Positions 1-64,000 of a DNA stretch of 64,000 nucleotides are shown piece by piece. Under the pieces are notes generated by a model that had not been told where the DNA came from, did no database searches, and saw nothing but the letters and a program-made list of their open reading frames with translations. How positions within the stretch are numbered: the stretch's first letter is position 1; every line of letters begins with the position of its first letter. Where the stretch lies: NCBI RefSeq assembly GCF_003752415.1, contig NZ_RKHG01000001.1, forward strand, positions 372,001 through 436,000, written 5' to 3'. The translations under genes were made by a program, and so were the position numbers. Source of the DNA: Luteococcus japonicus (lineage in GTDB: Bacteria; Actinomycetota; Actinomycetes; Propionibacteriales; Propionibacteriaceae).

Positions 1-954
1 TCCCTGTCCGTGGCGGCACTTCGGGAAGGTGGGCAGGTGGTGGCGATCACTCCCCGCTCGTTCTTCAACGGCCCGTACTTCGGCGCGTTTCGTGCCCACC
101 TGCTTGACTCGATCGCTCTCGATCGAGTGCACGTTTTCGATTCCCGCTCCACGGTGTTCGCCGACACCGGCGTCCTTCAAGAGAACGTGATCTTCGCTGG
201 AACGCGCGGCGCGACCCCGGGTGTTGTCGAGCTTTCCGTCAGCCGTGACCACACCGACGATGTCTCAACCCGTGCAGTCGCGTACGAGCAGGTGGTCTTC
301 CCCAATGACCCCAACCGATTCATCCGCCTTGCGACCGACGCCGACGACACGGCTGTCGCCGAGGTTGTGCTTTCGCAGCCGTGTTCCCTGACCGATCTCG
401 GTGTGCAGGTTTCCACGGGCCGCGTGGTGGATTTCCGTTCCCGTCACGCGCTGAGTTCCGTCGAGCAGCCGGACGCCGTACCGCTGGTCTATCCGGGCAA
501 TCTTCGATACGGCGGCGTGGTGTGGCCGAGAGAGATTCGCAAGCCGCAGTGGTTCCATCCGGCCGACGAGAAGGATCGTGGGATGCTCCTGCCGGAGGGC
601 TGGTATGCGATCGTCAAGCGGTTCAGCGCGAAGGAAGAACGCCGACGAATCGTTGCTTCGGTCTGGTCGCCACTGGACAACCCCGGTGAGGTGGCGTTCG
701 AGAACCACCTCAACGTCTTCCACATCGCCGGGCACGGCATAGACGAGGACCTTGCCAAAGGAATCGCCGTCTGGCTCAACTCGTCGGTCATCGACAAGTT
801 CTTCCGCACCTTCTCCGGTCACACACAGGTCAATGCCACCGACCTTCGAACCCTCCGGTTCCCCACCGCCGACACACTGCGCGACCTGGGACGCAACTCC
901 GTCGCGTCCCAGCTGGAGGTTGACTCCCTGGTCAAGGAGCTGATCGCCGCATGA
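1..954 (+). CDS. DNA adenine methyltransferase, C-terminal part (Eco57I-like class)
   Basis: The reading frame is open to the left edge, so only the C-terminal 317 codons are present. The text beginning GGQVVAITPRSFFNGPYFGAF is typical of the region after the catalytic motif in Eco57I-class N6-adenine methyltransferases of type II systems; the NPPY motif and SAM-binding site would lie upstream of the window. The stop overlaps the next start by 4 bp (ATGA), so it is translationally coupled to the restriction gene that follows. Inferred role: it methylates the recognition site of the neighbouring PstI-like endonuclease. The family call rests on local resemblance plus context. Confidence 0.8.
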   Translation, partial: SLSVAALREGGQVVAITPRSFFNGPYFGAFRAHLLDSIALDRVHVFDSRSTVFADTGVLQENVIFAGTRGATPGVVELSVSRDHTDDVSTRAVAYEQVVFPNDPNRFIRLATDADDTAVAEVVLSQPCSLTDLGVQVSTGRVVDFRSRHALSSVEQPDAVPLVYPGNLRYGGVVWPREIRKPQWFHPADEKDRGMLLPEGWYAIVKRFSAKEERRRIVASVWSPLDNPGEVAFENHLNVFHIAGHGIDEDLAKGIAVWLNSSVIDKFFRTFSGHTQVNATDLRTLRFPTADTLRDLGRNSVASQLEVDSLVKELIAA

Positions 955-1910
955 ACGAGCTGAACGACGCCGCGCATGAGCGCGCGGAGGATGCTCGGAT
1001 CATTCTTGAAACGCTCGGCATGGATGCCGAGCGCAGCAACGAGCGATCAGCGCTCGTGCTGCTGGCGCTCCTGAAACTCACACCCTCCGAGTCCTGGACC
1101 GAAGCTGCCAACCCGATGCTTGGCACGCGCGCGATCATGGACTTCATCCGCGACGAGTACGGCAAGGACTACGCGCCGAACACCCGTGAGACGGTTCGGC
1201 GGTTCACGCTGCATCAGTTTGTGGAGGCACAGCTCGTGGTGCAGAACCCCGACCAGCCGCAACGCCCAGTCAACTCGCCAAAGTGGAACTACCAAGTCAC
1301 AGCCGAAGCGCTGGACGTTCTGCGCACCTACGACACCGACGCGTGGCCGCCCGCTGTCGATCGGTACCTCGCTGAGCTACCGGGCCTCAAGGCCCGGTAC
1401 GCGGCGGCGCGCGAGATGGATCGCATCCCGCTCACCCTCCCCGATGGATCGGTCTTCACCCTTACGCCGGGCGGCCAGAACGTCCTTCTCAAGGCGATGG
1501 TCGAGGACTTCTGCCCGCGCTTCACCCCCGGTGGACAGGTCCTCTACATCGGCGACGCAGGCGACAAGTGGGCGCTCTTCGAACGCGATACCCTCGCGTC
1601 GCTCAACGTAAAGGTCGACGAGCACGGCAAGATGCCCGACCTCGTCATCTACCTACTAGACCGCAACTGGCTCGTCCTCCTCGAAGCAGCCAGCTCTCAC
1701 GGCCCAGTCGACTCCAAGAGACAAGCCGAACTTGCTGACCTCTTCGCAGACTCAACAGCAGGTCTCGTCTACGTCTCCTGTTTCCCCGACCGAGCCGAGT
1801 TCCGCAAGTACGTTGACAAGATCGCCTGGGAATCAGAAGTCTGGTGCGCCGACCATCCCACGCACATGATCCACTACAACGGTGAACGCTTCCTCGGGCC
1901 ATACGAATGA
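951..1910 (+). CDS. BsuBI/PstI-family type II restriction endonuclease
   Basis: A 319-residue protein. An N-terminal helical part (about 1-130) precedes a C-terminal nuclease domain (about 155-315) with the conserved BsuBI/PstI text: VLYIGDAGDKW near residues 197-207, PD at 229-230, and E245 followed by SSHGP. Together these form the PD...E type active site of this family. Characterised members cut CTGCAG; the exact specificity here is inferred. It is coupled by a 4-bp overlap to the methyltransferase upstream, as expected for a restriction-modification pair. The start is ATG at 951. Confidence 0.93.
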   Translation: MNELNDAAHERAEDARIILETLGMDAERSNERSALVLLALLKLTPSESWTEAANPMLGTRAIMDFIRDEYGKDYAPNTRETVRRFTLHQFVEAQLVVQNPDQPQRPVNSPKWNYQVTAEALDVLRTYDTDAWPPAVDRYLAELPGLKARYAAAREMDRIPLTLPDGSVFTLTPGGQNVLLKAMVEDFCPRFTPGGQVLYIGDAGDKWALFERDTLASLNVKVDEHGKMPDLVIYLLDRNWLVLLEAASSHGPVDSKRQAELADLFADSTAGLVYVSCFPDRAEFRKYVDKIAWESEVWCADHPTHMIHYNGERFLGPYE

Positions 1911-1949
1911 GTAAGGTAGCCGTCAAACTGGGATGGAACCGGAGTAGTC

Positions 1950-2873
1950 ATGGTTGATCGTAGGATGACCTTGCCTACGTCGGATGAAGTTGTGGCCGCC
2001 CTGCGCGACGCTGGGTGGCTCTTGGAGCAGGATACCGCTCGCGCTTTGGGCGCCGGTGGATTCCACGTGATGCAGGGCAAGGCGTTTCCTGATCCAGACG
2101 ACGCGACTGTGTCACGCGAGATCGACGTTCATGGCTATCGACAGCTCTATCGCAACGATGAGTTGTCGTTCAGCGTCAGCCTTCGGGTACTCGCTGAGTG
2201 TAAGCAGAGTTCGATGCCTTACGTAGTGGTAGGCGGCCCAGCGAGCCCCTACGAGGTGGATCGGGATCGAAAGGAACAACACTTCCGGTTCCCGACCATC
2301 GAGACTGGGCGGACAGAACTTGGGGATGGTCGAGCACAGCTTCACAGCACGCGTGCTCGTGAGTATCTTGGGATCGACAAGTTGCCAGGAAATCCGTGGG
2401 AGGGCGGTTTCCTCGGGACTCAGCTAACCCGCCTCGACCGTAAGCAGACCTGGATAGCGGACAACCGGGGAATCTTCACGTCATTGGTCTATCCGCTGGC
2501 GAAGGCGTTGACGTACTTTCGTTCACAGGCGAACAGGACCTCCTACGTCATGCACCGGCCAGGTCAGGAATGGGCAAGCATCGACTTCTATTACCCCGTG
2601 GTCGTCACCTCTGCACCAGTGTTCGTGGTTGACGTCACGAGCGAGAATGTTGAAGCAGTGGAGGTCCCATGGGCGGCTGTGACCCGTGAGATCAAGTCGG
2701 CGAAGGTCGACGGACAGTTCAACATCGACGTCGTGTCCGCCGACTCACTCTCCACCTACTTGGCAGATCGTGTGAACAAGTTCGGCAACGCAGTTGGCGA
2801 GATCGCGAGCAATGATCCGCAGCGCTTTGTCAGCCACCAGGATCATGAGTACGCATCTCGCCTCAAGGGCTAA
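1950..2873 (+). CDS. Putative PD-(D/E)XK nuclease-fold protein in defence island
   Basis: A 307-residue protein that I do not recognise by name. Residues 55-62 (REIDVHGY) and 82-86 (AECKQ) form an E...D...E-x-K pattern (E57, D59, E83, K85) like restriction endonuclease-like folds of the Mrr or VSR type. It starts 39 bp after the PstI-type enzyme on the same strand and overlaps the end of the converging small HTH gene by 11 bp. Base composition is clearly poorer in G+C than the chromosome further right. A third component of the restriction locus or a separate DNA-damage or defence nuclease are both possible. Confidence 0.7.
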   Translation: MVDRRMTLPTSDEVVAALRDAGWLLEQDTARALGAGGFHVMQGKAFPDPDDATVSREIDVHGYRQLYRNDELSFSVSLRVLAECKQSSMPYVVVGGPASPYEVDRDRKEQHFRFPTIETGRTELGDGRAQLHSTRAREYLGIDKLPGNPWEGGFLGTQLTRLDRKQTWIADNRGIFTSLVYPLAKALTYFRSQANRTSYVMHRPGQEWASIDFYYPVVVTSAPVFVVDVTSENVEAVEVPWAAVTREIKSAKVDGQFNIDVVSADSLSTYLADRVNKFGNAVGEIASNDPQRFVSHQDHEYASRLKG

Positions 2874-3036
2874 CACGAGCCTTCGTCCAGGCGGTGCCAC
2901 GGTGAACGCCGAACTGCTTCGTCAAAGTGGCGACGCTGATGCCACGCTTGCGGGCCGTTTCGTATGGCACCCACTTCTTTGTCAGATCGAGCTGAGCTAG
3001 TAGGCGTCTGATCTCATAGGTCGTTGCAGGAGTCAC
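2863..3036 (-). CDS. Small helix-turn-helix protein (resolvase-like C-terminal HTH), copy 1
   Basis: About 57 residues from GTG at 3036; the frame is open further upstream to 3096, inside the OLD gene. The C-terminal text ISVATLTKQFGVHRGTAWTK matches the helix-turn-helix that ends serine recombinases of the Hin/resolvase type, but no catalytic domain is present. A paralogous HTH lies at 5169-5471 on the other side of the OLD gene, with clear nucleotide similarity between the two. It may be a small regulator of the defence locus or a recombinase remnant. The start is uncertain. Confidence 0.5.
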   Translation of the reverse strand: MTPATTYEIRRLLAQLDLTKKWVPYETARKRGISVATLTKQFGVHRGTAWTKARVSP

Positions 3037-3054
3037 TCGCCTATGCGAGTGACT
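3031..3054. terminator. Perfect 10-bp inverted repeat over the OLD stop codon
   Basis: AGTCACTCGC, loop CTAT, GCGAGTGACT. The OLD gene stop codon (3041-3043) lies in the loop. It may end OLD transcription, or it could be an operator for the small HTH protein that starts at 3036. No T-run follows on the minus strand. Confidence 0.45.
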
Positions 3055-5062
3055 TGTTCGCAGCTGCGACGAGCGACGCCCAGGACTCCTGCTCATCGGC
3101 GGTCAATGCGTCAGCACCGTTGGTAGCGAGCCATCGGACGAAAGCGCGAGCAAGCTTCCACTTCGATACTTCGGTGTGTTCGTCGGCCAGAATCTCCATG
3201 ATCGGCCGCTGCGAGTGTGCTGCGATCGTAGAGACGCTGTCCCATCCGCACTCGTCTCGCGCGACGAGGCCGAGGCTGACTCGAAGGAGGTCTTCAATCT
3301 CGGCACGCTGAACCCCGGTGACGTGATCGCCGGTTCGGAGGATGCGCTTGCTGGTAAGGAGTTGCCAGAGGGCTTCCTGGTCCGCGGCCTTGTCGCCGGC
3401 GGCGTCCGAGTCCAGCAACGCGGCAACTCTCAAGTCCTGGCTGGTAAGAATCGTGCTGTAGTAGACGACCTTGCTGGCGCTACCCGCCGGCACGAGCGCC
3501 ATGCCGTCGTCCAGCGTAGCGCCGTCTTGCGCACCGAATGCCGCGTTCAAGGCTTCGATGTAGAGCAGGTCTGTCACGCCTTCGACCACCAGATTCTTCT
3601 GGTGTGTGAACATGCTCTGCGCGAGATCGTAGCCCAGTGCCGCCTGGAGGGGATAGATCGACTTCGGATCATCGACGGCGAGGCGAGTGTGGACTTTCGT
3701 TCCTGTCTTCCTGTCGGTCATTTCGACTATGCGAACTAGGTCAAGTTCGTCCGAGCCGACCATGAAGGGGGAGTGGGTTGTGTAGAGGATCTGGTTTCCC
3801 TCAGCGAGCCGCGACACGGTCTTGCGGAACTCCTGCTGCTTCAAGGCATGGAGACTCAGGCCGGGCTCATCGAGAAGGAGGATCGCGTCCTTCAGATCGT
3901 CCTTGGCCTGTGCATGGAAGACGACGAAGAATGAGACGAGCCAGCGGAAACCCTCGCTCCGCTGATCCAACTCGACGGGAATACCGAGTTCATCTTCGAC
4001 CAAGGTCTGGAGGTACTGGCCGTCTACATCCAAACGAATGGTTAGTCTGTCGTCGTTCCAGACTCTCTGAATTTCCTCTGTGAGGCGCGCTCCCGCAGTC
4101 TGGAGTGCCCGCTTTCGCTCGGTGACGCGACGTTCGTGAGCGGCCAACTCTTTCTTATATTGATTCTGGACGTTGACATCGTTGTCGTAGTTGTGCCCCT
4201 TCTCGGGTGCTTCGGATGCCATGTCGGAGAGTTCCTTGGCGGTGAATCCGAGGAACTTGAGCAGTTGCAGGTTTCCGAAGTCGTAGTCCAAGTCGATCTC
4301 GCCAGACGCCTCACGTTCGGCCAGCCGATTGAGGTGGATGCGCGGGCGGACCGCGAAGTACGAGGAGTAGTAGACGAAAGGGGGCATGCGATCCGCTAGG
4401 TGCTTGCCGATCTTGTCGAGCGCAAGAGCACCCTTGAGCGTGGCGCTCAGCGCATCCCAGTGAGTTTCGGCAGCAGACCCCTCTGCGAATAAAGGCAAGG
4501 CGGCATCGAGATGCATCTTCAGTTCAGCGGCTACCTCACCACTGATCGCGGTATCTGAGGCTTGTGCGTCTTTCCAATCCGATATTGCCTTGGCGGCTTG
4601 CTTCGCCTCCTCGTCGGATTGCTTGTTCATCGCGCCTGTGAGGCGGAGGATCGACTTCTCGACGTCCCCTACGGTCGGCGCCGCGGGAAGCCCTGTCACC
4701 GAGTAGGTCCGCTTCTTGTTCATCCAGGCGGTCATGACGAGCCGGATCTCGTCGGAGCCTTCCGGCAGACTCAGGCCGGTTAGGTCCTTCGGCTCCGGTC
4801 GCATGACGACACGGGCTACGGCCTGCGTTCCCGGGTCAAGGTTCTTCCGACGGATGTCGTCAACCATGGACGCCGGCGCGTCGAAGAGCCAGTCGATGGC
4901 GGCGGTGTCGTCGGTGGGACTAGCGTGCTGTAGAGCCTTCAGCAGAGCGGTCTTCCCCGCCTCGTTGATGCCGACAAGGATTGTCTTTTCGGGCTCCACC
5001 TCAAACTGACCGCTGTCAATCACGCAACGAAAGTTGCTGATCTTGGCAGACTCAACACGCAT
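3041..5062 (-). CDS. OLD-family ATP-dependent endonuclease (AAA ATPase plus TOPRIM)
   Basis: A 673-residue protein. The ABC/SMC-like ATPase has Walker A GINEAGKT (residues 31-38), a signature-like QRSEGFRW (367-374), Walker B LLLDEP (395-400) and the switch histidine in TTHSPF (428-433). The TOPRIM nuclease domain follows, with VVEGVTD (E494) and LLDSDAAGD (D551/D553). This is the full OLD layout; family members (P2 Old, GajA) act in phage defence. No UvrD-like GajB partner is adjacent, so it resembles stand-alone class 1 OLD. ATG at 5062 is chosen because the text fits the family N-terminus and a purine-rich AGGGGG stretch precedes it; the frame extends upstream to 5110. Confidence 0.9.
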   Translation of the reverse strand: MRVESAKISNFRCVIDSGQFEVEPEKTILVGINEAGKTALLKALQHASPTDDTAAIDWLFDAPASMVDDIRRKNLDPGTQAVARVVMRPEPKDLTGLSLPEGSDEIRLVMTAWMNKKRTYSVTGLPAAPTVGDVEKSILRLTGAMNKQSDEEAKQAAKAISDWKDAQASDTAISGEVAAELKMHLDAALPLFAEGSAAETHWDALSATLKGALALDKIGKHLADRMPPFVYYSSYFAVRPRIHLNRLAEREASGEIDLDYDFGNLQLLKFLGFTAKELSDMASEAPEKGHNYDNDVNVQNQYKKELAAHERRVTERKRALQTAGARLTEEIQRVWNDDRLTIRLDVDGQYLQTLVEDELGIPVELDQRSEGFRWLVSFFVVFHAQAKDDLKDAILLLDEPGLSLHALKQQEFRKTVSRLAEGNQILYTTHSPFMVGSDELDLVRIVEMTDRKTGTKVHTRLAVDDPKSIYPLQAALGYDLAQSMFTHQKNLVVEGVTDLLYIEALNAAFGAQDGATLDDGMALVPAGSASKVVYYSTILTSQDLRVAALLDSDAAGDKAADQEALWQLLTSKRILRTGDHVTGVQRAEIEDLLRVSLGLVARDECGWDSVSTIAAHSQRPIMEILADEHTEVSKWKLARAFVRWLATNGADALTADEQESWASLVAAANKSLA

Positions 5063-5168
5063 CGTGACACCCCCCTCGTATGCGGGCTTGTACCGCCCTA
5101 GGAGTTTCAAGGATATCGGTCAGGAGCGACAGAGGCGGGGTGGCAGCGTGCGCGTCTGTGAGATGAGT

Positions 5169-5471
5169 TCACCGGTTGCCTCGATTGTCAGCCCCGCGGG
5201 TCTTTGTCCAGACGGTGGCACGATGCACGCCGAACTTCTTCGCCAGCGTGGTGACGCTGGCGCCGTTGGCGCGGGCTGTTCGCATAACGTTCACTTCCTC
5301 CTCAGTCAGCCGTGTTCGAGTGCGTCTCCTTGGCTCTGCGGCGGCCGCGATCAGCGGGTCATCAGGCTCGTTAGCAGGCTCCGCCACGTCGGCGGACCCT
5401 TGATTCCACGCGGAAACCAGCCGTTCGACCCGCTGTCGCCTGTTCCCGTAGTGCTCCATTGCGTCCACCAA
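5169..5471 (-). CDS. Small helix-turn-helix protein (resolvase-like C-terminal HTH), copy 2
   Basis: Up to 100 residues from TTG at 5471; GTG 5468 and ATG 5459 are alternatives. A charged, low-complexity N-terminal half is followed by RTRLTEEEVNVMRTARANGA and a resolvase-type helix-turn-helix ending KKFGVHRATVWTKTR. It is paralogous to the HTH at 2863-3036, so the OLD gene is bracketed by two same-strand related HTH genes. It lies upstream of OLD in the same direction and could regulate it. No recombinase catalytic domain is present. Confidence 0.6.
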   Translation of the reverse strand: MVDAMEHYGNRRQRVERLVSAWNQGSADVAEPANEPDDPLIAAAAEPRRRTRTRLTEEEVNVMRTARANGASVTTLAKKFGVHRATVWTKTRGADNRGNR

Positions 5472-5509
5472 TGCTTGCCTTTGCCCCTGCCATGGCGTGA
5501 GGTGGTGTC

Positions 5510-5737
5510 ATGGGAGATGAGCTGCACGAGCACGAGTCCGAGCAGACCATGACGCGCGAACAGGCGGCCGTGAAGTTGCGGCAACTGGCCGATGACCTCT
5601 CGCGGCACAACGAGGTCCGGGTCAACCACGGGGACCGTGAGCTGTCAGTGGCAGTGCCGGCCATGGTGGATCTCGAAATCGAGGTCGAGGTGGAGCCGGG
5701 CAAGAAGTCCGAGCTGGAGATCACCATCAGCTGGTGA
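5510..5737 (+). CDS. Amphi-Trp domain protein
   Basis: A 75-residue protein. An N-terminal helix (MTREQAAVKLRQLADDL) is followed by amphipathic beta-like text (VDLEIEVEVEPGKKSELEIT) ending in ISW, the pattern of the amphi-Trp domain found in small proteins of unknown function. Start ATG 5510 has GAGG about 7 bp upstream. The 3' end overlaps the converging HAD gene by 11 bp. No enzymatic residues can be suggested. Confidence 0.8.
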   Translation: MGDELHEHESEQTMTREQAAVKLRQLADDLSRHNEVRVNHGDRELSVAVPAMVDLEIEVEVEPGKKSELEITISW

Positions 5738-6527
5738 GCAGTCGTTCCAGCACCTGGGCGACTCCGGATTCGTCGTGACTCCCGGCCCGGGGCAAACCGG
5801 CGTTGACCAGGAGTGGGTGGGCGTCGGCCATCGCGTAGCCGGACCCGACCTCACGGAGCATCTCGAGGTCATTGGGCATGTCCCCGAAGGCCACGGCCCG
5901 CGAGATGTCCACGCCGAGTTCGTCGCACAGCCGGGCCAAGGTGGAGGCCTTGGTCACGCCGGGTGCGGAGACCTCCAGCAGGCCAAGCGGACCACCCATG
6001 GACCAGGTGCAGGTGAGCAGGCCGTCGCACAGGTCCATCAGGCGCTCGGCCAGCCGATCACTGTCCATCTCTCGGGAGACCACCAGCAGTTTCACGAAGG
6101 GCCGCCCCTCGGTGATCTCGGCCAGGCGACCAATGTGGTCTGCCTCCACCATGTCCCCGCGCAGGGGAGACTCCGGCTCACGCCCCCACCCGATACCGTA
6201 CTCGACGCCGAAACTCACGTCGGGACAGCGTTCCCGCATCCGGGCAGCAACATCGAGGCAGACCTCGCGTGGGACAGGAAAGGACTCGAGGATCCGGTGT
6301 TCGGCCAGGTCGAAGACCACGGCACCATTGCTGGCCAACACATAGGGGTGCGTGTCGCAGATCGGTTCAAGGCACTGCAGCCATCTGGCCGGCCGCCCGG
6401 TGGCGACGACGAAGGGAATGCCCAACTCCTTGAGCCGATGCACAGCCGCGGCATTGCGTTCGCTGACCCGCTTGCCGGTGTCCAGGAAGGTGCCGTCCAG
6501 GTCCGAGGCAACCAGCGAGGGCAACAT
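5727..6527 (-). CDS. HAD-superfamily hydrolase, Cof type (subclass IIB)
   Basis: A 266-residue protein. Motif I DLDGT (nucleophile D9, acid D11) is near the N-terminus, ATGRP follows near residue 43 (motif II region), and the C-terminal text AVAFGDMPNDLEML is motif IV of Cof-type sugar-phosphate or nucleotide phosphatases. The substrate cannot be told from sequence. It starts at ATG 6527, one base inside the stop of the upstream membrane-protein gene, so the two are coupled. GTG 6530 is an alternative start. Confidence 0.88.
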   Translation of the reverse strand: MLPSLVASDLDGTFLDTGKRVSERNAAAVHRLKELGIPFVVATGRPARWLQCLEPICDTHPYVLASNGAVVFDLAEHRILESFPVPREVCLDVAARMRERCPDVSFGVEYGIGWGREPESPLRGDMVEADHIGRLAEITEGRPFVKLLVVSREMDSDRLAERLMDLCDGLLTCTWSMGGPLGLLEVSAPGVTKASTLARLCDELGVDISRAVAFGDMPNDLEMLREVGSGYAMADAHPLLVNAGLPRAGSHDESGVAQVLERLLTS

Positions 6528-7498
6528 CACAACCTCTTGTTCGGCGTCGGGCTGCCGGCATCCCCAGAGGCGCTGCCCGAGGGCATCGGGGACTCCATCG
6601 ACGGGTTGCCGCTGGGGCTGGTCGGCTGACCGGAGCTGGGGCTGCCGCTCTGGGACGGGGAACCACTGCCCTGCGACGGGCTGGCCTTACTCGGCGACGA
6701 GGAACCCGAGCCGGACTGCGAGGGGGAACCACTGGGCGAGCCCGACTGCGGGGACTGCGATGGCGGCGGCGTCTGCGAGCTAGGCGGAGGCGTCGTCGGA
6801 ATCGGTGGTGGTGGGGGAGCGGGCGGGGTGTTCTGGAAGAGGAGCACCGCGATGAGCAGAGCCAGCGCTGACAGCAGGATCATCAGCAGCCAACTGACCA
6901 GCATGGAGATCCAGCCGGCTCGGTCCGTGCGGCCCGGCCACGGCAGAGGCCATGCCCGCCACCCGGCCGGCGCCGAGTCATGGATCCAGTGCAGCTGGTA
7001 GTCGGGACCGCTGGGCGTGCCCAGCAGGCTGGTGGTTGACAGGTCGACGCTGCGCAGCAGGCGCTCCGCCTCCGCGACGGCCGCCTCGGAGCCGTCATAG
7101 GCCAGTGCCACCCACGGCGCGAGGGCTTGCTGCCCGGGCTCCACCGGGGCGTCGGCCTCCGGCAAGAAGCGGTGCGCCAGGCGTCCCTGGTCCTGACCCT
7201 GGCCACCACGGGCCACCACGGTGTCGATGTGCAGCTTGTTGACCTCACCGGCGAGGCGTTCACGACACGCCGCATCCTGGGCGGCACCGTGGGCCAGCAT
7301 CACCAGCAGCACCTGTCGGTGGGCCCCCTGTCCGTCCACGCCGTGTGCCAGGTAGGCGACCCCGGGCGGTCCCGCAACCAGGCGGGCATCGAGCCAGAAT
7401 CCCCCGATCCGGGGAGGGTCGGAAGGCAGCAGCGGCGCGGCGAGGGGAGCCGGCGCGCCAGGCACGGGCTGCTCAGGGTGAGGATTCTGCTCGGACAT
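6527..7498 (-). CDS. Single-pass membrane protein with Pro/Ser-rich tail, unknown function
   Basis: A 323-residue protein starting MSEQNPHPEQ at ATG 7498. Residues 1-195 form a hydrophilic domain I do not recognise. One transmembrane segment (text WLLMILLSALALLIAVLLF) follows, then about 100 residues almost wholly of P, S, G, T and Q, which would be an extended linker on the far side of the membrane. It is divergent from the moxR operon (112 bp between starts) and coupled to the HAD gene. An open frame continues upstream past 9100 but runs antisense to moxR and is rejected. Confidence 0.75.
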   Translation of the reverse strand: MSEQNPHPEQPVPGAPAPLAAPLLPSDPPRIGGFWLDARLVAGPPGVAYLAHGVDGQGAHRQVLLVMLAHGAAQDAACRERLAGEVNKLHIDTVVARGGQGQDQGRLAHRFLPEADAPVEPGQQALAPWVALAYDGSEAAVAEAERLLRSVDLSTTSLLGTPSGPDYQLHWIHDSAPAGWRAWPLPWPGRTDRAGWISMLVSWLLMILLSALALLIAVLLFQNTPPAPPPPPIPTTPPPSSQTPPPSQSPQSGSPSGSPSQSGSGSSSPSKASPSQGSGSPSQSGSPSSGQPTSPSGNPSMESPMPSGSASGDAGSPTPNKRL

Positions 7499-7609
7499 CG
7501 CTGTCCATCTCACCACATCGCGCCAAGCTGGGTCACGGCAATGCTTGAGGCCGCACGGTATCGTGACAAGCACGTGCCCAGACGAGCCCGCACAGCCAGG
7601 AGACATCAC

Positions 7610-8818
<1,209 letters not shown>

Positions 8819-8821
8819 TCC

Positions 8822-9862
8822 ATGACCCAGAATCCCGCAGGACGGCCGGACATCGGAGCCGCCGGCAGTGTGCTGACGCCCCCGACGGGCGCCACGCTGC
8901 CGCTCAGCAGGCTGGCACCGGAGGCAGCACTGCGTCGGCTGGAGCTGACCGTGGTGCGACGTCTGGAGGGCTTCCTGCACGGCGATCACCTCGGCCTGCT
9001 CCCCGGGCCGGGCTCCGACGTCAACGACGCGCGCGTCTACCAGCCGGGTCAGGACGACGTGCGCAAGATGGACTGGGCCGTGACTGCTCGCACCACCGTG
9101 CCCCACGTCCGCGACACCATCGCCGACCGTGAACTGGAGGTCTGGTCGCTCCTGGACGTCACCCCGTCGATGAACTGGGGCACCGAGGGCGTCACCAAAC
9201 GAGACCTTGGCATCGCCGCGATCGCCACCATCGGTTTCCTATCCCAGAGGATGGGGGACCGCTTCGGTGGCATGATCATGCGGCAGGACTCCATCAAGCG
9301 GCTGCCGCCCAGCAGCGGCCGCACCGCCCTGTACGGCCTGCTGCGCAAGATGCTCGACGAGCCGATCGTCCCGGACCACGCGCCCGGTTCGATGACCCTG
9401 GCCCACGGCATCGAGCAGATGGTGCGCACCCAGCGTCGGCGCGGCATGCGCGTGGTGGTCAGTGACTTCCTCACACCCGGGGATTCAGAGCTGGACCCCA
9501 ACGTGGAACCCGAGTGGGAACGTGCCCTGCGCCGTCTGGCCGTGCGCAACCAGGTGCTGTGCATCGAGGTGGTGGACAGCCATGAGGTCAACTTCCCGGA
9601 TGTCGGTGAGATGTTGATCAAGGATCCGGAAACGGACTTCGCCCGCTACGTGAACACCTCGGATCCCGCGGCCCGCACCCGGATGGATGCCGCCTCCGCG
9701 GCCCAGCGGGAACGGATCAGGATCGCCATGCGGCGCGCCGGCGTCGGGCACATCCAGCTCCGCACGGACCGCGACTGGGTGGAGGACATCGCCCGCTTCG
9801 TGCTGGCCTACCGCCGCACCGCCTCGATGCTGCACCAGCCGCCCCAGGGGGTGAGCAAGTGA
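8822..9862 (+). CDS. DUF58 domain protein of the MoxR module
   Basis: A 346-residue protein. The text GPGSDVNDARVYQPGQDDVRKMDW matches the DUF58 core (R-x-Y-x-x-G-D-D-x-R-x-I-D-W), followed by a von Willebrand-like LLDVTPSMNWG segment. It lies 3 bp after moxR, and its stop overlaps the next start by 4 bp (GTGA). It is presumed to form a complex with the ATPase and VWA proteins; the exact substrate is unknown. Confidence 0.9.
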   Translation: MTQNPAGRPDIGAAGSVLTPPTGATLPLSRLAPEAALRRLELTVVRRLEGFLHGDHLGLLPGPGSDVNDARVYQPGQDDVRKMDWAVTARTTVPHVRDTIADRELEVWSLLDVTPSMNWGTEGVTKRDLGIAAIATIGFLSQRMGDRFGGMIMRQDSIKRLPPSSGRTALYGLLRKMLDEPIVPDHAPGSMTLAHGIEQMVRTQRRRGMRVVVSDFLTPGDSELDPNVEPEWERALRRLAVRNQVLCIEVVDSHEVNFPDVGEMLIKDPETDFARYVNTSDPAARTRMDAASAAQRERIRIAMRRAGVGHIQLRTDRDWVEDIARFVLAYRRTASMLHQPPQGVSK

Positions 9863-10842
9863 GCCCCCAGCTGGTGACCCTTCTTCTCAGCTGGCCCGAG
9901 TTCAAGAACCCGGGCCGGCTGTGGACCCTCGCGCTCCTGCCGCTGCTGGTGATCGCCTACTTCCTGGCACTGCGGCTCAAGGGCCGCACCGGCATCCGCT
10001 ACACCAACACGGCAGTCCTGGGCGCCATCCTGCCCAAGCAGTCCCAGTGGCGTAGGCATCTGGCCGTCGCGATGAGCCTGTGCTCGTTGGTCGCGCTCAG
10101 CATGGCCTGGGCCCGTCCGATGGGCCTCGAGCGCGTGCCGCGGGAGCGCGCCACCGTCGTCGTGGTGATCGACTCGTCGCAGTCCATGATGGCCACCGAC
10201 GTGAAGCCCAACCGGCTGGATGCCGCCAAGACGGAGGCGAAGGACTTCATCAACACGCTGCCCGACGGCTTCAACGTGGCCGTCGTCTCCCTGAGCGGCA
10301 GCTCGTCGGTGCGGATGCCGCCCAGCATCGACCGTGCCGCCACGCTGCGCGCCATCGACGGCATCCAGCTGCAGGACGGTACGGCGATCGGCGATGCCAT
10401 CGAGTCCAGCCTGTCGGCCATCAAGCAGGCCCCGCTCGGCAATGACAAGAAGCCCGCACCGGGACTCGTGGTGATGCTCTCCGACGGCACCAACACCACC
10501 GGCGCCGACGTGGCGGGAGCAGCGGCCAAGGCCAAGAGCCAGAAGGTGCCCGTCTACACGATCGCCTATGGCAAGCAGACCGGCTACGTGGACCTCGACG
10601 GCAAGCGGGAACGCGTGCCACCGGACCCCAAGCTGCTGCAGCAGGTCTCCCAGGCCACGGGTGGCAAGTCCTGGAGCGCGGACAGCGCCGGGGAACTCAA
10701 GGACGTCTACAAGGACGTCAAGAGCCAGGTCGGCTACGAGGAGGTGCGCAAGGAGCGCACCGCCCAGTACGCCCTCTACGCCCTGGCCTTCGCGACGGTG
10801 GCCGCGCTGGGCGCGGTCTCGATGGCAGCGAGGTGGCCGTGA
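9859..10842 (+). CDS. VWA-domain membrane protein (BatA-like), first copy
   Basis: A 327-residue protein. Two N-terminal transmembrane segments (about 22-38 and 67-85) precede a von Willebrand A domain with MIDAS motif D105-S-S107-Q-S109. A C-terminal transmembrane segment (ALYALAFATVAALGAVSM) follows. The VWA domain should face the outside, anchored at both ends. It is a close paralogue of the next gene and part of the moxR operon. GTG start. Confidence 0.9.
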   Translation: MSPQLVTLLLSWPEFKNPGRLWTLALLPLLVIAYFLALRLKGRTGIRYTNTAVLGAILPKQSQWRRHLAVAMSLCSLVALSMAWARPMGLERVPRERATVVVVIDSSQSMMATDVKPNRLDAAKTEAKDFINTLPDGFNVAVVSLSGSSSVRMPPSIDRAATLRAIDGIQLQDGTAIGDAIESSLSAIKQAPLGNDKKPAPGLVVMLSDGTNTTGADVAGAAAKAKSQKVPVYTIAYGKQTGYVDLDGKRERVPPDPKLLQQVSQATGGKSWSADSAGELKDVYKDVKSQVGYEEVRKERTAQYALYALAFATVAALGAVSMAARWP

Positions 10843-11810
10843 TGCACGATGTCCTGCTCCTGACGCAGTTCATGCGTCCCCACCGGCTCTGGCTCCTCAT
10901 GCTGGTTCCGGCCATCGGCCTGCTGTACCTGCTGCTGAACGGACGTTTCCGTCCCCAGCCGGGGCGGCGCCGGACCCGTCTGGACCTGGTGATTCCCAAG
11001 GACGCGTCATGGAAGCGCCACGGGGCCGTGCTGCTGGCCCTCGCCTCCCTGACCTCCCTGGTGGTGGCCTGGGCCATGCCGAAGGCCTACACGAATGTGC
11101 CGCGGGACCGGGCCACCGTCGTGATCGCCATCGACGTGTCGCGGTCCATGGTGGCCAGCGACGTCCAGCCCAACCGGCTCGCCGCGGCCCAGACCGCGGC
11201 ACAGGCCTTCACAAAGGAGCTCCCGGAACGCTTCAACGTGGCCCTGGTCACCTTTGCCGCGACCACCCAGATCGTGGTGCCACCCACGACGGACCGCGGT
11301 GCGGTGGACCGGGCGATCGAGAACCTGGAGGTGGCCCCGTCGACGGCCATCGGCGACGGCATCTACACCTCGCTCGATGCGCTGAAGCTGGTGCCACCGG
11401 ACAAGGACCATCCCAAGGAGACCGCGCCCGCCGCCATCGTGCTGCTCTCCGACGGCGCCACCAACATCGGGCGTTCCTCACTGGCCGCGGCGGAGCAGTC
11501 GCGCGCGCAGAACGTGCCGGTCTACACGATCGCCTACGGCACCTCGACGGGCTATGTGATGGAGGGCGGCCAGCGCCAACCGGTGCCGGTGAACCATGCG
11601 GAACTGTCGGCCGTCGCCCGGGCTTCGGGGGGCAAGAAGTTCGCCGCCGCCAGCAAGGACGAACTGGAGGCCGTCTACAAGACGATCGCCCAGAGCGTCG
11701 GCTACGAGAAGGTCTACACCGAGGTCACCGACAAGTACGCGGGCCTTGCCCTGCTCTTCGCCGTCCTGGCCTCCTTGGGTGTGATCTCCTTGGGTGCCCG
11801 CTGGCCCTGA
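10842..11810 (+). CDS. VWA-domain membrane protein (BatA/BatB-like), second copy
   Basis: A 322-residue protein. Same plan as the preceding gene: transmembrane segments near residues 17-33 and 62-79, MIDAS D98-V-S100-R-S102, and a C-terminal transmembrane helix. ATG 10842 overlaps the preceding stop by one base (TGATG); in-frame GTG 10833 and 10839 are also possible. The pair looks like a tandem duplication and is the last gene of the moxR operon. Confidence 0.9.
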   Translation: MHDVLLLTQFMRPHRLWLLMLVPAIGLLYLLLNGRFRPQPGRRRTRLDLVIPKDASWKRHGAVLLALASLTSLVVAWAMPKAYTNVPRDRATVVIAIDVSRSMVASDVQPNRLAAAQTAAQAFTKELPERFNVALVTFAATTQIVVPPTTDRGAVDRAIENLEVAPSTAIGDGIYTSLDALKLVPPDKDHPKETAPAAIVLLSDGATNIGRSSLAAAEQSRAQNVPVYTIAYGTSTGYVMEGGQRQPVPVNHAELSAVARASGGKKFAAASKDELEAVYKTIAQSVGYEKVYTEVTDKYAGLALLFAVLASLGVISLGARWP

Positions 11811-11860
11811 GCCTCGGTGCCGGCTGGCGTGCTGGCCCGGTCCAGTGATTGATTGGATCC

Positions 11861-12571
11861 ATGCCCAGTGACATCGCCCAGAACCTTGCCTCCGTCGAGG
11901 CCCGCATCGCGGCCGCCTGCTCCGCGGCCGACCGTGACCCGTCAACGGTGAGCCTGCTCCCGGTCAGCAAGACCCACCCGATGGACGCACTGCGCGAGGT
12001 TGCCTCCCACGGCTACACGCTGTTCGGCGAGAACAAGGTGCAGGAACTGGTCGCCAAGTCTGCAGAACTGAGCGAGGACGATGGCTTCGGCTTCAGTGTC
12101 ATCGGGCACCTGCAGACGAACAAGGCAAAGCAGGTGGCCGAGCTGGCCAGCGAGTTCCAGTGCCTTGACTCGGCCAAGATCGCCGTGGCCCTGGACAAGC
12201 GCCTCCAGCCGCTGGGCAAGCGGCTCCCGGTGCTGATCCAGGTCAATTCCTCGGGTGAGGAGCAGAAGTCCGGCATCGCTCCCGAGGAGGTTCCGGGCCT
12301 GGTGGACGAGCTGACGGCGTGCGACGCCCTGGACGTGCGCGGTCTGATGACCGTCGCCATCAAGGGCGACGAGCCCCAGGTGGCGGCCTGCTTCGAGCGG
12401 ATGCTGGAGCTGCAGCGCAGGCTCCGCGACGCGCAGGCCCTCGGTTCGTCCTGGGACGAACTCAGCATGGGCATGTCGGGTGACCTGGAGCTGGCGATCG
12501 CCCACGGGTCCACGTGTGTACGCGTGGGCACCGCCATCTTCGGGGCCCGGGACTACGGTCCCCTGGCCTGA
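11861..12571 (+). CDS. YggS/PROSC-family pyridoxal-phosphate homeostasis protein
   Basis: A 236-residue protein. The fold-type III PLP-binding lysine is in LLPVSKTHP, and FGENKVQEL, FSVIGHLQTNKAK, SVDSA-like QCLDSAKIAVAL and ELSMGMSGDLELAI are the standard family blocks. Its role is PLP carriage and homeostasis, without a known enzymatic reaction. ATG 11861 is chosen; TTG 11849 is also in frame. In other actinobacteria this gene usually sits near ftsZ; here it follows the moxR operon. Confidence 0.9.
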   Translation: MPSDIAQNLASVEARIAAACSAADRDPSTVSLLPVSKTHPMDALREVASHGYTLFGENKVQELVAKSAELSEDDGFGFSVIGHLQTNKAKQVAELASEFQCLDSAKIAVALDKRLQPLGKRLPVLIQVNSSGEEQKSGIAPEEVPGLVDELTACDALDVRGLMTVAIKGDEPQVAACFERMLELQRRLRDAQALGSSWDELSMGMSGDLELAIAHGSTCVRVGTAIFGARDYGPLA

Positions 12572-12578
12572 GCTCGCC

Positions 12579-14507
12579 TCACGCCAGGTTCTCGACCTCC
12601 AGGCGCGGGACCTCGTCAGCGGGTGTGAAACCGAAGAGTTGGCTGAAGAAGCTCAACTGCGCCTCCACCACCGCCCGCCGGGTGGACTGCTTGCGGAAGC
12701 CGTGGCCCTCACCCTCGAAGAGGATCAGTGCGACGGGCAGCTTCTTGGCCCGCACGGCCTGGGCCATCGACTCCGCCTGGTTCGGCGGCACCACCTTGTC
12801 GTCCAGGCCCTGCAGGATCAGCATCGGGCTTGAGAGCCGGTCGACGTGATGGATGGGGGAGCGGTCCAGGTAGACCTGTCGTCCCTCGGGGTAGGGCGCC
12901 ACCAGCAGGAAGGGATAGCGGGACTCGAACTTGTGGGTGTCGGTCACCAGCGTCTCCAGGTCCCCGATTCCGTAGCGGCTGACGCCGGCGGCGAAGACAT
13001 CGGAGACGACCAGGGCCTGCAGGGTGGTGTAGCCACCCGCGGAACCGCCCTGGATGACGATCCGCCGCGGGTCCGCCAGGCGGCGCTCCACGATGGCTTG
13101 GACGGCATCCACGCAGTCATCGACGTCGGCGATGCCCCAGGTGCCGTACAGGCGGTTGCGGTAGGCGCGGCCGAAGCCCGCCGAGCCGGAGTAGTTGACG
13201 TCCAGCACCGCGAAGCCACGTGAGGTCCAGAACTGGAAGTCCGTGCGGTAGATGCCCGGGGCCATGCCGGTCGGACCGCCGTGGGTGTTGACGATCATCG
13301 GGGCCAGCTCGCCCTCCGGGAGACAGGCCTGCGGATTGGCCGGCGGATAGTACCACGCCTGACTGCGGCTATGCCGCCCTTCGAACCAGACCGACTCCGG
13401 CCGCGAGACCCACTCCGGGGCGGGCTGGGAGGAAGCGGCCTCCTGAACCGCCGTCGTCTGCATCGTGGACGGATCCAGACGCAGGATCTGGGCATGCCGG
13501 TCAGCGTGGTCGACGTTGAGGAAGATCCCCGCGGGGCCGGCGGCGATGGAGTCCACGTCGGCAAAGGTGCCCTCCACCCAGCGAGGCTCCCCTCCGTCGA
13601 GGTCCAGCAAGCAGACGCGGGCGCGGGCGTCGTCGTAGCAGAAGGTCACCAGGGTGCGGCCGTGCGCGGCGTACAGGTCATTGGGCAGTACCCAGAGCGG
13701 ACGGCAGAAGTCCTTGTCCGAGCTGAGCAGCTGCTGACGGGTGTCGTCGCCGCGCAGGATCCACGGATTCCAGAAGCCGGTCTCGTCACTCATGAAGACC
13801 AGGTCTTCACCTGCCCAGCGGGGATGAAGGACGCTGATCTCGTCGCCTCCGGCCACCTGCCTCAACTCACCCGTGCCGTCCTCGGCAAGGTCCAGGACCA
13901 TGATGCGGCTGCCATCCCACGGCATGTTGGGGTGGCTCCACTCGACCCATGCGAGCCTGCCCCCGTCGGACAGCTCCGGGTGGGCGTAGAAGTCGGAGCC
14001 CTCGGCCAGCACCCGGCCACCGTCGCCATTGTCCCCGTCGAGGTCGAGCGCGACGACGGTGGTGACGGCCTCGTCCGCACCGCGGTGGTCCTCGCGGACG
14101 GCCAGGACCAAACGACGCGCCGCATCCACCCGCAGGCCTGCGAAACGCAGGTCGCGATTGGTGCCGGTGATCGCCCGGTCAGCGCCGTCCTCGATGACGT
14201 GCACCGCGCCGTCGCTGTCATTGCACCAGGCCACGATGCCGTCCCGGGCATGCCAGGTGCCACCGCCGTACTCCTGCACGCGGGAGCGGACGCTTGCATC
14301 CGTGGGGGTGGCATCCGTTGCCCGTCCGTCTCGCAGCCGCACCAGCACCGTGCGTCCGTCGAGCTCCGGGCGGGACTCCAGCCAGTAGACGTCGTCCCCG
14401 TCGACGCCGACGCTGGACAGGCCCGTGCCGGCCTTCAGGAGGGCGTCCACGTCGACGACGGAGGGCCAGCTGCCGCAGGGCAGAGGAGTGCACTCGGTGG
14501 TGGTCAT
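12579..14507 (-). CDS. S9-family serine peptidase (prolyl oligopeptidase/acylaminoacyl peptidase type)
   Basis: A 642-residue protein. An N-terminal beta-propeller (about 1-370) with repeated D/W-rich blades precedes an alpha/beta-hydrolase domain. The nucleophile is in QGGSAGGYTT, the oxyanion region is MIVNTHGGPTG, the acid is in LQGLDDKVVP and the histidine in EGEGHGF. No signal peptide is visible, so it is probably cytoplasmic. It converges on the yggS-like gene with a 7-bp gap. ATG 14507 is chosen; GTG 14513 is an alternative. A second S9 enzyme is at 23922. Confidence 0.9.
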   Translation of the reverse strand: MTTTECTPLPCGSWPSVVDVDALLKAGTGLSSVGVDGDDVYWLESRPELDGRTVLVRLRDGRATDATPTDASVRSRVQEYGGGTWHARDGIVAWCNDSDGAVHVIEDGADRAITGTNRDLRFAGLRVDAARRLVLAVREDHRGADEAVTTVVALDLDGDNGDGGRVLAEGSDFYAHPELSDGGRLAWVEWSHPNMPWDGSRIMVLDLAEDGTGELRQVAGGDEISVLHPRWAGEDLVFMSDETGFWNPWILRGDDTRQQLLSSDKDFCRPLWVLPNDLYAAHGRTLVTFCYDDARARVCLLDLDGGEPRWVEGTFADVDSIAAGPAGIFLNVDHADRHAQILRLDPSTMQTTAVQEAASSQPAPEWVSRPESVWFEGRHSRSQAWYYPPANPQACLPEGELAPMIVNTHGGPTGMAPGIYRTDFQFWTSRGFAVLDVNYSGSAGFGRAYRNRLYGTWGIADVDDCVDAVQAIVERRLADPRRIVIQGGSAGGYTTLQALVVSDVFAAGVSRYGIGDLETLVTDTHKFESRYPFLLVAPYPEGRQVYLDRSPIHHVDRLSSPMLILQGLDDKVVPPNQAESMAQAVRAKKLPVALILFEGEGHGFRKQSTRRAVVEAQLSFFSQLFGFTPADEVPRLEVENLA

Positions 14508-14638
14508 GACCACGAGCCTATCCAGAGCGGTTGAACCGGCATGGGTGCGTGGGGCAGAATCGAACGGACGTCACATCCTCATGTCTGGTCGAAGTCTGCA
14601 GGGGAAGGCACGACTGGGGCCTTGGCAGGAGGATCGTG

Positions 14639-15139
14639 ATGACCGGCATGACCCGTGGGCTCTTCTTCGTCCACTCGACGCCGTCGGCGCTGTGCCCGCA
14701 CATCGAATGGGCCGTCGAGGGCGTCCTTGGCGTGCCCCCGCATTTCGACTGGTCGCCGCAGCCGGCCATGCCCGGCAGCGTGCGCTGCGAGGTCCCGTGG
14801 ACGGGACCCGAGGGAACCGGTGCCCGGTTGGCCAGCGCCTTCCTGGCCTGGCAGCGGATCCGTTTCGAGGTGACCGAGGATTCCGGCCCGGCTGGTGAGG
14901 GCAACCGGTGGAGCTACACGCCGAACCTGGGCATCTTCCACGCTGCCACCACCATCAGCGGTGACATCACGGTTCCCGAGGAACGGATCAAGTTGGCCAT
15001 CTCCCAGGACGCGACGGGAGCCAAGCCGCTGCGCGCCTCCCTGGACGAATTGCTCGGGACCCCCTGGGACGACGAGCTGGAGGTCTTCCGGCACGCCGGG
15101 GAGGATGCCCCGGTCCGCTGGATGCACCGCGCGGGCTGA
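14639..15139 (+). CDS. DUF3145 family protein
   Basis: A 166-residue protein. MTRGLFFVHSTPSALCPHIE, followed by W-rich text and a C-terminus PWDDELEVFRHAGE, is characteristic of DUF3145, an actinobacteria-specific family of unknown function. ATG 14639 has AGGAGG 6 bp upstream, which decides the start against upstream in-frame codons. In actinobacteria this gene is regularly found beside the fab operon, as here. Confidence 0.9.
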   Translation: MTGMTRGLFFVHSTPSALCPHIEWAVEGVLGVPPHFDWSPQPAMPGSVRCEVPWTGPEGTGARLASAFLAWQRIRFEVTEDSGPAGEGNRWSYTPNLGIFHAATTISGDITVPEERIKLAISQDATGAKPLRASLDELLGTPWDDELEVFRHAGEDAPVRWMHRAG

Positions 15140-15148
15140 CCAATCAGA

Positions 15149-15180
15149 ACAGGCCCGGCCACCGCAGTGGCCGAGCCTGT
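15149..15180. terminator. Hairpin between converging DUF3145 gene and fabF
   Basis: A 14-bp stem with one mismatch (ACAGGCCCGGCCAC, loop CGCA, GTGGCCGAGCCTGT) between two converging stops. It lacks a clear T-run. Its right arm is part of the CCGAGCCTGTCGAG mini-repeat seen elsewhere in the window. Confidence 0.6.
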
Positions 15181-15200
15181 CGAGGCGTCTGAGCTAAAGG

Positions 15201-16457
15201 TCAGCGGCTCTGGTTCTGGTTGGTCGCCACGATGGCGACATTGTGGCCACCGAAGCCGAAGGAGTTGTTCAGCGCGGCGAGGTCGCCCTCGGGCAGCTCC
15301 CGCAGGGTGGTGGCAATCTCCACCGGCAGTCCCGGCTCCAGGTTCTCGATGTTGATCGTCGCCGGAATCTGACGCGTGTTCAGCGCCATCACCGTCGCGA
15401 AGGTCTCGATGGCACCGGCGCCGCCCAGCAGGTGACCGGTCATCGACTTGGTGGAGGTGACGATCACGTCGTCGGCGGCAGTGCCCAGGGCGGTGCGGAT
15501 GCTGCCCGCTTCGGTCACGTCGCCTTTGGGGGTCGAGGTGCCGTGTGCATTGACGTGCCTGATGTCGGCGGGCAGCACGTCGGCCTCCTTCAGGGCCCGC
15601 ACCATGGCGGAGGCCTGGCCGCGGCCGTCGGGATCGGGTTCGACGATGTCGTGGTTGTCGGCACTGATGCCGGCACCAGCGAGCGTGCCGTAGATCTTGG
15701 CGCCACGGGCCTGGGCGTGTTCCAGGCTCTCGAGCACCATGCAGACTGAACCTTCACCCATTACGAAACCATTGCGGTCGGTGTCCCACGGGCGCGATGC
15801 AGTCTCGGGGGAGTCGTTGCGGCGGGAGAGCGCCTGCATCTGGGCGAAGGCATTGATCGGCAGCGGGTGGATGACGGCCTCGGTGCCGCCGGCAAGCACG
15901 ATGTCCGCGCGGCCCAGACGGATCATGTCGATGGCCAGGCTGATCGCCTCGTTCGAGGAGGCACAGGCGCTGACGGGGGTGTGGATGCCGGCGCGGGCGT
16001 TCACCTTGAGACCAAGGTTCGCGGCGGGGGCATTGCTGATCAGCATTGGGATGGTGAAGGGGCTGACGCGTCGCAGGCCCTTCTCCTTCTGGATGTCCCA
16101 CTGGTCAAGCAGCGAGTTCAGGCCACCGATGCCCGACGCGACGCTGACGGCGATCCGGTCCTCGTCGAGGCTGTCGTTCTTCTCCCCGAAGACCAGGCCG
16201 GCATCCTCCCAGGCCTCCTTGCCGGAGATGAGGGCCATCTGGGTGGAGCGGTCCAGACGGCGGGCCTGGACGCGGTCAAGATGGCTGGCCGGATCGCCGG
16301 CCGCGGAGGCGGCGAAGGTCACGGGCAGCTCGGCAGCCCACGGCTGGGTGAGGGTGTGGGCTCCACTGACCCCGTCGAGCATCGCCTGCCATGTGGCGGG
16401 GGCGGTCTCGCCGAGCGGGGTGTAGGCGCCGAAACCGGTGATGACAACGGTGGTCAT
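15201..16457 (-). CDS. fabF: 3-oxoacyl-[acyl-carrier-protein] synthase II
   Basis: A 418-residue condensing enzyme that elongates acyl-ACP with malonyl-ACP in type II fatty-acid synthesis. The catalytic triad is visible: C165 in SACASSNEA, H305 in NAHGTSTPKGD and H342 in KSMTGHLLG. NNSFGFGGHN near the C-terminus is also diagnostic. Start ATG 16457 has GGAG upstream; the open frame extends to 16607 but with non-family text. It is the last gene of fabD-fabH-acpP-fabF. Confidence 0.96.
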   Translation of the reverse strand: MTTVVITGFGAYTPLGETAPATWQAMLDGVSGAHTLTQPWAAELPVTFAASAAGDPASHLDRVQARRLDRSTQMALISGKEAWEDAGLVFGEKNDSLDEDRIAVSVASGIGGLNSLLDQWDIQKEKGLRRVSPFTIPMLISNAPAANLGLKVNARAGIHTPVSACASSNEAISLAIDMIRLGRADIVLAGGTEAVIHPLPINAFAQMQALSRRNDSPETASRPWDTDRNGFVMGEGSVCMVLESLEHAQARGAKIYGTLAGAGISADNHDIVEPDPDGRGQASAMVRALKEADVLPADIRHVNAHGTSTPKGDVTEAGSIRTALGTAADDVIVTSTKSMTGHLLGGAGAIETFATVMALNTRQIPATINIENLEPGLPVEIATTLRELPEGDLAALNNSFGFGGHNVAIVATNQNQSR

Positions 16458-16499
16458 GGGTACTCCAAGGATTGTGTGTGGTGGGCGGTGGGTGCGGGG

Positions 16500-16530
16500 C
16501 GCGGGCCGGGCAGCGTCTGCCCGGCCCGCG
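16500..16530 (-). terminator. Strong hairpin between acpP and fabF (attenuator)
   Basis: A perfect 14-bp GC-rich stem with a 3-nt loop, 16500-16513 paired with 16517-16530, sits in the 88-bp gap after the acpP stop. It lacks a U-run. It could partly terminate transcription or protect the acpP message, giving more ACP than FabF. Confidence 0.55.
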
Positions 16531-16545
16531 GCGGCCACGTCAGGT

Positions 16546-16791
16546 TCAGGCCTGGGCGCGCTCGATGAAGGCCACGGCGTCGCCGACGGTCTTGAGGTTC
16601 TTGGCATCCTCGTCGGGGATCGAGACGCCGAACTTCTCCTCGCAGGCGTAGATGATCTCGACCATGCTCAGGGAGTCGACGTCGAGGTCCTCGGTGAAGG
16701 ACTTGTCGAGCTGGACATCCTCGACGCCGACGCCGGCGACGTCGTTGACGATCTCGGCGAGGTCGGAACGGATCTCTTCGGTGCTGGCCAT
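16546..16791 (-). CDS. acpP: Acyl carrier protein
   Basis: An 81-residue acidic four-helix protein. The phosphopantetheine attachment serine is S40 in DLDVDSLSM. The size and charge are standard for AcpP. It carries acyl chains between the enzymes of the fab operon in which it sits, between fabH and fabF. An AGGAGG-like site lies upstream of ATG 16791. Confidence 0.97.
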   Translation of the reverse strand: MASTEEIRSDLAEIVNDVAGVGVEDVQLDKSFTEDLDVDSLSMVEIIYACEEKFGVSIPDEDAKNLKTVGDAVAFIERAQA

Positions 16792-16859
16792 GATGGCCTC
16801 CTGTTTCTGTGTTGGTGTTGCGGTGCTGTACGGGGCCGCCGGATGGCGAACCCCGGGTT

Positions 16860-17852
16860 CTAGGGGAGGATGACGACCTGCCCGGCGTATGCGAGACCGC
16901 CGCCGAAGCCGATCATCAGTGCGGTCTGGCCGCTGCGAGCCTCGCCGGACTGCAGGACGGCGTCCAGCGCCAGCGGCACGGAGGCCGCCGACGAATTGCC
17001 CATCTGGGCAATGTCCCGGGCGACCACGATCTCGCCTGGCAGTTTCAGGTGGCGCAGCATCGAGTCGGTGATGCGGTTGTTCGCCTGGTGCGGGACGAAG
17101 ACGTCAAGATCCTCCGGGGCCAGGCCGGCCGCCGCAAGGGTCTCGCGGGTCTTGTCCGCGATGAACGTGGTGGCCCAGCGAAAGACCTTGGTGCCGTCCA
17201 TCCGGATGAAGGGGTGCTCCTGGTCGTCGCCCAGGGCGGACCATTCGTCGAGGGTCAGCACATCGTGCTGGGAGGGGTCCGAACCCCAGACGGTGGGGCC
17301 GATCTGCGGTGTCTCGGACGGCCCGATCACGACGGCCCCGGCGCCGTCGCCGAAGAGGAAGGCGGTGCCGCGGTCGGTCTTGTCCAGCAGCCGGCTCAGC
17401 ACCTCGGCCCCGACGACCAGCACCTGGCGTGCTGCTCCGGTGCGCACCAGGGAGTCGGCAAGACCGACGCCGTAGCAGAAGCCGGCGCAGGCGGCGGTCA
17501 GGTCGAAGACCGCCGGGCCGGTGCAACCCAGGTCCGCGGCGACGCGGGCGGCCAACGAGGGCATGGCCTGGTCATTGCTGATGGTCGCCACGATGACGGC
17601 GTCGATCTCTGAGGCCTGCAGCCCGGCACGTTCGAGGGCCTGGGCACAGGCGGACACGGCGAGGCTGCGCGGAGTCTCCTCGTCGGTGGCCCAGTGTCGT
17701 GCCTCGATGCCGGTGCGCTGCCTGATCCACTCGTCGCTGGAGTCGATGAGGGTGCACATCTCCTCATTGCTGACGACATGCGAGCCGCGGCTGGCACCGG
17801 TCGACACGATGCGGGACCCGGCAACGCCCGCAACGGGGATGATGGCTGCCAT
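16860..17852 (-). CDS. fabH: 3-oxoacyl-[acyl-carrier-protein] synthase III
   Basis: A 330-residue initiating condensing enzyme. The catalytic residues are C122 (TAACAGF), H255 (VPHQANNRI) and N286 (GNSSAAS). It joins an acyl-CoA starter to malonyl-ACP; in actinomycetes the starter is often branched or propionyl-derived, which is not decidable here. It begins one base after fabD ends, so the two are tightly linked. Confidence 0.96.
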   Translation of the reverse strand: MAAIIPVAGVAGSRIVSTGASRGSHVVSNEEMCTLIDSSDEWIRQRTGIEARHWATDEETPRSLAVSACAQALERAGLQASEIDAVIVATISNDQAMPSLAARVAADLGCTGPAVFDLTAACAGFCYGVGLADSLVRTGAARQVLVVGAEVLSRLLDKTDRGTAFLFGDGAGAVVIGPSETPQIGPTVWGSDPSQHDVLTLDEWSALGDDQEHPFIRMDGTKVFRWATTFIADKTRETLAAAGLAPEDLDVFVPHQANNRITDSMLRHLKLPGEIVVARDIAQMGNSSAASVPLALDAVLQSGEARSGQTALMIGFGGGLAYAGQVVILP

Positions 17853-17853
17853 C

Positions 17854-18801
17854 TCAGGCCTCGCCGTTCCCGGCGTGCTGCTCGACGAAGGCGCGCGCCT
17901 CGTCCAGCTGGTCGGGGGTGTTCAGGTTGAACAGTTCGACGCCCTTGAGGTTGCGCTTGGCGATGCCGGTCAGGGTGCCGGCGGGGGTGAGCTCCAGCAT
18001 GCCGGTGATGCCCTGCTCGGCCAGCGTGGCCATGCACAGATCCCAGCGGACCGGATTGGCGACCTGGTTGATCAGGCGTTCCAAGTAGTCGGCGCCGGAG
18101 GTCACCACCTGGCCGTCGCGGTTGCTGAGCAGGGCGAGGCTGGCGTCCCGCGGTTCGACCGTCGCGGCGACCTCGCGCAGGTGCGCCACGGCCGGCTCCA
18201 TGTGGACGGTGTGGAAGGCCCCGGCAACGCTCAGCGGGAACAGTCGGGTGCGCTTGGGAGCCTGCTCCGCGAAGGCCTCCAACTGCTCGACGGTGCCGGC
18301 GGCGACGATCTGCCCGGAGCCGTTGTTGTTGGCGGGGGTGAGGCCGGCTGCCTCGATGGCGGCCAGCACCTCGTCACGGTCGCCACCGATGACGGCGGTC
18401 ATCGACGTGCGGCGCAGTGCAGAAGCCTCGGCCATCGCCCGGCCACGCTCACGGACCAGGGTGATGGCCTCGTCCTCGCCCAGCACCCCGGCGATCGCGG
18501 CGGCCGCCAGCTCACCGACGCTGTGCCCGGCGACGGCACCGACGCGCTGGTCGGCACCGGCCTCGCCCAGCAGTTCGGCCGCCGTGGCGATGGCGGAGGC
18601 GACGAGTAGGGGCTGGGCCACGGCGGTGTCACGGATGGTGTCCGCATCGGACGTGGTGCCATGGGCCGCCAGGTCCAGCTGGGCCACCTCACCCAGGGCC
18701 GTCAGGCGCTCAGCGAAGCTGGGCAGCTGGAGCCAGGGGGCGAGGAATCCGGGGGTCTGGGCGCCTTGTCCCGGCGCAACGATTGCAAGCACGTAGTCCA
18801 C
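17854..18801 (-). CDS. fabD: Malonyl-CoA:ACP transacylase
   Basis: A 315-residue protein. APGQGAQ is near the N-terminus, the nucleophile is S94 in GHSVGE, and the active-site histidine is H197 in GAFHTVHM. It loads malonate onto ACP for FabH and FabF. The start is GTG 18801; an internal GTG three codons later is possible. It is the first structural gene of the fab operon, preceded by a 137-bp gap that carries an inverted repeat and by the activator gene. Confidence 0.95.
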   Translation of the reverse strand: MDYVLAIVAPGQGAQTPGFLAPWLQLPSFAERLTALGEVAQLDLAAHGTTSDADTIRDTAVAQPLLVASAIATAAELLGEAGADQRVGAVAGHSVGELAAAAIAGVLGEDEAITLVRERGRAMAEASALRRTSMTAVIGGDRDEVLAAIEAAGLTPANNNGSGQIVAAGTVEQLEAFAEQAPKRTRLFPLSVAGAFHTVHMEPAVAHLREVAATVEPRDASLALLSNRDGQVVTSGADYLERLINQVANPVRWDLCMATLAEQGITGMLELTPAGTLTGIAKRNLKGVELFNLNTPDQLDEARAFVEQHAGNGEA

Positions 18802-18859
18802 TCTGTCCCTTCCAGCGGCCCTGGACAGCGGATGACACGACGAAATCTACGGGTGCGCT

Positions 18860-18878
18860 GTTGTGGGATCCCCACAAC
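18860..18878. promoter_or_regulatory. Inverted repeat in fabD promoter region, candidate FasR operator
   Basis: GTTGTGGG-ATC-CCCACAAC has perfect 8-bp arms and lies 58-77 bp upstream of the fabD start. A second perfect palindrome, TGGGATTCCCA, follows at 18884-18894, and a TTGTGG half-site lies near 18915. The gap separates fabD from the PucR-type activator gene, so an activator site is the natural reading. Binding is inferred. Confidence 0.55.
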
Positions 18879-18938
18879 AGGCATGGGATTCCCAGGCGGG
18901 GCGTCGGGTACCTCTTGTGGGGGATGATCAATCGCTGG

Positions 18939-20183
18939 TCAGCGTGCGATGGCCGCGAGACGTCCCAGGGTGATGGCCAGGCGCAGCACATAGGCGTCGC
19001 GGGCATCGGTGGGGGAGTAGCCCGTCACGTCCTGGATCCGCTTGATGCGGTAACGCACCGTGTTGGCGTGGACGAACAGCGCACGCGCCGTGGCTTCGAC
19101 CGAACAACCGTGGTCCAGGAAGCTGACGCAGGTCTCGAGCAGGTCCCCACCGGCGGCACCCAGCGGTTCGAAGACGTCGCGGGCCAGGGCACGGCGGGCG
19201 TGGCCATCTCCGGCCAGGACGCGTTCGGGCAGGAGTTCGGTGGCCGGGAGGGCGCGGCCACCCTCGGGCCATGCGTCGGAGGCGCGCAGGCCACTGACCG
19301 CCGCGCGGGCCGAGCGGGGGGATTCCACCAGGTCCTCCACCAGCGGGCCGATCACCACGTGTCCGGGGCCGAAGTAGTCCGAGAGCTCCTCGACGGCGGC
19401 AATGGAGGCGGCCTCGTCGCTCACGTCCGGACCGCTGGCCACCAGCACCAGTCGATCCCCCTGGACGGCGATCAGGACCTCGAGGCGCATCTTGCTCGCG
19501 TGCCGGCGCAGGGCGCTGATGGCATCCTCACCGTGCTCGTGCACGTGCCCCACGGCGACGAAGACCTTGCTTCCAGACCGCCAACCCAGCGTCGAGGCCC
19601 GGGAGACCATCGACTCGTCGGCCTCGGCCCGCACGATGGAGTCCACCACCAGGGCCTCCATCCGGGCATCCCACGCGCCGCGCACCTCTGCGGCACGGGC
19701 ATATACCTCGGCGGCGGCGAAGGCTACCTCTCGGGAGTAGTGGACGATGGCGGTCTGCAGGACGGGACGGTCCTCCTCCTCGGCCAGGAGCTGCACCTGT
19801 TCCTCCACGACGGCGATCGTGGTGCGCATCAGGTCGACCGTCTGGTGCAGGGTGATGTTGCGGGTGAGGGCCCGTGGGGCCGCGGCGAAGACATTGGCCG
19901 GGTCGAAGGCGACGGTGGGGTCGTCGGCCACCCACTGCACGAAGCCGTCGATGCCACCCTGGGCCACGACGGAGATCCAGGAGCGGTGCTCGGCGTCGAG
20001 CTCCCCGAACCAGGGATGCCGCTCGTCCATCGCTGCGAGCGTGGCGGTGGTCATCTGCCCGATGGTGGCCGTCAGCCGGCCCACGAGGGCCTTGCGGTCC
20101 GCGTCGGACGGCACCAGGGCCCTACCGCTTCCGGACGTGGGACCGTCGGGACGGCCGGGCTGCTTGCTGCTGCGCGATGCCAT
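18939..20183 (-). CDS. fasR: PucR-type transcriptional activator of the fab operon (FasR-like)
   Basis: A 414-residue protein. The C-terminal PucR helix-turn-helix (SFLDHGCSVEATARALFVHAN, VRYRIKRIQDVTGYSP, about 345-395) is preceded by a GGDEF-like/CdaR middle region. In Streptomyces coelicolor the PucR-type FasR encoded immediately upstream of fabD activates fabDHF-acpP; position and fold match here. Start ATG 20183 has GGAGG upstream. The symbol rests on synteny and domain type. Confidence 0.85.
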   Translation of the reverse strand: MASRSSKQPGRPDGPTSGSGRALVPSDADRKALVGRLTATIGQMTTATLAAMDERHPWFGELDAEHRSWISVVAQGGIDGFVQWVADDPTVAFDPANVFAAAPRALTRNITLHQTVDLMRTTIAVVEEQVQLLAEEEDRPVLQTAIVHYSREVAFAAAEVYARAAEVRGAWDARMEALVVDSIVRAEADESMVSRASTLGWRSGSKVFVAVGHVHEHGEDAISALRRHASKMRLEVLIAVQGDRLVLVASGPDVSDEAASIAAVEELSDYFGPGHVVIGPLVEDLVESPRSARAAVSGLRASDAWPEGGRALPATELLPERVLAGDGHARRALARDVFEPLGAAGGDLLETCVSFLDHGCSVEATARALFVHANTVRYRIKRIQDVTGYSPTDARDAYVLRLAITLGRLAAIAR

Positions 20184-20238
20184 GGGGCCTCCTTCCTGTT
20201 CTGCCGAGCCTAGTGGGCCCTGCAGCTAATGTGGACGA

Positions 20239-21297
20239 GTGGCCAGTACGACGACGGACCCTGCACCGCAGAACGTACCCTCACCGGTGGATGCGCTGCG
20301 GGAGGTGGCCTTCTGGCTCGAACGTTCACGGGCGGACAGTCACCGCGTCAAGGCCTACCGGCGGGCCGCCGACGCACTGGTCGCGCTGGATCCGTCCGAC
20401 TGGCTGGCCCTGGACGAAGCCGACGGTTGGGCGGCCATCCCCGGACTCGGCCGCAGCACCGTGGCCGTGATCACCGAGGCGCTGACGGGTCGTGTCCCGC
20501 AGCGCCTCGGGGAGCTGCGTGAGGCCGGGGCCCAACCACTGGCCGTCACGCACCTGCGCGGCCTGGTGCGGGGTGACCTGCACTGTCACACCACGTGGAG
20601 CGACGGCGGATCACCCGTGGGGGAGATGGCACGGACCGCCGTCGTCCTGGGACACGACTACCTCGCGATCACCGACCACTCTCCGCGGCTCACCGTCGCC
20701 CATGGCCTGGATGCCGACCGCCTGCGGGCGCAGTGGCGGGAGATCGACGAGGTCCAACGGACCCTGGACGAGCAAGGTGCCGCCGTGCGGATCCTGAAGG
20801 GAATCGAGGTGGACATCCTCGACGACGGCGCCCTGGACCAGACCGAGGAGATGCTCGCGGGGCTGGACGTGGTGGTGGCCTCGGTGCATTCCAGATTGCG
20901 TTCGGACCGCGATTCCATGACGCAGCGCATGGTTGGCGCCATCGCCAATCCGCACACCACCGTGCTCGGGCACTGCACCGGCCGTCTGGTGGAGGGGGCG
21001 CGGGGCACCAGGCCTGCCTCCGACTTCGATGCCGAGGTGGTCTTCGAGGCCTGCCGTCAGTTCGGTGTCGCCGTGGAGATCAATTCACGCCCGGAGCGCC
21101 AGGATCCGCCCGATGAACTGCTCGCGCTCGCCGAGCGGATGGGATGCCTGTTCAGCATCGACACCGACGCCCATGCACCCGGTCAGCTGGACTTCCAGAC
21201 GCTCGGCTGTGCGCGTGCGGAGGCCGCAGGGATCCCCGCCCAGCGGATCATCAACTCCTGGCCGCTCGACGAACTGCTGGACTTCGCGAGCCGCTGA
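20239..21297 (+). CDS. PHP-domain phosphoesterase with N-terminal helix-hairpin-helix (PolX-like C-terminal half)
   Basis: A 352-residue protein. The N-terminal 100 residues resemble the HhH region of family X polymerases (VKAYRRAADAL, IPGLGRSTVAVI). A PHP metallohydrolase follows with metal-binding sets DLHCHTTWSDG, ITDHSPR, GIEVDI, VVASVHS, LGHCTGR and SIDTDAHAP. No polymerase palm domain is present. Probable role: a DNA or nucleotide phosphoesterase. It starts with GTG 20239, divergent from fasR. Confidence 0.85.
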   Translation: MASTTTDPAPQNVPSPVDALREVAFWLERSRADSHRVKAYRRAADALVALDPSDWLALDEADGWAAIPGLGRSTVAVITEALTGRVPQRLGELREAGAQPLAVTHLRGLVRGDLHCHTTWSDGGSPVGEMARTAVVLGHDYLAITDHSPRLTVAHGLDADRLRAQWREIDEVQRTLDEQGAAVRILKGIEVDILDDGALDQTEEMLAGLDVVVASVHSRLRSDRDSMTQRMVGAIANPHTTVLGHCTGRLVEGARGTRPASDFDAEVVFEACRQFGVAVEINSRPERQDPPDELLALAERMGCLFSIDTDAHAPGQLDFQTLGCARAEAAGIPAQRIINSWPLDELLDFASR

Positions 21298-21298
21298 G

Positions 21299-22681
21299 TC
21301 AGTCCTTCTTGTGCGTCGGGCCGCCGAACATGATCTCGTCCCAGCTCGGCACCGAGGCACGCTTCTTGCGGGAACGCGGCTTGGGCTTCGGCTTGGGGGC
21401 CGGTTCGGGCGCGGGGCTCTCGACGAGCGGTGTCTGCTCCACCTCGACAGCGGCCTCCGCCACGTCGGCCGAGCCTGTCGAGAGCACCTCGAGATCGGGC
21501 TGTGGGACATCGGGCTGGGGGACATCGGGCTGGGGGACATCGGGCTGGGGGACATCGGGCTGGGGGACATCGGATTGGGGCAGCTCCACCTCCACCACGA
21601 CACCCTGAGCCGGGCGCGCGACGGGCGATTCCTCGGGCAGGTCCACCACGGCCGCCAGGTGAGGCTTCCGCTCGCCCTTCGGCTCTGTCACGTCGTCCGG
21701 GTCCTCGAGAGGCTCGGGCTGCGGGGTGGACTCCGGCTGGGGCTCCTGCTCGTCAGTCTGCTCCGGCTGCGGCTCCGGGGTGGGCTCGGGCTGGGTCACC
21801 TTGGCCGTGCTTGTCGAGGCCTCCGGCTCCACCTCTGCCTCGTCGAGTACCGCATCGACCGGCTCGGGCACGTCCTGGGTGACCGGGTTGGTCAGTCCGG
21901 CATAGATGTTGACCGAGTCCTCGGCGAAGGAGCTGAGCATGTCGTACAAGACGTCCATGTCCGAGGTGTTCTTCGGGACGAAGTCGTAGACCCCGTCCAC
22001 CTCCTCGAATTCGGCCGGGGCGTAGTCCTCCACCTCGGTGTCGTCGGCCTCCGGCTCTGCGGTTTCCTCGGGCTGGGCTGCCACTGCGGGTCCCACCGAG
22101 AGGGCCGCGGGCGCCTGCACCGGCGTGCTCCTGACCGGTTCGGAGGGGGAGGCGGGGGTCTCGACGATCGGGACGGAGCCCTGCACCGCGCGGATCAGGG
22201 CCAGTTCGTCGTTGAGGTCGATGGTGGGCTCCGCGTCGGGTGAGCTCACGGGCTGGGAGGCTGTGACCTCACCGATCAGCCACCGGGCCTCGTCATTGTT
22301 GGCGACGCTGAAGCGGGCGCGCTGGTCGAAGATGAAGCGCGCAACGCGCCGTTCACCGTCAACCTCAAAGCAGCCCTGCACGGTCCAGCGGCGGTCCTCA
22401 TTGCGCCAGGCGTCCCAGTCCTCCTCGTCGATCACGACGCCGTGTGGTGCGAGCTTGTCGGTCACCACGGACCGCATCGAACGCACGGAACCGGTCTCGC
22501 CACGGCGACGCACCGGGCACTGCAGTGCGGTGCCCGCCACATGTTCGCGCTCCGCCAGGACGGGAGCCGCGAAGGGCTCCACCTTCTCCACCGGCACCCC
22601 GGCCACGTGCGCGACCTCCTCGAGCGATGCTCCCGACCGGATCCGGGTCTGGATGTCGCGGGGGCTGAGGGCGCTTGTCAT
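21299..22681 (-). CDS. sepH: SepH-like cell-division protein (DUF3071)
   Basis: A 460-residue protein. Residues 6-60 (LSPRDIQTRIRSGASLEEVA) hold the helix-turn-helix of SepH, with PVRRRGETGSV and DEARWLIGE completing DUF3071. In Streptomyces SepH stimulates FtsZ assembly. The rest is acidic and Pro/Glu-rich, includes five 15-bp repeats, and ends in a basic KPRSRKKRASVPSWDEIMFG tail. Compared with Streptomyces SepH, the roughly 55-residue N-terminal region before LxPRDIQ is absent. ATG 22681 has GGAGAAG upstream; GTG 22714 would add only unrelated residues. Confidence 0.87.
   Translation of the reverse strand: MTSALSPRDIQTRIRSGASLEEVAHVAGVPVEKVEPFAAPVLAEREHVAGTALQCPVRRRGETGSVRSMRSVVTDKLAPHGVVIDEEDWDAWRNEDRRWTVQGCFEVDGERRVARFIFDQRARFSVANNDEARWLIGEVTASQPVSSPDAEPTIDLNDELALIRAVQGSVPIVETPASPSEPVRSTPVQAPAALSVGPAVAAQPEETAEPEADDTEVEDYAPAEFEEVDGVYDFVPKNTSDMDVLYDMLSSFAEDSVNIYAGLTNPVTQDVPEPVDAVLDEAEVEPEASTSTAKVTQPEPTPEPQPEQTDEQEPQPESTPQPEPLEDPDDVTEPKGERKPHLAAVVDLPEESPVARPAQGVVVEVELPQSDVPQPDVPQPDVPQPDVPQPDVPQPDLEVLSTGSADVAEAAVEVEQTPLVESPAPEPAPKPKPKPRSRKKRASVPSWDEIMFGGPTHKKD
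21504..21578. repeat. Five tandem 15-bp repeats within sepH
   Basis: The unit GGGACATCGGGCTGG is repeated five times with almost no change, plus degenerate flanks, and encodes repeated QPDVP pentapeptides in the disordered part of SepH. The near identity suggests recent slippage expansion and likely strain-to-strain length variation. Confidence 0.95.
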
Positions 22682-22854
22682 GTCTTCTCCAGTACTGGCG
22701 AAACGGGTAGGCACGAGGAAATCACGGGCTGTGGCGTCAATTCTGCCGTGCCCAACCTACCGTGCCCTGCCACCCGTCGCGCCGCAAGCCATGGGTGTGG
22801 CGTGTGCGAAGGATCGTGCTTGGGTGCGACGCCGGGTTCTGCAAGGATCGGTTC

Positions 22855-23910
22855 ATGACCAGCACGGATGCTCCCACCAACTCGCTCGCCCCCTATGACG
22901 CCATCCTGCTGGTGTCCTTCGGTGGGCCGGAGAAGCCGGACGAGGTGGTGGACTTCCTGGAGGTGGTCACCAGGGGTTCCGGGATCCCCCGTTCACGGCT
23001 TGCGACGGTCGGGGAGCACTACTTCCTCTTCGGGGGCCGCAGCCCCATCAATGACCAGAACAAGGCGCTGATGGCAGCGCTGGAGCACGAGCTGGCCGGC
23101 CGCGGCAACACCGTCCCCATCCACTGGGGCAACCGCAACTGGCACCCCTTCATCGACGAGGCGGTGCAGGGGCTCGCCGCGCAGGGTCATCGGCGCGTCC
23201 TGATGCTGACCACCAGCGCCTACCCCTCCTACTCCGGCTGCCGTTCCTATCGGGAGGCGATGGCCGAGTCCCTCGCGAAGCATGCCCCGGACCTGGTCGT
23301 GGACCGGATCGGCAACTACGCGCTGGAGGATGGTTTCCTCGACGCCAATGCGGCTGCACTGCGGCAGGCACTGGAGGAGCTTCCGGGTGCCCGCGTCGTC
23401 TTCGTGACCCACTCCATCCCGACGGACATGGCCGGGGCCTCGGGTGCCCCCGAGGCCCGGGGCGCCTATGTGACCTGGCACGAGGAGGTGGCCCGTCGAG
23501 TGCACGCCGCGCAGGGGCTCGCCGACGACTATGACCTCGTCTACTGCTCCCGCTCCGGCCGCCCGGACCAGCCGTGGCTGGAGCCCGACGTGAACGACCA
23601 CCTCGCCGCGCTGAAGGAGCGGGGCGTGGACCGCGTGGTCCTGGCACCCATCGGCTTCATCTCGGACCACATGGAGGTCATCTACGACCTGGACACCCAG
23701 GCCCGCCAGACCTGCCAGGAGCTGGGCATCACGATGGCGCGCGCCGCGACCGCAGGCGTCGCCGAGACATTCGTCGCCATGCTCGCCGACCGTCTGGTGG
23801 AGCGGGCCGCGCAGGCACGTGAGGGCGGCACCCTGCCCTGCGCCAAGGGATGCGGCGGCACGGGGTGTTGCCCGAACCCGCGCGATCCCCGGACACCGGC
23901 GATCGGCTGA
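22855..23910 (+). CDS. cpfC: Coproporphyrin III ferrochelatase
   Basis: A 351-residue protein formerly called HemH. Blocks LLVSFGGPEKPDEV, HYFLFGGRSPIN, WGNRNWHPF, TSAYPSYSGCRSYREA and THSIPTDMA are typical of actinobacterial ferrochelatases. The C-terminal cysteines C329, C333, C338 and C339 (CAKGCGGTGCC) fit a [2Fe-2S] cluster site. With chdC at 43589 this indicates the coproporphyrin-dependent heme route. ATG 22855 has AAGGA upstream. Confidence 0.93.
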   Translation: MTSTDAPTNSLAPYDAILLVSFGGPEKPDEVVDFLEVVTRGSGIPRSRLATVGEHYFLFGGRSPINDQNKALMAALEHELAGRGNTVPIHWGNRNWHPFIDEAVQGLAAQGHRRVLMLTTSAYPSYSGCRSYREAMAESLAKHAPDLVVDRIGNYALEDGFLDANAAALRQALEELPGARVVFVTHSIPTDMAGASGAPEARGAYVTWHEEVARRVHAAQGLADDYDLVYCSRSGRPDQPWLEPDVNDHLAALKERGVDRVVLAPIGFISDHMEVIYDLDTQARQTCQELGITMARAATAGVAETFVAMLADRLVERAAQAREGGTLPCAKGCGGTGCCPNPRDPRTPAIG

Positions 23911-23921
23911 GGAGGATCACC

Positions 23922-25967
23922 ATGGAGCAGACCACATCGAGCCCAGCCCTCGGCCCGGCCTGGGAGGACCTGCGCAGCTACATGGCACAGCCCCGGCTCG
24001 TGAGCCTGGACATCGCCCCCGACGGACAGTGGCTGGCCGTCGGGGTCCAGACGCCCAACGAGAAGTCGACCGACTACCGGACCAATCTGTGGCGTGTACC
24101 GACCACCGGCGAGGGCCCCTCCCGCCAGCTGACTCGTGGCGTGGAGGGCGACGCACTGGCAGCGATGCTGCGCGACGGCTCTCTGCTGTTCACCTCCGGC
24201 CGCCAGGCGCCGTCATCAGACGGTGGAAGTGATCACGACAAGGCCCTGTGGTGCCTGCCCGCCGGAGGTGGCGAGGCGCACGTCGTGGCACAGCGCCCAG
24301 GCGGTTGGCAGAGTGTGCTGTCCGCGCGCGAGGCAGACCGGCTCGTGTGCGGCGTCGGCATCGCGACGGGACTCGACGGTCTGGAGGAGGACGACACGCT
24401 GCACCGACGCCGTGCCGAGGCCAAGGTGTCCGCGATCCTGCACGAGGGCGCCGGTGTGCGGCACTGGGACCATGACCTGGCGCGCCAGACCACTCGCTTC
24501 GTGACCCTCGGCGTGGACCTGGACCGGGACGATCCGGTGGATTCCACCAGCCTGCGGCTGGCCAGCCCGGAACTGGGCGTCGGCCTCTCAGCCTCCGCCA
24601 CCCTGTCCTCCCACGGCGACTTCCTGATCACCAGCCATGACGAGCCCCAGGCCGGCGCCGGACGGAGCTCGCACCTGGTGCGCCTCGGCCTGGACGACGG
24701 CAGCGTCGAGAGGATCGCCAACGACGACTCCTCGGAGCTGGAGGACCCGGTGCTCAGCCGCGACGACCGCCTGGTGGCCTGCACGCGCTATGAGCGGGGC
24801 ACCCCGGAGAGCGCCCCGCGGTTGTACCTCCACCTGGTGGACCTCGAATCGGGCCGGGGCCGTGACCTTGCCTCGGACTGGGACCGGTGGGCCACCCCGG
24901 CCGCCTTCAGCCCCGACGGGCAGATCCTCTACGTCACGGCCGATGAGGACGGCGAGTGCCCGGTCTTCGCCGTCGACATCGCCACCGGGAGCGTGCGCCG
25001 CCTGACCCAGCACGGCGCACACAGCCAGGTCTGCCTGGCACCGGAGGGCGGGGCGCTGTACGCCCTGCGCTCCGCCTGGGACGAGCCGGGTTCGGTGGTG
25101 CGGATCGACCCCGCGACGGCCACCAGCAGCGTGGTCTACGCGCCCGTCACCGGCGCGGACCTTCCGGGCCGCCTGGAGCGCCTCGAGGCGCGGGCCGAGG
25201 ACGGAACGCGCATCCCCGGTTGGCTCGTGCTCCCGGACGGCTGTGATGCGCGGCACCCGGCACCCCTGGTCCTGTGGGCCCATGGCGGTCCGCTCAATTC
25301 GTGGAATGCCTGGAGCTGGCGCTGGTGTCCGTGGCTGCTCGTGAGCCAGGGCTACGCGGTTCTGCTCCCGGACCCGGCTCTCAGCACTGGCTACGGCCGT
25401 GGCTTCATCCAGCGGGGCTGGGGACGCTGGGGCTGCGAGCCGTACCAGGACCTGATGGCGGTCACCGATGCCGTGGTGGCACGTGAGGACGTCGATGCCG
25501 AACGTACCGCGATGATGGGCGGTTCCTTCGGTGGCTACATGGCCAACTGGATTGCGGGCCACACGGACCGCTTCCGGTGCATCGTGAGCCATGCCAGCCT
25601 CTGGAACCTGGACAGCTTCGGCCCCACCACGGACATTCCCTGGTACTGGGGGATCGAGTTGGGGGAGCGGATGATGCGGGAGCACTCTCCGCACCGCTTT
25701 GCCGACCAGATCACCACACCGATGCTGGTGGTGCACGGTGACAAGGACTATCGCGTCCCGATCGGGGAGGGATTGGCGCTGTGGTGGGCGCTGACCAGCA
25801 ACCATCCGGGGCCACCGGAGAGCCTGCCGCACAAGTTCCTCTACTTCCCCGACGAGAACCACTGGGTACTCACCCCGCAGCATGCGACCATCTGGTACGA
25901 GACGGTGCGCGCCTTCCTCGCCGAGCACCTGGAGGGCCAGCCCTTCGTGCGTTCGGACCTGCTCTGA
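23922..25967 (+). CDS. S9-family peptidase (dipeptidyl/acylaminoacyl peptidase type)
   Basis: A 681-residue protein. An N-terminal beta-propeller of about 400 residues precedes a hydrolase domain: oxyanion region LVLWAHGGPLNSW, nucleophile in MMGGSFGGYMANW, acid in VVHGDKDYRVP and histidine in FPDENHWVLTP. A GAGGAGG site precedes ATG 23922, 11 bp after cpfC, so it may be co-transcribed. No signal peptide is visible. Confidence 0.9.
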   Translation: MEQTTSSPALGPAWEDLRSYMAQPRLVSLDIAPDGQWLAVGVQTPNEKSTDYRTNLWRVPTTGEGPSRQLTRGVEGDALAAMLRDGSLLFTSGRQAPSSDGGSDHDKALWCLPAGGGEAHVVAQRPGGWQSVLSAREADRLVCGVGIATGLDGLEEDDTLHRRRAEAKVSAILHEGAGVRHWDHDLARQTTRFVTLGVDLDRDDPVDSTSLRLASPELGVGLSASATLSSHGDFLITSHDEPQAGAGRSSHLVRLGLDDGSVERIANDDSSELEDPVLSRDDRLVACTRYERGTPESAPRLYLHLVDLESGRGRDLASDWDRWATPAAFSPDGQILYVTADEDGECPVFAVDIATGSVRRLTQHGAHSQVCLAPEGGALYALRSAWDEPGSVVRIDPATATSSVVYAPVTGADLPGRLERLEARAEDGTRIPGWLVLPDGCDARHPAPLVLWAHGGPLNSWNAWSWRWCPWLLVSQGYAVLLPDPALSTGYGRGFIQRGWGRWGCEPYQDLMAVTDAVVAREDVDAERTAMMGGSFGGYMANWIAGHTDRFRCIVSHASLWNLDSFGPTTDIPWYWGIELGERMMREHSPHRFADQITTPMLVVHGDKDYRVPIGEGLALWWALTSNHPGPPESLPHKFLYFPDENHWVLTPQHATIWYETVRAFLAEHLEGQPFVRSDLL

Positions 25968-26018
25968 GGACTGACCACTGGGGCGTACCGGGGGGCCTCC
26001 GTCGGACAGGGACGCGGG

Positions 26019-26033
26019 CATGTGATACACATG
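26019..26033. promoter_or_regulatory. Palindrome CATGTG-ATA-CACATG upstream of the DUF4193 gene
   Basis: Perfect 6-bp arms around ATA in the 190-bp gap before the DUF4193 gene, 124 bp from its start. This is a possible binding site of an unknown regulator. No clear -35/-10 pair can be assigned. Confidence 0.3.
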
Positions 26034-26157
26034 TGCCTGCCGTTGGGCACACACACGTTGCTTCGCGCAGGAACAATGCGCAGGCCAGAGGCGTTGTGGG
26101 GCACACCGGGAGCACTTCACGGCCCCCTGGGGCCCCCGGACGACAGGGAAGGATGAC

Positions 26158-26454
26158 ATGGCGACTGACTACGACGCCCCGCGCAAGACTGACGAGGACG
26201 TGAGCGAGGACTCGATCGAGGAGCTCAAGACTCGTCGCAATGACAAGAACTCGGGCAAGGTCGACGAGGACGAGGTGGAGGCCGCGGAAGCCTTCGAGCT
26301 GCCCGGCGCGGACCTGTCCCACGAGGAACTGACCGTGCGCGTGCTGCCTCGTCAGGCTGACGAGTTCACCTGTGGGTCCTGCTTCCTCGTGAAGGCAGCC
26401 AGCCAGCGGGCCGAGAGCCGCAAGGGCATCGACTACTGCGTCGACTGCGTCTGA
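26158..26454 (+). CDS. DUF4193 family protein
   Basis: A 98-residue acidic protein. MATDYDAPRK at the start and a C-terminal four-cysteine pattern (C-x-x-C in FTCGSCFLV, C-x-x-C in DYCVDCV) identify DUF4193, an actinobacterial family likely to bind zinc. Its function is unknown. It stands alone, followed by a strong bidirectional hairpin. Confidence 0.92.
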   Translation: MATDYDAPRKTDEDVSEDSIEELKTRRNDKNSGKVDEDEVEAAEAFELPGADLSHEELTVRVLPRQADEFTCGSCFLVKAASQRAESRKGIDYCVDCV

Positions 26455-26480
26455 GCAGACCCAGCGCACAGCAAACACAA

Positions 26481-26515
26481 CGACGGGCCGCATCCCCAAG
26501 GGGTGCGGCCCGTCG
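26481..26515. terminator. Hairpin between converging DUF4193 and DUF4235 genes
   Basis: CGACGGGCCGCATCCCC pairs with GGGGTGCGGCCCGTCG (16 bp plus one bulge, 2-nt loop) between converging genes. It probably terminates both. Confidence 0.8.
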
Positions 26516-26530
26516 TCGTGCCTGAAGAGG

Positions 26531-26827
26531 TCAGAGCTTGATCTTGGTCCTGCTGGCGGTGTCGAGTCGTTCGCCCGTGACCGCTTCGAAACGGCGGCCG
26601 ACGAAGCGGTTGAGTGCCACCTGCGAGACGCCGAGCCCAAGGCCACTCGCGAGGGCCCAGATAGCGGCATGCGTGGCGGGCACCTCCGGGTCATTGGGGT
26701 CCGGCGGGTTGTCTCCCGTCGCAGCCTTCCAGGCGGCCTGCATGAGCTTCTGCGTGACGATGGTGGTGACGGTGCCGAGCAGGCCGGCGTAGATCTTGAA
26801 ACCGATGTTCTGGCTCGTGGTGGCCAT
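26531..26827 (-). CDS. DUF4235 family membrane-associated protein
   Basis: A 98-residue protein. GFKIYAGLLGTVTTIVTQKL and the block AAWKAATGDNPPDPNDPEVP match DUF4235, small actinobacterial proteins with two hydrophobic segments (about 8-26 and 52-72). Function unknown. ATG 26827 is preceded by GGGAG; upstream in-frame sequence has non-family text. Confidence 0.88.
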   Translation of the reverse strand: MATTSQNIGFKIYAGLLGTVTTIVTQKLMQAAWKAATGDNPPDPNDPEVPATHAAIWALASGLGLGVSQVALNRFVGRRFEAVTGERLDTASRTKIKL

Positions 26828-26981
26828 CTGGTCTCCCTCACTGTCTGGCCAAGTGTGCGTGCACGGCGGCCGGTCGATTCGACATGTCGAACTTGCACTT
26901 CCATCGTAGGCATTGCGCCGGCATGGCAGGCACACGAAAGGCCGACTTTCGCCACCGGCGGACCACGGTAGGTTGGTGCAC

Positions 26982-27482
26982 ATGCCCGAAGCACCCGTGC
27001 CCCACGATGGCCCCCGGCACCGCGAACACCTGGTGGTGCCCCCGTCCTGGTGGTTGTTGACCCTGGGTTTCGCCTTCACCCTGGTGGTGGCCGTGGGCGC
27101 CTACCTGAACCTGCAGTTCGGCGCCGCCGTTGCCGTCCTGTGCCTGCTGGCCATCGGAATCGCCTTCTGGGCCTATGGACACACCCTGTTGGCCGCCGAC
27201 GACCGGGGCATCCGGGTGGACCATTCCCTGGTGGAATGGCCGTGGATCAGCAGCGTCGAGGTGCTGGACCGGTCGCAGGTCCACGACGCGATGGGCCCGG
27301 GTTCCGTGGCCACAGCCTGGTTCGTCACCCGCCCCTATGTGAAGGAGGCGGTCAAGGTGGTGCTGGATGATCCCGCCGACCCCCATCCCTTCTGGCTGGT
27401 CTCGAGCCGCCATCCGGAACGGATCGCCGCGGTGGCCGCACAGCACCTGACCCGCACCGCACCGACGACGCAGGAGCCCTGA
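26982..27482 (+). CDS. DUF3093 family membrane protein
   Basis: A 166-residue protein. Two adjacent transmembrane helices (residues 23-66), then a soluble domain with [19 protein letters not shown] and [12 protein letters not shown], match DUF3093. Its last base is the first base of dut (ATGA-type overlap), a linkage conserved in actinobacteria. The molecular role is unknown. Confidence 0.88.
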
Positions 27483-27937
27483 TGGAACAGATTCGTGCCG
27501 TGCGCCTGGACAAGGACCTTCCGCTTCCCGTGCGCGCACATCCTGGGGATGCCGGGCTGGACCTGATGACCACCACCGATGTGTACCTGGCGCCGGGGGA
27601 GCGGGCCCTGGTGGGGACGGGACTCGCCGTGGCCATCCCCGAAGGGTGGGTCGGTCTGGTCCACCCCCGCTCCGGACTGGCGGCCCGCAGCGGCCTGACG
27701 GTGATCAATGCCCCGGGAACCGTGGACGCGGGCTATCGCGGGGAGATCAAGGTCTGCCTGCTCAACACGGACCTGTCGCAGCCGGTCGTCCTGAAGCGCG
27801 GGGACCGCATTGCCCAGCTTCTGGTCCAGCGCGTCGAGCTACCGGTCCTGATGGAGGTGGAGGACCTGGGCGAGAGCTCACGCGGTGCGGGCGGTCACGG
27901 CTCCAGCGGCGGGGTGTCGGCCTGGCAGGCAGGATAG
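27482..27937 (+). CDS. dut: dUTP diphosphatase
   Basis: A 151-residue trimeric dUTPase that converts dUTP to dUMP. The five motifs are visible: [36 protein letters not shown] and the C-terminal glycine-rich [10 protein letters not shown] arm. It overlaps the DUF3093 gene and precedes the DUF3710 gene. Confidence 0.96.
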
Positions 27938-27993
27938 AATCGAGGACGTTGCCGCGGCGAGAGCCGTCGCGGCCCACCGGAGGGAAGGCCACC

Positions 27994-28686
27994 GTGAGCG
28001 AGAACGACCAAGGCATCGAGAACGAGCCCCAGGAGCAGGCCGAGGTCGTCGACCCCACAGATCCGAAGTGGGACGAGCTCGACGCCCAGGACTGGCGCGA
28101 GGACGGCCCCTTCGACCTCGACGAGGTGGACCTGGATGCCGATGACGTGGACCGTCTGGACTTCGGCAGCCTGATCATGACGCCCTTCGACGAGATGCAG
28201 CTCCAGCTGCAGATCGACGAGGCCACCCAGCAGGTCCAGGCCGCGCTGGTGATGCACGCCAACTCCGCCCTCGAGGTGGCTGTCTTCGGCGCCCCCGCCA
28301 CCAGCTCCATGGCCGGTGACATCCGCCGCGAAATGGTCGAGGTCACCGAGCAGCAGGGCGGTGACGTCCAGCTGGCCGAAGGGCCCTTCGGCACCGAGAT
28401 CCGTCGCGTCATCCCGCTGCAGAATGACGAGGGCGAGACGATGTACCACGTCTCCCGCACGTGGTTCGCGCACGGTCCTCGCTGGCTGGTGCGTGGTGTG
28501 CTGATGGGTGAGGCCGGAATGACCGAGGGAACCGATGGCCCCGCCGCGGTCCTGTATGAGTTCTTCCGCAATCTTGTCGTGCGTCGCGACGAGAGCCCGC
28601 GCGTGCCCGGCGACCTGATCCCGATGACCATCCCCGAGGAGCTGGTCGCCCAGGCTCCCGAGGATGGCGAGGTCCCCGAGCAGTGA
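27994..28686 (+). CDS. DUF3710 family protein
   Basis: A 230-residue acidic protein. GPFDLDEVD, then FGSLIMTP and the block FGTEIRRVIPLQND with GPRWLVRGVLMG identify DUF3710, an actinobacterial family encoded next to dut. GTG 27994 is chosen for family length and the AGGGAAGG upstream. Its stop overlaps the next gene by 4 bp. Function unknown. Confidence 0.9.
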   Translation: MSENDQGIENEPQEQAEVVDPTDPKWDELDAQDWREDGPFDLDEVDLDADDVDRLDFGSLIMTPFDEMQLQLQIDEATQQVQAALVMHANSALEVAVFGAPATSSMAGDIRREMVEVTEQQGGDVQLAEGPFGTEIRRVIPLQNDEGETMYHVSRTWFAHGPRWLVRGVLMGEAGMTEGTDGPAAVLYEFFRNLVVRRDESPRVPGDLIPMTIPEELVAQAPEDGEVPEQ

Positions 28687-29081
28687 GCAGGACTGCCTCC
28701 ACCAGCGCCGAGCGCTCCCGCAGGGGGGCGCTCGGCCGGCTTGTGCGCCGGTTCACCACCACGGAAGGCCAGACCCAGGCCGAGGCGATGCAGGAAGAGG
28801 CCATGAGTGCGGGTTGCGCCAGCCTCTCGCACTGCCGGATGCGCGAGCAGGTGCGGGTGCGTGGCGTCATCTCGCAGGTGACGCTGAATCCGCGCGGTGT
28901 GAACCGCTGGTTGGAGGCCATCCTCGACGACGGCTCGGGGGAGGTCACCCTGATCTGGATGGGCCGACGGATCGTGCGCGGCATCGAACCCGGCCGCAAG
29001 TTGGAGGTGGAGGGACGCCTGACCCTCTTCGAGGGCAGGCCCACCATCTACAACCCGAAGTATTCCCTGCTGAACCTCTGA
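28683..29081 (+). CDS. OB-fold nucleic-acid-binding protein
   Basis: A 132-residue protein. After a basic N-terminus comes an OB-fold-like domain (VRVRGVISQVTLNPRG, ILDDGSGEVTLIWMGRRIV, LEVEGRLTLFEGRPTIYNPKY). It starts with GTG 28683 inside the DUF3710 stop. Single-strand nucleic-acid binding is inferred from the fold; partners are unknown. Confidence 0.85.
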   Translation: MSRTASTSAERSRRGALGRLVRRFTTTEGQTQAEAMQEEAMSAGCASLSHCRMREQVRVRGVISQVTLNPRGVNRWLEAILDDGSGEVTLIWMGRRIVRGIEPGRKLEVEGRLTLFEGRPTIYNPKYSLLNL

Positions 29082-29093
29082 ACCCGTCGAAAC

Positions 29094-29765
29094 TCAGCCC
29101 TGGTCGTCTCGGGGCGCGAGCAGCTGCGAGAGTTCGGCCTCGTGCTCCGTGGAGACCACGAAGAGCAGCTCGTCCCCGCCCTCCAGCGCCCCGTCCGGGT
29201 GCGGGGCGACGGCGCGGCCGTCGCGGATGATGGCGACCAGGATGGCGTCGCCGGGGAAGGTGATGGCGCGCAGCATCTCACCGACGCGGGGACTCTCGCC
29301 CGGCAGTGTCATCTCGACCAGGTTGGTGCTTCCCTTGCCGAAGGTGAAGATCCGCACCAGGTCACCGACGCTCACGGCCTCCTCCACCAGTGCCGACATC
29401 AGGCGCGGTGTGGACACCGCCACGTCGACCCCCCAGACCTCGTCGAACATCCACTCATTGCCCGGGTGGTTGACACGCCCGACGGTGCGGGGCACGCCGA
29501 ACTCAGTCTTGGCCAGCAGGGAGTGCACAAGATTGGCCTTGTCATCGCCGGTCGCGGCGATGCACACGTCGCAGGTGTCCAGCCGGGCCTCCTGCAGGGT
29601 GTCCAACTCGCAGGCATCGGCGTGCAGCCACTCCGCCTGCGGCACGGAGTTCGGCTTGATGGCCTTCGGGTCCCTGTCGATCAGCAGCACCTGGTGGCCG
29701 TTGACGATCAGCTCACGGGCGATCGAACGCCCCACATTGCCGGCTCCGGCGATCACGATGCGCAT
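29094..29765 (-). CDS. TrkA-family potassium channel/transport regulator, first copy
   Basis: A 223-residue protein. An N-terminal Rossmann (RCK-N) domain with GAGNVGRSIA and the acidic LLIDRD is followed by an RCK-C domain (about 140-215). It is encoded with a second TrkA protein and opposite an APC permease. Actinobacterial genomes commonly carry such CeoB/CeoC pairs. It likely senses NAD(H) or c-di-AMP and gates a K+ or related transporter. Confidence 0.9.
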   Translation of the reverse strand: MRIVIAGAGNVGRSIARELIVNGHQVLLIDRDPKAIKPNSVPQAEWLHADACELDTLQEARLDTCDVCIAATGDDKANLVHSLLAKTEFGVPRTVGRVNHPGNEWMFDEVWGVDVAVSTPRLMSALVEEAVSVGDLVRIFTFGKGSTNLVEMTLPGESPRVGEMLRAITFPGDAILVAIIRDGRAVAPHPDGALEGGDELLFVVSTEHEAELSQLLAPRDDQG

Positions 29766-29800
29766 GGACTTCTCCTGGATGGTGGGAGTTTGGTGGTGGC

Positions 29801-30463
29801 TCAGTGCCGTTCGGGGGCCTCACCGAGGACCTGTTCGATCTCGTCGGTGCGGTCCAGCTCAATGGCGGCATAGAGCAGGTCACCGTCCTGCAGGACGGTT
29901 TCAGCGGTGGGCACCATGGCGGTGCCGTAGCGCTGGAGGAAGGGCAGGGGGGTGCGCACTGCCTGCTGGATCTCGCCGATGGTGCTGCCGATCCAGCCCT
30001 CGTGCACATGGACCTGCACCAGGCGGGCACTTCCGGACGGATCCCGCCAGACGGGCTCCGACCCCTCCGGCAACAGGCCACGCAGGACCTGGTTTGCGGC
30101 CCAACGGACAGTGGCCACAGTGGGGATGCCCAGGCGCTCGTAGACCTCGGCGCGGCCCTGGTCATAGATGCGGGCGACGACATTGTGCACGCCGAACTCC
30201 TCACGCACCACACGTGCGGCCAGGATGTTGGAGTTGTCGCCGCTGGAGACCGCGGCGAAGCCGTCGGCTCCCCGGATCCCGGCCTTGACCAGCACGTCGC
30301 GGTCGAAACCGACGCCCTTCACGGTGGTCCCACGAAATTCCGGGCCGAGCCGACGGAAGGACTCCGCATTCGTGTCGATGACCGACACGTCGTGGCCTCG
30401 CTTCTCCAGACTCCGGGCCAGGCTGGAGCCCACGCGTCCGCAACCCATGATGACGATCTGCAC
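29801..30463 (-). CDS. TrkA-family transport regulator, second copy
   Basis: A 220-residue protein with GCGRVGSSLA (Rossmann) and SVIDTN, followed by an RCK-C domain. GTG 30463 has GGAGG upstream; the open frame reaches 30814 but overlaps the divergent permease. It is co-directional with the first copy (35-bp gap) and divergent from the APC permease at 30551, so the two regulators and the permease may work together. Confidence 0.9.
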   Translation of the reverse strand: MQIVIMGCGRVGSSLARSLEKRGHDVSVIDTNAESFRRLGPEFRGTTVKGVGFDRDVLVKAGIRGADGFAAVSSGDNSNILAARVVREEFGVHNVVARIYDQGRAEVYERLGIPTVATVRWAANQVLRGLLPEGSEPVWRDPSGSARLVQVHVHEGWIGSTIGEIQQAVRTPLPFLQRYGTAMVPTAETVLQDGDLLYAAIELDRTDEIEQVLGEAPERH

Positions 30464-30550
30464 GCTGATTCCTCCACTTGCCGGGCACGACAGGTGAACG
30501 CTACCGCACCGGCTGCCGGGCGAGGGGCCCGGCTGGACTACAGTCTGGTC

Positions 30551-32554
30551 GTGAGTTTTTCGCATGCGGTCAAGAGACTGCTGGTTGGACGCAAGCTGGC
30601 GAGTACCCAGCTCGGCGAGACCCTGCTTCCCAAGCGCATCGCACTGCCGGTGTTCGCCTCCGACGCCCTCAGCTCGGTGGCCTATGCCCCCGACGAGATC
30701 CTGCTGACCCTGAGCCTGGCCGGAATGGCGGGCTTCGCCTTCAGCTGGCAGATCGGCCTGGTCGTGGCCCTGGTGATGGCCGTCGTCGTGCTGTCCTACC
30801 GCCAGACGGTGCACGCCTACCCCTCCGGTGGCGGTGACTACGAAGTGGCGACGGTGAACATCGGTCCCAGCGCGGGGCTCACCGTCGCCAGCGCCCTGCT
30901 GGTGGACTACGTGCTGACAGTGGCCGTCTCGGTCTCCTCAGGAGTGCAGAATGCCGAGGCCATGCTGCCCTTCCTCCGGGGGCACGAGGGTGTCGTGGCG
31001 GCCGTGGTGATTGCCCTGCTGATGGCGCTCAACCTGCGAGGGGTCCGCGAGTCGGGCACCATCTTCGCCATCCCGACCTACCTCTTCATGGCCGGCATCC
31101 TGGGCATGACAGTCTGGGGCTTCTTCCGGATCCTGGTCCTGGGAACCGACCTCCAGGCGGAGACCGCGTCCTGGAGTGTGCAGAGCACCAGCGAGTACGG
31201 CGCCTTCACCGGATTCCTGATGGTGGCGCTGCTGGCCAGGGCATTCAGCTCCGGCTGTGCGGCGCTGACCGGTGTCGAGGCCATCAGCAATGGAGTCCCG
31301 TCCTTCAAGCAGCCCAAGAGCCGCAATGCGGCCACCACGCTCGCCATGCTGGGCATCATCGCCATCACGATGTTGCTGGGCATCATCGCGCTGGCCAACC
31401 GCATCGGCGTCAAACTGATCGACCCCCAGGGCGGTTCCCACTATGTGACGCCCACCGGGGAGCACGTGACCACGGCCGGGCGCACCGTCGTCGGCCAGCT
31501 GGCGCGCGCGGTCTTCTTCGACAGCTTCCCGCTCGGTTTCTACTTCATCGTGACGGTCACCATGGTGATCCTCTTCCTGGCGGCCAACACCGCCTTCAAC
31601 GGCTTCCCGACGCTCGGGTCGATCCTGGCCCGCGATGGCTACCTGCCGCGTCAGCTGCACACGCGTGGAGACCGGCTGGCCTACTCCAACGGCATCATCT
31701 CGCTGGCCCTTGCGGCCATCGGCCTGGTGCTGGTCTTCAACGGCTCCGTGACGGCCCTGATCCAGCTCTATGTGGTGGGCGTCTTCGTCAGCTTCACCAT
31801 CAGCCAGTTCGGGATGCTGCGCCACTGGACACGGCATCTGCGCACAGAGACCGATCCGGAGGTGCGACGCCACATGCAGCGTTCGCGGGTCATCAATGCG
31901 GTGGGCCTGACCCTGACCGGCATCGTGCTCGTCGTGGTGCTGCTCAGCAAGTTCATGCATGGTGCCTACCTCGCCATCATCGCGATGGTGGTGGTCTTCT
32001 CGATGATGAAGTCCATCCGGCGCCACTACGACAAGGTCGCCAAGGAAGTGGCACTTGCGGGCGATGCGGACCGGGTCCTGCCCAGCCGGGTCCGGGCGGT
32101 GATCTTCGTCGGCGCCGTGAACAAGCCCCTGATGCGCGCGTTGAACTTCGCCCGGGCCACCCAGCCGTCGCACATGGATGCGGTGACGGTGGCCGTGGAC
32201 GACGACGAGTCGCGTGAGCTCGTGGAGGCATGGGAGGCGGAGAACATCGACGTGCCGCTGAAGGTGATCGCCTCGCCCTTCCGTGAGGTGACCGGGCCCT
32301 TCGTCGAGTACGTGAAGCGGCTGCGCACGGACAATCCGCGCGACGTGGTGTGCGTCTACATCCCCGAGGTGGTGGTGGGGCACTGGTGGGAGCATCTGCT
32401 GCACAACCAGACGGCACTGGTGGTGCGCACCCGGCTGCACTTCATGCCCGGCGTGATGGTGACCAGCGTTCCCTATCAGCTGCGTTCCTCGGTGGATGCC
32501 GACGAGAAGTATGCGCACGACGACCCGACTGCGTGGCGGATGGTGGGCAAGTGA
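30551..32554 (+). CDS. APC-family amino-acid/potassium permease with cytoplasmic C-terminal domain
   Basis: A 667-residue protein. About 12 transmembrane helices (residues 35-480) with the APC start DALSSVAYAPDEIL, then a soluble C-terminal domain of about 170 residues (RVRAVIFVGAVNKP...). This architecture is found in large APC permeases next to TrkA genes. The substrate is unproven; a K+ or amino-acid role is inferred from the neighbours. GTG 30551 is chosen because the frame upstream is antisense to trkA. Confidence 0.87.
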   Translation: MSFSHAVKRLLVGRKLASTQLGETLLPKRIALPVFASDALSSVAYAPDEILLTLSLAGMAGFAFSWQIGLVVALVMAVVVLSYRQTVHAYPSGGGDYEVATVNIGPSAGLTVASALLVDYVLTVAVSVSSGVQNAEAMLPFLRGHEGVVAAVVIALLMALNLRGVRESGTIFAIPTYLFMAGILGMTVWGFFRILVLGTDLQAETASWSVQSTSEYGAFTGFLMVALLARAFSSGCAALTGVEAISNGVPSFKQPKSRNAATTLAMLGIIAITMLLGIIALANRIGVKLIDPQGGSHYVTPTGEHVTTAGRTVVGQLARAVFFDSFPLGFYFIVTVTMVILFLAANTAFNGFPTLGSILARDGYLPRQLHTRGDRLAYSNGIISLALAAIGLVLVFNGSVTALIQLYVVGVFVSFTISQFGMLRHWTRHLRTETDPEVRRHMQRSRVINAVGLTLTGIVLVVVLLSKFMHGAYLAIIAMVVVFSMMKSIRRHYDKVAKEVALAGDADRVLPSRVRAVIFVGAVNKPLMRALNFARATQPSHMDAVTVAVDDDESRELVEAWEAENIDVPLKVIASPFREVTGPFVEYVKRLRTDNPRDVVCVYIPEVVVGHWWEHLLHNQTALVVRTRLHFMPGVMVTSVPYQLRSSVDADEKYAHDDPTAWRMVGK

Positions 32555-32637
32555 TGACCGAGCACTCCGCCCCGATGACCGAGTCCTGCGCCCCGATGAC
32601 CGAGCCCTGCACCCCGACGACCGAGCTTGTCGAGGTC
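32554..32637 (+). repeat. Four 21-bp repeats at the start of the methyltransferase gene
   Basis: ATGACCGAG recurs at 32554, 32575 and 32596, with ACGACCGAG at 32617, encoding the heptads MTEHSAP, MTESCAP, MTEPCTP and TTELVEV. The first three copies each supply an alternative ATG start. The last merges into a GAGCTTGTCGAG mini-repeat. Confidence 0.9.
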
Positions 32638-33792
32638 GAGGTGGGCCCCGTCGCGCACGGTGGTCACTGCGTGGCTCGGCACGACGGGCGCGTCATCTTC
32701 GTTCGCCATGCCCTGCCCGGTGAACGGGTACTGGTGCGGATCACCGACGAGTCCCACAAGCGCTTCTGGCGCGGCGATGTCGTTGAGGTACTGCAGGCCT
32801 CGCCCGATCGGGTCGACCCGCCATGTCCGGTGGCCGGGCCGGGTGGATGCGGAGGCTGTGACTTCCAGCACGTCAGTGCGCAGGGGCAGCGCCGGTTGAA
32901 GGCCGAGGTGGTGCGCGAACAGCTCGATCACCTGGCCGGCATCGCCTGGGAGCCCTTGGTGGAGGCCGTGGAGCCACTGACCGGATGGCGGACCCGCACC
33001 CGCTTCGCCGTCGACCGTCCCGGTGACGACGAGGGCGGGTCGCAGGTTCCCGTGGTGGGCATGCGTGCGCACCGTTCGCACGATCTGGTCTCCCTGCCGG
33101 AGCAGGGCTGTCTGATCGCGGCGCCCGGAACCCCTTCTCCACAGCAGCTGGAGGAGGTGGCGGCCCAGGGCTCGTCCGACGAGATCCGCGTCGTGGTCCC
33201 CGCCCGAGGCAAGCCGGTCACCATCACCACCCGGGAGCAGGGCGCCGAACTGGTCCAGGAGCTGTGCGGCGGCCACGGCTATCGGGTGCGTGCCGACGGC
33301 TTCTGGCAGGTCCATCCGCGTGCGGCGGAGATTCTCGTGGGCGCCGCGATGGAGATGCTGCAGCCGGTGGCCGGGGAGAGCGCCCTGGACCTCTACTGCG
33401 GGGTGGGCCTGTTCGCGGGCGCGCTGGCGGACCAGGGGCTGGACGTGATGGGCGTCGAACAGGTGGACCGGGCGGTCCGGTTGGCCCGTCGCAATGTCCC
33501 GAAGGCACGCTTCATCTCCGCACCCCTGGCGAAGGCGCTGCGAAAGCTGCCGCCCGCGGTGGACGTGATCGTGCTGGACCCGCCCCGCACCGGGGCCGGA
33601 GCCCAGGTGGTCGGCCACCTGGCCGGGCTCGGGGCGCGAGCCATCGCCTATGTGGGCTGTGATCCGGCAGCCCTGGCCCGGGACCTCAGGACCTTCGGCG
33701 AACACGGCTACAGTGCGGAGGCAATCCGGGCCTTCGACCTGTTCCCGATGACCCATCACGTGGAGTGCGTGGCCCTCCTGGTCAAGGCTTGA
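32554..33792 (+). CDS. Class I SAM-dependent RNA methyltransferase, TRAM domain, RumA/TrmA type
   Basis: A 412-residue protein. An N-terminal TRAM domain (VEVGPVAHGGHCVARHDGRV) and an Fe-S cysteine set (C-P-V...GGCGGCDFQ) precede the SAM-binding DLYCGVGLFAGALA and the catalytic VLDPPRTGAG and YVGCDPAALARDL blocks of uracil-5-methyltransferases. The target (rRNA or tRNA) is not decidable. It starts at ATG 32554, overlapping the permease stop by one base. The first 28 codons are four 21-bp repeats. Confidence 0.9.
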   Translation: MTEHSAPMTESCAPMTEPCTPTTELVEVEVGPVAHGGHCVARHDGRVIFVRHALPGERVLVRITDESHKRFWRGDVVEVLQASPDRVDPPCPVAGPGGCGGCDFQHVSAQGQRRLKAEVVREQLDHLAGIAWEPLVEAVEPLTGWRTRTRFAVDRPGDDEGGSQVPVVGMRAHRSHDLVSLPEQGCLIAAPGTPSPQQLEEVAAQGSSDEIRVVVPARGKPVTITTREQGAELVQELCGGHGYRVRADGFWQVHPRAAEILVGAAMEMLQPVAGESALDLYCGVGLFAGALADQGLDVMGVEQVDRAVRLARRNVPKARFISAPLAKALRKLPPAVDVIVLDPPRTGAGAQVVGHLAGLGARAIAYVGCDPAALARDLRTFGEHGYSAEAIRAFDLFPMTHHVECVALLVKA

Positions 33793-33815
33793 TCCCGGCG
33801 GAGGAGAATGGAGCC

Positions 33816-34004
33816 GTGCCCAAGTCCACCGCGAAGTGTCCGATGCGTCCCGGCGACCCGTGCAGCCTGTGCCAGCCCGGTGCCGATGGTCCGCACAACT
33901 GCGGGCTGGTCTACCTGGTGATGGATGACCCGGACCTGAGGGAGGCCTGGAACCAGAACCGCAAGGAACTGCGCCGCAAGGCGCAGGCCGAGAAGCACGC
34001 CTAG
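33816..34004 (+). CDS. Small conserved four-cysteine protein
   Basis: A 62-residue protein. Text KCPMRPGDPCSLCQPGADGPHNCGLVY has four cysteines in a zinc-ribbon-like spacing, followed by a helical tail rich in R, K and E. I recall similar small actinobacterial proteins grouped as DUF6767, with low certainty. GTG 33816 has GGAGGAG 9 bp upstream. It follows the methyltransferase by 23 bp. Confidence 0.7.
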   Translation: MPKSTAKCPMRPGDPCSLCQPGADGPHNCGLVYLVMDDPDLREAWNQNRKELRRKAQAEKHA

Positions 34005-34131
34005 TCACACCCCATTTTGGCAAGGATTTCGGCACGTTATTAGGCGGTCCATGCGGTGGCAGGTGGGGGCGCGATATAGCAGACTGGCCTCGGAATCGAC
34101 GTTTCGTCGTGCAGCCTCGACGAACGTGATA

Positions 34132-34145
34132 TCTTGACATCAAGA
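34132..34145. promoter_or_regulatory. Inverted repeat TCTTGA-CA-TCAAGA upstream of aconitase
   Basis: Perfect 6-bp arms, 45 bp before the aconitase start in a 185-bp intergenic region. It overlaps TTGACA, which resembles a -35 hexamer, but no good -10 lies 16-18 bp downstream. It is a likely operator of a TCA-cycle regulator, which is inference. Confidence 0.5.
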
Positions 34146-34189
34146 GACTTTGGCGCAGTCGCCAGAGCAGCCCGAATCAGGAGTGATGC

Positions 34190-36865
34190 ATGAGCGTCAA
34201 CAGCTTTGGGGCCAAGAGCACCCTTGAGGTGAACGGCCAGTCCTACGAGATCTTCCGCGTCGACGCTGTCGAGGGGCACGAGAAGCTGCCCTACAGCCTC
34301 AAGGTTCTGCTGGAGAACCTGCTGCGCACCGAGGATGGTGCCAACATCACCGCCGAGGACATCAAGGCCCTCGCGGCCGGCGCTCCCACCGGCGAGCCCG
34401 ACCAGGAGATCCAGTTCACGCCTGCCCGCGTGATCATGCAGGACTTCACCGGCGTGGCCTGCGTCGTCGACCTGGCCACCATGCGCCAGGCCGTCGCGGA
34501 CCTGGGTGGCGACGCCGACAAGGTCAACCCGCTGGCTCCCGCCGAGCTGGTCATCGACCACTCGGTCATCGCCGAGTACTTCGGCACCGCTGACGCGCTG
34601 CAGCTGAACACCGACGTCGAGTACCAGCGCAACCTCGAGCGCTACAAGCTGCTGCGCTGGGCGCAGGGCGCCTTCGACGAGTTCAAGGTCGTCCCCCCGG
34701 GCACCGGCATCGTGCACCAGGTCAACATCGAGAACCTGGCCCGCGTGATCTTCCCGCGCACCGTCGACGGTGTGCTGCAGGCCTACCCCGACAGCTGCGT
34801 CGGCACGGACTCGCACACCACCATGGTCAACGGCCTGGGTGTGGTGGGCTGGGGTGTCGGTGGCATCGAGGCCGAGGCTGCCATGCTCGGCCAGCCGATC
34901 AGCATGCTGATCCCCAAGGTCGTCGGCTTCAAGCTGTCCGGCAAGCTCAACGAGGGCGTCACCGCCACCGACATGGTGCTCACCATCACCGAGATGCTGC
35001 GCGAGCACAAGGTCGTCGGCAAGTTCGTCGAGTTCAACGGCCCCGGCGTCTCCGAGGTGCCGCTGGCCAACCGCGCCACCATCGGCAACATGTCGCCCGA
35101 GTACGGCTCGACCATCGCCATCTGGCCGATCGACGAGAAGACCACCGACTACCTGCGCCTGACCGGCCGCGAAGAGGACCAGATCGCCCTCGTCGAGGCC
35201 TACGCCAAGGAGCAGGGCCTGTGGCACGACGCCGCCAAGGAGCCGGTCTACAGCGAGTACATCGAGCTGGACCTGTCCACCGTGGTTCCCTCGATCGCCG
35301 GCCCGAAGCGTCCGCAGGACCGCATCGTGCTCGCCGAGTCGAAGCCCTCCTTCGAGGAGTCCGTCAAGGCCTACACCGCCGATCCGGCCAAGACCGTCCC
35401 GGTCACCCTGGCCGACGGCACGAGCTTCGAGCTGACCAATGGTGCTGTGACCGTCGCCTCGATCACCTCCTGCACCAACACCTCGAACCCCAGCGTCATG
35501 CTGGGCGCCGCCCTGGTGGCCAAGAAGGCCTCGGACCTGGGCCTCAAGCCCAAGCCGTGGGTCAAGACCACCGTCGCCCCTGGATCGCAGGTCGTCACCG
35601 ACTACTACGAGAAGTCCGGCCTGCAGAAGTACCTGGACGAGCTCGGCTTCAACACCGTCGGCTACGGCTGCGTCACCTGCATCGGCAACACCGGCCCGCT
35701 GATCCCCGAGGTCTCCAAGGCGATCAATGACAATGACCTGGCCGTCACCGCCGTGCTCTCGGGCAACCGCAACTTCGAGGGTCGCATCAGCCCCGACGTG
35801 AAGATGAACTACCTGGCCAGCCCGCCACTGGTCATCGTCTACGCGCTCGCCGGCACGATGGACATCGACCTGGCCAAGGACCCGATCGGCCAGGACAAGG
35901 ACGGCAACGACGTCTTCATGAAGGACGTCTGGCCCACCACCGAGGAGATCGAAGAGGTCGTCGGCGGCTCGATCAGCGCCGAGATGTACAAGTCTCGCTA
36001 CGCCGACGTCTTCGCCGGTGACCAGCGCTGGCAGAACCTCGACACCCCCGAGGGCAACCTGTTCGCCTGGGACGAGGCGTCCACCTACATCCGTCGCGCA
36101 CCGTACTTCGACGGCATGCCGGCCGAGCCGACCCCCGTCGAGGACATCACCGGTGGCCGCGTGCTGCTGAAGCTGGGCGACTCGGTCACGACCGACCACA
36201 TCTCCCCGGCCGGTTCCATCAAGGCGGACTCGCCCGCGGGCAAGTACCTCACCGACTACGGCGTGGCGCGTCAGGACTTCAACTCCCTGGGTTCCCGTCG
36301 TGGCAACCACGAGGTGATGATTCGCGGCACCTTCGCGAACATCCGCCTGCGCAACCAGATCGCGCCCGGCACCGAGGGTGGCTTCACCAAGGACTTCACC
36401 CAGGCCGACGCACCCGTGACGACGGTCTACGAGGCCGCGGAGAACTACCAGAAGGCCGGCACCCCGCTGGTCGTCCTGGCCGGCAAGGAATACGGTTCGG
36501 GCTCGTCGCGTGACTGGGCGGCCAAGGGCACCACCCTGCTGGGCGTCAAGGTCGTCATCGCCGAGAGCTACGAGCGGATCCACCGCTCGAACCTGATCGG
36601 CATGGGCGTCATCCCGCTGCAGTTCCCGGAGGGCCAGAATGCCGAGACGCTCGGTCTGGACGGCACCGAGACCTTCGACGTCACGGGTGTCACCGCGCTG
36701 AACGAGGGCGTGACCCCGAAGACCCTGCCCGTGGTGGCCACCAAGACTGACGGCAGCAAGGTCGAGTTCGACGCCGTGCTGCGGATCGACACCCCCGGAG
36801 AGCGTGCCTACTACCTCAACGGCGGCATCCTGCAGTACGTCCTGCGTCAGCTGCTCAAGAAGTGA
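34190..36865 (+). CDS. acnA: Aconitate hydratase A
   Basis: An 891-residue TCA-cycle enzyme that interconverts citrate and isocitrate. [4Fe-4S] ligands are visible in the SCTNTSNP block and in [14 protein letters not shown]-region equivalents and the swivel-domain [15 protein letters not shown] and [13 protein letters not shown] are intact. The size matches the AcnA/IRP1 branch. ATG 34190 has an AGGAG site upstream. It is monocistronic, followed by a terminator. Confidence 0.97.
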
Positions 36866-36902
36866 TCGACGCCCTCCCAAGGGCAGATCCAACCGGCTCG
36901 GA

Positions 36903-36943
36903 CCGCGTCTTCCGCACGGAAGGCGCGGCCCGTCCGCGTTTTC
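36903..36943 (+). terminator. Intrinsic terminator after acnA
   Basis: CCGCGTCTTCCG, loop CA, CGGAAGGCGCGG (12 bp with one G-T pair), with a short TTTT run about 10 bases downstream. Confidence 0.6.
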
Positions 36944-37037
36944 GCTGACAACGAATCCAGGACTGGTGTGGACCGGGATGCCGCTACCTTCGAGTCAGCT
37001 TCCCGGCACTTGGCCGGGACCCACCGCAGGAGATCAC

Positions 37038-37862
37038 GTGAACACTCGCAGCACCAAGTTCCTCGCCCTGTCCGCCGTCACCCTGATGGCGATGAGCGCA
37101 TGCTCCAGCAAGGAGAGTGCCACCCCGGCGGCATCCCCGAGTTCCTCCTCGTCCGCCGCCGGCAATGCCGCAAACAGCGAGGCCAGCACCTCGCCGGAGG
37201 CCACCGCGGCGGCCTCGTCGGAGACGAGCAGCACCGAGGGCTCCGGTGGTGCCGCCGCGAAGAGCTACACCGATGCCCAGTTGGCTGCGATGCTGAAGGG
37301 CGCCAAGGCCAAGGGCATCGCACTGGAGCCTGCTCCCGCCTCGCTGACCAATCAGCTGAAGAAGACCGACGCCACCCAGCAGATCGTCAAGGCCATGCAG
37401 CAGGCCACGGTCAACCCGGCGGAGTGCAAGACGGCCAGTCTGGAGGCGGCCAAGCTGGCTCCGGTCGGAACCTCGGTGGCGGTCTCCGGTGCGGAGAAGC
37501 TGCCGCTGGTGGTGCTGCGCAGCCTCAAGTCCTCCGATGACGCGGTGAAGCTGATGGAGGCCCAGAAGAAGACCTCCAAGGCGTGCAAGAGCTACTCCAT
37601 GACCATGACGGCGCAGGGCAAGAAGATCTCGATGAAGGCCGTCACCAAGGACCTCAAGCTGGACTCGGCCACCTCGCAGGACGAGTCCGGGCAGCTCACC
37701 ACCCTGACCATGGACGGACAGACGATGCTCACGACGACGGCCTTCGGCCACGTGGACAATGTGTTGATCCAGGTCACGAGCCTGAGCAAGACGCCGGTCA
37801 GCGAGAGCGACCTGTCCACCATTCTGGAGGACGTCGCGAAGGCGGTCGACGCGAAGAAGTGA
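37038..37862 (+). CDS. Secreted lipoprotein, unknown function
   Basis: A 274-residue protein. The signal peptide ends in a lipobox (text LMAMSAC, C22), followed by a 50-residue Ser/Ala/Thr-rich linker and a soluble domain I do not recognise, with two cysteines (PAECKTA, SKACKSY) that may pair. GTG 37038 has AGGAG upstream. It stands alone between acnA and the SOS-controlled gene, ending at a strong hairpin. Confidence 0.8.
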   Translation: MNTRSTKFLALSAVTLMAMSACSSKESATPAASPSSSSSAAGNAANSEASTSPEATAAASSETSSTEGSGGAAAKSYTDAQLAAMLKGAKAKGIALEPAPASLTNQLKKTDATQQIVKAMQQATVNPAECKTASLEAAKLAPVGTSVAVSGAEKLPLVVLRSLKSSDDAVKLMEAQKKTSKACKSYSMTMTAQGKKISMKAVTKDLKLDSATSQDESGQLTTLTMDGQTMLTTTAFGHVDNVLIQVTSLSKTPVSESDLSTILEDVAKAVDAKK

Positions 37863-37882
37863 CCGTCGCCTGATCCACCCCT

Positions 37883-37915
37883 CGAACCCCCGCGCAGACC
37901 AGGCGCGGGGGTTCG
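37883..37915. terminator. Strong hairpin after the lipoprotein gene
   Basis: A perfect 13-bp stem (37883-37895 with 37903-37915) around a 7-nt loop. There is no T-run on the plus strand. Confidence 0.75.
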
Positions 37916-37983
37916 AACATCCTGTCGAAAAAATTGTCAGAGGCGCCCGGCAGCATCTTCCTCGAGGGGCTCACGGTGCAGGC

Positions 37984-38027
37984 TTGTCCGGCCGCGAGAC
38001 CCATCCTAGTATCGAACACATATTCGA
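37984..38027 (+). promoter_or_regulatory. Promoter with overlapping LexA (SOS) box
   Basis: TTGTCC (37984-37989), a 17-bp spacer and TAGTAT (38007-38012) form a sigma-70-type promoter. TCGAACACATATTCGA at 38012-38027 matches the actinobacterial LexA consensus TCGAAC-N4-GTTCGA at 11 of 12 positions and overlaps the -10, so LexA would block initiation. The gene start lies 10 bp further on. Confidence 0.75.
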
Positions 38028-38037
38028 GGAGGGTGTC

Positions 38038-38520
38038 ATGTCGGTGGCCTTTCGCCAGTATCCGGACCCACACAACCAGGGCGAGTTCCATGCCGGTGGG
38101 AGCCTGCGCGTGGTCCCGGCCCGGGAGGAGCGCCGAGCCGGGGCGGCACCGCAGCAGATCTACGTCCCACCCGGCTGGCCCACCGAGGTGCTGCCACCGG
38201 GGGCGCCGGACTGGGAGACCAGCGCCATCACCTGGCTGATGGACCAGTGCCCGGCGGACTACCGCGCCTATCCCGTACTGCGCCGCCATCCCGTCGTGCT
38301 GGCCCGCTTCGCGGCGGAATTCGTCGAGGGCCAGATCCGCTCCTCGCGTCAGGCCCTGGCCACGGCCCGCCCCAGCCTGGGGGAGTACGTGGAGCACGCC
38401 GTCCTGGACCAGGCGGCCGAGGCAATCCAGTCCGAGTGGGCACGCCTGGTGCGGGTGCGGCGTGCTGTGATGCTGGTGGAGGAGGCCCTGAGGGGCCGCA
38501 TCTTCCTCCGCAAAATGTGA
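38038..38520 (+). CDS. Predicted SOS-regulated protein, unknown function
   Basis: A 160-residue protein without a family I recognise. The N-terminal 50 residues are polar and Pro-rich; residues 60-160 are helical with TWLMDQCPADYRAYPVLRRH, then a long amphipathic stretch ending VEEALRGRIFLRKM. There is no signal peptide or membrane segment. ATG 38038 has GGAGGG upstream; the frame is open to 37984, but that part is the promoter. LexA control suggests a role in DNA-damage response or division control. Confidence 0.75.
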   Translation: MSVAFRQYPDPHNQGEFHAGGSLRVVPAREERRAGAAPQQIYVPPGWPTEVLPPGAPDWETSAITWLMDQCPADYRAYPVLRRHPVVLARFAAEFVEGQIRSSRQALATARPSLGEYVEHAVLDQAAEAIQSEWARLVRVRRAVMLVEEALRGRIFLRKM

Positions 38521-38538
38521 GCACCCAACATTGGGTGC
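38521..38538 (+). terminator. Short hairpin directly after the SOS-regulated gene
   Basis: GCACCCAA-CA-TTGGGTGC, perfect 8-bp arms, starts at the base after the stop codon and is followed by CCTTG. It may be a weak terminator or a message-stabilising hairpin before dxs. Confidence 0.55.
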
Positions 38539-38556
38539 CCTTGTGAGAGGAAGCAC

Positions 38557-40506
38557 ATGAGCAACGGCTCTAGGATGTCTCCCATGGCTTTGTTGGACCA
38601 GATCACCCAGCCCAGCGACTTGCGGGGGCTCACCAGTGCCGAACTGGACGAACTCGCGCGCGAGATCCGCGCCTTCCTGGTCACCAACGTGAGCCGCACC
38701 GGAGGCCATCTGGGTCCAAATCTGGGCGTGGTGGAACTCACCATCGCGATACACCGCGTCTTCGACTCGCCGAAGGACCCCATGGTCTTCGACACGGGTC
38801 ACCAGAGCTACGTGCACAAGATCCTCACCGGCCGCGCAGGCCAGTTCGAGTCGCTGCGCCAGAAGGGCGGCCTGTCCGGCTATCCCTCGCGCTCAGAGAG
38901 CGAGCACGACTGGGTGGAGAACTCCCACGCGTCCACCTCCCTGAGCTGGGCCGAGGGAATGGCCAAGGCCTTCCGGCTCAAGGGCGAGGACAGGACCGTC
39001 GTGGCCGTGATCGGCGACGGCGCCCTGACCGGAGGCATGGCCTGGGAGGCGCTGAACAACATCGCCGTCCAGACTGACCTGAAGCTCGTGGTCGTCGTCA
39101 ATGACAACGGACGTTCCTACACACCCACCGTCGGCGGTCTGGCCACCCACCTGGCCGGGCTGCGCACGGACCGGCGGTACGAGGCCGCGCTGGACGTCGC
39201 CAAGCGGAGCATCAACAAGGCACCCATCTTCGGCCGCCCCGCCTATGACCTGCTGCACGGCATGAAGACCGGCCTGAAGGATGTCCTGGCCCCGCAGGGC
39301 ATGTTCAGTGACCTGGGCCTGAAGTACCTCGGCCCCATCGACGGTCACGACGAGGACGCGGTCGAGAAGGCCCTCGAACGGGCCAAGGGCTTCGGCGGAC
39401 CCGTCATCGTGCACGTCATCACGCAGAAGGGGCGCGGTTTCAAGTTCGCCGAGGACAACGAGGAGGACCGTTTCCACGCGGTGGGCAAGATCAACGAGCT
39501 CACCGGTGAGCCGCTGAGTGCCGCGGTGCAGGCCACCTGGACCGACGCCTTCAGCGACCACATGGTGCGGATGGGGGACAAGCACCCCGAGCTGGTGGCC
39601 ATCACCGCCGCCATGCTGCACCCCGTCGGGCTGGCCCGATTCAGCCAGGTCTTCCCGGACCGTGTCTTCGACGTCGGCATCGCCGAGCAGCATGCCGTCA
39701 CCTCGGCGGCCGGCCTGGCGGCCGGTGGCCTGCACCCCGTCGTCGCCGTCTACTCGACCTTCCTCAACCGCGCCTTCGACCAGCTGCTGATGGACGTCGC
39801 CATGCACGGGCAGGGCGTCACCTTCTGCCTGGACCGGGCCGGCGTCACCGGCAGCGACGGCGCCAGCCACAACGGCATGTGGGACGTGTCGATGTGCTCG
39901 CTGGTCCCCGGCCTGCGGCTCTCCTCGCCGCGTGACCGCCAGCGGATGGAGGAGGCGCTGGAGACCGCGATCGGTGTCTGTGACGCCCCCACGGTGGTGC
40001 GGTGGAGCAAGGAGAAGCTGCCGGACCCGATCGAGGCGGTGCGCCACGAGAATGGGTTGGACCTGCTGCGCGTGGCCGAGGACGCCGAGGTTCTGGTGGT
40101 GGGCCACGGCCAGTTCGTCGGACTGGCGCTGGATGTCGCCGAGAGGCTGACGCGGCAGGGGATCGCCGCCACTGTCGTGGACCCCCTGTGGTCCATCCCG
40201 GTCAACCCGGCGCTGGTGGACCTGGCGGCGCAACACCGCCTGGTGGTCAACGTGGAGGACTCCATGGTTGCGGGGGGGACGGGCAGTGCCCTGTCCCAGG
40301 AGATGCGACGCATGCGGGTGCAGACGCCCCTGATGTGCTTCGGAATCCCGCAGGAATTCCTGGCGCACGCCGGCCGCAATGAGGTACTCGCAGCCCACGG
40401 GCTGACCGGTCAGGACATCGCACGCGAGGTACTGGGTTGCTACCTCGCCGGGACCACCGAGCCGGCCACCGACGAGGTCATCGCCACACCCCGCCGTCAG
40501 GCCTGA
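38557..40506 (+). CDS. dxs: 1-deoxy-D-xylulose-5-phosphate synthase
   Basis: A 649-residue thiamine-diphosphate enzyme that condenses pyruvate and glyceraldehyde 3-phosphate, the first step of the MEP isoprenoid pathway. The [16 protein letters not shown] ThDP motif, [13 protein letters not shown] and the transketolase-type [15 protein letters not shown] are intact. ATG 38557 has AGAGGAAG upstream; ATG 38584 (MALLDQI) fits the family N-terminus better and may be the true start. The 3' end overlaps rnd by 10 bp in convergent orientation. Confidence 0.96.
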
Positions 40507-41777
40507 GGCTCGAAGAGCTCCAGCAGCACGGGCACCAGGTGCTCGCGCTGCCAGGGCCGTGCGCCCAGTTCAGCCAGACGCGCGTCCAGTGCGTCCGCGG
40601 TCAGCGCGGGCGGCTCGAAGGTGATCCGACGCAGTGTGTCTGGGCTGACCAGGATCTCCGGCGGCATGCCGAGCTCCTCGGCCAGTTCCTGGGTGGCCGG
40701 GCGCACGCGGTTCCACCGGGCGAAGGCCTCCGGGTGGCGGCGTTCCCAGCTGCGTGGCGGCGGTGGTCCGTCGGGGGTTGCCCGCATGGGCGGGAACTGC
40801 TTGGGGCCCATCTGTCCCACCCGTTCCAGGGCCTGCAGCCAGTTGTTCTCGTACTGACGTGCGGTCCGACGCTTGAATCCGTTGACCTGGCGCAGCTCAT
40901 CCTTCGTGGGCACATGGGCCGGCTTGGTGCTGGAAGCCTTGGCCGCCAGGTCACAGATCGCCGCATCCTGCACCAGGCGGCCCGGCGCCTTGTCCAGCCG
41001 TTGGGCCAGTTCGTCGCGGAGCGTCCACACCTCACGCACGATGGCCAGCCCCAGCGGGCTGCGCACGTGGTGCACCCCATTGGTGCGCCGCCAACGGTCG
41101 GGACGGGGTGCCGGCTCGTCGGTGCAGTGCTCAACCAGCCAGGCGAATTCCTGACGAGCCCACTCCATCTTCCCGGCGCATTCCAGCTCCTCGGCCATCC
41201 GGTCCCGCAGCTCGACCAACAATTCCACGTCGAGGGCGGCATAGTTCACCCACTCATCGGGCAGCGGGCGCCGGGACCAGTCTGCGGCGGAGTGCTCCTT
41301 GAGCAGGCGCACACCGAAGAACTGCTCGATCATGGGCCCCAGGCCCACTCGGGGAAGCCCCAGCAGGCGGCCGGCGAGCTCGGTGTCGAACAGGGAAGTG
41401 GGAACCAGCCCGGCCCCCACCAAGCACGGCAGGTCCTGGGTTGCGGCGTGGATGATCCACTCGGCATCGACGACGGCCGCACCGAGTACCGACAGGTCGC
41501 ACCGGCCGTCCGCGTCCTCGAAGGCCACCGGGTCCACGATGTGGGTTCCGGATCCGGCGCGACGGAACTGGAAGAGGTAGGACTTGTTGGAGTAGCGGAA
41601 ACCCTGCGCCCGCTCGGCGTCCACGGCCAGTGGCCCCGTACCTCCGGCCAGCGAGTCGATGCAGGCCTGCAGCGCCTCCGGGGTGTCCACCACCGAGGGC
41701 AGCCCGTCGGCCGGGCTGTCGAGCACCGGCGGTGGCTCTTGGTCAAGTGCCTGCTGCTCAGTCTGGTCCTGCGTCAT
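40497..41777 (-). CDS. rnd: Ribonuclease D-like 3'-5' exonuclease with HRDC domain
   Basis: A 426-residue protein. A DEDD exonuclease (LAVDAERA with D53/E55; the next acidic motif in [27 protein letters not shown]) is followed by an HRDC-like region (about 225-300) and a C-terminal helical domain. It probably trims tRNA or other RNA 3' ends. Start ATG 41777 has GGAG upstream. The neighbouring DUF3000 gene lies upstream on the same strand, a common actinobacterial pairing. Confidence 0.9.
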
Positions 41778-41809
41778 GTCTGTCTCCTCGGACGTCGAAC
41801 GGCCCGGAC

Positions 41810-42403
41810 TCATCGTCCTCGGCCCATGCGCGATCCCAACAGGACCACGCCGTGTGGCAGGGCAGGCAGCCCCGCGGTGGTGCACAGCAGGTCCTGCCAG
41901 GCCGCCAGATGGGGTGCCAGCCCATGGCCCTCGTCCAGCAGTGGCGTCCACGACGCACGGATCTCCACCTCGGCGCGGTCCGGTTCGTCCTGCATTGCGC
42001 CGAAACAGCGGCTGGACAAGGCTGTGACAGTTCCCGAAGCGGCAGTGTAGAGGGCGCCATGGTTGTCCAGGGCATCGGCCAGCCAGGACCAGCCCACCTC
42101 CGCGAGCAGCGGATCGGTGACCATCTCCAGGTCCACGTCCGCCCGAGCGAAGGTCACGCAGCGGAAGGTCCCTTCCCAGGCCTCATTCCCCTGCGGGTCG
42201 TGCAGCAGCACGAGCCGGCCGTTGCCAAGATCCTCGCCGTCGCTGACCACATCGGCCTGGACCGCCGCGGAATGGGGCGCGATGCGCTGCGGGGAGCCGA
42301 TCCGTTCAACCCTGACCTCGGGACGCCACGAGTGGTTGTCCAGCTCCCGGGTGAGGCCGTCGAAATCCACGGCCCCGGCCTCGGGTGGTAGTTGAGCACT
42401 CAC
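41810..42403 (-). CDS. DUF3000 family protein
   Basis: A 197-residue protein. VERIGSPQRIAPHSAAVQADV, WEGTFRCVTFARADVD and EVGWSWLADAL match DUF3000, an actinobacterial family of unknown function. GTG 42403 is chosen for family fit; the open frame extends to 42532. It lies 32 bp upstream of rnd and is divergent from hemE. Confidence 0.87.
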   Translation of the reverse strand: MSAQLPPEAGAVDFDGLTRELDNHSWRPEVRVERIGSPQRIAPHSAAVQADVVSDGEDLGNGRLVLLHDPQGNEAWEGTFRCVTFARADVDLEMVTDPLLAEVGWSWLADALDNHGALYTAASGTVTALSSRCFGAMQDEPDRAEVEIRASWTPLLDEGHGLAPHLAAWQDLLCTTAGLPALPHGVVLLGSRMGRGR

Positions 42404-42492
42404 GCGGATGACCCTATGCACTGGGACGCCTCGTGCCGCACAGGCTCGCCGCGATGTGTCCGGCAGTCTGCGGGTGTGGTTGAATCCGACCC

Positions 42493-43545
42493 GTGACCGA
42501 CGCACCCATGCCCGCCCTCCTGGCCGCCGCAACGCGACAGCAGGGAACCCAGCTTCCCGTCTGGTTCATGCGCCAGGCCGGCCGCTCCCTGCCCGAGTAC
42601 CGCGAACTGCGGGTGGGCACCCGAATGCTCGATGCCTGCGCCGATCCCGGCATGATCCACGAGATCACCATGCAGCCGGTGCGCCGCCACAAGGTCGACG
42701 CCGCCATCTTCTTCTCTGACATCGTGCTGCCGCTCAAGGCCATCGGGGTGGACCTCGACATCGTCGCGGGCACCGGGCCCGTCATCGCCCACCCCGTGCG
42801 CACCCGCGCGGACCTTGACCAGCTCGTTCCACTGGAGCCGGGTCACGTCGGCTTCGTCACCCAGGCCATCCGCTCGATCGTCGACGAACTCGGCCCGACA
42901 CCATTGATCGGCTTTGCCGGCGCACCCTTCACCCTCGCCAGCTACCTGGTGGAGGGTGGCCCCAGCAAGGACCACGCCCTCACCAAGTCCATGATGGCCG
43001 GCGACCCCGAGCTGTGGGACGAACTGTGTCGTCGGCTGGCGCAGATCTCGGGAGCCTTCCTGCGGGTCCAGATCGACGCCGGAGCCCGGGCCGTGCAGCT
43101 CTTCGACTCCTGGGCCGGAGCCCTGGCCGAGCGGGACTACCGCGAGCGCGTCCTTCCGCACAGCACCAGCGTCTTCGAGTCCCTGGGCGCGGCCGTGCCC
43201 ACCATCCACTTCGGTGTCGGCACGGCGGAACTGCTGGGGGCCATGGCCGAGGCAGGCAGCGACGTGGTCGGCGTCGACTGGCGGACCCCGCTCGATCTCG
43301 CCAGCGCCCGGATCGGGGCGGACAAGGCGGTACAGGGGAACCTGGACCCCGCACTGCTGTTGGCGCCGTGGGAGGTCCTGGCGGAACGTGTCCGGGACGT
43401 CATCCGCGCCGGGGCCCAGGCCCCCGGTCACATCTTCAACCTGGGGCACGGTGTCCCGCCGAGCACCGATCCCGATGTACTGACCCGTATCGTCGAACTC
43501 ATCCACACCGAGGGCCCCGGGCTGCGTGCAGCGGCCGACTGCTGA
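42493..43545 (+). CDS. hemE: Uroporphyrinogen decarboxylase
   Basis: A 350-residue protein that converts uroporphyrinogen III to coproporphyrinogen III. PVWFMRQAGRSLPEYR, IGFAGAPFTLASYLVEGG and FNLGHGVPPSTDPD are diagnostic. It starts with GTG 42493 and is 43 bp upstream of chdC, so two steps of the coproporphyrin heme branch are together while cpfC is 20 kb away. Confidence 0.96.
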   Translation: MTDAPMPALLAAATRQQGTQLPVWFMRQAGRSLPEYRELRVGTRMLDACADPGMIHEITMQPVRRHKVDAAIFFSDIVLPLKAIGVDLDIVAGTGPVIAHPVRTRADLDQLVPLEPGHVGFVTQAIRSIVDELGPTPLIGFAGAPFTLASYLVEGGPSKDHALTKSMMAGDPELWDELCRRLAQISGAFLRVQIDAGARAVQLFDSWAGALAERDYRERVLPHSTSVFESLGAAVPTIHFGVGTAELLGAMAEAGSDVVGVDWRTPLDLASARIGADKAVQGNLDPALLLAPWEVLAERVRDVIRAGAQAPGHIFNLGHGVPPSTDPDVLTRIVELIHTEGPGLRAAADC

Positions 43546-43588
43546 AGCCCAAGACCACACACCACCCACATAAGAGAAGGAAGCACCC

Positions 43589-44302
43589 ATGGCACGTCTT
43601 GACGTCGACAAGATCAACTCGGAACTGAACTACACGATGTGGTCGGTCTTCGCCCGCACCACGGCGGTTCGCCCCGAGGCCGTCGAGGAGGCGCTGGCCG
43701 CCATCGAGAAGGCGACCGAGGGCAAGGGCCTGATGATCCGGGGCTTCTATGACGTCGCCGGCTTCCGTGCAGATGCGGACCTGATGGTGTGGTGGCACGC
43801 TCCGGACTTCGAGACCCTGCAGGACGCCTACCTGGCCCTGCGCGCGACGGAGCTGGGTGAGACCCTGATCCCCGTCTGGTCGCAGATGGCGGTGCATCGT
43901 CGGGCCGAGTTCAACCGCGCCCACATCCCCTCCTTCCTGTCCGGCGAGCCCGTGAAGAAGACCGTGGTGGTCTACCCCTTCGTCCGTTCCACCGACTGGT
44001 ACCTGCTCCCGGAGGAGGAGCGCCGCACCATGCTGCGCGAGCACGGCCAGATGGCCGCCCCGTACCCGGGCGTGCGCGCCAACACCGTCTCCTCCTTCGC
44101 CCTGGGCGACTACGAGTGGATCCTCGCCTTCGAGTCCGACGAGCTGCACCAGACCGTCGACCTGATGCGTGACCTGCGTGCCGCCGAGGCCCGCCGCCAC
44201 ATGAAGGAGGAGCAGCCCTTCTTCACCGGGCGCCGCCGCGAACTGGCGGAGATCGTCGCGAGCTGGGGCACGCCCGCCGAGGGCGGCTGCGCCTGCTGCT
44301 GA
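43589..44302 (+). CDS. chdC: Coproheme decarboxylase (HemQ, chlorite-dismutase family)
   Basis: A 237-residue protein. NYTMWSVFART, GFYDVAGFRADADLMVWWHA, FVRSTDWYLLPEEERR and APYPGVRANTVSSFALGDYEW are typical of actinobacterial ChdC, which makes heme b from coproheme. The extreme C-terminus ends CACC (cysteines 234, 236, 237), an addition whose role is unclear. AGAGAAGGAAG lies upstream of ATG 43589. Confidence 0.94.
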   Translation: MARLDVDKINSELNYTMWSVFARTTAVRPEAVEEALAAIEKATEGKGLMIRGFYDVAGFRADADLMVWWHAPDFETLQDAYLALRATELGETLIPVWSQMAVHRRAEFNRAHIPSFLSGEPVKKTVVVYPFVRSTDWYLLPEEERRTMLREHGQMAAPYPGVRANTVSSFALGDYEWILAFESDELHQTVDLMRDLRAAEARRHMKEEQPFFTGRRRELAEIVASWGTPAEGGCACC

Positions 44303-44322
44303 GGCCCACCGGGCCGCGAGGG

Positions 44323-45108
44323 ATGATGACGTCAAGGGTGGGAGATCGCACGCGGGCCGTGGTGGCTCCGCTGGCGCTCGCCCTCGTCCTCGTCGGCCTG
44401 TGGCAGCTGGTCGTGAGCACCGCCGGGTGGCCGGACTTCGTCCTGCCGGGGCCCAGGTCTGTGGCCGCACGGCTCGTGCAGGACCTTGCGGATCGCAGCA
44501 CCTGGACCCATCTGGGCGTCACCCTGACCGAGGCACTGGGCGGTTGCCTGCTCGGCGCCGTGGCGGGCGTGCCCCTGGCCGTCGCCATCCATGAGTCCCG
44601 CTGGTTCTCCGCCGCCGCCAACCCCTTCCTGGGAGCCACCCAGGCCATCCCGGCGATCGCCCTGGCCCCCTTGCTGGTGTTGTGGGTGGGGTACGGGATG
44701 ACCGGTGTGATGTTGTTGTGTGCCCTGATGGTCTTCTTCCCGATCCTGGTCAGCACGCTGGTGGGGCTTCGCCACGTGGACCCCGAGGTGATCGATGCGG
44801 CCCGGATGGACGGCGCGGGCCGCTGGGCCCAGCTGGTGTGGATCGAGGTGCCACTGGCCCTCCCGAGCACGCTGGCCGGCCTGCGCAATGGATTCACGCT
44901 GAGCATCACCGGAGCCGTGGTCGGGGAGATGGTGATGGGTGGCGAGGGGCTGGGCCAGGTGCTGAGCGTCCAGCGCGACGCGGTGGACACCCGCGGTATG
45001 TTCTCCACCATCATCCTGTTGTGCGCGGTGGCGTCGACGATCTACACCGTGCTGCGGGCCGTGGAGCGTCGCTCCAAGCTGGTAGCCGCGCAGCTCCGGG
45101 ATGCCTGA
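44323..45108 (+). CDS. ABC transporter permease (SsuC/ThiX-like)
   Basis: A 261-residue protein with about six membrane helices. The cytoplasmic EAA loop is ARMDGAGRWAQLVWIEVPLALPS. It belongs to the BPD_transp_1 family of nitrate/sulfonate/HMP importers. It starts 20 bp after chdC (ATG 44323 or 44326) and is followed 11 bp later by its binding protein. No ATP-binding subunit gene is present in the cluster, so an ATPase must come from elsewhere. Confidence 0.9.
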   Translation: MMTSRVGDRTRAVVAPLALALVLVGLWQLVVSTAGWPDFVLPGPRSVAARLVQDLADRSTWTHLGVTLTEALGGCLLGAVAGVPLAVAIHESRWFSAAANPFLGATQAIPAIALAPLLVLWVGYGMTGVMLLCALMVFFPILVSTLVGLRHVDPEVIDAARMDGAGRWAQLVWIEVPLALPSTLAGLRNGFTLSITGAVVGEMVMGGEGLGQVLSVQRDAVDTRGMFSTIILLCAVASTIYTVLRAVERRSKLVAAQLRDA

Positions 45109-45119
45109 GAGAGGATCCC

Positions 45120-46136
45120 ATGACCACGTTCACCCGTCGAAGCCTGCTGTCCGCCTCCGCCCTGGCAGTCCTGGGCAGCGCCGCCTGCAATGGCACGGCC
45201 GTGCAGAAGGCGGACCAGTCCGCCAGCGCGCAGGCCTCGGCCACCATCGGCTTGACCTACATCCCCAACATCCAGTTCGCACCCTTCTACTGGGCCGCGG
45301 ACAAGGGCCTGTTCGGCCAGCAGGGGGTGGCGGTGAGTCTGCGGCACCACGGCGCCAGCGAGGGCCTGTTCACCGCGCTCGGAGCGGGTCAGGAAGAGTT
45401 CGTGATCGCGGGGGCCGACGAGGTGCTGCAGGCCAATGCCGAAGGCTTGGACCTGGTCACCGTCGCCGGCTACTACCAGACCTACCCGGTCGTGCTGATC
45501 GTGCCGGAGGCGTCTCCCATCAAGGCCCTGAAGGACCTGGAGGGACACAGCATCGGGGTTCCGGGAGAGTACGGAGAGTCCTGGTTCGGGCTGCAGCTGG
45601 CGCTGCGCAATGCCAAGCTGAGCCGCAAGGACGTGTCGGTGAAGTCCATCGGCTACACCCAGCAAGCCGCTCTGGCCACCGGCAAGGTGGACGCCATCGT
45701 CGGCTTCCGCAACAACGACGTGGTGCAGTTCGCGCAGGCCGGCGTGAAGGTTCGTCAGATTCCGCTTGGTGACGAGATCCCGCTGGTGAGCAGCAGCATC
45801 GTCACCACCCGCAAGCTCGTGCAGGACCAGCCGGACCTGGTGCGGTCCGTCTGCCGGGCCATCGTGCAGGGTGTCCAGGCCGTGGTTGCCGACCCGTCGG
45901 CAGCGGTCGCCACGAGCTCGGCGCACATTCCCGGGCTGACAGCCGCCGAGACGCAGACTCGGGCGCGCGCCACTCTGGAGGCCACCATCCCGTTGTGGAA
46001 GGGTCCCGAAGTGGTCCCGCGCCTTGAGCTGGATGCCGACCGCTTCGTCGCCATGGAGGCATTCATGCGCTCCGCAGGGCTTCTCACCAAGAAGGTTGAT
46101 GCGGCGAAGGCGGTCGACACCAGCGTCCTGTCCTGA
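45120..46136 (+). CDS. ABC transporter substrate-binding lipoprotein (NMT1/ThiY-like)
   Basis: A 338-residue protein. The N-terminus TTFTRRSLLSASALAVLGSA-AC combines a Tat-like RR pair with a lipobox (C23). The mature part has GLTYIPNIQFAPFYWAADKG and GVPGEYGESWFGLQLAL, which fit the NMT1/THI5 group (pyrimidine precursors) better than sulfonate binders. AGAGGATCCC precedes ATG 45120. The substrate is inferred only. Confidence 0.88.
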   Translation: MTTFTRRSLLSASALAVLGSAACNGTAVQKADQSASAQASATIGLTYIPNIQFAPFYWAADKGLFGQQGVAVSLRHHGASEGLFTALGAGQEEFVIAGADEVLQANAEGLDLVTVAGYYQTYPVVLIVPEASPIKALKDLEGHSIGVPGEYGESWFGLQLALRNAKLSRKDVSVKSIGYTQQAALATGKVDAIVGFRNNDVVQFAQAGVKVRQIPLGDEIPLVSSSIVTTRKLVQDQPDLVRSVCRAIVQGVQAVVADPSAAVATSSAHIPGLTAAETQTRARATLEATIPLWKGPEVVPRLELDADRFVAMEAFMRSAGLLTKKVDAAKAVDTSVLS

Positions 46137-46168
46137 GGCCCGGCCCGAGCGGGCGAGGGCTCAGGAGG

Positions 46169-46621
46169 TCATGCCGATTCGAGCGTCAGGCACACGGAGT
46201 TGATGCAGTACCTCAGGTCGGTGGGTGTGTCATAGCCCTCGCCCTCGAAGACGTGCCCCAGGTGCGAATCGCAGGCGGCGCACCGGACCTCGGTGCGGGG
46301 GCGGCCCGGGATGGACTCGTCCCGGAGGTAGACGACGCGGTCCTCCGCCAGGGGTGCGAAGAAGCTGGGCCATCCGCAGTGGGAGCCGAACTTCTCGTCG
46401 CTGCGGAAGAGTTCCGTGTTGCAGGCGCGGCAGCGGTAGACACCGGCCGTGGTGCTGTCGGTGTACTCGCCGGTGAAGGGCTGTTCGGTGCCCGCCTGGC
46501 GCAGCACCGTGTACTCGAGGTCATTGAGCTGGGCCCGCCACTCGGCCTCGGTCTTGACCACCTTGCCGACGGGGGCCAAGTCCTGGGTCTGCTCGGGGTG
46601 GATCTGTTCACTGTCTGCCAT
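46169..46621 (-). CDS. msrB: Peptide-methionine (R)-S-oxide reductase
   Basis: A 150-residue protein. Two zinc-binding C-x-x-C pairs (YRCRACNT, VRCAACDS) and the catalytic cysteine in LRYCINSVCL are present, with FGSHCGWPSFF. It repairs methionine-R-sulfoxide in proteins. ATG 46621 is chosen; the long upstream open frame is antisense to the next gene. Confidence 0.95.
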   Translation of the reverse strand: MADSEQIHPEQTQDLAPVGKVVKTEAEWRAQLNDLEYTVLRQAGTEQPFTGEYTDSTTAGVYRCRACNTELFRSDEKFGSHCGWPSFFAPLAEDRVVYLRDESIPGRPRTEVRCAACDSHLGHVFEGEGYDTPTDLRYCINSVCLTLESA

Positions 46622-46660
46622 GCATACGAGAGTACCCGGCGAGGACCGTAGGCTGTCCGT

Positions 46661-47719
46661 ATGCCGAAGAGCCCCGCCATCACACTCGACGTCGACGGTC
46701 GCGAGGTGCGCCTGTCCAGCCCGGACAAGGTCTATTTCCCGGAACTGGGGCTCACGAAGCTCGACGTGGCCCGCTATGTGATGGCCGTGGGGCCGGGGAT
46801 GCTCGCAGGACTGCGGTGCCGGCCCACCACCATGGAGCGGTGGCCCGGCGGGGTGCACCCGGGGATGGTGATGGCCAGCCGCGCCGATGGGCGGGGCGAT
46901 GCCTTCTACCAGAAGCGCGCACCCAAGGGGATGCCCGAGACCGTCAAGACGGCGACGGTGACCTACCCCTCGGGACGTACTGCTCCTCAGGTGACTCCGA
47001 CGAGCATCGCGGATCTGGTCTGGATGGTGAACCTCGGCACCCTGCGCTGGCACCCGTGGCCGGTGACGGCACCCGACGCGGACCATGTTGACCAGCTGCG
47101 TATTGACCTGGACCCCCAGCCCGGCACCGATGTCCGCCAGGCGGCCACGGCGGCCCTGGAACTGCGCTCAATCCTGCAGGAACTGGGCCTGGAGGGCTTC
47201 TGCAAGACCTCCGGAGGCCGGGGACTCCACGTCTTCTGCCATGTGGTGCCCACCGACTTCATCGACGCGCGCCACGCCACCATCGCGATCGGCCGGGAGC
47301 TGGCGCGTCGCCTGCCGAATCTGGTCACGGTGAACTGGTGGAAGGAGGAGCGGGGCGAACGCATCTTCGTCGACTTCAACCAGATGGCGCGTGACCGGTT
47401 GATGGCCAGCGCCTACTCCATCCGCCCGGTTGCCAGTGCGCAGGTCTCCGCCCCGTTGGACTGGGACGAGGTTCCCGGGGTCGACCCCAGCCGCTTCACG
47501 GTGCAGACCATGCCGCAGCGCTTCGCGGAGTTCGGGGACCTGTGGGAGCCGCTGTACGCGTCGACGCCAGCCAGTCTCGAAAGGGCTCTGGCGTGGTACG
47601 AGCGGGACGTGGCCGCCGGCGAGGGGGAGCTGCCCTATCCGCCGGAGTACCCGAAGATGCCGGGGGAACCGCCGCGCGTCCAGCCCAGCCGCGCCCGACG
47701 GGCCGAGGAGCGCTCCTAG
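46661..47719 (+). CDS. LigD-type primase-polymerase domain protein
   Basis: A 352-residue stand-alone polymerase domain of the archaeo-eukaryotic primase type. Catalytic D149 and D151 (RIDLDPQPG), TSGGRGLHVF (183-192) and FVDFNQMARDRLMASAYSIRP are intact. In NHEJ it adds nucleotides at double-strand breaks with Ku and a ligase. Neither ligase nor Ku is encoded nearby. Divergent from msrB with a 39-bp gap. Confidence 0.9.
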   Translation: MPKSPAITLDVDGREVRLSSPDKVYFPELGLTKLDVARYVMAVGPGMLAGLRCRPTTMERWPGGVHPGMVMASRADGRGDAFYQKRAPKGMPETVKTATVTYPSGRTAPQVTPTSIADLVWMVNLGTLRWHPWPVTAPDADHVDQLRIDLDPQPGTDVRQAATAALELRSILQELGLEGFCKTSGGRGLHVFCHVVPTDFIDARHATIAIGRELARRLPNLVTVNWWKEERGERIFVDFNQMARDRLMASAYSIRPVASAQVSAPLDWDEVPGVDPSRFTVQTMPQRFAEFGDLWEPLYASTPASLERALAWYERDVAAGEGELPYPPEYPKMPGEPPRVQPSRARRAEERS

Positions 47720-47755
47720 CGGAATCCGTGGCGGACGGTGGAATCCTGCGCCACA

Positions 47756-48685
47756 ATGTCTGACATGGCAAAGAAGGCATCGTCCAAGAAGTCAGCCAAG
47801 GCGGAGAAGTCCAAGGCGGAGAAGGACCCGGTCGTCGGGAAGGACACCTCCCTGCGAGATCTGCTGCGCATCCAGCCCGGACCCGTGAAGGTCGCCGACC
47901 TGGATCCCAGCGCGATGCCGGGCTACCCGGGCAAGGGAAAGGCCGACGCCCCGGACCATGCGGCAGAAGTGGGCGCAAGGCTCAGCGACCTCCAGGAGAG
48001 GCTCTACGCCAATGGCCGCGAGGACGAGAATGCCCCCCGGGTGCTGATCATCCTGCAGGGCATGGACACGTCCGGCAAGGGCGGCGTGATCCGCCACGCG
48101 ATCGGCATGGTGGACCCGCAGGGTGTGCTGCTGAAGGCCTTCAAGACGCCCACCGAGGAGGAACGCAAGCACACCTTCCTCTGGCGGATCAAGAAGGCGC
48201 TGCCCGATGCCGGCATGATCGGCATCTTCGATCGCTCCCAGTACGAGGACGTGCTCATAGTGCGCGTCGACGGTCTGGTTCCCGTCGAGGAGTGGGAGAA
48301 GCGCTATGACCAGATCAACAAGTTCGAGGCAGAGCTGGCCGCCGGCGGCACCAAGATCATCAAGTGCTTCCTCAATGTCAGCTCCGATGAGCAGAAGGCG
48401 CGCCTGACGGAGCGGCTGGAGAACCCGGAGAAGTACTGGAAGTACAACCCGGGTGACGTCGACTCGAGGAGCAAGTGGCCCGCCTACATGGAGGCCTACG
48501 GGGATCTCCTGGAGCGGTGCAATACCGACGAAGCCCCGTGGTACCACATCCCCGCTGACCGCAAGTGGTACCGCAACTGGGCCGTGGCCCAGTTGCTGTT
48601 GGAGACCTTGGAGGAGATGGACCTGTCCTGGCCCAGGCCGGACTTCGACGTGGAGAAGGAGAAGGACCGGGTGGCCAAGAGCTGA
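47756..48685 (+). CDS. ppk2: Polyphosphate kinase 2 family protein
   Basis: A 309-residue protein. Walker A GMDTSGKGG (102-110), Walker B IGIFDRSQYEDV (D159, R160) and the PPK2 text KFEAELAAGGTKIIKCFLNVS are present. It phosphorylates nucleotides with polyphosphate or the reverse; the nucleotide preference is unknown. The N-terminal 25 residues are Lys/Ala/Ser-rich. ATG 47756 or 47765. It ends at a strong terminator. Confidence 0.92.
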   Translation: MSDMAKKASSKKSAKAEKSKAEKDPVVGKDTSLRDLLRIQPGPVKVADLDPSAMPGYPGKGKADAPDHAAEVGARLSDLQERLYANGREDENAPRVLIILQGMDTSGKGGVIRHAIGMVDPQGVLLKAFKTPTEEERKHTFLWRIKKALPDAGMIGIFDRSQYEDVLIVRVDGLVPVEEWEKRYDQINKFEAELAAGGTKIIKCFLNVSSDEQKARLTERLENPEKYWKYNPGDVDSRSKWPAYMEAYGDLLERCNTDEAPWYHIPADRKWYRNWAVAQLLLETLEEMDLSWPRPDFDVEKEKDRVAKS

Positions 48686-48697
48686 CCAGGATGCCAG

Positions 48698-48739
48698 AGA
48701 CGCAGAGGCGGGCCCCGAGTGGGGCCCGCCTCTGCGTCT
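48698..48739. terminator. Long perfect hairpin between ppk2 and the chelatase gene
   Basis: A 19-bp perfect stem (48698-48716 with 48721-48739) and GAGT loop between converging genes. Confidence 0.85.
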
Positions 48740-48767
48740 GTCGTGGTCTGCCGCGTGGGGTGAGAGG

Positions 48768-49556
48768 TCACATGGCGTGACCGGCGTCGTCGCTCGCCTG
48801 CTCAGCGGGCATCGGGGCGTCGAGCAGTTCCATCGCTGCGAAGACGTAGCGTGCCATCACCAGGTCCAGGATGAACTCGTGGCTGCCCATCGGGGCCGAG
48901 ACGGACTTCACACCGGCCGCCAGGGCCAGTTCCCGCATCGACTGGTAGTTCTCGTCGCCACTGATGTAGAAGCTGCCGACGGCGATGTGCCTCCTGCCCT
49001 GTGCCCGAAGAGTGGCCACGGCATGGGCAACACCCGTCCCGCTGCCGTCATGGAAGGCCACGACGCAGGGCAGCTTGTGATGCGCCGCCCATTGACGGGC
49101 CCGGCGGGCGATCAGGGCATTGCCGCGGGTGTCCCCGGCCTCCGCCGCCGACAGGACCAGCGCATCGAGCTCGACGACGTGGTTCTGCCGAAGGGATTCG
49201 CGGAGCCGGACATCCAGGACATTCAGCAGGTCCGTGGCGGGGCCGAGTGGGCGGGCCATGGTCATCGCAACCTGCGGGTGTGCCGCGCGGACCCGGTCCA
49301 GCATCTGGGTGGCCTGCTCGTTGACCTCGACGGCGTGCGTCACGTCGAGAGGGACGAAGACCATTTCCGTGACGCCGCGGGCCACCAGCGAGGAGACGAC
49401 CGCGGGACCCGAGGGGGGACAATGGTCGAGGAAGGCGAGGACGACGTTGAGCTCGGGACGGGCCTGCTGCATCTCGATCCGCAGCTGGTGCAGGGTACTG
49501 GTCAGGGCGGGCTGGCTGGAGCCGTGGGCCAGCAGGATCAACGCCGGAGCAGTCAT
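48768..49556 (-). CDS. Sirohydrochlorin chelatase (CbiX type, two-domain)
   Basis: A 262-residue protein. LILLAHGSSQPA (metal-binding H11) opens the first half and FVPLDVTHAVEVNEQ follows; the second half repeats the fold (LDALVLSAAEAGD, VAFHDGSGTG, AVGSFYISGDE). It inserts cobalt or iron into sirohydrochlorin for B12 or siroheme. Start ATG 49556; the frame is open to 49643. No cobalamin gene adjoins it. Its upstream flank is the decay zone. Confidence 0.83.
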   Translation of the reverse strand: MTAPALILLAHGSSQPALTSTLHQLRIEMQQARPELNVVLAFLDHCPPSGPAVVSSLVARGVTEMVFVPLDVTHAVEVNEQATQMLDRVRAAHPQVAMTMARPLGPATDLLNVLDVRLRESLRQNHVVELDALVLSAAEAGDTRGNALIARRARQWAAHHKLPCVVAFHDGSGTGVAHAVATLRAQGRRHIAVGSFYISGDENYQSMRELALAAGVKSVSAPMGSHEFILDLVMARYVFAAMELLDAPMPAEQASDDAGHAM

Positions 49557-49984
49557 GTCAGAGCCTTCGTTCGGGGGTGGAGAATCCTTGGCGGCTCCCT
49601 TGCCGTGGTGCCCACACTGGCGGCACGACTCCCTCAACCGCAAGCACTAATCCATGATGTGAGATCCAGTATCACTATGTGGATGCTTTCTTGGCTCTTT
49701 CGGACACCCGGCTGCCGCAACTTGAACTGTGTGCCAGCCGCGCGAGGGGCAAAGGATCGTGTGGATTCCGGTCCCGCTCCAAGGATTCGTGCGTATTTGG
49801 CGTGCTTCCCGAAAGAATCATTGTCCCAAGAAAACTTTTGGAAGAGGGCCGCCTGGGCCGCACTGAGGCCATCGATTCTCCTGCCCTTGAGGGCAGCACT
49901 TGAAACTTCTAGCGCATGCACGAATTGTCGCCCAATGGGCGAGTGGTCACCTCGTGGACACCACCCCTCCGTACCCCTGAGACG
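49557..49984. other. 428 bp without a recognisable gene
   Basis: Lower-GC stretch between the chelatase gene and the SRPBCC remnant. Open frames on both strands (up to 196 codons on minus) have no family character and no ribosome-binding site. I see no tRNA, hairpin terminator or transposon ends. Confidence 0.5.
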
Positions 49985-50434
49985 GCGCGGTACTACTGCT
50001 CCTGCACCATCGGCCAGACCCGCGGCCAGCTGCTCCAGATGAACCTGCCAGCCTGCCGCATGCCCGGTTCCGGAAGCGGGCGGCCGCAGATCGGCGTGGT
50101 TGAGATGCAGGCGGGTGCCTGAGCCGTGCCGAGCCAGCCAGACCGTGACGAGTGATGGCGGTTCATCGGGGCCTGCCAGCTGACCACCAAGCCCTGGCCG
50201 GGGACGCAGCGGCGGATCGTCCAAGAGACCTGCGCCGCCGGGTCAACCTCATGGAAGACGATGCGGTAGTCACCGCCCTCCTCGGGGTCTGCGCTGAGGC
50301 TTCCCAGCCATCGAGAGGTGTGCTCCTTGTCCACGATGGCGTCCCAGACGTGGTCTGGGGCCGCCCCGAGAGACCTCCATCGTGATGGTGCTGGCGTCGT
50401 CTTCCCGGCGGATCGTGCCGGACAGTTCGTGCAT
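49985..50434 (-). pseudogene. SRPBCC (AHSA1-like) protein, frameshifted
   Basis: The family text is spread over three frames. MHELSGTIRREDDASTITME starts at ATG 50434, then DHVWDAIVDKEHTSRWLG through VSWTIRRCVPGQGLVVSWQA continues in a second frame from about 50360. DEPPSLVTVWLARHGSGTRL continues in a third frame from about 50160. At least two frameshifts are needed. The start is 14 bp past the stop of the VOC remnant, so this was the last gene of a small operon. The lower end is approximate. Confidence 0.75.
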
Positions 50435-50447
50435 CACGCGCCGCCTT

Positions 50448-50979
50448 TCAGGAGGCGTTCGCGGGCGGCTGCATCACCAGCAGGCGCGCGCCCCGAGGGT
50501 CGGCGATGGTGGCCAAGGGGCCCCACGGTGAGTCGACCGGCGCCTTGACAACCTGTCCGCCCAATTCCGTGGTCCGGTCCAGGGCAGCCGCGATGTCGCT
50601 GACCGCGACGGTGATCTGCCAGAACGACGCTCCGTCCTCGGAGCGCATCATCCCGCTGGTGGCCTCGTCCACCGGACCATTGGTCGCGTAGTCGTCGTCC
50701 ATGGCCACGTGGTTGAACTAGAAGACCTCGGTGTAGAAGGAGCTGGCTGCCGCCATGTCGGTCGTCACGAGTTCGAACCAGATCGGGGTTCCTGGCCGGC
50801 CGGTGAAGGAGTATCCCTCTGTGTCGCCCGCCTGCCACATCGCAATCGTCGCCCCGGTGGGATCGGCAACCGTTGCACAGCGCCCCGCGGGGCCGACATC
50901 GCTCCCAGGGGTCCGGATCTGTCCAGATGGGCTCACCCTTCGTTGACCCCGGGCCGGGTGACACGTCAGGACGGGCCAC
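50448..50979 (-). pseudogene. Two-domain VOC (glyoxalase-fold) protein, deleted and interrupted
   Basis: The start near GTG 50979 reads KGEPIWTDPDPWE, as in two-domain VOC proteins, then jumps to the end of domain 1 (VGPAGRCATVADPTGATIAM) in another frame. Domain 2 begins TPIWFELVTTDMAAASSFY, is cut by an in-frame TAG right after YTEVF (about 50718), and resumes FNHVAMDDDYATNG to the stop at 50448. A large internal loss plus a nonsense change make it non-functional. Confidence 0.8.
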
Positions 50980-50995
50980 TGCGACACGACCCGGC

Positions 50996-51379
50996 TCAGA
51001 CCCCCGGATAGGAATCGAGGTGCCACCAGTGACCGTCGAAGTCTGCAATGCAGGCATGCGGCCGCCATGCGGAGCCTCGTTGGGCTCGGTCACCACGCTG
51101 GCTCCATGCTGGAGCGCGATCGCAACTAGGGAGTCGACGTGGTCATCGTGGCGACGACCACATTGCAGATGCCGGGCCCGTAGTGAGGGTCGTCGTCACG
51201 GGTGGAACCGAGCATGACGCCGCCGTTCTCGCGCCAGTTCAGTTGGGCGTGGGTGACCCGGGATCCGTCGTCCCGGTCACGCACGACCATGGCAGTCGTG
51301 AGGCCAAGGGCCTCCAGGAAGGCGATGCCCGGTCGGCATCGGTGTGGCGCAGGCAGTGGAAGAGCTGTGGTGCGGTCAT
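50996..51379 (-). pseudogene. Single-domain VOC protein, frameshifted
   Basis: MTAPQLFHCLRHTDAD from ATG 51379, then GIAFLEALGLTTAMVVRDRD and LNWRENGGVMLGS in the frame shared with the AraC gene. DDHVDSLVAIALQHGASVVT and GGRM follow in a third frame, and CIADFDGHWWHLDSYPG in another, ending at 50996. At least three shifts. The start is 12 bp after the stop of the AraC fragment at 51391. Confidence 0.8.
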
Positions 51380-52223
51380 GGCACCCAGCTTCACGGGTCA
51401 GGGGTCCTTGAGTCTTGGAGCTTTGGGAAATCCTCCCTGGACTGGCGCAATGTCCAGCCGGCCACCGCCTTCCACTCACGGGAGAGGTGGCTCCGGTCAC
51501 TGAAGCCCGCGCTGGGAAGGGCAGGTCGTCCAGTGTCGCGAACCGGAAGCCCAGGTCGATCACGCCGGGTGCAAGGACCGGTGCCGGGTGCAGGGCGACG
51601 ACGAGCCTGGTGGGCGCCAGCACTTCGCGGGGCGCGGCGCCGGGTCGGACGTGGAAACCAAGCAGCCATGGGGCTCCCGGGTGCAGGGGGAGCGGGACCA
51701 CCTCGTCGAGGTCAGCGAGGGTTCCGGCCGTGGGCAGGCCGATGGGTGCTGGGCTTCGATACCACCCCAACCACACGCGTCCGCCGGCAACACCTTCGGG
51801 CAGTACGGGCCGAATCCGCACGAGCATCTGGCGTGGGTCGGCCACGGTGAACGGCTTGGGCTCGCTGTCCTCCAGGTGGCGTGCCGGGTGACGCAGGCGC
51901 GCGGGTGGCGTTCCCACCGTTGCGGCGAATCGGCGGCTGAAACTGGACAACGAATCGAAGCCGATCTCCATGGCAATGTCGATCACCGGAGCGTCCTCGG
52001 TCAGCAGGAGCGCTTTCGCGGACTCGATGCGCAGGGCCGTCAGGTAGGCACTGGGGCTGACGCTCTTCGTCGCGGTGAATGCGCGCGAGAAGTGGTGCCG
52101 GGAGTATCCCGCGTGGTCTGCCAGATCGGCCACCGTCACCTGCTCGCGGTGGTGCTGCACGGCGAAGCGCGCCACGCGGGCAAGTGCCTCGGCGCCCAGT
52201 CGGGTGATACTCGGCTCGGTCAC
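51126..52223 (-). CDS. AraC-family regulator with run-on C-terminus
   Basis: A 365-codon open frame from GTG 52223. Residues 10-110 are an intact N-terminal AraC HTH pair (VTVADLADHAGYSRHHFSRA, IDIAMEIGFDSLSSFSRRFA). Residues 110-235 are an effector-like domain (WYRSPAPIGLPTAGTL, LHPGAPWLLGFHVRPGA). After about residue 237 (near 51510) the frame runs out of phase through another AraC gene end, then into the VOC remnant in phase. The native stop seems lost, so the product is probably a chimera. Confidence 0.55.
   Translation of the reverse strand: MTEPSITRLGAEALARVARFAVQHHREQVTVADLADHAGYSRHHFSRAFTATKSVSPSAYLTALRIESAKALLLTEDAPVIDIAMEIGFDSLSSFSRRFAATVGTPPARLRHPARHLEDSEPKPFTVADPRQMLVRIRPVLPEGVAGGRVWLGWYRSPAPIGLPTAGTLADLDEVVPLPLHPGAPWLLGFHVRPGAAPREVLAPTRLVVALHPAPVLAPGVIDLGFRFATLDDLPFPARASVTGATSPVSGRRWPAGHCASPGRISQSSKTQGPLTREAGCHDRTTALPLPAPHRCRPGIAFLEALGLTTAMVVRDRDDGSRVTHAQLNWRENGGVMLGSTRDDDPHYGPGICNVVVATMTTSTP
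51391..51510 (-). pseudogene. C-terminal fragment of a second AraC-family regulator
   Basis: The text AGFSDRSHLSREWKAVAGW followed by REDFPKLQDS, to the stop at 51391, is the second HTH and tail of another AraC type. Its N-terminus is absent; at about 51510 the frame merges with the AraC gene upstream. It marks a fusion or deletion junction. Confidence 0.65.
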
Positions 52224-52297
52224 GGGAATGACGCGACACAGCCGCGGGGCGAAGGGGGAGGGTTTCTGGCCGGGGCCTGGGCTCCGCCCCCGGTCCG

Positions 52298-52645
52298 TCA
52301 CGGGGTCCCGGGTGCCTGCCAGGGCTTCACGAACTCGTTCGGTTCCCACCCTTCCACGGCGGACAGGAGCTCCGGAGCTGTCGCACCGTCGAGTTCCTCA
52401 CGGATGATGTCGGCATGTCCCGCCTGCCGGGCGAACTCCTCGACGTGACCGACGTAGAGGTATCGAAGCTTGGCAGGCCGTGCCTCGTCCATGCCATACC
52501 AGGGCATCGGGCCGACTGGCAGCTCGGCCTCCAGATCTCCGCCGCGGCACATCTCCAGGTACTGCTCCCGCACTGCGTCGAAGGTGGTCAGCAGTGCGTC
52601 GAGGGTCTCGTCCTCGCTGGCGGGGAAGCGAGCTCGCAGAACGGT
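52298..52645 (-). pseudogene. DUF664/DinB-like protein, 5'-truncated
   Basis: In-frame text ARFPASEDETLDALLTTFDA, REQYLEMCRGGDLEAELPVG, RYLYVGHVEEFARQAGHADI and REELDGATAPEL matches the C-terminal two thirds of DUF664 (DinB-fold, possibly thiol-dependent) proteins. The first 50-60 residues are missing at the junction with the WYL remnant (about 52630-52645). An ATG or GTG inside (52573) gives only a 91-residue product. Confidence 0.7.
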
Positions 52646-53533
52646 TGGGAGTCACCAAGCGCACCATCAGACGCGACGTGACACGGCTCCGCGAGCTCGA
52701 CTACCCCGTGGAGGCCGCCCCGGGCCTCGATGGTGGCCATCGGCAGGGCGCCGGGCGTCGACTGCCACCCCTGCTGCTCGAGAACGATGAGGCGGGGGCC
52801 TTGGGCGCCTGCCTTCGGATGGCGGCCCCGTCCGGCACCGACTCGGTGGGGGAGGCCGCACTGCGGGCGTTGACCAAGCTGGACCAGGTCTTGCCACCCA
52901 AGCTCCGCGCTCTCGCCACGGCCTTGGACGATGCCACCCCAGGCGATCCCGCGGGGCCGGCCCGCGGTGGACCTGGCCGTGCTGCAACAGCTCTCGATTG
53001 CGCAACGCGACCACACCGTCCTCCGCTTCGGCTACCGCAAGCCCGACGCAAGCCGCACCTCCCGCGAGGTGGAACCGGCGCGGTTGATGACCCAGGGCGA
53101 GCACTGGTACCCGCGGGCCTTCGACCGTGGACGCGAGGACTGGCGGGTCTTCCGGATCGACCGGATGACCGAGGTCACCGTCACCACCTGGACCTTCACC
53201 CCGAGCGAGCCGCCGCCGGGTGACTTCCAGCGCGACATAGCCAGGCGGTACCCGTGCGTCGTCGAGGTCGAGATGGCTGTGGACGTCGACGCCGGGGCGG
53301 CACGGGTCCCCGCGGCCCACCGTGACGGCTTGGAGCCCACCTCCACTGGGTGCCGATTCCGGGTCGGTGCTCCCACCTGGGACGATCTGGCCTGGCACAT
53401 GCTCTGGGCGTCGCGAGAACTCGGGCAACCCCTGATCATATGGACGAAGGCCCACAAGGTGCTGCTGTGCGCCACGCCATGGCGGCGATTGCATCGAATG
53501 CGCGAGATGTCATCCACTCGGGCTGATCGGTAG
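52628..53533 (+). pseudogene. WYL-domain transcriptional regulator, 5'-truncated and frameshifted
   Basis: The text begins within the HTH (ELAERLGVTKRTIRRDVTRL) without the first 20 residues, runs to QVLPPKLRALATALDDATPG, then shifts frame near 52960 to AVDLAVLQQLSIAQRDHTVL and the WYL core (YRKPDASRTSREVEPARLM, HWYPRAFDRGREDWRVFRID). The C-terminal 60 residues also look aberrant. Such regulators usually lie divergent from the gene they control; here both partners lost their 5' ends. Confidence 0.75.
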
Positions 53534-53555
53534 GCGGTCGGCGGGGACGAAAGTA

Positions 53556-53627
53556 GCCCCTGACGAGCGTTTCCGCTTGCCAGGGGCTACTTCACAGGGG
53601 TGGGCGATACTGGGTTCGAACCAGTGA
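53556..53627. repeat. attL: left 72-bp direct repeat
   Basis: Matches 63355-63426 at 71 of 72 positions; the only difference is at 53597 (G versus A). It carries 27 bp of the tRNA-Val 3' end (53601-53627) and the tRNA terminator hairpin. Confidence 0.93.
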
Positions 53628-53636
53628 ACGGGGGTT

Positions 53637-53762
53637 GTGTCGGATACTGAGTGCCACAAGGGAAAGCGCCGTCTGACTAGGTGTTGCTCCAAACAGTGAC
53701 GCTGGACTATGATGGACGCGAGTGGACAGGAATCCCCTTCCATCCGACACGTATCCGACACG
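53637..53762. promoter_or_regulatory. Left arm: candidate integrase arm-type sites and int promoter region
   Basis: GTGTCGGATA at 53637-53646 is the reverse complement of TATCCGACAC. The direct pair TCCGACACGTATCCGACACG is at 53743-53762. The same 20-mer occurs at the right end (63319-63338). Position and repetition fit arm-type binding sites of a tyrosine integrase. Confidence 0.6.
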
Positions 53763-53779
53763 AAACGGGGCATCGGGCA

Positions 53780-54895
53780 GTGGCCAAGCGATCCTTCGGG
53801 CAGATCACCAAGCTCCCCAGCAAGCGGTTCCGTGCCCGCTACACCGGCCCCGACACCCGGCTGCACAACGCACCGCACACCTTCGACACCCGCGAGGATG
53901 CCGAGGCCTGGCTGGCCGACGAGCGACGGCTGATCAGCGCCGGGGGATGGGTGGCCCCGGAGGACCGGAAGGCGGAGGCCAAGCGCGTCGTCCTCACGTT
54001 TGGCGAGTACGCCGAGCGGTGGCTGGCCGGCCGCGACCTGAAACCCCGCACCCGGGAGCACTACCGCAAGCTGCTGGACCATGAGCTATTGCCCACCTTC
54101 GAGAACATGCCGCTGAGGGCAATCAGCTCCGAAGCGGTCAAGGACTGGCACGCGGGCATGGGCAGAGCCCGCCCCACCCTCCGCAGTCACTGCTACGGGT
54201 TGTTGCGGACGATTCTGGGGTGCGCCGTGGATGACGAGAAGATCCCGATGAACCCATGCCACATCCGCGGCGCCGGCAACGTGAAGCGCGCCAAGAAGGT
54301 CGAGCCCGCCACGCTGGCGCAGCTGGAAGCCATCGCGGCCGCAATGCCCGAGCGCTACCGGCCCATGGTCATGCTGGCGTCGTGGTGTGCGCTGCGCTTC
54401 GGGGAGCTCGCCGAGCTGAGGCGCAAGGACCTGGACCTGTCCAACGGCGTGATCCACGTCCGTCGAGGCGTGGTGCGCGCCGAGCATGGAACCGTCGTCG
54501 GGACCCCGAAGTCCGAGGCTGGCATCCGTGACGTGGCGATCCCCCCGCACCTGCTGCCGATGCTGAAGGAACACCGCGCCAGCATGGCCTCGTCGTCGCC
54601 CAACGCGCTGTTGTTCCCCGCCGCTGATGGCGTCTCCCACATGGCTCCCAGCTCGCTCTACCGGGTGTTCTACCCCGCCCGGGCAGCTGCTGGCCGGCCT
54701 GACCTGCGCTGGCACGACCTGAGGCACACCGGCGCCGTGCTCGCCGCCCAGACCGGCGCCACGCTGGCCGACCTGATGAACCGCCTAGGCCACTCGACCC
54801 CCGGTGCCGCACTGCGCTACCAGCACGCGGCACAGGACCGAGACGCCGAGATTGCCCGCAAGCTCTCCCAGATGATGACAGGACTCACCGCATGA
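53780..54895 (+). CDS. int: Tyrosine-type site-specific integrase
   Basis: A 371-residue protein. An N-terminal arm-binding region (about 1-60), a SAM-like core-binding domain (70-165) and a catalytic domain with R206 (CALRFGELAEL), K244, H312 and R315 (WHDLRHTGA), H338 (LGHST) and Y347. All active-site residues are present, so it should be active. GTG 53780 is chosen; the frame is open to 53681, but that text covers the arm sites. It lies next to attL, and its stop overlaps the next start by 4 bp. Confidence 0.93.
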   Translation: MAKRSFGQITKLPSKRFRARYTGPDTRLHNAPHTFDTREDAEAWLADERRLISAGGWVAPEDRKAEAKRVVLTFGEYAERWLAGRDLKPRTREHYRKLLDHELLPTFENMPLRAISSEAVKDWHAGMGRARPTLRSHCYGLLRTILGCAVDDEKIPMNPCHIRGAGNVKRAKKVEPATLAQLEAIAAAMPERYRPMVMLASWCALRFGELAELRRKDLDLSNGVIHVRRGVVRAEHGTVVGTPKSEAGIRDVAIPPHLLPMLKEHRASMASSSPNALLFPAADGVSHMAPSSLYRVFYPARAAAGRPDLRWHDLRHTGAVLAAQTGATLADLMNRLGHSTPGAALRYQHAAQDRDAEIARKLSQMMTGLTA

Positions 54896-55365
54896 CCGAT
54901 CAGTGGCTTGATCCCGACCAGTGGACCATCGACTTCACGGTGAGCGTGACGTGCGACCACCGCAACCCCGACACCGGGACGCCCATGTCCGACGCCCCGC
55001 CCGCCGTGGTCTACCAGCACGCCCATGTCGTGCCGACCGGCCTGCGGATCGGATATAGCCCGTGGCGGGTGCCACCTGGCCCGTGGGCAGAGAACTTCCA
55101 GAGCAACATCGAGGTGTGGAAGTTCCGCGGCGTCACCAGGGAGGAGTTCTGGTCCGGTTCCTACGTCGCCGAGCACGGCATCCCGAAATCCCGGCACGAT
55201 ATCACCTGCGACGACTGCGGCACCATCGTCCCGTTGCTCGACAACAAGTTCATGTGGATCTGCGACCAGCTGATGCAGGCCGGTCTGGACAAGATCAGCC
55301 TGCACGGACTCAAGTTGGCGGCGCAAGCTGCCCAGAAGTTGACAGCAGTGGACACTAGCGTCTAG
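54892..55365 (+). CDS. Satellite protein of unknown function
   Basis: A 157-residue protein. It has an aromatic-rich N-terminal half (CDHRNPDTGTP, IGYSPWRVPPGPWAENFQSN), a C-x-x-C pair in TCDDCGTIV, and a helical C-terminus. No family recognised; metal binding by H and C residues is possible. It starts inside the integrase stop (ATGA), so it is coupled to int. Confidence 0.75.
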   Translation: MTDQWLDPDQWTIDFTVSVTCDHRNPDTGTPMSDAPPAVVYQHAHVVPTGLRIGYSPWRVPPGPWAENFQSNIEVWKFRGVTREEFWSGSYVAEHGIPKSRHDITCDDCGTIVPLLDNKFMWICDQLMQAGLDKISLHGLKLAAQAAQKLTAVDTSV

Positions 55366-55421
55366 TGTCTAAACCGTAACCGGGCCGACCCGGGCATTCA
55401 TCATGCCCGAGGAGGCCCGAA

Positions 55422-55622
55422 GTGCGTTCCGCACCCAAACCCGCATCCGTCACCATCGCCGAGCTCGCCGAGCAGTGGGGCTGCTCCGACAAGACGGTCC
55501 GCCGCCTGATCAGCTCCGGCCAACTGCCGGCCTACCGCGTCGGCAAGCGCCTGATCCGCATCCTCCAGGAGGACGCCGACAGCTTCGCCCGGCGCATCCC
55601 TTCCGCCAAGGTCGTCGCCTGA
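55422..55622 (+). CDS. Excisionase-like helix-turn-helix protein (HTH_17)
   Basis: A 66-residue protein. VTIAELAEQWGCSDKTVRRL, ISSGQLPAYRVGKRLIRI and a short tail are the MerR-like winged HTH of Xis/AlpA-type proteins. It would direct excision or control the downstream operon. GTG 55422 has GGAGG upstream; the stop overlaps the next ATG (TGATG). Confidence 0.88.
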   Translation: MRSAPKPASVTIAELAEQWGCSDKTVRRLISSGQLPAYRVGKRLIRILQEDADSFARRIPSAKVVA

Positions 55623-56011
55623 TGGCGGCACGAGACAGCCGCCCGGGCTTCGAGCGTCCATACGAGGAAGCCGACCGTGCCGCCATCCGGCGCCTGATCC
55701 ACCAGATCGACGAAGACCCCAAGTTCCTGGACAAGATCTACAACCGCATGGTGGCCGATCTGATCCAGAAGCAGATGGCATCACACTGGTATGCCGCCGC
55801 AGCGGACTACGAACGCAATGGAGATCGCTACACAGCTGCCGCCTGCCGCGTTCATGCCCACGTCCTGAAGGACGGGAACCTTCTGGACGACGAGATTGCC
55901 GACGACATGCTGATCTACCGAGCCGCCCCCACGCCCCTGCCAGATATCGCCCCCATGAGGGACGAACTGCTGGACATGATCGAGGGCGAGCTGGAGGCGC
56001 GACATGTCTGA
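55622..56011 (+). CDS. Satellite protein of unknown function, upstream of the helicase gene
   Basis: A 129-residue acidic, mostly helical protein without a recognised family. It overlaps the excisionase-like gene by one base and the AAA ATPase gene by 8 bp, so it belongs to the replication block. It could be a replication accessory or loader; no motif supports this directly. Confidence 0.72.
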   Translation: MAARDSRPGFERPYEEADRAAIRRLIHQIDEDPKFLDKIYNRMVADLIQKQMASHWYAAAADYERNGDRYTAAACRVHAHVLKDGNLLDDEIADDMLIYRAAPTPLPDIAPMRDELLDMIEGELEARHV

Positions 56012-57176
56012 TCTGCAAGCCTTCAGCGCCACCGACTTGATGGCAATGAACTTCCCGGAGCCCCGCTGGGCCGTCCGCGGCCTCATCTGCGAAGGACTGA
56101 ACCTCATCGTCGGTGCCCCGAAGTTCGGCAAGTCCTGGTTCTGCCTGAATCTGGCTGTCGCCATTGCTTCTGGCGGCAAGGCACTGGGGCAGATCGAGGT
56201 CGAGAAAGGCTCCGTACTCTACTGCGCCTTGGAGGACACTCCCCGACGTCTCCAGTCGCGCCTGAACATCGTCCTGGGGGGTGACGAGGTGCCCGACGGC
56301 ATCACCTTCGTCACCGAGATGCCGCGGATGCCCGAGGCCACCAACCTGATCGCTGAATGGCTCCACGAGCATCACGACGCCCGCTTGGTGATCATCGACG
56401 TGCTGCGCAAGGTGCGCTCTGCTGCAGATGGACGCACCGGGCGCTCTGCCTACGACGAGGACTACGACTCGCTGGGCTCCATCAAGCGGCTGGCGGACGA
56501 GTTCGGCATTGCCGTGCTCGTCGTCCACCACACCCGGAAGATGGCCGACGAGAGCGACGTCTTCAACGAGGTGGCCGGATCCACCGGCATCACGGGCGCG
56601 GCCGACGCCATCTTGGTGGCCAAGCGGTCCCGCAATGCCGCTGATGCCGTGCTACACCTCACTGGCCGTGACGTGGTCGAGTCGGAGTTTGGGTTGCTGT
56701 GGGACGAGACCCGCTGCCAGTGGAACCTGGCTGGCGACTCGCTGAAAGAGGCCGCCCACGCCGCCGTCACCGCCAAGGTGATGGGCAACGTCGGAGACAC
56801 GATGCTGCAGATCATCGAGCTGGCCGCGACCTATCCGATGGGCATTCGTGCTGCCAACGTGGCCGATGCCTTGTCGATCCCCGAGGACACCGCCCGCCGG
56901 TACATGTCCCGAGCGGAGAATGAGGGGCGCCTGGAGCGAATCGGACGCGGGATCTATGCCAGTGTCCGAAGTGTCCCGAGTGTCCCATTGCCTAGTCAGG
57001 AGCACATTGCCGATGTGATCCCACTGTCCGGAGTGTCCCGTTCATCCCGGCCTAATGACGAATCGGACAACGGGACACATCGGACACCGGACATATGCGC
57101 AACGTGTCACGAACCGATGGCCATCGTCGAGCCAGGGCAGACCACACACCCCAACTGTGGAGGTGGGGACCAGTGA
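56004..57176 (+). CDS. RepA-like AAA ATPase/helicase with winged-helix and zinc-binding tail
   Basis: A 390-residue protein. A RecA-fold ATPase (AAA_25/RepA type) has Walker A VGAPKFGKSW (G37-S44) and Walker B LVIIDV (128-133), then VLVVHHTRK and GSTGITGAADA. A winged-helix region (about 265-315) follows. The C-terminal tail has C-x-x-C (ICATCHEP) and a later H/C pair, suggesting a zinc site. It likely drives satellite DNA replication. A cluster of short repeats lies within its 3' part. Confidence 0.87.
   Translation: MSDLQAFSATDLMAMNFPEPRWAVRGLICEGLNLIVGAPKFGKSWFCLNLAVAIASGGKALGQIEVEKGSVLYCALEDTPRRLQSRLNIVLGGDEVPDGITFVTEMPRMPEATNLIAEWLHEHHDARLVIIDVLRKVRSAADGRTGRSAYDEDYDSLGSIKRLADEFGIAVLVVHHTRKMADESDVFNEVAGSTGITGAADAILVAKRSRNAADAVLHLTGRDVVESEFGLLWDETRCQWNLAGDSLKEAAHAAVTAKVMGNVGDTMLQIIELAATYPMGIRAANVADALSIPEDTARRYMSRAENEGRLERIGRGIYASVRSVPSVPLPSQEHIADVIPLSGVSRSSRPNDESDNGTHRTPDICATCHEPMAIVEPGQTTHPNCGGGDQ
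56961..57094. repeat. Iteron-like cluster inside the AAA ATPase gene
   Basis: AGTGTCC at 56961, 56970 and 56979 (9-bp period), ACTGTCC at 57023 and AGTGTCC at 57032 (again 9 bp), then inverted GGACA(C/A/T) at 57065, 57073, 57082 and 57089. Direct copies on the left and inverted copies on the right surround about 25 bp. Candidate replication origin recognised by the encoded ATPase. Confidence 0.6.
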
Positions 57177-57379
57177 GCAACCGACGCAAGGCCCAAGCGA
57201 TCCAAGCCCTTGATGCCATGTGTGACCAGCTACCCATCCCCGGTGGCTGCCTCGACTGCAACGCCGAGCAGACCATGACCCGTGACAGCAACGGCGTCTA
57301 CCGCATCACCATCCACCACGAAGACACCTGCCCGTGGCTGGCCGGCATCGAACGACGAAAGGGGGAGACCACATGCTGA
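57173..57379 (+). CDS. Small cysteine-containing satellite protein, unknown
   Basis: A 68-residue protein. A helix (RRKAQAIQALDAMCDQL) and a C-x-x-C plus H-x(3)-C set (GGCLDCNAE, IHHEDTCPW) suggest a small zinc domain. It starts at GTG 57173, overlapping the helicase stop by 4 bp, and its own stop overlaps the HNH start. Not a recognisable small terminase. Confidence 0.72.
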   Translation: MSNRRKAQAIQALDAMCDQLPIPGGCLDCNAEQTMTRDSNGVYRITIHHEDTCPWLAGIERRKGETTC

Positions 57380-57852
57380 AGCCCTGCGCCGTCTGCGGTG
57401 AGCTCTCCGAACAGAGCCGCTGCCCCGAGCACCAGCCCAAGAAGGCGAAGGTGCGCACCGACATCGACAAGTACCACTGGAAGCAGCTGTCACGACGGGC
57501 GCGCCGGATGCAACCCTTCTGCTTGCTCTGTGGCACCACCGACAACCTGCAGGCCGACCACAGTCCCCGCGCCTGGGCACGCTCCATAGCCGGCCTCCCG
57601 ATCCGACTGGTGGACGTGAACGTCCTCTGTGGCCCCTGCAACAGCGGCGCGGGATCAAGCCAGCCCAGAAGTGCCCGCTATGACCTCTGGGAAGCCACAG
57701 GAGCCGATCTGACGGCCTCAACGCCTGACCAGACGCTGCTCAGTACCCAGGGGGGTAGGGGTGCGCACGAGGCTTCTCCCCTCCGCGGTGAGGCAAAGTT
57801 TCGCTCTCAGTTGGGAATGACTCCCAATAAGGCGGCGTCATGGCGGGGCTGA
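57373..57852 (+). CDS. HNH endonuclease
   Basis: A 159-residue protein. An N-terminal C-x-x-C zinc knuckle (CAVCGELSEQSRCPEH) precedes an HNH core: CLLCGTTDNLQADHSPRAWA and NVLCGPCNSG. Phage HNH proteins next to terminase assist cos cleavage and packaging (as HK97 gp74). ATG 57373 has GGGGGAG upstream. It overlaps the terminase start by 13 bp. Confidence 0.88.
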   Translation: MLKPCAVCGELSEQSRCPEHQPKKAKVRTDIDKYHWKQLSRRARRMQPFCLLCGTTDNLQADHSPRAWARSIAGLPIRLVDVNVLCGPCNSGAGSSQPRSARYDLWEATGADLTASTPDQTLLSTQGGRGAHEASPLRGEAKFRSQLGMTPNKAASWRG

Positions 57853-59303
57853 GGGCTGGCGCGAAGACCGCGATCACGGCTGAACCGCTTGACTTCACTG
57901 GTTGGCCGACGGACCGAGCGGAGCGTCGGGTCAGGTTCGTGGAGCAGTTCGTCATGGTCACCAAGGGCGTCGGTGCCGGAGAGCCCTTCAAGCTGCGCAT
58001 CTGGCAGAAGGAGATCATCACTGGCGCGTTCGCACCTGGGCGCCGGTCGGCTCTGGTGAGCCTGCCGCGTGCGAATGGCAAGTCGGCCTTGGCTGCTGCC
58101 CTTGCCGTTGCTGAGCTGTTCTGTGGCCCGTCATCGGCTGAGGTGCTGGTGGTGGCTTCTGACCAGCGTCAGGCGTCCATCGTGTTCAACCTGGCGCGTC
58201 GGATGATCGAGATGAACCCGGAGCTGGCCGAGCGGACGCAGATCTACAAGGACCGCATCGTCGTGCCCGAGAACGACGCGACGATGATGGCCCTTCCTGC
58301 TGATCCTTCGGCGCTGCACGGGTGGGACCCGTCACTGTTGATCGTCGACGAGCTCCACGTCGTGACCGAGGACGTGTGGGAGGCCGTCACGTCGGTGTCC
58401 GGCAAGCGTCCCGAGTCGCTGGTGCTGGCCATCTCCACCCCGGCCACGTCGTCCGACAGCGTCATGTGGAAGCTCGTCCAGCATGGCCGCGACGAGACCG
58501 ACCCAAGCTTCTTCCTGAAGGAGTTCTCCGCGCCGGACGGCTGCGCTATCGACGACCGGGAGGCGTGGCGGCAGGCCAACCCCGCGTTGGGCGACTTCTT
58601 GACCGAGGACGGGTTGGCCAGCGTGATGAAGACCATGCGGGAGCCGAACTTTCGAATCCTCAGGTTGGGGCAGTGGACGAAGGGAACGGATGCCTGGCTG
58701 CCCTTCGGGGCGTGGGCCGATTGCGCTGCCGAGGATGAGCGGGTTGTTGGTCCCCGTGAGCGGGTCTGTCTCGGCTTCGACGGCAGCGCCAGCGGTGACA
58801 GCACGGCGCTGGTGGGCTGCACCATCGGTGAGCGTCCGCACCTGTTCGTCGTCGGCCTGTGGGAGAACCCCGGCAAGGACGACTGGCGCGTCCCGCGGGC
58901 CGAGGTGGACCGGGCGATCAGGAAGGCCTTCGAGGACTTCAACGTCGTCGAGCTGGCCTGTGATTTTTGGGGCTGGCGCTCCGAGATCGAGACCTGGGCG
59001 AAGCGTCACGGCGCCCGTCGGGTGATCGAGTACGACACCTCCTACCGCAAGCGGATGTGCCCGGCCACCGACAAGTTCTACGCGGCCGTGATGGACCAGA
59101 ACCTGACCCACGACGGCAACGAGGACTTGGCCGCCCACATGGCCCACGCTCACGTCACCGCCACACCCCAGGGCGACGCGATTGTGAAGCAGAAGCGCAT
59201 GTCCGCCCGCAAGATCGACCTGGCTATTGCGGCCATCGTCGCGCACGACCGAGCAACCAACACCACCACCACCAAGCGCCGGCGCTCCGTCGGCTTCGTC
59301 TAG
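57840..59303 (+). CDS. Terminase large subunit
   Basis: A 487-residue protein. The packaging ATPase has Walker A-like SLPRANGKS (74-82) and Walker B LLIVDE (166-171). The RNase H-like nuclease domain has VCLGFDGSASGDS, LACDFWGW and MSARKIDLAIA. HK97-like Terminase_1 type. No small-terminase gene is recognised upstream, the place where it normally lies. Confidence 0.94.
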   Translation: MAGLRAGAKTAITAEPLDFTGWPTDRAERRVRFVEQFVMVTKGVGAGEPFKLRIWQKEIITGAFAPGRRSALVSLPRANGKSALAAALAVAELFCGPSSAEVLVVASDQRQASIVFNLARRMIEMNPELAERTQIYKDRIVVPENDATMMALPADPSALHGWDPSLLIVDELHVVTEDVWEAVTSVSGKRPESLVLAISTPATSSDSVMWKLVQHGRDETDPSFFLKEFSAPDGCAIDDREAWRQANPALGDFLTEDGLASVMKTMREPNFRILRLGQWTKGTDAWLPFGAWADCAAEDERVVGPRERVCLGFDGSASGDSTALVGCTIGERPHLFVVGLWENPGKDDWRVPRAEVDRAIRKAFEDFNVVELACDFWGWRSEIETWAKRHGARRVIEYDTSYRKRMCPATDKFYAAVMDQNLTHDGNEDLAAHMAHAHVTATPQGDAIVKQKRMSARKIDLAIAAIVAHDRATNTTTTKRRRSVGFV

Positions 59304-59315
59304 AAGGACACACAC

Positions 59316-60623
59316 ATGAACGATCTCGAGACCATGATCAGCACCCTGCAGATCATCGACAACGACGCAGTCCGCCGGACGCGATGCAACACCTACTACA
59401 ACGGCAAGCAGCCCTTGGCCTTCCTGGCTCCCGAGGCCCGCACCGCCCTGGGCAACCGCTTCGGGGTCCTGAACTCCAACACCTGCCGCGTTGCCGTGAA
59501 CGCGCTGGTGGAGCGCCTTCGGATCACCGGCTTCACCGGACCGGAGGCCATCGCACTGTGGGAGGACTGGCGACGCAACGACCTGGACCAGCTGGCCCCG
59601 GTCGCCCATCGTGAGGCCCTGATCACCGGCGAGGCCTTCGTCATCGTGTGGGCCGACGCCGCTGGCAACCCGCAGGTCACCATCGAGAGCCCGGAACAGG
59701 TAGCCGTGCAGCGCCACCCTGCCACCGGGACCGTCACCGCTGCCGCCAAGCGCATCGAGCACAAGGACCACACCGAGGCCGTGTTGTACCTGACGGACCG
59801 CATCGTGAAGTTCCGTTCGCAGGCCACCGGCGCCGTCCTGCACGGCTTCGAGGCCGTCGAGACCATTCCCAATCCGTTGGGCATGGTTCCGGTGGTGCCG
59901 CTGCGCAACACTGAGCGCCTGACTGGCCCCGCCGCCAGTGAACTGGATGACCTGCTGCCCCTGGTTGATGCCCAGTCCAAGCTGTTGGCCGACTTGATGG
60001 TGGCGTCCGAGTACGCCGGCCGGCCGCGCCGCTGGGCAACCGGCATCGAGCTGGAAGAGGAGGACGTCCTCGACGCCGACGGCAACCCGACCGGGGAGAC
60101 CCTCGAGGTCAACCCCTACCCCGAGGGCTCGCGGATGATGGTTGCCGAGCCCCAGGAGGCAAAGTTCGGGCAGCTGCCCGCCGCCGACCTCGCCGGTTAC
60201 GAGGCTGCCATCCGCGTCCTGCAGGCGCAGATCAGCGCGGTCTCTGGGCTCGCTCCGCACTACTTGGGGGTCCACGGGGATCAGCCTGCCTCCGCCGATG
60301 CGCTGAGGGCGTCTGAGGCCGCCCTGGTGGCGAAGGTGGAGGCTCGCCAGCTTGCCTTCGGCAGGGCATGGGAGGCCGTCGCCCGCCTCATGCTGGCCGT
60401 GCGCACCGGCCGACGTCCCGAGACCGTCAACGTGGCCGTCCAGTGGGCCGATGCCGCGACCCGCTCCATCGCCCAGGAGGCCGACGCCATCGTGAAGCTG
60501 TTCGCTGCCGGCCTCATCCCGCAGTCCTACGCGCTGCAGCGTCTCGGTTACTCCGACGACGACATCCGCCAGATCACTGCCGCCAGCCCGGCGACGACCA
60601 CAACCCCGGCCACCCCGGCCTGA
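59316..60623 (+). CDS. Phage portal protein (SPP1 gp6-like)
   Basis: A 435-residue protein. YYNGKQPLAFLAPEAR, NTCRVAVNALVERLRITGF and EDDLLP/DAQSKLLADLM text followed by GLAPHYLG and SADALRASEAALVAKVE are standard for SPP1-type portals. It forms the dodecameric ring for DNA entry. It starts 12 bp after the terminase; an Ala/Thr-rich C-terminal tail ends the protein. Confidence 0.92.
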   Translation: MNDLETMISTLQIIDNDAVRRTRCNTYYNGKQPLAFLAPEARTALGNRFGVLNSNTCRVAVNALVERLRITGFTGPEAIALWEDWRRNDLDQLAPVAHREALITGEAFVIVWADAAGNPQVTIESPEQVAVQRHPATGTVTAAAKRIEHKDHTEAVLYLTDRIVKFRSQATGAVLHGFEAVETIPNPLGMVPVVPLRNTERLTGPAASELDDLLPLVDAQSKLLADLMVASEYAGRPRRWATGIELEEEDVLDADGNPTGETLEVNPYPEGSRMMVAEPQEAKFGQLPAADLAGYEAAIRVLQAQISAVSGLAPHYLGVHGDQPASADALRASEAALVAKVEARQLAFGRAWEAVARLMLAVRTGRRPETVNVAVQWADAATRSIAQEADAIVKLFAAGLIPQSYALQRLGYSDDDIRQITAASPATTTTPATPA

Positions 60624-60640
60624 CCCGAAGGAGAACCAGC

Positions 60641-61099
60641 ATGACCAACGAGAACAAGATCACCGAGACCACCCCCGAGACCACCGACGAGGCCACCGAG
60701 ACCAGTGGGTCCGGCGACGAGAACGTGACACTCGTGACAGATGTGACACCGACCGCGAACGAGGGTGTCACGACCGACGAGCCTGAGAGCTTCCCCCGCG
60801 AGTACGTCGAGAAGCTGCGCAAGGAGGCCGCCGACAACCGCGCCAAGGCGAAGGCTGCCGAGGCTCTGCAGCATGAGGTCTTCGGCCTTCGTGTCGCCGC
60901 CCTGGGCAAGCTCCACGACGCCAGCGACATGCCCTTCGACCCGGCTCTGCTCGAGGACCCCGACAAGCTCGCTCAGGCCGTCGACGAGCTCGTCACCCGA
61001 AAGCCCTACCTGGCCCGTCAGGTGGTGGCCGGGAGTATCGGTCAGGGTGCCGCACCGGCCACCCCGTCCGTGTCCCTGATCGACGCGCTGAGGGGCTGA
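60641..61099 (+). CDS. Capsid scaffolding protein
   Basis: A 152-residue acidic protein. The Thr/Glu-rich disordered N-terminus, the helical FPREYVEKLRKEAADNRAKA coiled-coil region and a short C-terminus match scaffold proteins that precede the capsid gene in phages of this type. GGAGAACC lies upstream of ATG 60641. No prohead protease gene is recognised. Confidence 0.8.
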   Translation: MTNENKITETTPETTDEATETSGSGDENVTLVTDVTPTANEGVTTDEPESFPREYVEKLRKEAADNRAKAKAAEALQHEVFGLRVAALGKLHDASDMPFDPALLEDPDKLAQAVDELVTRKPYLARQVVAGSIGQGAAPATPSVSLIDALRG

Positions 61100-61154
61100 C
61101 AAGCGACCCTCACGGGCTCACACTAAGTAGCACGACCAAAATAGGAGTTAAGCA

Positions 61155-61544
61155 ATGGCTGAAGTAGGTACATGGGGAGCACCATCGGTTGGCATGTTCC
61201 CGAAATGGCAGGGAGGGATGTCCGTCGACTTCAAGAAGGACAGCGACAGCGATGTCTACGCCATCACAGGAATTGATCGTGACGAGTGGACGATTATCGG
61301 CTTCGAGTGGCGCGCCAGTGACCGTCAGTGGGGTGACGTGAATGCCATCGTCGTGCCCAGCGAGGTCAGGATTAGTGAATCACCGACGAGGATCGAAGCC
61401 ACGGCTTTGCGGCTGCACGATGTCAGCATCACCGACATCCTGCCGAAGATCGTCCACAAGGGTGATTTCCGTATGCGGCGGAGTCATCTGGCGAACTCCG
61501 AGATCACGATCACCTCCTTGGGTGACGTGCCGGAGCAGGATTGA
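61155..61544 (+). CDS. Gene of unknown function between scaffold and capsid, possible cargo
   Basis: A 129-residue protein: MAEVGTWGAPSVGMFPKWQG, a charged SVDFKKDSDSDVYAITGIDR, then mixed beta/helical text. It does not resemble structural phage proteins. Two sampled 60-base lines (61201-61320) are about 57 percent G+C, lower than the flanking capsid genes. It has its own AGGAGTT ribosome-binding site and a terminator directly behind it. These signs suggest an inserted accessory gene. Confidence 0.7.
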   Translation: MAEVGTWGAPSVGMFPKWQGGMSVDFKKDSDSDVYAITGIDRDEWTIIGFEWRASDRQWGDVNAIVVPSEVRISESPTRIEATALRLHDVSITDILPKIVHKGDFRMRRSHLANSEITITSLGDVPEQD

Positions 61545-61569
61545 CACGTTACCCCCTAGGGGTATCATG

Positions 61570-61599
61570 GGGGCGTCGGGTTGATCCCGGCGCCCCTTT
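61570..61599 (+). terminator. Intrinsic terminator between the possible cargo gene and the capsid gene
   Basis: GGGGCGTCGGG, loop TTGAT, CCCGGCGCCCC (11 bp, one G-T pair) followed by TTT. A second short palindrome, TACCCC-CTA-GGGGTA, lies just before it (about 61550-61565). It would end or attenuate transcription ahead of the capsid gene. Confidence 0.75.
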
Positions 61600-61662
61600 C
61601 GCTTGTGCCCCTGGCGGGCAGGCAATCACCGTAGATTCCAACCCCGCCTCAGGAGGCACATC

Positions 61663-62529
61663 ATGTCCGAACCCGTCATCACCCCCCCGGTCCACATCGA
61701 GACCGCGGCCGAGAACCCCAGCATCATCAAGGATGCCGTCGCCAAGATCCTCGTCGAGCCCCTGCAGGCCGCGAGCGTGGTCCTGTCCAACGGCCCGAAG
61801 ATCTTCGACAGCTCCGAGCCGCTGATCATCCCCAAGCTGACCACGAAGACCACCGACCCCGGCTGGTACGGCCAGGGTGAGGAGATCGGCACCGCCGACG
61901 TTGACTTCGACGAGATGACGCTGCTGCCCATCACCCGCAAGTCCCTCAAGGTCATCAGCGTGGTGTCGAACGAGCTGCTGCGTCAGGCCAACGCGGTGAA
62001 CCTCGAGGGCGTCATCCGCCAGAAGCTCGTCACCGACGTGACCAACAAGCTCGACGATGCCCTGCTGAAGGGTGACGGCGCTGGTGACACCATCACTGGC
62101 ATCCTGAACCAGGCCGGCGTGACCAAGGTCACGGCCGATCCCGCCACCATCGACGGGTTCCTCGCCGGTCTGGCTGCCATGGCCGCCGTCGAGGAGCAGC
62201 CCAGCGTTGCGTTCATGTCCGGCGCCGACTACTTCAAGATCCTGGGCCTGAAGGACGGCCAGAACCGTCCCCTGGTGCAGCCCGACGTGACCCGCGCCGC
62301 CGGCATGCAGCTGCACGGCGTGAAGCTCGTGGTGACCAACAAGCTGGCCGCGGGCAAGACCATGCTGGTGAACATGTCCGAGGTGGCCATCGTGCGCGAC
62401 CTGGCCGCCCAGGTGACCCCGCTGAAGGAGGCCTTCGCCACCAAGGACTCCACCGGCATCCGCGTCGTCACCCGCTACGACCTGGGCCTGCTGCGCCCCG
62501 AGGCCGTCGCCATCGTGAGTGCCGCCTGA
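61663..62529 (+). CDS. Major capsid protein, HK97 fold
   Basis: A 288-residue protein. PLIIPKLTTKTTDPGWYGQG (E-loop region), VISVVSNELLRQANAVNLEG (spine helix), DDALLKGDGAGDTITGILNQ, ADYFKILGLKDGQNRPL and the C-terminal TGIRVVTRYDLGLLRPEA are typical HK97-type capsid blocks. AGGAGG lies upstream of ATG 61663. The protein is at the short end of the family, which fits a small capsid. Confidence 0.93.
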   Translation: MSEPVITPPVHIETAAENPSIIKDAVAKILVEPLQAASVVLSNGPKIFDSSEPLIIPKLTTKTTDPGWYGQGEEIGTADVDFDEMTLLPITRKSLKVISVVSNELLRQANAVNLEGVIRQKLVTDVTNKLDDALLKGDGAGDTITGILNQAGVTKVTADPATIDGFLAGLAAMAAVEEQPSVAFMSGADYFKILGLKDGQNRPLVQPDVTRAAGMQLHGVKLVVTNKLAAGKTMLVNMSEVAIVRDLAAQVTPLKEAFATKDSTGIRVVTRYDLGLLRPEAVAIVSAA

Positions 62530-62837
62530 TGATGCCGACTCCCGAGTCCGTGGCGGCCTTCCTGGGCCGTGGTGACGATCCAGCGACCGTCGCCGCGGCT
62601 CGGGAGACCCTGCCCATCGTCGCCGCCATGGCGAGGTCCTACACCCGCGACCGTGGCTTCGACGAGAGAGACCCCGCCTATGACGTGGCCGCAGTCCTGG
62701 TGACCGCTACGGCCCGCTTGATGGCCAACCCGGAGCAGCTCGCCAGCACTGTCGGGGAAGTGACGCTGGCCGGATGGCAGGGCTGGACGTTGGCTGAGAC
62801 GTTCGTCTTGAACCGCTACCGGGTGAGGTCAGCATGA
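62529..62837 (+). CDS. Head-tail connector (gp6-like) protein
   Basis: A 102-residue helical protein. VAAFLGRGDDP, MARSYTRDRGFDERDPAYDV and WTLAETFVLNRYR match the short connectors that stack under the portal. It overlaps the capsid stop by one base (ATG 62529 or 62532) and the next start by 4 bp. Confidence 0.82.
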   Translation: MMPTPESVAAFLGRGDDPATVAAARETLPIVAAMARSYTRDRGFDERDPAYDVAAVLVTATARLMANPEQLASTVGEVTLAGWQGWTLAETFVLNRYRVRSA

Positions 62838-63160
62838 TGGGCTTTCGCACGAAGATTCGCTTCGCTCGGCAGGGCCAGGAAATCGACTGGGACTCTCACG
62901 GCAACCCGATCTACGGCCCCAGCGTCGATGTCACCTACTGGGGCGAGATCCAGCCCTTGTCGAGCGTCGAGAAGGGACCGATCAGCGCCCAGAGCACCGT
63001 CACCCTGCAGAAGGTCTACCTTCCCGCCCACGCGGCCCTGAGCGGCGCCGACCGCGTGACCATCGACGGGCGTACCTACGAGCTGACCGGCGATCCCGAG
63101 CGACACATGGTCGGTGGGCATGTCCACCACCAGACCGTCGTCGTGAAGCACGTCACCTGA
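62834..63160 (+). CDS. Head-closure (stopper) protein
   Basis: A 108-residue beta-rich protein. FARQGQEIDWDSHGNPIYGP, VDVTYWGEIQPLSSVEKG and DRVTIDGRTYELTGDPERH are typical of head-completion stoppers. It is the last gene of the element; the normal next genes (tail terminator, tail tube, tape measure) are absent. ATG 62834 or 62837. Confidence 0.8.
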   Translation: MMGFRTKIRFARQGQEIDWDSHGNPIYGPSVDVTYWGEIQPLSSVEKGPISAQSTVTLQKVYLPAHAALSGADRVTIDGRTYELTGDPERHMVGGHVHHQTVVVKHVT

Positions 63161-63272
63161 GACTTCTGCGTCAACGCGCCCAAGTCGAGACGGTCAGGCT
63201 CGATGTTTCCGGGAGCGAAGGGCGGGAGCCGGTCCAAGCGACGGAGCCAGCATTGATCGCACCTGCGCAGAA
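63161..63272. other. Short non-coding stretch at the end of the structural operon
   Basis: 112 bp with no open frame of family character. I see neither a truncated tail gene nor other features before the terminator. Confidence 0.5.
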
Positions 63273-63316
63273 CAGAACACCCCCAGCAGCCGTGGAAAGC
63301 TGCTGGGGGTGTTCTG
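63273..63316 (+). terminator. Strong terminator after the head-closure gene
   Basis: A perfect 17-bp stem (63273-63289 with 63300-63316) and a 10-nt loop. It closes the structural operon just inside the right border. Confidence 0.85.
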
Positions 63317-63318
63317 CG

Positions 63319-63338
63319 TCCGACACGTATCCGACACG
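63319..63338. promoter_or_regulatory. Right arm: candidate integrase arm-type sites
   Basis: TCCGACACGTATCCGACACG is identical to 53743-53762 in the left arm, 16 bp inside the right direct repeat. Confidence 0.6.
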
Positions 63339-63354
63339 GGCCGAAATGAGGACG

Positions 63355-63386
63355 GCCCCTGACGAGCGTTTCCGCTTGCCAGGGGC
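63355..63386 (-). terminator. Terminator hairpin of tRNA-Val
   Basis: GCCCCTG pairs with CAGGGGC, with an inner AGCG/CGCT stem, 14 bases downstream of the tRNA on the minus strand. It is duplicated in attL (53556-53587). Confidence 0.7.
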
Positions 63387-63426
63387 TACTTCACAAGGGT
63401 GGGCGATACTGGGTTCGAACCAGTGA
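63355..63426. repeat. attR: right 72-bp direct repeat
   Basis: Matches attL at 71 of 72 positions. Bases 63400-63426 are the 3' part of tRNA-Val (T arm and acceptor), so insertion left the tRNA gene intact. Confidence 0.93.
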
Positions 63427-63471
63427 CCTCTTCGGTGTGAACGAAGCGCGCTACCACTGCGCCAATCGCCC
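63400..63471 (-). tRNA. tRNA-Val (anticodon CAC)
   Basis: Full cloverleaf: acceptor GGGCGAT with ATCGCCC, D arm GCGC, anticodon stem CTTCG/CGAAG with loop TTCACAC (CAC) and a T arm with TTCGAAC. The CCA end is not encoded. Its 3' 27 bp are the core of the satellite attachment site. Confidence 0.95.
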
Positions 63472-63744
63472 TTGCGTTGAGAAACACTAGTGCCATCCCG
63501 GGCGAAAGCACAAATCGGCCACATGACCTGCCCTCAACGAGCGAACCACGGGCAGGTGACATGAGCTCGAACGAAGGAGGCAAGGGCCACGGGAGGGGAC
63601 CGAGGGCATGGTTTCGGCACGGTGAACACGGGTGAATCACGCCGATGTGACTCTCGATTTGCACATCCAGAAATCCCTCCGCTAGTGTTCTCAACGCACC
63701 GCTTCGGGGCGCTGGTTCGAAGAGCTGGCAAGCCGAAAAAGGAT
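63472..63744. other. Intergenic stretch between divergent tRNA genes
   Basis: No gene-like frame. The antisense open frames here give the well-known false products read across tRNA genes. The tRNA-Val promoter should lie in the first 60 bp, but I cannot pick a good hexamer pair. Confidence 0.5.
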
Positions 63745-63773
63745 TTGAACCGAATCGCAAGATCCGATAGAGT
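63745..63773 (+). promoter_or_regulatory. Promoter of tRNA-Gly/tRNA-Cys
   Basis: TTGAAC (63745-63750), a 17-bp spacer and TAGAGT (63768-63773), about 50 bp before tRNA-Gly. Good fit to a housekeeping sigma promoter. Confidence 0.7.
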
Positions 63774-63824
63774 CCTCTGGTGCGAAGCGCGAGGGAGTCC
63801 GCAAGGATGAACTCAAGCAAACAT

Positions 63825-63897
63825 GCGGACGTGGCTCAGTTGGTAGAGCATCACCTTGCCAAGGTGAGGGTCGCGGGTTCGAATCCCGTCGTCCGCT
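63825..63897 (+). tRNA. tRNA-Gly (anticodon GCC)
   Basis: A 73-nt cloverleaf: acceptor GCGGACG with CGTCCGC, anticodon stem TCACC/GGTGA with loop TTGCCAA, and a T arm GCGGG-TTCGAAT-CCCGT. Discriminator T; CCA is not encoded. Confidence 0.96.
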
Positions 63898-63943
63898 CGG
63901 AGAGGCTCTCGCCCCATCCCCATCGGTGAGGTCCATCCTTCAC

Positions 63944-64000
63944 GGTGGAGTGGCCGAGAGGCGAGGCAACGGACTGCAAATCCGTGTACACGGGTTCAAA
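63944..64000 (+). tRNA. tRNA-Cys (anticodon GCA), partial
   Basis: The acceptor 5' strand GGTGGAG, D arm, and anticodon stem ACGGA/TCCGT with loop CTGCAAA are present. The window ends in the T loop, so the 3' end is missing. Confidence 0.9.

Follow-up and report, generated by a model that had tools for sequence, protein, structure and literature searches.

The window, meaning the whole 64-kb stretch of DNA analysed, contains a 9,871-bp element that lies at a tRNA-Val gene and is very probably an intact-looking integrated capsid-encoding phage satellite. Its HNH nuclease and large terminase (TerL) would act at a cos site, its own head would be filled, and the tail and lysis functions would come from a helper siphophage. 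The features of the element are as follows.

53556 to 53627, no strand: attL, the left 72-bp direct repeat (repeat comparison)
53743 to 53762, + strand: putative integrase arm-type site, TCCGACACG twice with an 11-bp period (exact copy at 63319)
53780 to 54895, + strand: tyrosine integrase (PF00589 2.5e-15, phrog_1 4.9e-67); translation may instead begin at an upstream GTG, 53681
54892 to 55365, + strand: protein without assigned role, 157 aa, no relative in the family set (PHROGs/Pfam and family comparison)
55422 to 55622, + strand: excisionase-like HTH_17 protein, 66 aa (PF12728 1.9e-11, phrog_66 1.6e-7)
55622 to 56011, + strand: protein without assigned role, 129 aa, no relative in the family set (PHROGs/Pfam and family comparison)
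56004 to 57176, + strand: RepA-like AAA_25 ATPase, presumed replication initiator/helicase (PF13481 4e-31)
57173 to 57379, + strand: small ORF, 68 aa, no assigned role (ORF call)
57376 to 57852, + strand: HNH endonuclease, weak match (phrog_589 1.1e-4)
57749 to 57812, + strand: putative cos, left half AGGGGGGTAGGGG (57749), right half GAGGCAAAGTTTCGCTCTCAGTT (57790) (conserved non-coding bipartite site)
57840 to 59303, + strand: TerL, type A (phrog_9 1.3e-98, PF03354)
59316 to 60623, + strand: portal protein, SPP1 gp6-like (PF05133 2.3e-35, phrog_104 1.1e-101)
60641 to 61099, + strand: scaffolding protein, weak match (phrog_4708 0.0016; relatives in 72/75 rows)
61155 to 61544, + strand: protein without assigned role, 129 aa, before the capsid gene, no relative in the family set (PHROGs/Pfam and family comparison)
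61663 to 62529, + strand: major capsid protein, HK97 fold, 288 aa (PF05065, Phage_capsid, 5.9e-31)
62529 to 62837, + strand: head-tail adaptor, Ad1-like (phrog_137 6.2e-4; relatives in 71/75 rows)
62834 to 63160, + strand: head closure, Hc1/stopper-like (phrog_501 1.4e-10)
63277 to 63312, no strand: strong hairpin 3' of the last gene, no T-run (folding and terminator scan)
63319 to 63338, + strand: putative integrase arm-type site, second TCCGACACG tandem copy (repeat comparison)
63355 to 63426, no strand: attR, the right 72-bp direct repeat (repeat comparison)
63398 to 63471, - strand: complete tRNA-Val (cac) gene at the element's right end (tRNA call)

The two repeats lie 9,799 bp apart and are identical at 71 of 72 positions (one mismatch), and the right one consists of 29 nt of the tRNA-Val 3' end and 43 nt past the tRNA. 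The boundaries given in the initial annotation, an element of about 9.8 kb between 72-bp repeats at tRNA-Val, are thereby confirmed. One tandem of TCCGACACG stands beside each att site and none elsewhere in the window; these tandems are putative integrase arm sites. A strong terminator had also been claimed at the end of the element. The structure found there is a hairpin with a 14-bp perfect stem (fold energy -30.0 kcal/mol) that has no T-run and was not reported by the terminator scan. A 414-nt query of the joined flanks gave matches in 191 of 197 genomes of the family; those listed fall on the tRNA-Val part. Since the left flank is conserved only in the element's own genome, no clean empty allele emerges from this query. 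In one relative (G006), the tRNA and the 43-nt flank are present in one piece at 90% identity.

PHROGs and Pfam matches support the gene list proposed earlier (integrase, excisionase-like HTH, RepA-like ATPase, HNH, TerL, portal, scaffold, HK97 capsid, and two head-completion proteins), with those of HNH and scaffold being weak. All other genes are codirectional with the integrase, and every reading frame of the recognised genes from integrase to head closure is uninterrupted. The contexts of what we take to be the integrase arginine, HxxR, and tyrosine motifs are present, as are those of presumed Walker A/B motifs in TerL, in agreement with the initial claim of intact integrase active-site residues and head genes. 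As stated initially, no tail, lysis, protease, small terminase (TerS), or repressor gene was recognised in the element by PHROGs and Pfam searches. No TerS was found between HNH and TerL or by family search, with a TerS unlike known families being conceivable; the only TerS PHROG match is the 66-aa HTH protein (9.3e-5), which is poorer than its excisionase match (1.6e-7). No AlpA model is among the matches listed for this protein. The RepA-like ATPase has PHROG matches that include primase/helicase fusions, over its ATPase part, and no primase domain in Pfam. The 129-aa protein encoded at 61155-61544 occupies what is presumably the slot of the decoration gene in many phages, and its predicted fold was unusable (mean pLDDT 32). 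The capsid fold predicted from 9 sequences reached a mean pLDDT of 52.

According to the proposed mechanism, the integrase would join the element to the tRNA-Val gene and, together with the HTH excisionase, would remove it, while the RepA-like ATPase would start replication. HNH nuclease and TerL would act at the putative cos, and DNA would fill a small procapsid for which the satellite itself provides scaffold, capsid, and portal. The head would then be closed by the two neck proteins, which would also accept the tail of a helper siphophage; lysis would come from the helper as well. Searches of the host genome with four families revealed no resident helper: PF10145 and PF20155 had 0 matches, and phrog_9 and PF05065 matched this element only. 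Nor could a helper lineage be named from phage-record matches of capsid, portal, TerL, and head closure.

Related elements are distributed across Actinomycetota, with at least 65 genome loci and one related IMG/VR contig of 9.5 kb. Examples are L017 in Acidipropionibacterium jensenii DSM 20535 and L045 in Brevibacterium linens ATCC 9172. Of 198 genomes of the same family, 9 have TerL matches, counting the element's own genome, and one of the 9 has TerL alone; eight syntenic elements were found in six other genomes of the family. Capsid matches occurred in 8 of 396 phylum genomes in a capsid-first sample; the same module was present in 6 of its 7 loci (one of which, L127, is the same contig as L035), and the seventh was a capsid-only element. 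The gene order int-xis-(repA)-HNH-TerL-portal-scaffold-capsid-adaptor-(closure) is recurrent, and att sites vary, comprising many tRNA genes and other sites. At 37 of the 65 loci listed, a longest repeat without N was found; the span is 9.4-11.8 kb at 36 of these and 16.1 kb at the remaining one. In total, 43 distinct elements are bounded by repeats, with sizes of 9.47-11.83 kb; a 9-12.5 kb filter was applied to 36 of 45 bounded rows and, unfiltered, 36 of the 37 longest-repeat loci were already 9.4-11.8 kb. In 35 of the 43, the last recognised head gene lies at most 0.91 kb from the att site, and 8 of the 45 bounded rows have 1.1-2.5 kb with one to four extra genes beyond the head genes. When 127 accessory genes of relatives were compared with Pfam, they matched 13 families, none of them a tail family. 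No tail family is among the best 25 of the 55 PHROGs matched either, and one of the 127 genes matched a protease PHROG.

Between HNH and TerL, a conserved bipartite site that is new in this analysis was discovered, one half of which carries GGGGnnnnnCCCC. The site is best read as cos. In leave-one-family-out comparisons, the best match of the site model fell inside the HNH-TerL gap at 46 of 66 loci, unchanged under stricter grouping, while 20 loci had no match or a match elsewhere. Spacing between the halves is 52-57 bp in 31 of the 34 rows having both. The copy in the window scores weakly (E 0.052) and does not satisfy the strict pattern; with same-family rows out of training, the sole model match in its element is 57744-57802 (E 0.23). 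Likeness of the HNH protein to its relatives spans approximately the first 94-121 residues, and the remainder overlaps the putative cos. Neither this site at 57749-57812 nor the TCCGACACG tandems had been noticed in the initial annotation.

The TerL proteins of the satellites belong to deeply diverged types, with approximately 18 switches on the portal tree. Type A comprises those at 54-73% to the window's TerL and type B all others; TerL of L018, L080, L025, and L042 is nearly equidistant from both references, indicating that type B is not one tight group. The right half-site is coupled to TerL type. Among the 33 elements whose site is clear, its 9 nt predict the type in 31, a value equalled in 0 of 500 permutations, and 7-8 of 8 independent pairs agree while none opposes. 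In the window, which is outside the 33, both the half-site (log-odds +5.0) and TerL are type A. In the Gordonia pair L070/L072, HNH and the left half are 82-100% identical per 50-base bin, the right half through TerL drops to approximately 40-80%, and the portal returns to 94-100%. Co-resident satellite pairs had mixed TerL types in 6 of 10 cases, near chance, with no clear preference for different types. Satellites appear to trade packaging motors along with a short DNA signal, which probably marks their own DNA for packaging.

The coupling could also be produced by linkage alone. In that case, the HNH-TerL site would be a regulatory site of the late genes rather than cos, an explanation that is unlikely but deserves weight. 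The site stands just upstream of TerL in many elements, co-inheritance is expected from linkage, and the satellite right half-site is absent from the ends of the phages examined, Lilbooboo and phiPsal1, which have a related TerL. However, the site occupies the cos place of an HNH-terminase phage, as the ends of the linear Lilbooboo record fall between HNH and TerS-TerL, and the regular half-to-half spacing and the hundreds of bases that separate the site from TerL in some elements also argue against it. Moreover, the outer 10 nt on the TerL side track TerL type in only 15 of 33 elements versus 31 for the adjoining 9 nt, in rows picked partly for conservation of those 10 nt. In HK97, the arrangement is likewise HNH-cos-terminase, and HNH helps cut cos (PMC10448857).

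A somewhat less probable explanation, itself rather doubtful, is that packaging requires the TerS of the helper and the satellite contributes only TerL, HNH, and head. It accords with the lack of a recognised TerS gene in the element and with HK97, where cos is recognised by the small terminase (PMC10359639). On the other side, the half-site varies with the TerL type of the satellite itself and not with kinship, which suggests that TerL may read the half-site without TerS. A wider scheme is offered tentatively, falling somewhat short of being probable: Actinomycetota would hold a large lineage of capsid-making satellites with cos packaging without small terminase, in which a short half-site would be recognised by TerL itself (with HNH). 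These satellites would exchange TerL and its matching half-site as a cassette, which would set packaging-specificity classes among satellites with one kind of head.

The portal tree separates 68 satellites from 11 sampled phages by one branch (SH-aLRT 95). Portals are under purifying selection in nine close pairs (dN/dS 0.08-0.27); values for the window versus its relatives (0.15-1.03) are mostly saturated and uninformative, and in other pairs the constraint on some satellite genes is weaker, with dN/dS up to 0.67 for capsid, for example. The nearest phage proteins stand at 36.8% for portal, 36.6% for TerL, and 41% over two thirds of the length for head closure, and a tblastn search of 50,697 phage records at 1e-5 gave nothing for the capsid. 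A decayed prophage that kept integrase and head genes after deletion of its tail, lysis, and early regions would be consistent with the exclusively phage-type genes, the lack of a recognised resident helper, and the 129-aa gene before the capsid gene that has no relative in the set. This origin is very improbable, being contradicted by the 43 elements of similar size at many att sites, the short distance from head genes to att, the position of satellite portals on their own side of the branch, and the selection on close-pair portals. Additionally, L019 and L020 of the same genome have near-identical head genes, unrelated integrases, and different att sites, indicating that such elements move and recombine. 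Tailed prophages were not the closest relatives among the relatives examined, on the portal tree, or in the capsid-first sample. A gene-transfer-agent-like or domesticated head module that has lost mobility would suit the uninterrupted head genes and the lack of a recognised lysis gene, yet it is scarcely credible given the uninterrupted integrase, excisionase-like gene, two 72-bp att copies, paired arm-like repeats, varied att sites, and patchy occurrence in family and phylum genomes.

The initial reading of an actinobacterial capsid-encoding satellite is largely upheld, with strict cf-PICI membership excepted. Independent, similarly sized elements exist in other genomes and at many other tRNA sites, and the closest relatives examined are such elements rather than full-length prophages. 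These findings indicate that the capsid-making satellites of Actinomycetota form a widespread lineage of their own and are not broken prophages, and they supply a predicted cos site for this lineage. The natural swaps of TerL with half-site make it testable which part of the terminase chooses DNA for packaging, and they bear on how a satellite's DNA is kept distinct from helper DNA and from the DNA of other satellites.

Among known systems, cf-PICIs are similarly small. Compared by gene content with cf-PICIs such as EcCIEDL933 (Alqurainy et al. 2023; features as given in PMC10690885 and PMC10448857), the element shares integrase, HTH excisionase-like gene, capsid, portal, connectors, TerL, and HNH, and no recognised tail or lysis genes; it differs in having a scaffold instead of a recognised protease, no recognised TerS, and a RepA-like ATPase without a recognised primase. 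Its own major capsid, portal, and head-tail connectors are present, as are TerL and HNH (weak match, 1.1e-4), whereas small terminase and head maturation protease were not found with PHROGs and Pfam, and strict membership therefore does not apply. The best reading is a capsid-encoding satellite working like a cf-PICI, minus these two listed genes. As a discrete att-bounded element with an incomplete virion gene set and independent relatives, it conforms to phage satellites in general.

The best-documented precedent, Streptomyces MulchRoom, shares the order of the head genes, has no annotated protease, and bears tails like those of its helper (PMC10690885). MulchRoom and MiniFlayer share the TerL-portal-scaffold-capsid order and have no annotated protease, and MulchRoom additionally has an adaptor-stopper and a tyrosine integrase, as in the element (PMC10690885). 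Their portals are homologous to that of the element (27-28%; family profile 4e-42 and 4e-49), the capsids are weakly similar (1e-6 and 9e-10), the MulchRoom integrase matches at 7e-19, and the TerL, scaffold, and neck family profiles have no match. Both differ in having TerS and direct terminal repeats and a size of 14.8-17.4 kb. By analogy with the 43.7 nm of MulchRoom, heads of the element would measure about 40 nm. With likeness confined to the portal and, weakly, the capsid, they do not share a homologous packaging and head module with the element.

The phiRv1 and phiRv2 elements of Mycobacterium tuberculosis are approximately 10 kb, with phiRv2 at a tRNA-Val gene, and have protease and TerS; they are not known to carry portal or TerL. 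Compared by description only, the element has portal and TerL and no recognised protease or TerS. PICI-like elements with related capsids occur in other mycobacteria (PMC10654092). The candidate PICIs of Mycobacterium, defined by int and capsid, likewise have integrase and capsid, some with terminase, scaffold, and helicase and some at tRNA genes (PMC10654092); the section of that paper covered here contains no cos, TerL-type, or two-architecture analysis. The earlier suggestion of a possibly undescribed lineage is left uncertain by these candidates and by the predicted Actinomycetota PICIs already in print (PMC10654092, PMC10690885). The relatives described here are probably among those predicted elements, and both published sets probably include members of the element's family.

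The window covers bases 372001-436000 of a genome that is one 3.45-Mb contig. The element was placed by the initial annotation between 72-bp direct repeats at tRNA-Val. These repeats were found (53556-53627 and 63355-63426), alike at 71 of 72 positions and enclosing 9,871 bp, and the right one takes in the 3' end of tRNA-Val(cac). The repeats continue for 43 nt beyond the tRNA 3' end, inverted repeat included, so that the element carries its own copy of the tRNA downstream stem; att repeats in relatives are 17-58 nt long. A tandem TCCGACACG pair, with no other copy in the window, adjoins each att site and may be read as putative integrase arm sites. The G+C content is 65.8%, versus 67.5% in the remaining window. 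All 14 called genes run in the same direction, comprising integrase, an HTH_17 excisionase-like protein, an AAA_25 RepA-like ATPase, HNH (weak), TerL, an SPP1-like portal, scaffold (weak), an HK97-fold capsid, an Ad1-like adaptor, an Hc1-like closure protein, and four ORFs without assigned function. The 129-aa gene at 61155-61544, between scaffold and capsid, has no relative in the family set; other small genes occupy this position in relatives, and the closure gene does so in loci L019 and L020. In place of the strong terminator proposed for the element end there is a perfect 14-bp hairpin 3' of the last gene, with no T-run. Elsewhere in the window, ARAGORN called a 96-nt tRNA-Arg (ccg) of odd sequence at 24513-24608, possibly a false call.

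Syntenic, similarly sized elements were found at many tRNA sites in other actinobacteria, where the initial annotation had suggested looking for the same gene order. TerL matches (E up to 1e-40) were seen at 11 places in 9 of 198 same-family genomes. The window aside, these resolve into eight syntenic elements (L013, L015-L021) spread over six genomes, besides a contig fragment (L014) and a place that has only TerL (L022). The eight have repeats of 17-48 bp, that of L013 being 17 bp and weak, at tRNA genes or other sites. One 9.5-kb contig of this satellite family, L012 (IMGVR_UViG_2889882248_000001), is stored in IMG/VR as a virus contig. A portal-alignment scan gave at least 65 genome-contig loci; among the 65 matches listed, 64 are labelled actinobacterial, and three (L023, L060, L082) repeat contigs already in the set. 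The 65th, L055, lies in a MAG labelled Acidobacteria and is perhaps a mis-binned contig. Among the same listed matches, the longest repeat is free of N in 37, spanning 9.4-11.8 kb in 36 and 16.1 kb in the lone outlier L068, and 33 of the 37 repeats overlap a tRNA call. The 45 bounded rows (43 distinct) measure 9,471-11,827 bp (median 10,526); for those taken from contig loci, 36 in all, a 9-12.5 kb filter had been set. When 396 phylum genomes were searched with the capsid profile, 8 matched at 1e-20, the own genome counted; seven loci were fetched from six of the seven others. The module is the same in six of these loci, four of which are repeat-bounded at 10.0-10.9 kb and one of which, L127, is the same contig as L035. 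In the seventh, L126 (G351:C7:145500-165400), two tRNA-Glu genes some 8.4 kb from each other flank integrase-xis-RepA-capsid; the capsid is related, no TerL or portal was recognised, and the element may represent a capsid-only kind of satellite within the phylum.

Profile searches of called genes over 75 rows, including three duplicates and several rows cut by contig ends, recovered portal in 74, scaffold and capsid in 72 each, adaptor in 71, TerL in 68, integrase in 58, excisionase-like genes in 56, RepA in 38, closure in 32 and HNH in 10. The last count is under-called, since by tblastn HNH is present in all but three of the 65 contig loci listed (62). No gene in the bounded rows is longer than 673 aa, a length reached by RepA, apart from one in L086 that runs across an N gap. 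The last recognised head gene lies at most 0.91 kb from att in 37 of the 45 bounded rows; in the other eight, head genes end 1.1-2.5 kb before att, with one to four extra genes between. The initial annotation recognised no tail gene in the element; in relatives, the 127 scanned accessory genes matched 13 Pfam families, none of them a tail family. No tail PHROG was present in the best 25 of 55 PHROGs matched, which are regulators, replication proteins, nucleases, head and neck proteins, one unknown and one protease; none of the other 30 matched more than a single member, so they may still include a weak tail match. An XRE repressor cluster accompanies 17 of 24 elements with divergent integrase and 0 of 19 with codirectional integrase (Fisher p 9e-7). 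Because the window element has a codirectional integrase, its missing repressor is normal for the class.

The element could instead be a broken prophage, whose closest relatives, as the initial annotation foresaw, would be full-length prophages with tails. This was rejected on the independent relatives, which are bounded at 9,471-11,827 bp, on the portal branch and on constrained portals in close pairs. In a quick, unrooted tree with some long branches, built from 68 satellites and 11 phages picked from 1,908 matching records, satellite and phage portals fall on opposite sides of one branch (SH-aLRT 95). The window capsid had no tblastn match across 50,697 phage records, and the nearest phage portal and TerL have about 37% identity to those of the window. 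Portal dN/dS is 0.08-0.27 in nine close satellite pairs; capsid values are 0.04-0.67 over ten pairs, neck genes reach 0.86, and window-versus-relative values of 0.15-1.03 are mostly saturated and uninformative. L019 and L020, both in genome G057, have near-identical head and TerL genes, unrelated integrases and RepA, and different att sites, which marks past recombination among satellites.

A bipartite, non-coding site, read as a putative cos, recurs in many elements in the stretch that separates TerL from the HNH domain; its layout is GGGGnnnnnCCCC, then AGGC, 9 nt and GTTACACACC. The half starts are 52-57 bp apart in 31 of 34 rows with both halves; of the 61 rows in which a right half could be placed, 27 yielded no left half. 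Leave-one-taxonomic-family-out models were scanned over both strands of each whole locus. For 46 of 66 loci their top match lay inside the HNH-TerL gap, with a tolerance of 60 bases; 15 lacked a match, 5 were matched elsewhere, and two further loci had no definable gap. Two same-family rows stayed in training for the window's row in the first run; once the window was assigned to its family and unnamed rows were separated from Mycobacteriaceae, the result was still 46/66, and the window's sole match was 57744-57802 (E 0.23). A strict pattern from the same data matched 27 of 72 loci versus 13 of 360 Markov controls, and had no match in the window. The linear-record ends of phage Lilbooboo fall between HNH and TerS-TerL, and the HK97 HNH is described as assisting its terminase in cos cutting (PMC10448857); the satellite motif was not found in the phage end sequences compared.

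Of 68 elements, 30 have a type A TerL (54-73% identity to that of the window), 37 belong to the rest and one is untyped. TerL type requires 18 changes on the quick portal tree, compared with a shuffled mean of 22.1 (9 of 200 shuffles as low). Portals are at least 80% identical in 34 pairs, 15 of which have TerL below 65%, and L025 or L028 is included in 14 of these 15. Among 33 rows picked for a clear right half, the window being outside them, TerL type is predicted correctly from the 9-nt half-site in 31 (equalled in 0 of 500 permutations) and from the adjoining 10 nt, themselves partly used in row choice, in 15. In 8 independent pairs, half-site and TerL agree in 7-8 and oppose in 0 (p about 0.008). 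The window's 9 nt score as type A (log-odds +5.0, models from the 33 rows), and its TerL is also type A. Compared over 2.3 kb in 50-base bins, the Gordonia pair L070/L072 is 82-100% identical as far as the left half; identity falls to about 40-80% over the right half and TerL and returns to 94-100% within the portal. Mycobacterium barrassiae L028/L036 display the same pattern with less identical flanks. The pattern is as expected of a matched recognition unit, but linkage alone could give the same coupling.

By its gene content, the element would work like a capsid-forming PICI (cf-PICI), in line with the initial proposal. It is not filed as one, because the protease and TerS that cf-PICIs list were searched for with PHROGs and Pfam and neither was found. 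The suggestion of a possibly undescribed lineage is uncertain: candidate PICIs with int and capsid reported in Mycobacterium (PMC10654092) and predicted Actinomycetota PICIs mentioned in PMC10690885 probably include members of this family. In the open-licence literature searched, no account was found of cassettes that join TerL to cos in satellites of this kind, or of their packaging DNA without TerS. The best-documented Actinomycetota precedent is MulchRoom, with the same head gene order and no annotated protease (PMC10690885). MulchRoom particles are there described as small heads of 43.7 nm on long tails; by sequence, the portals and integrases of MulchRoom and the window element are related and the capsids weakly so.
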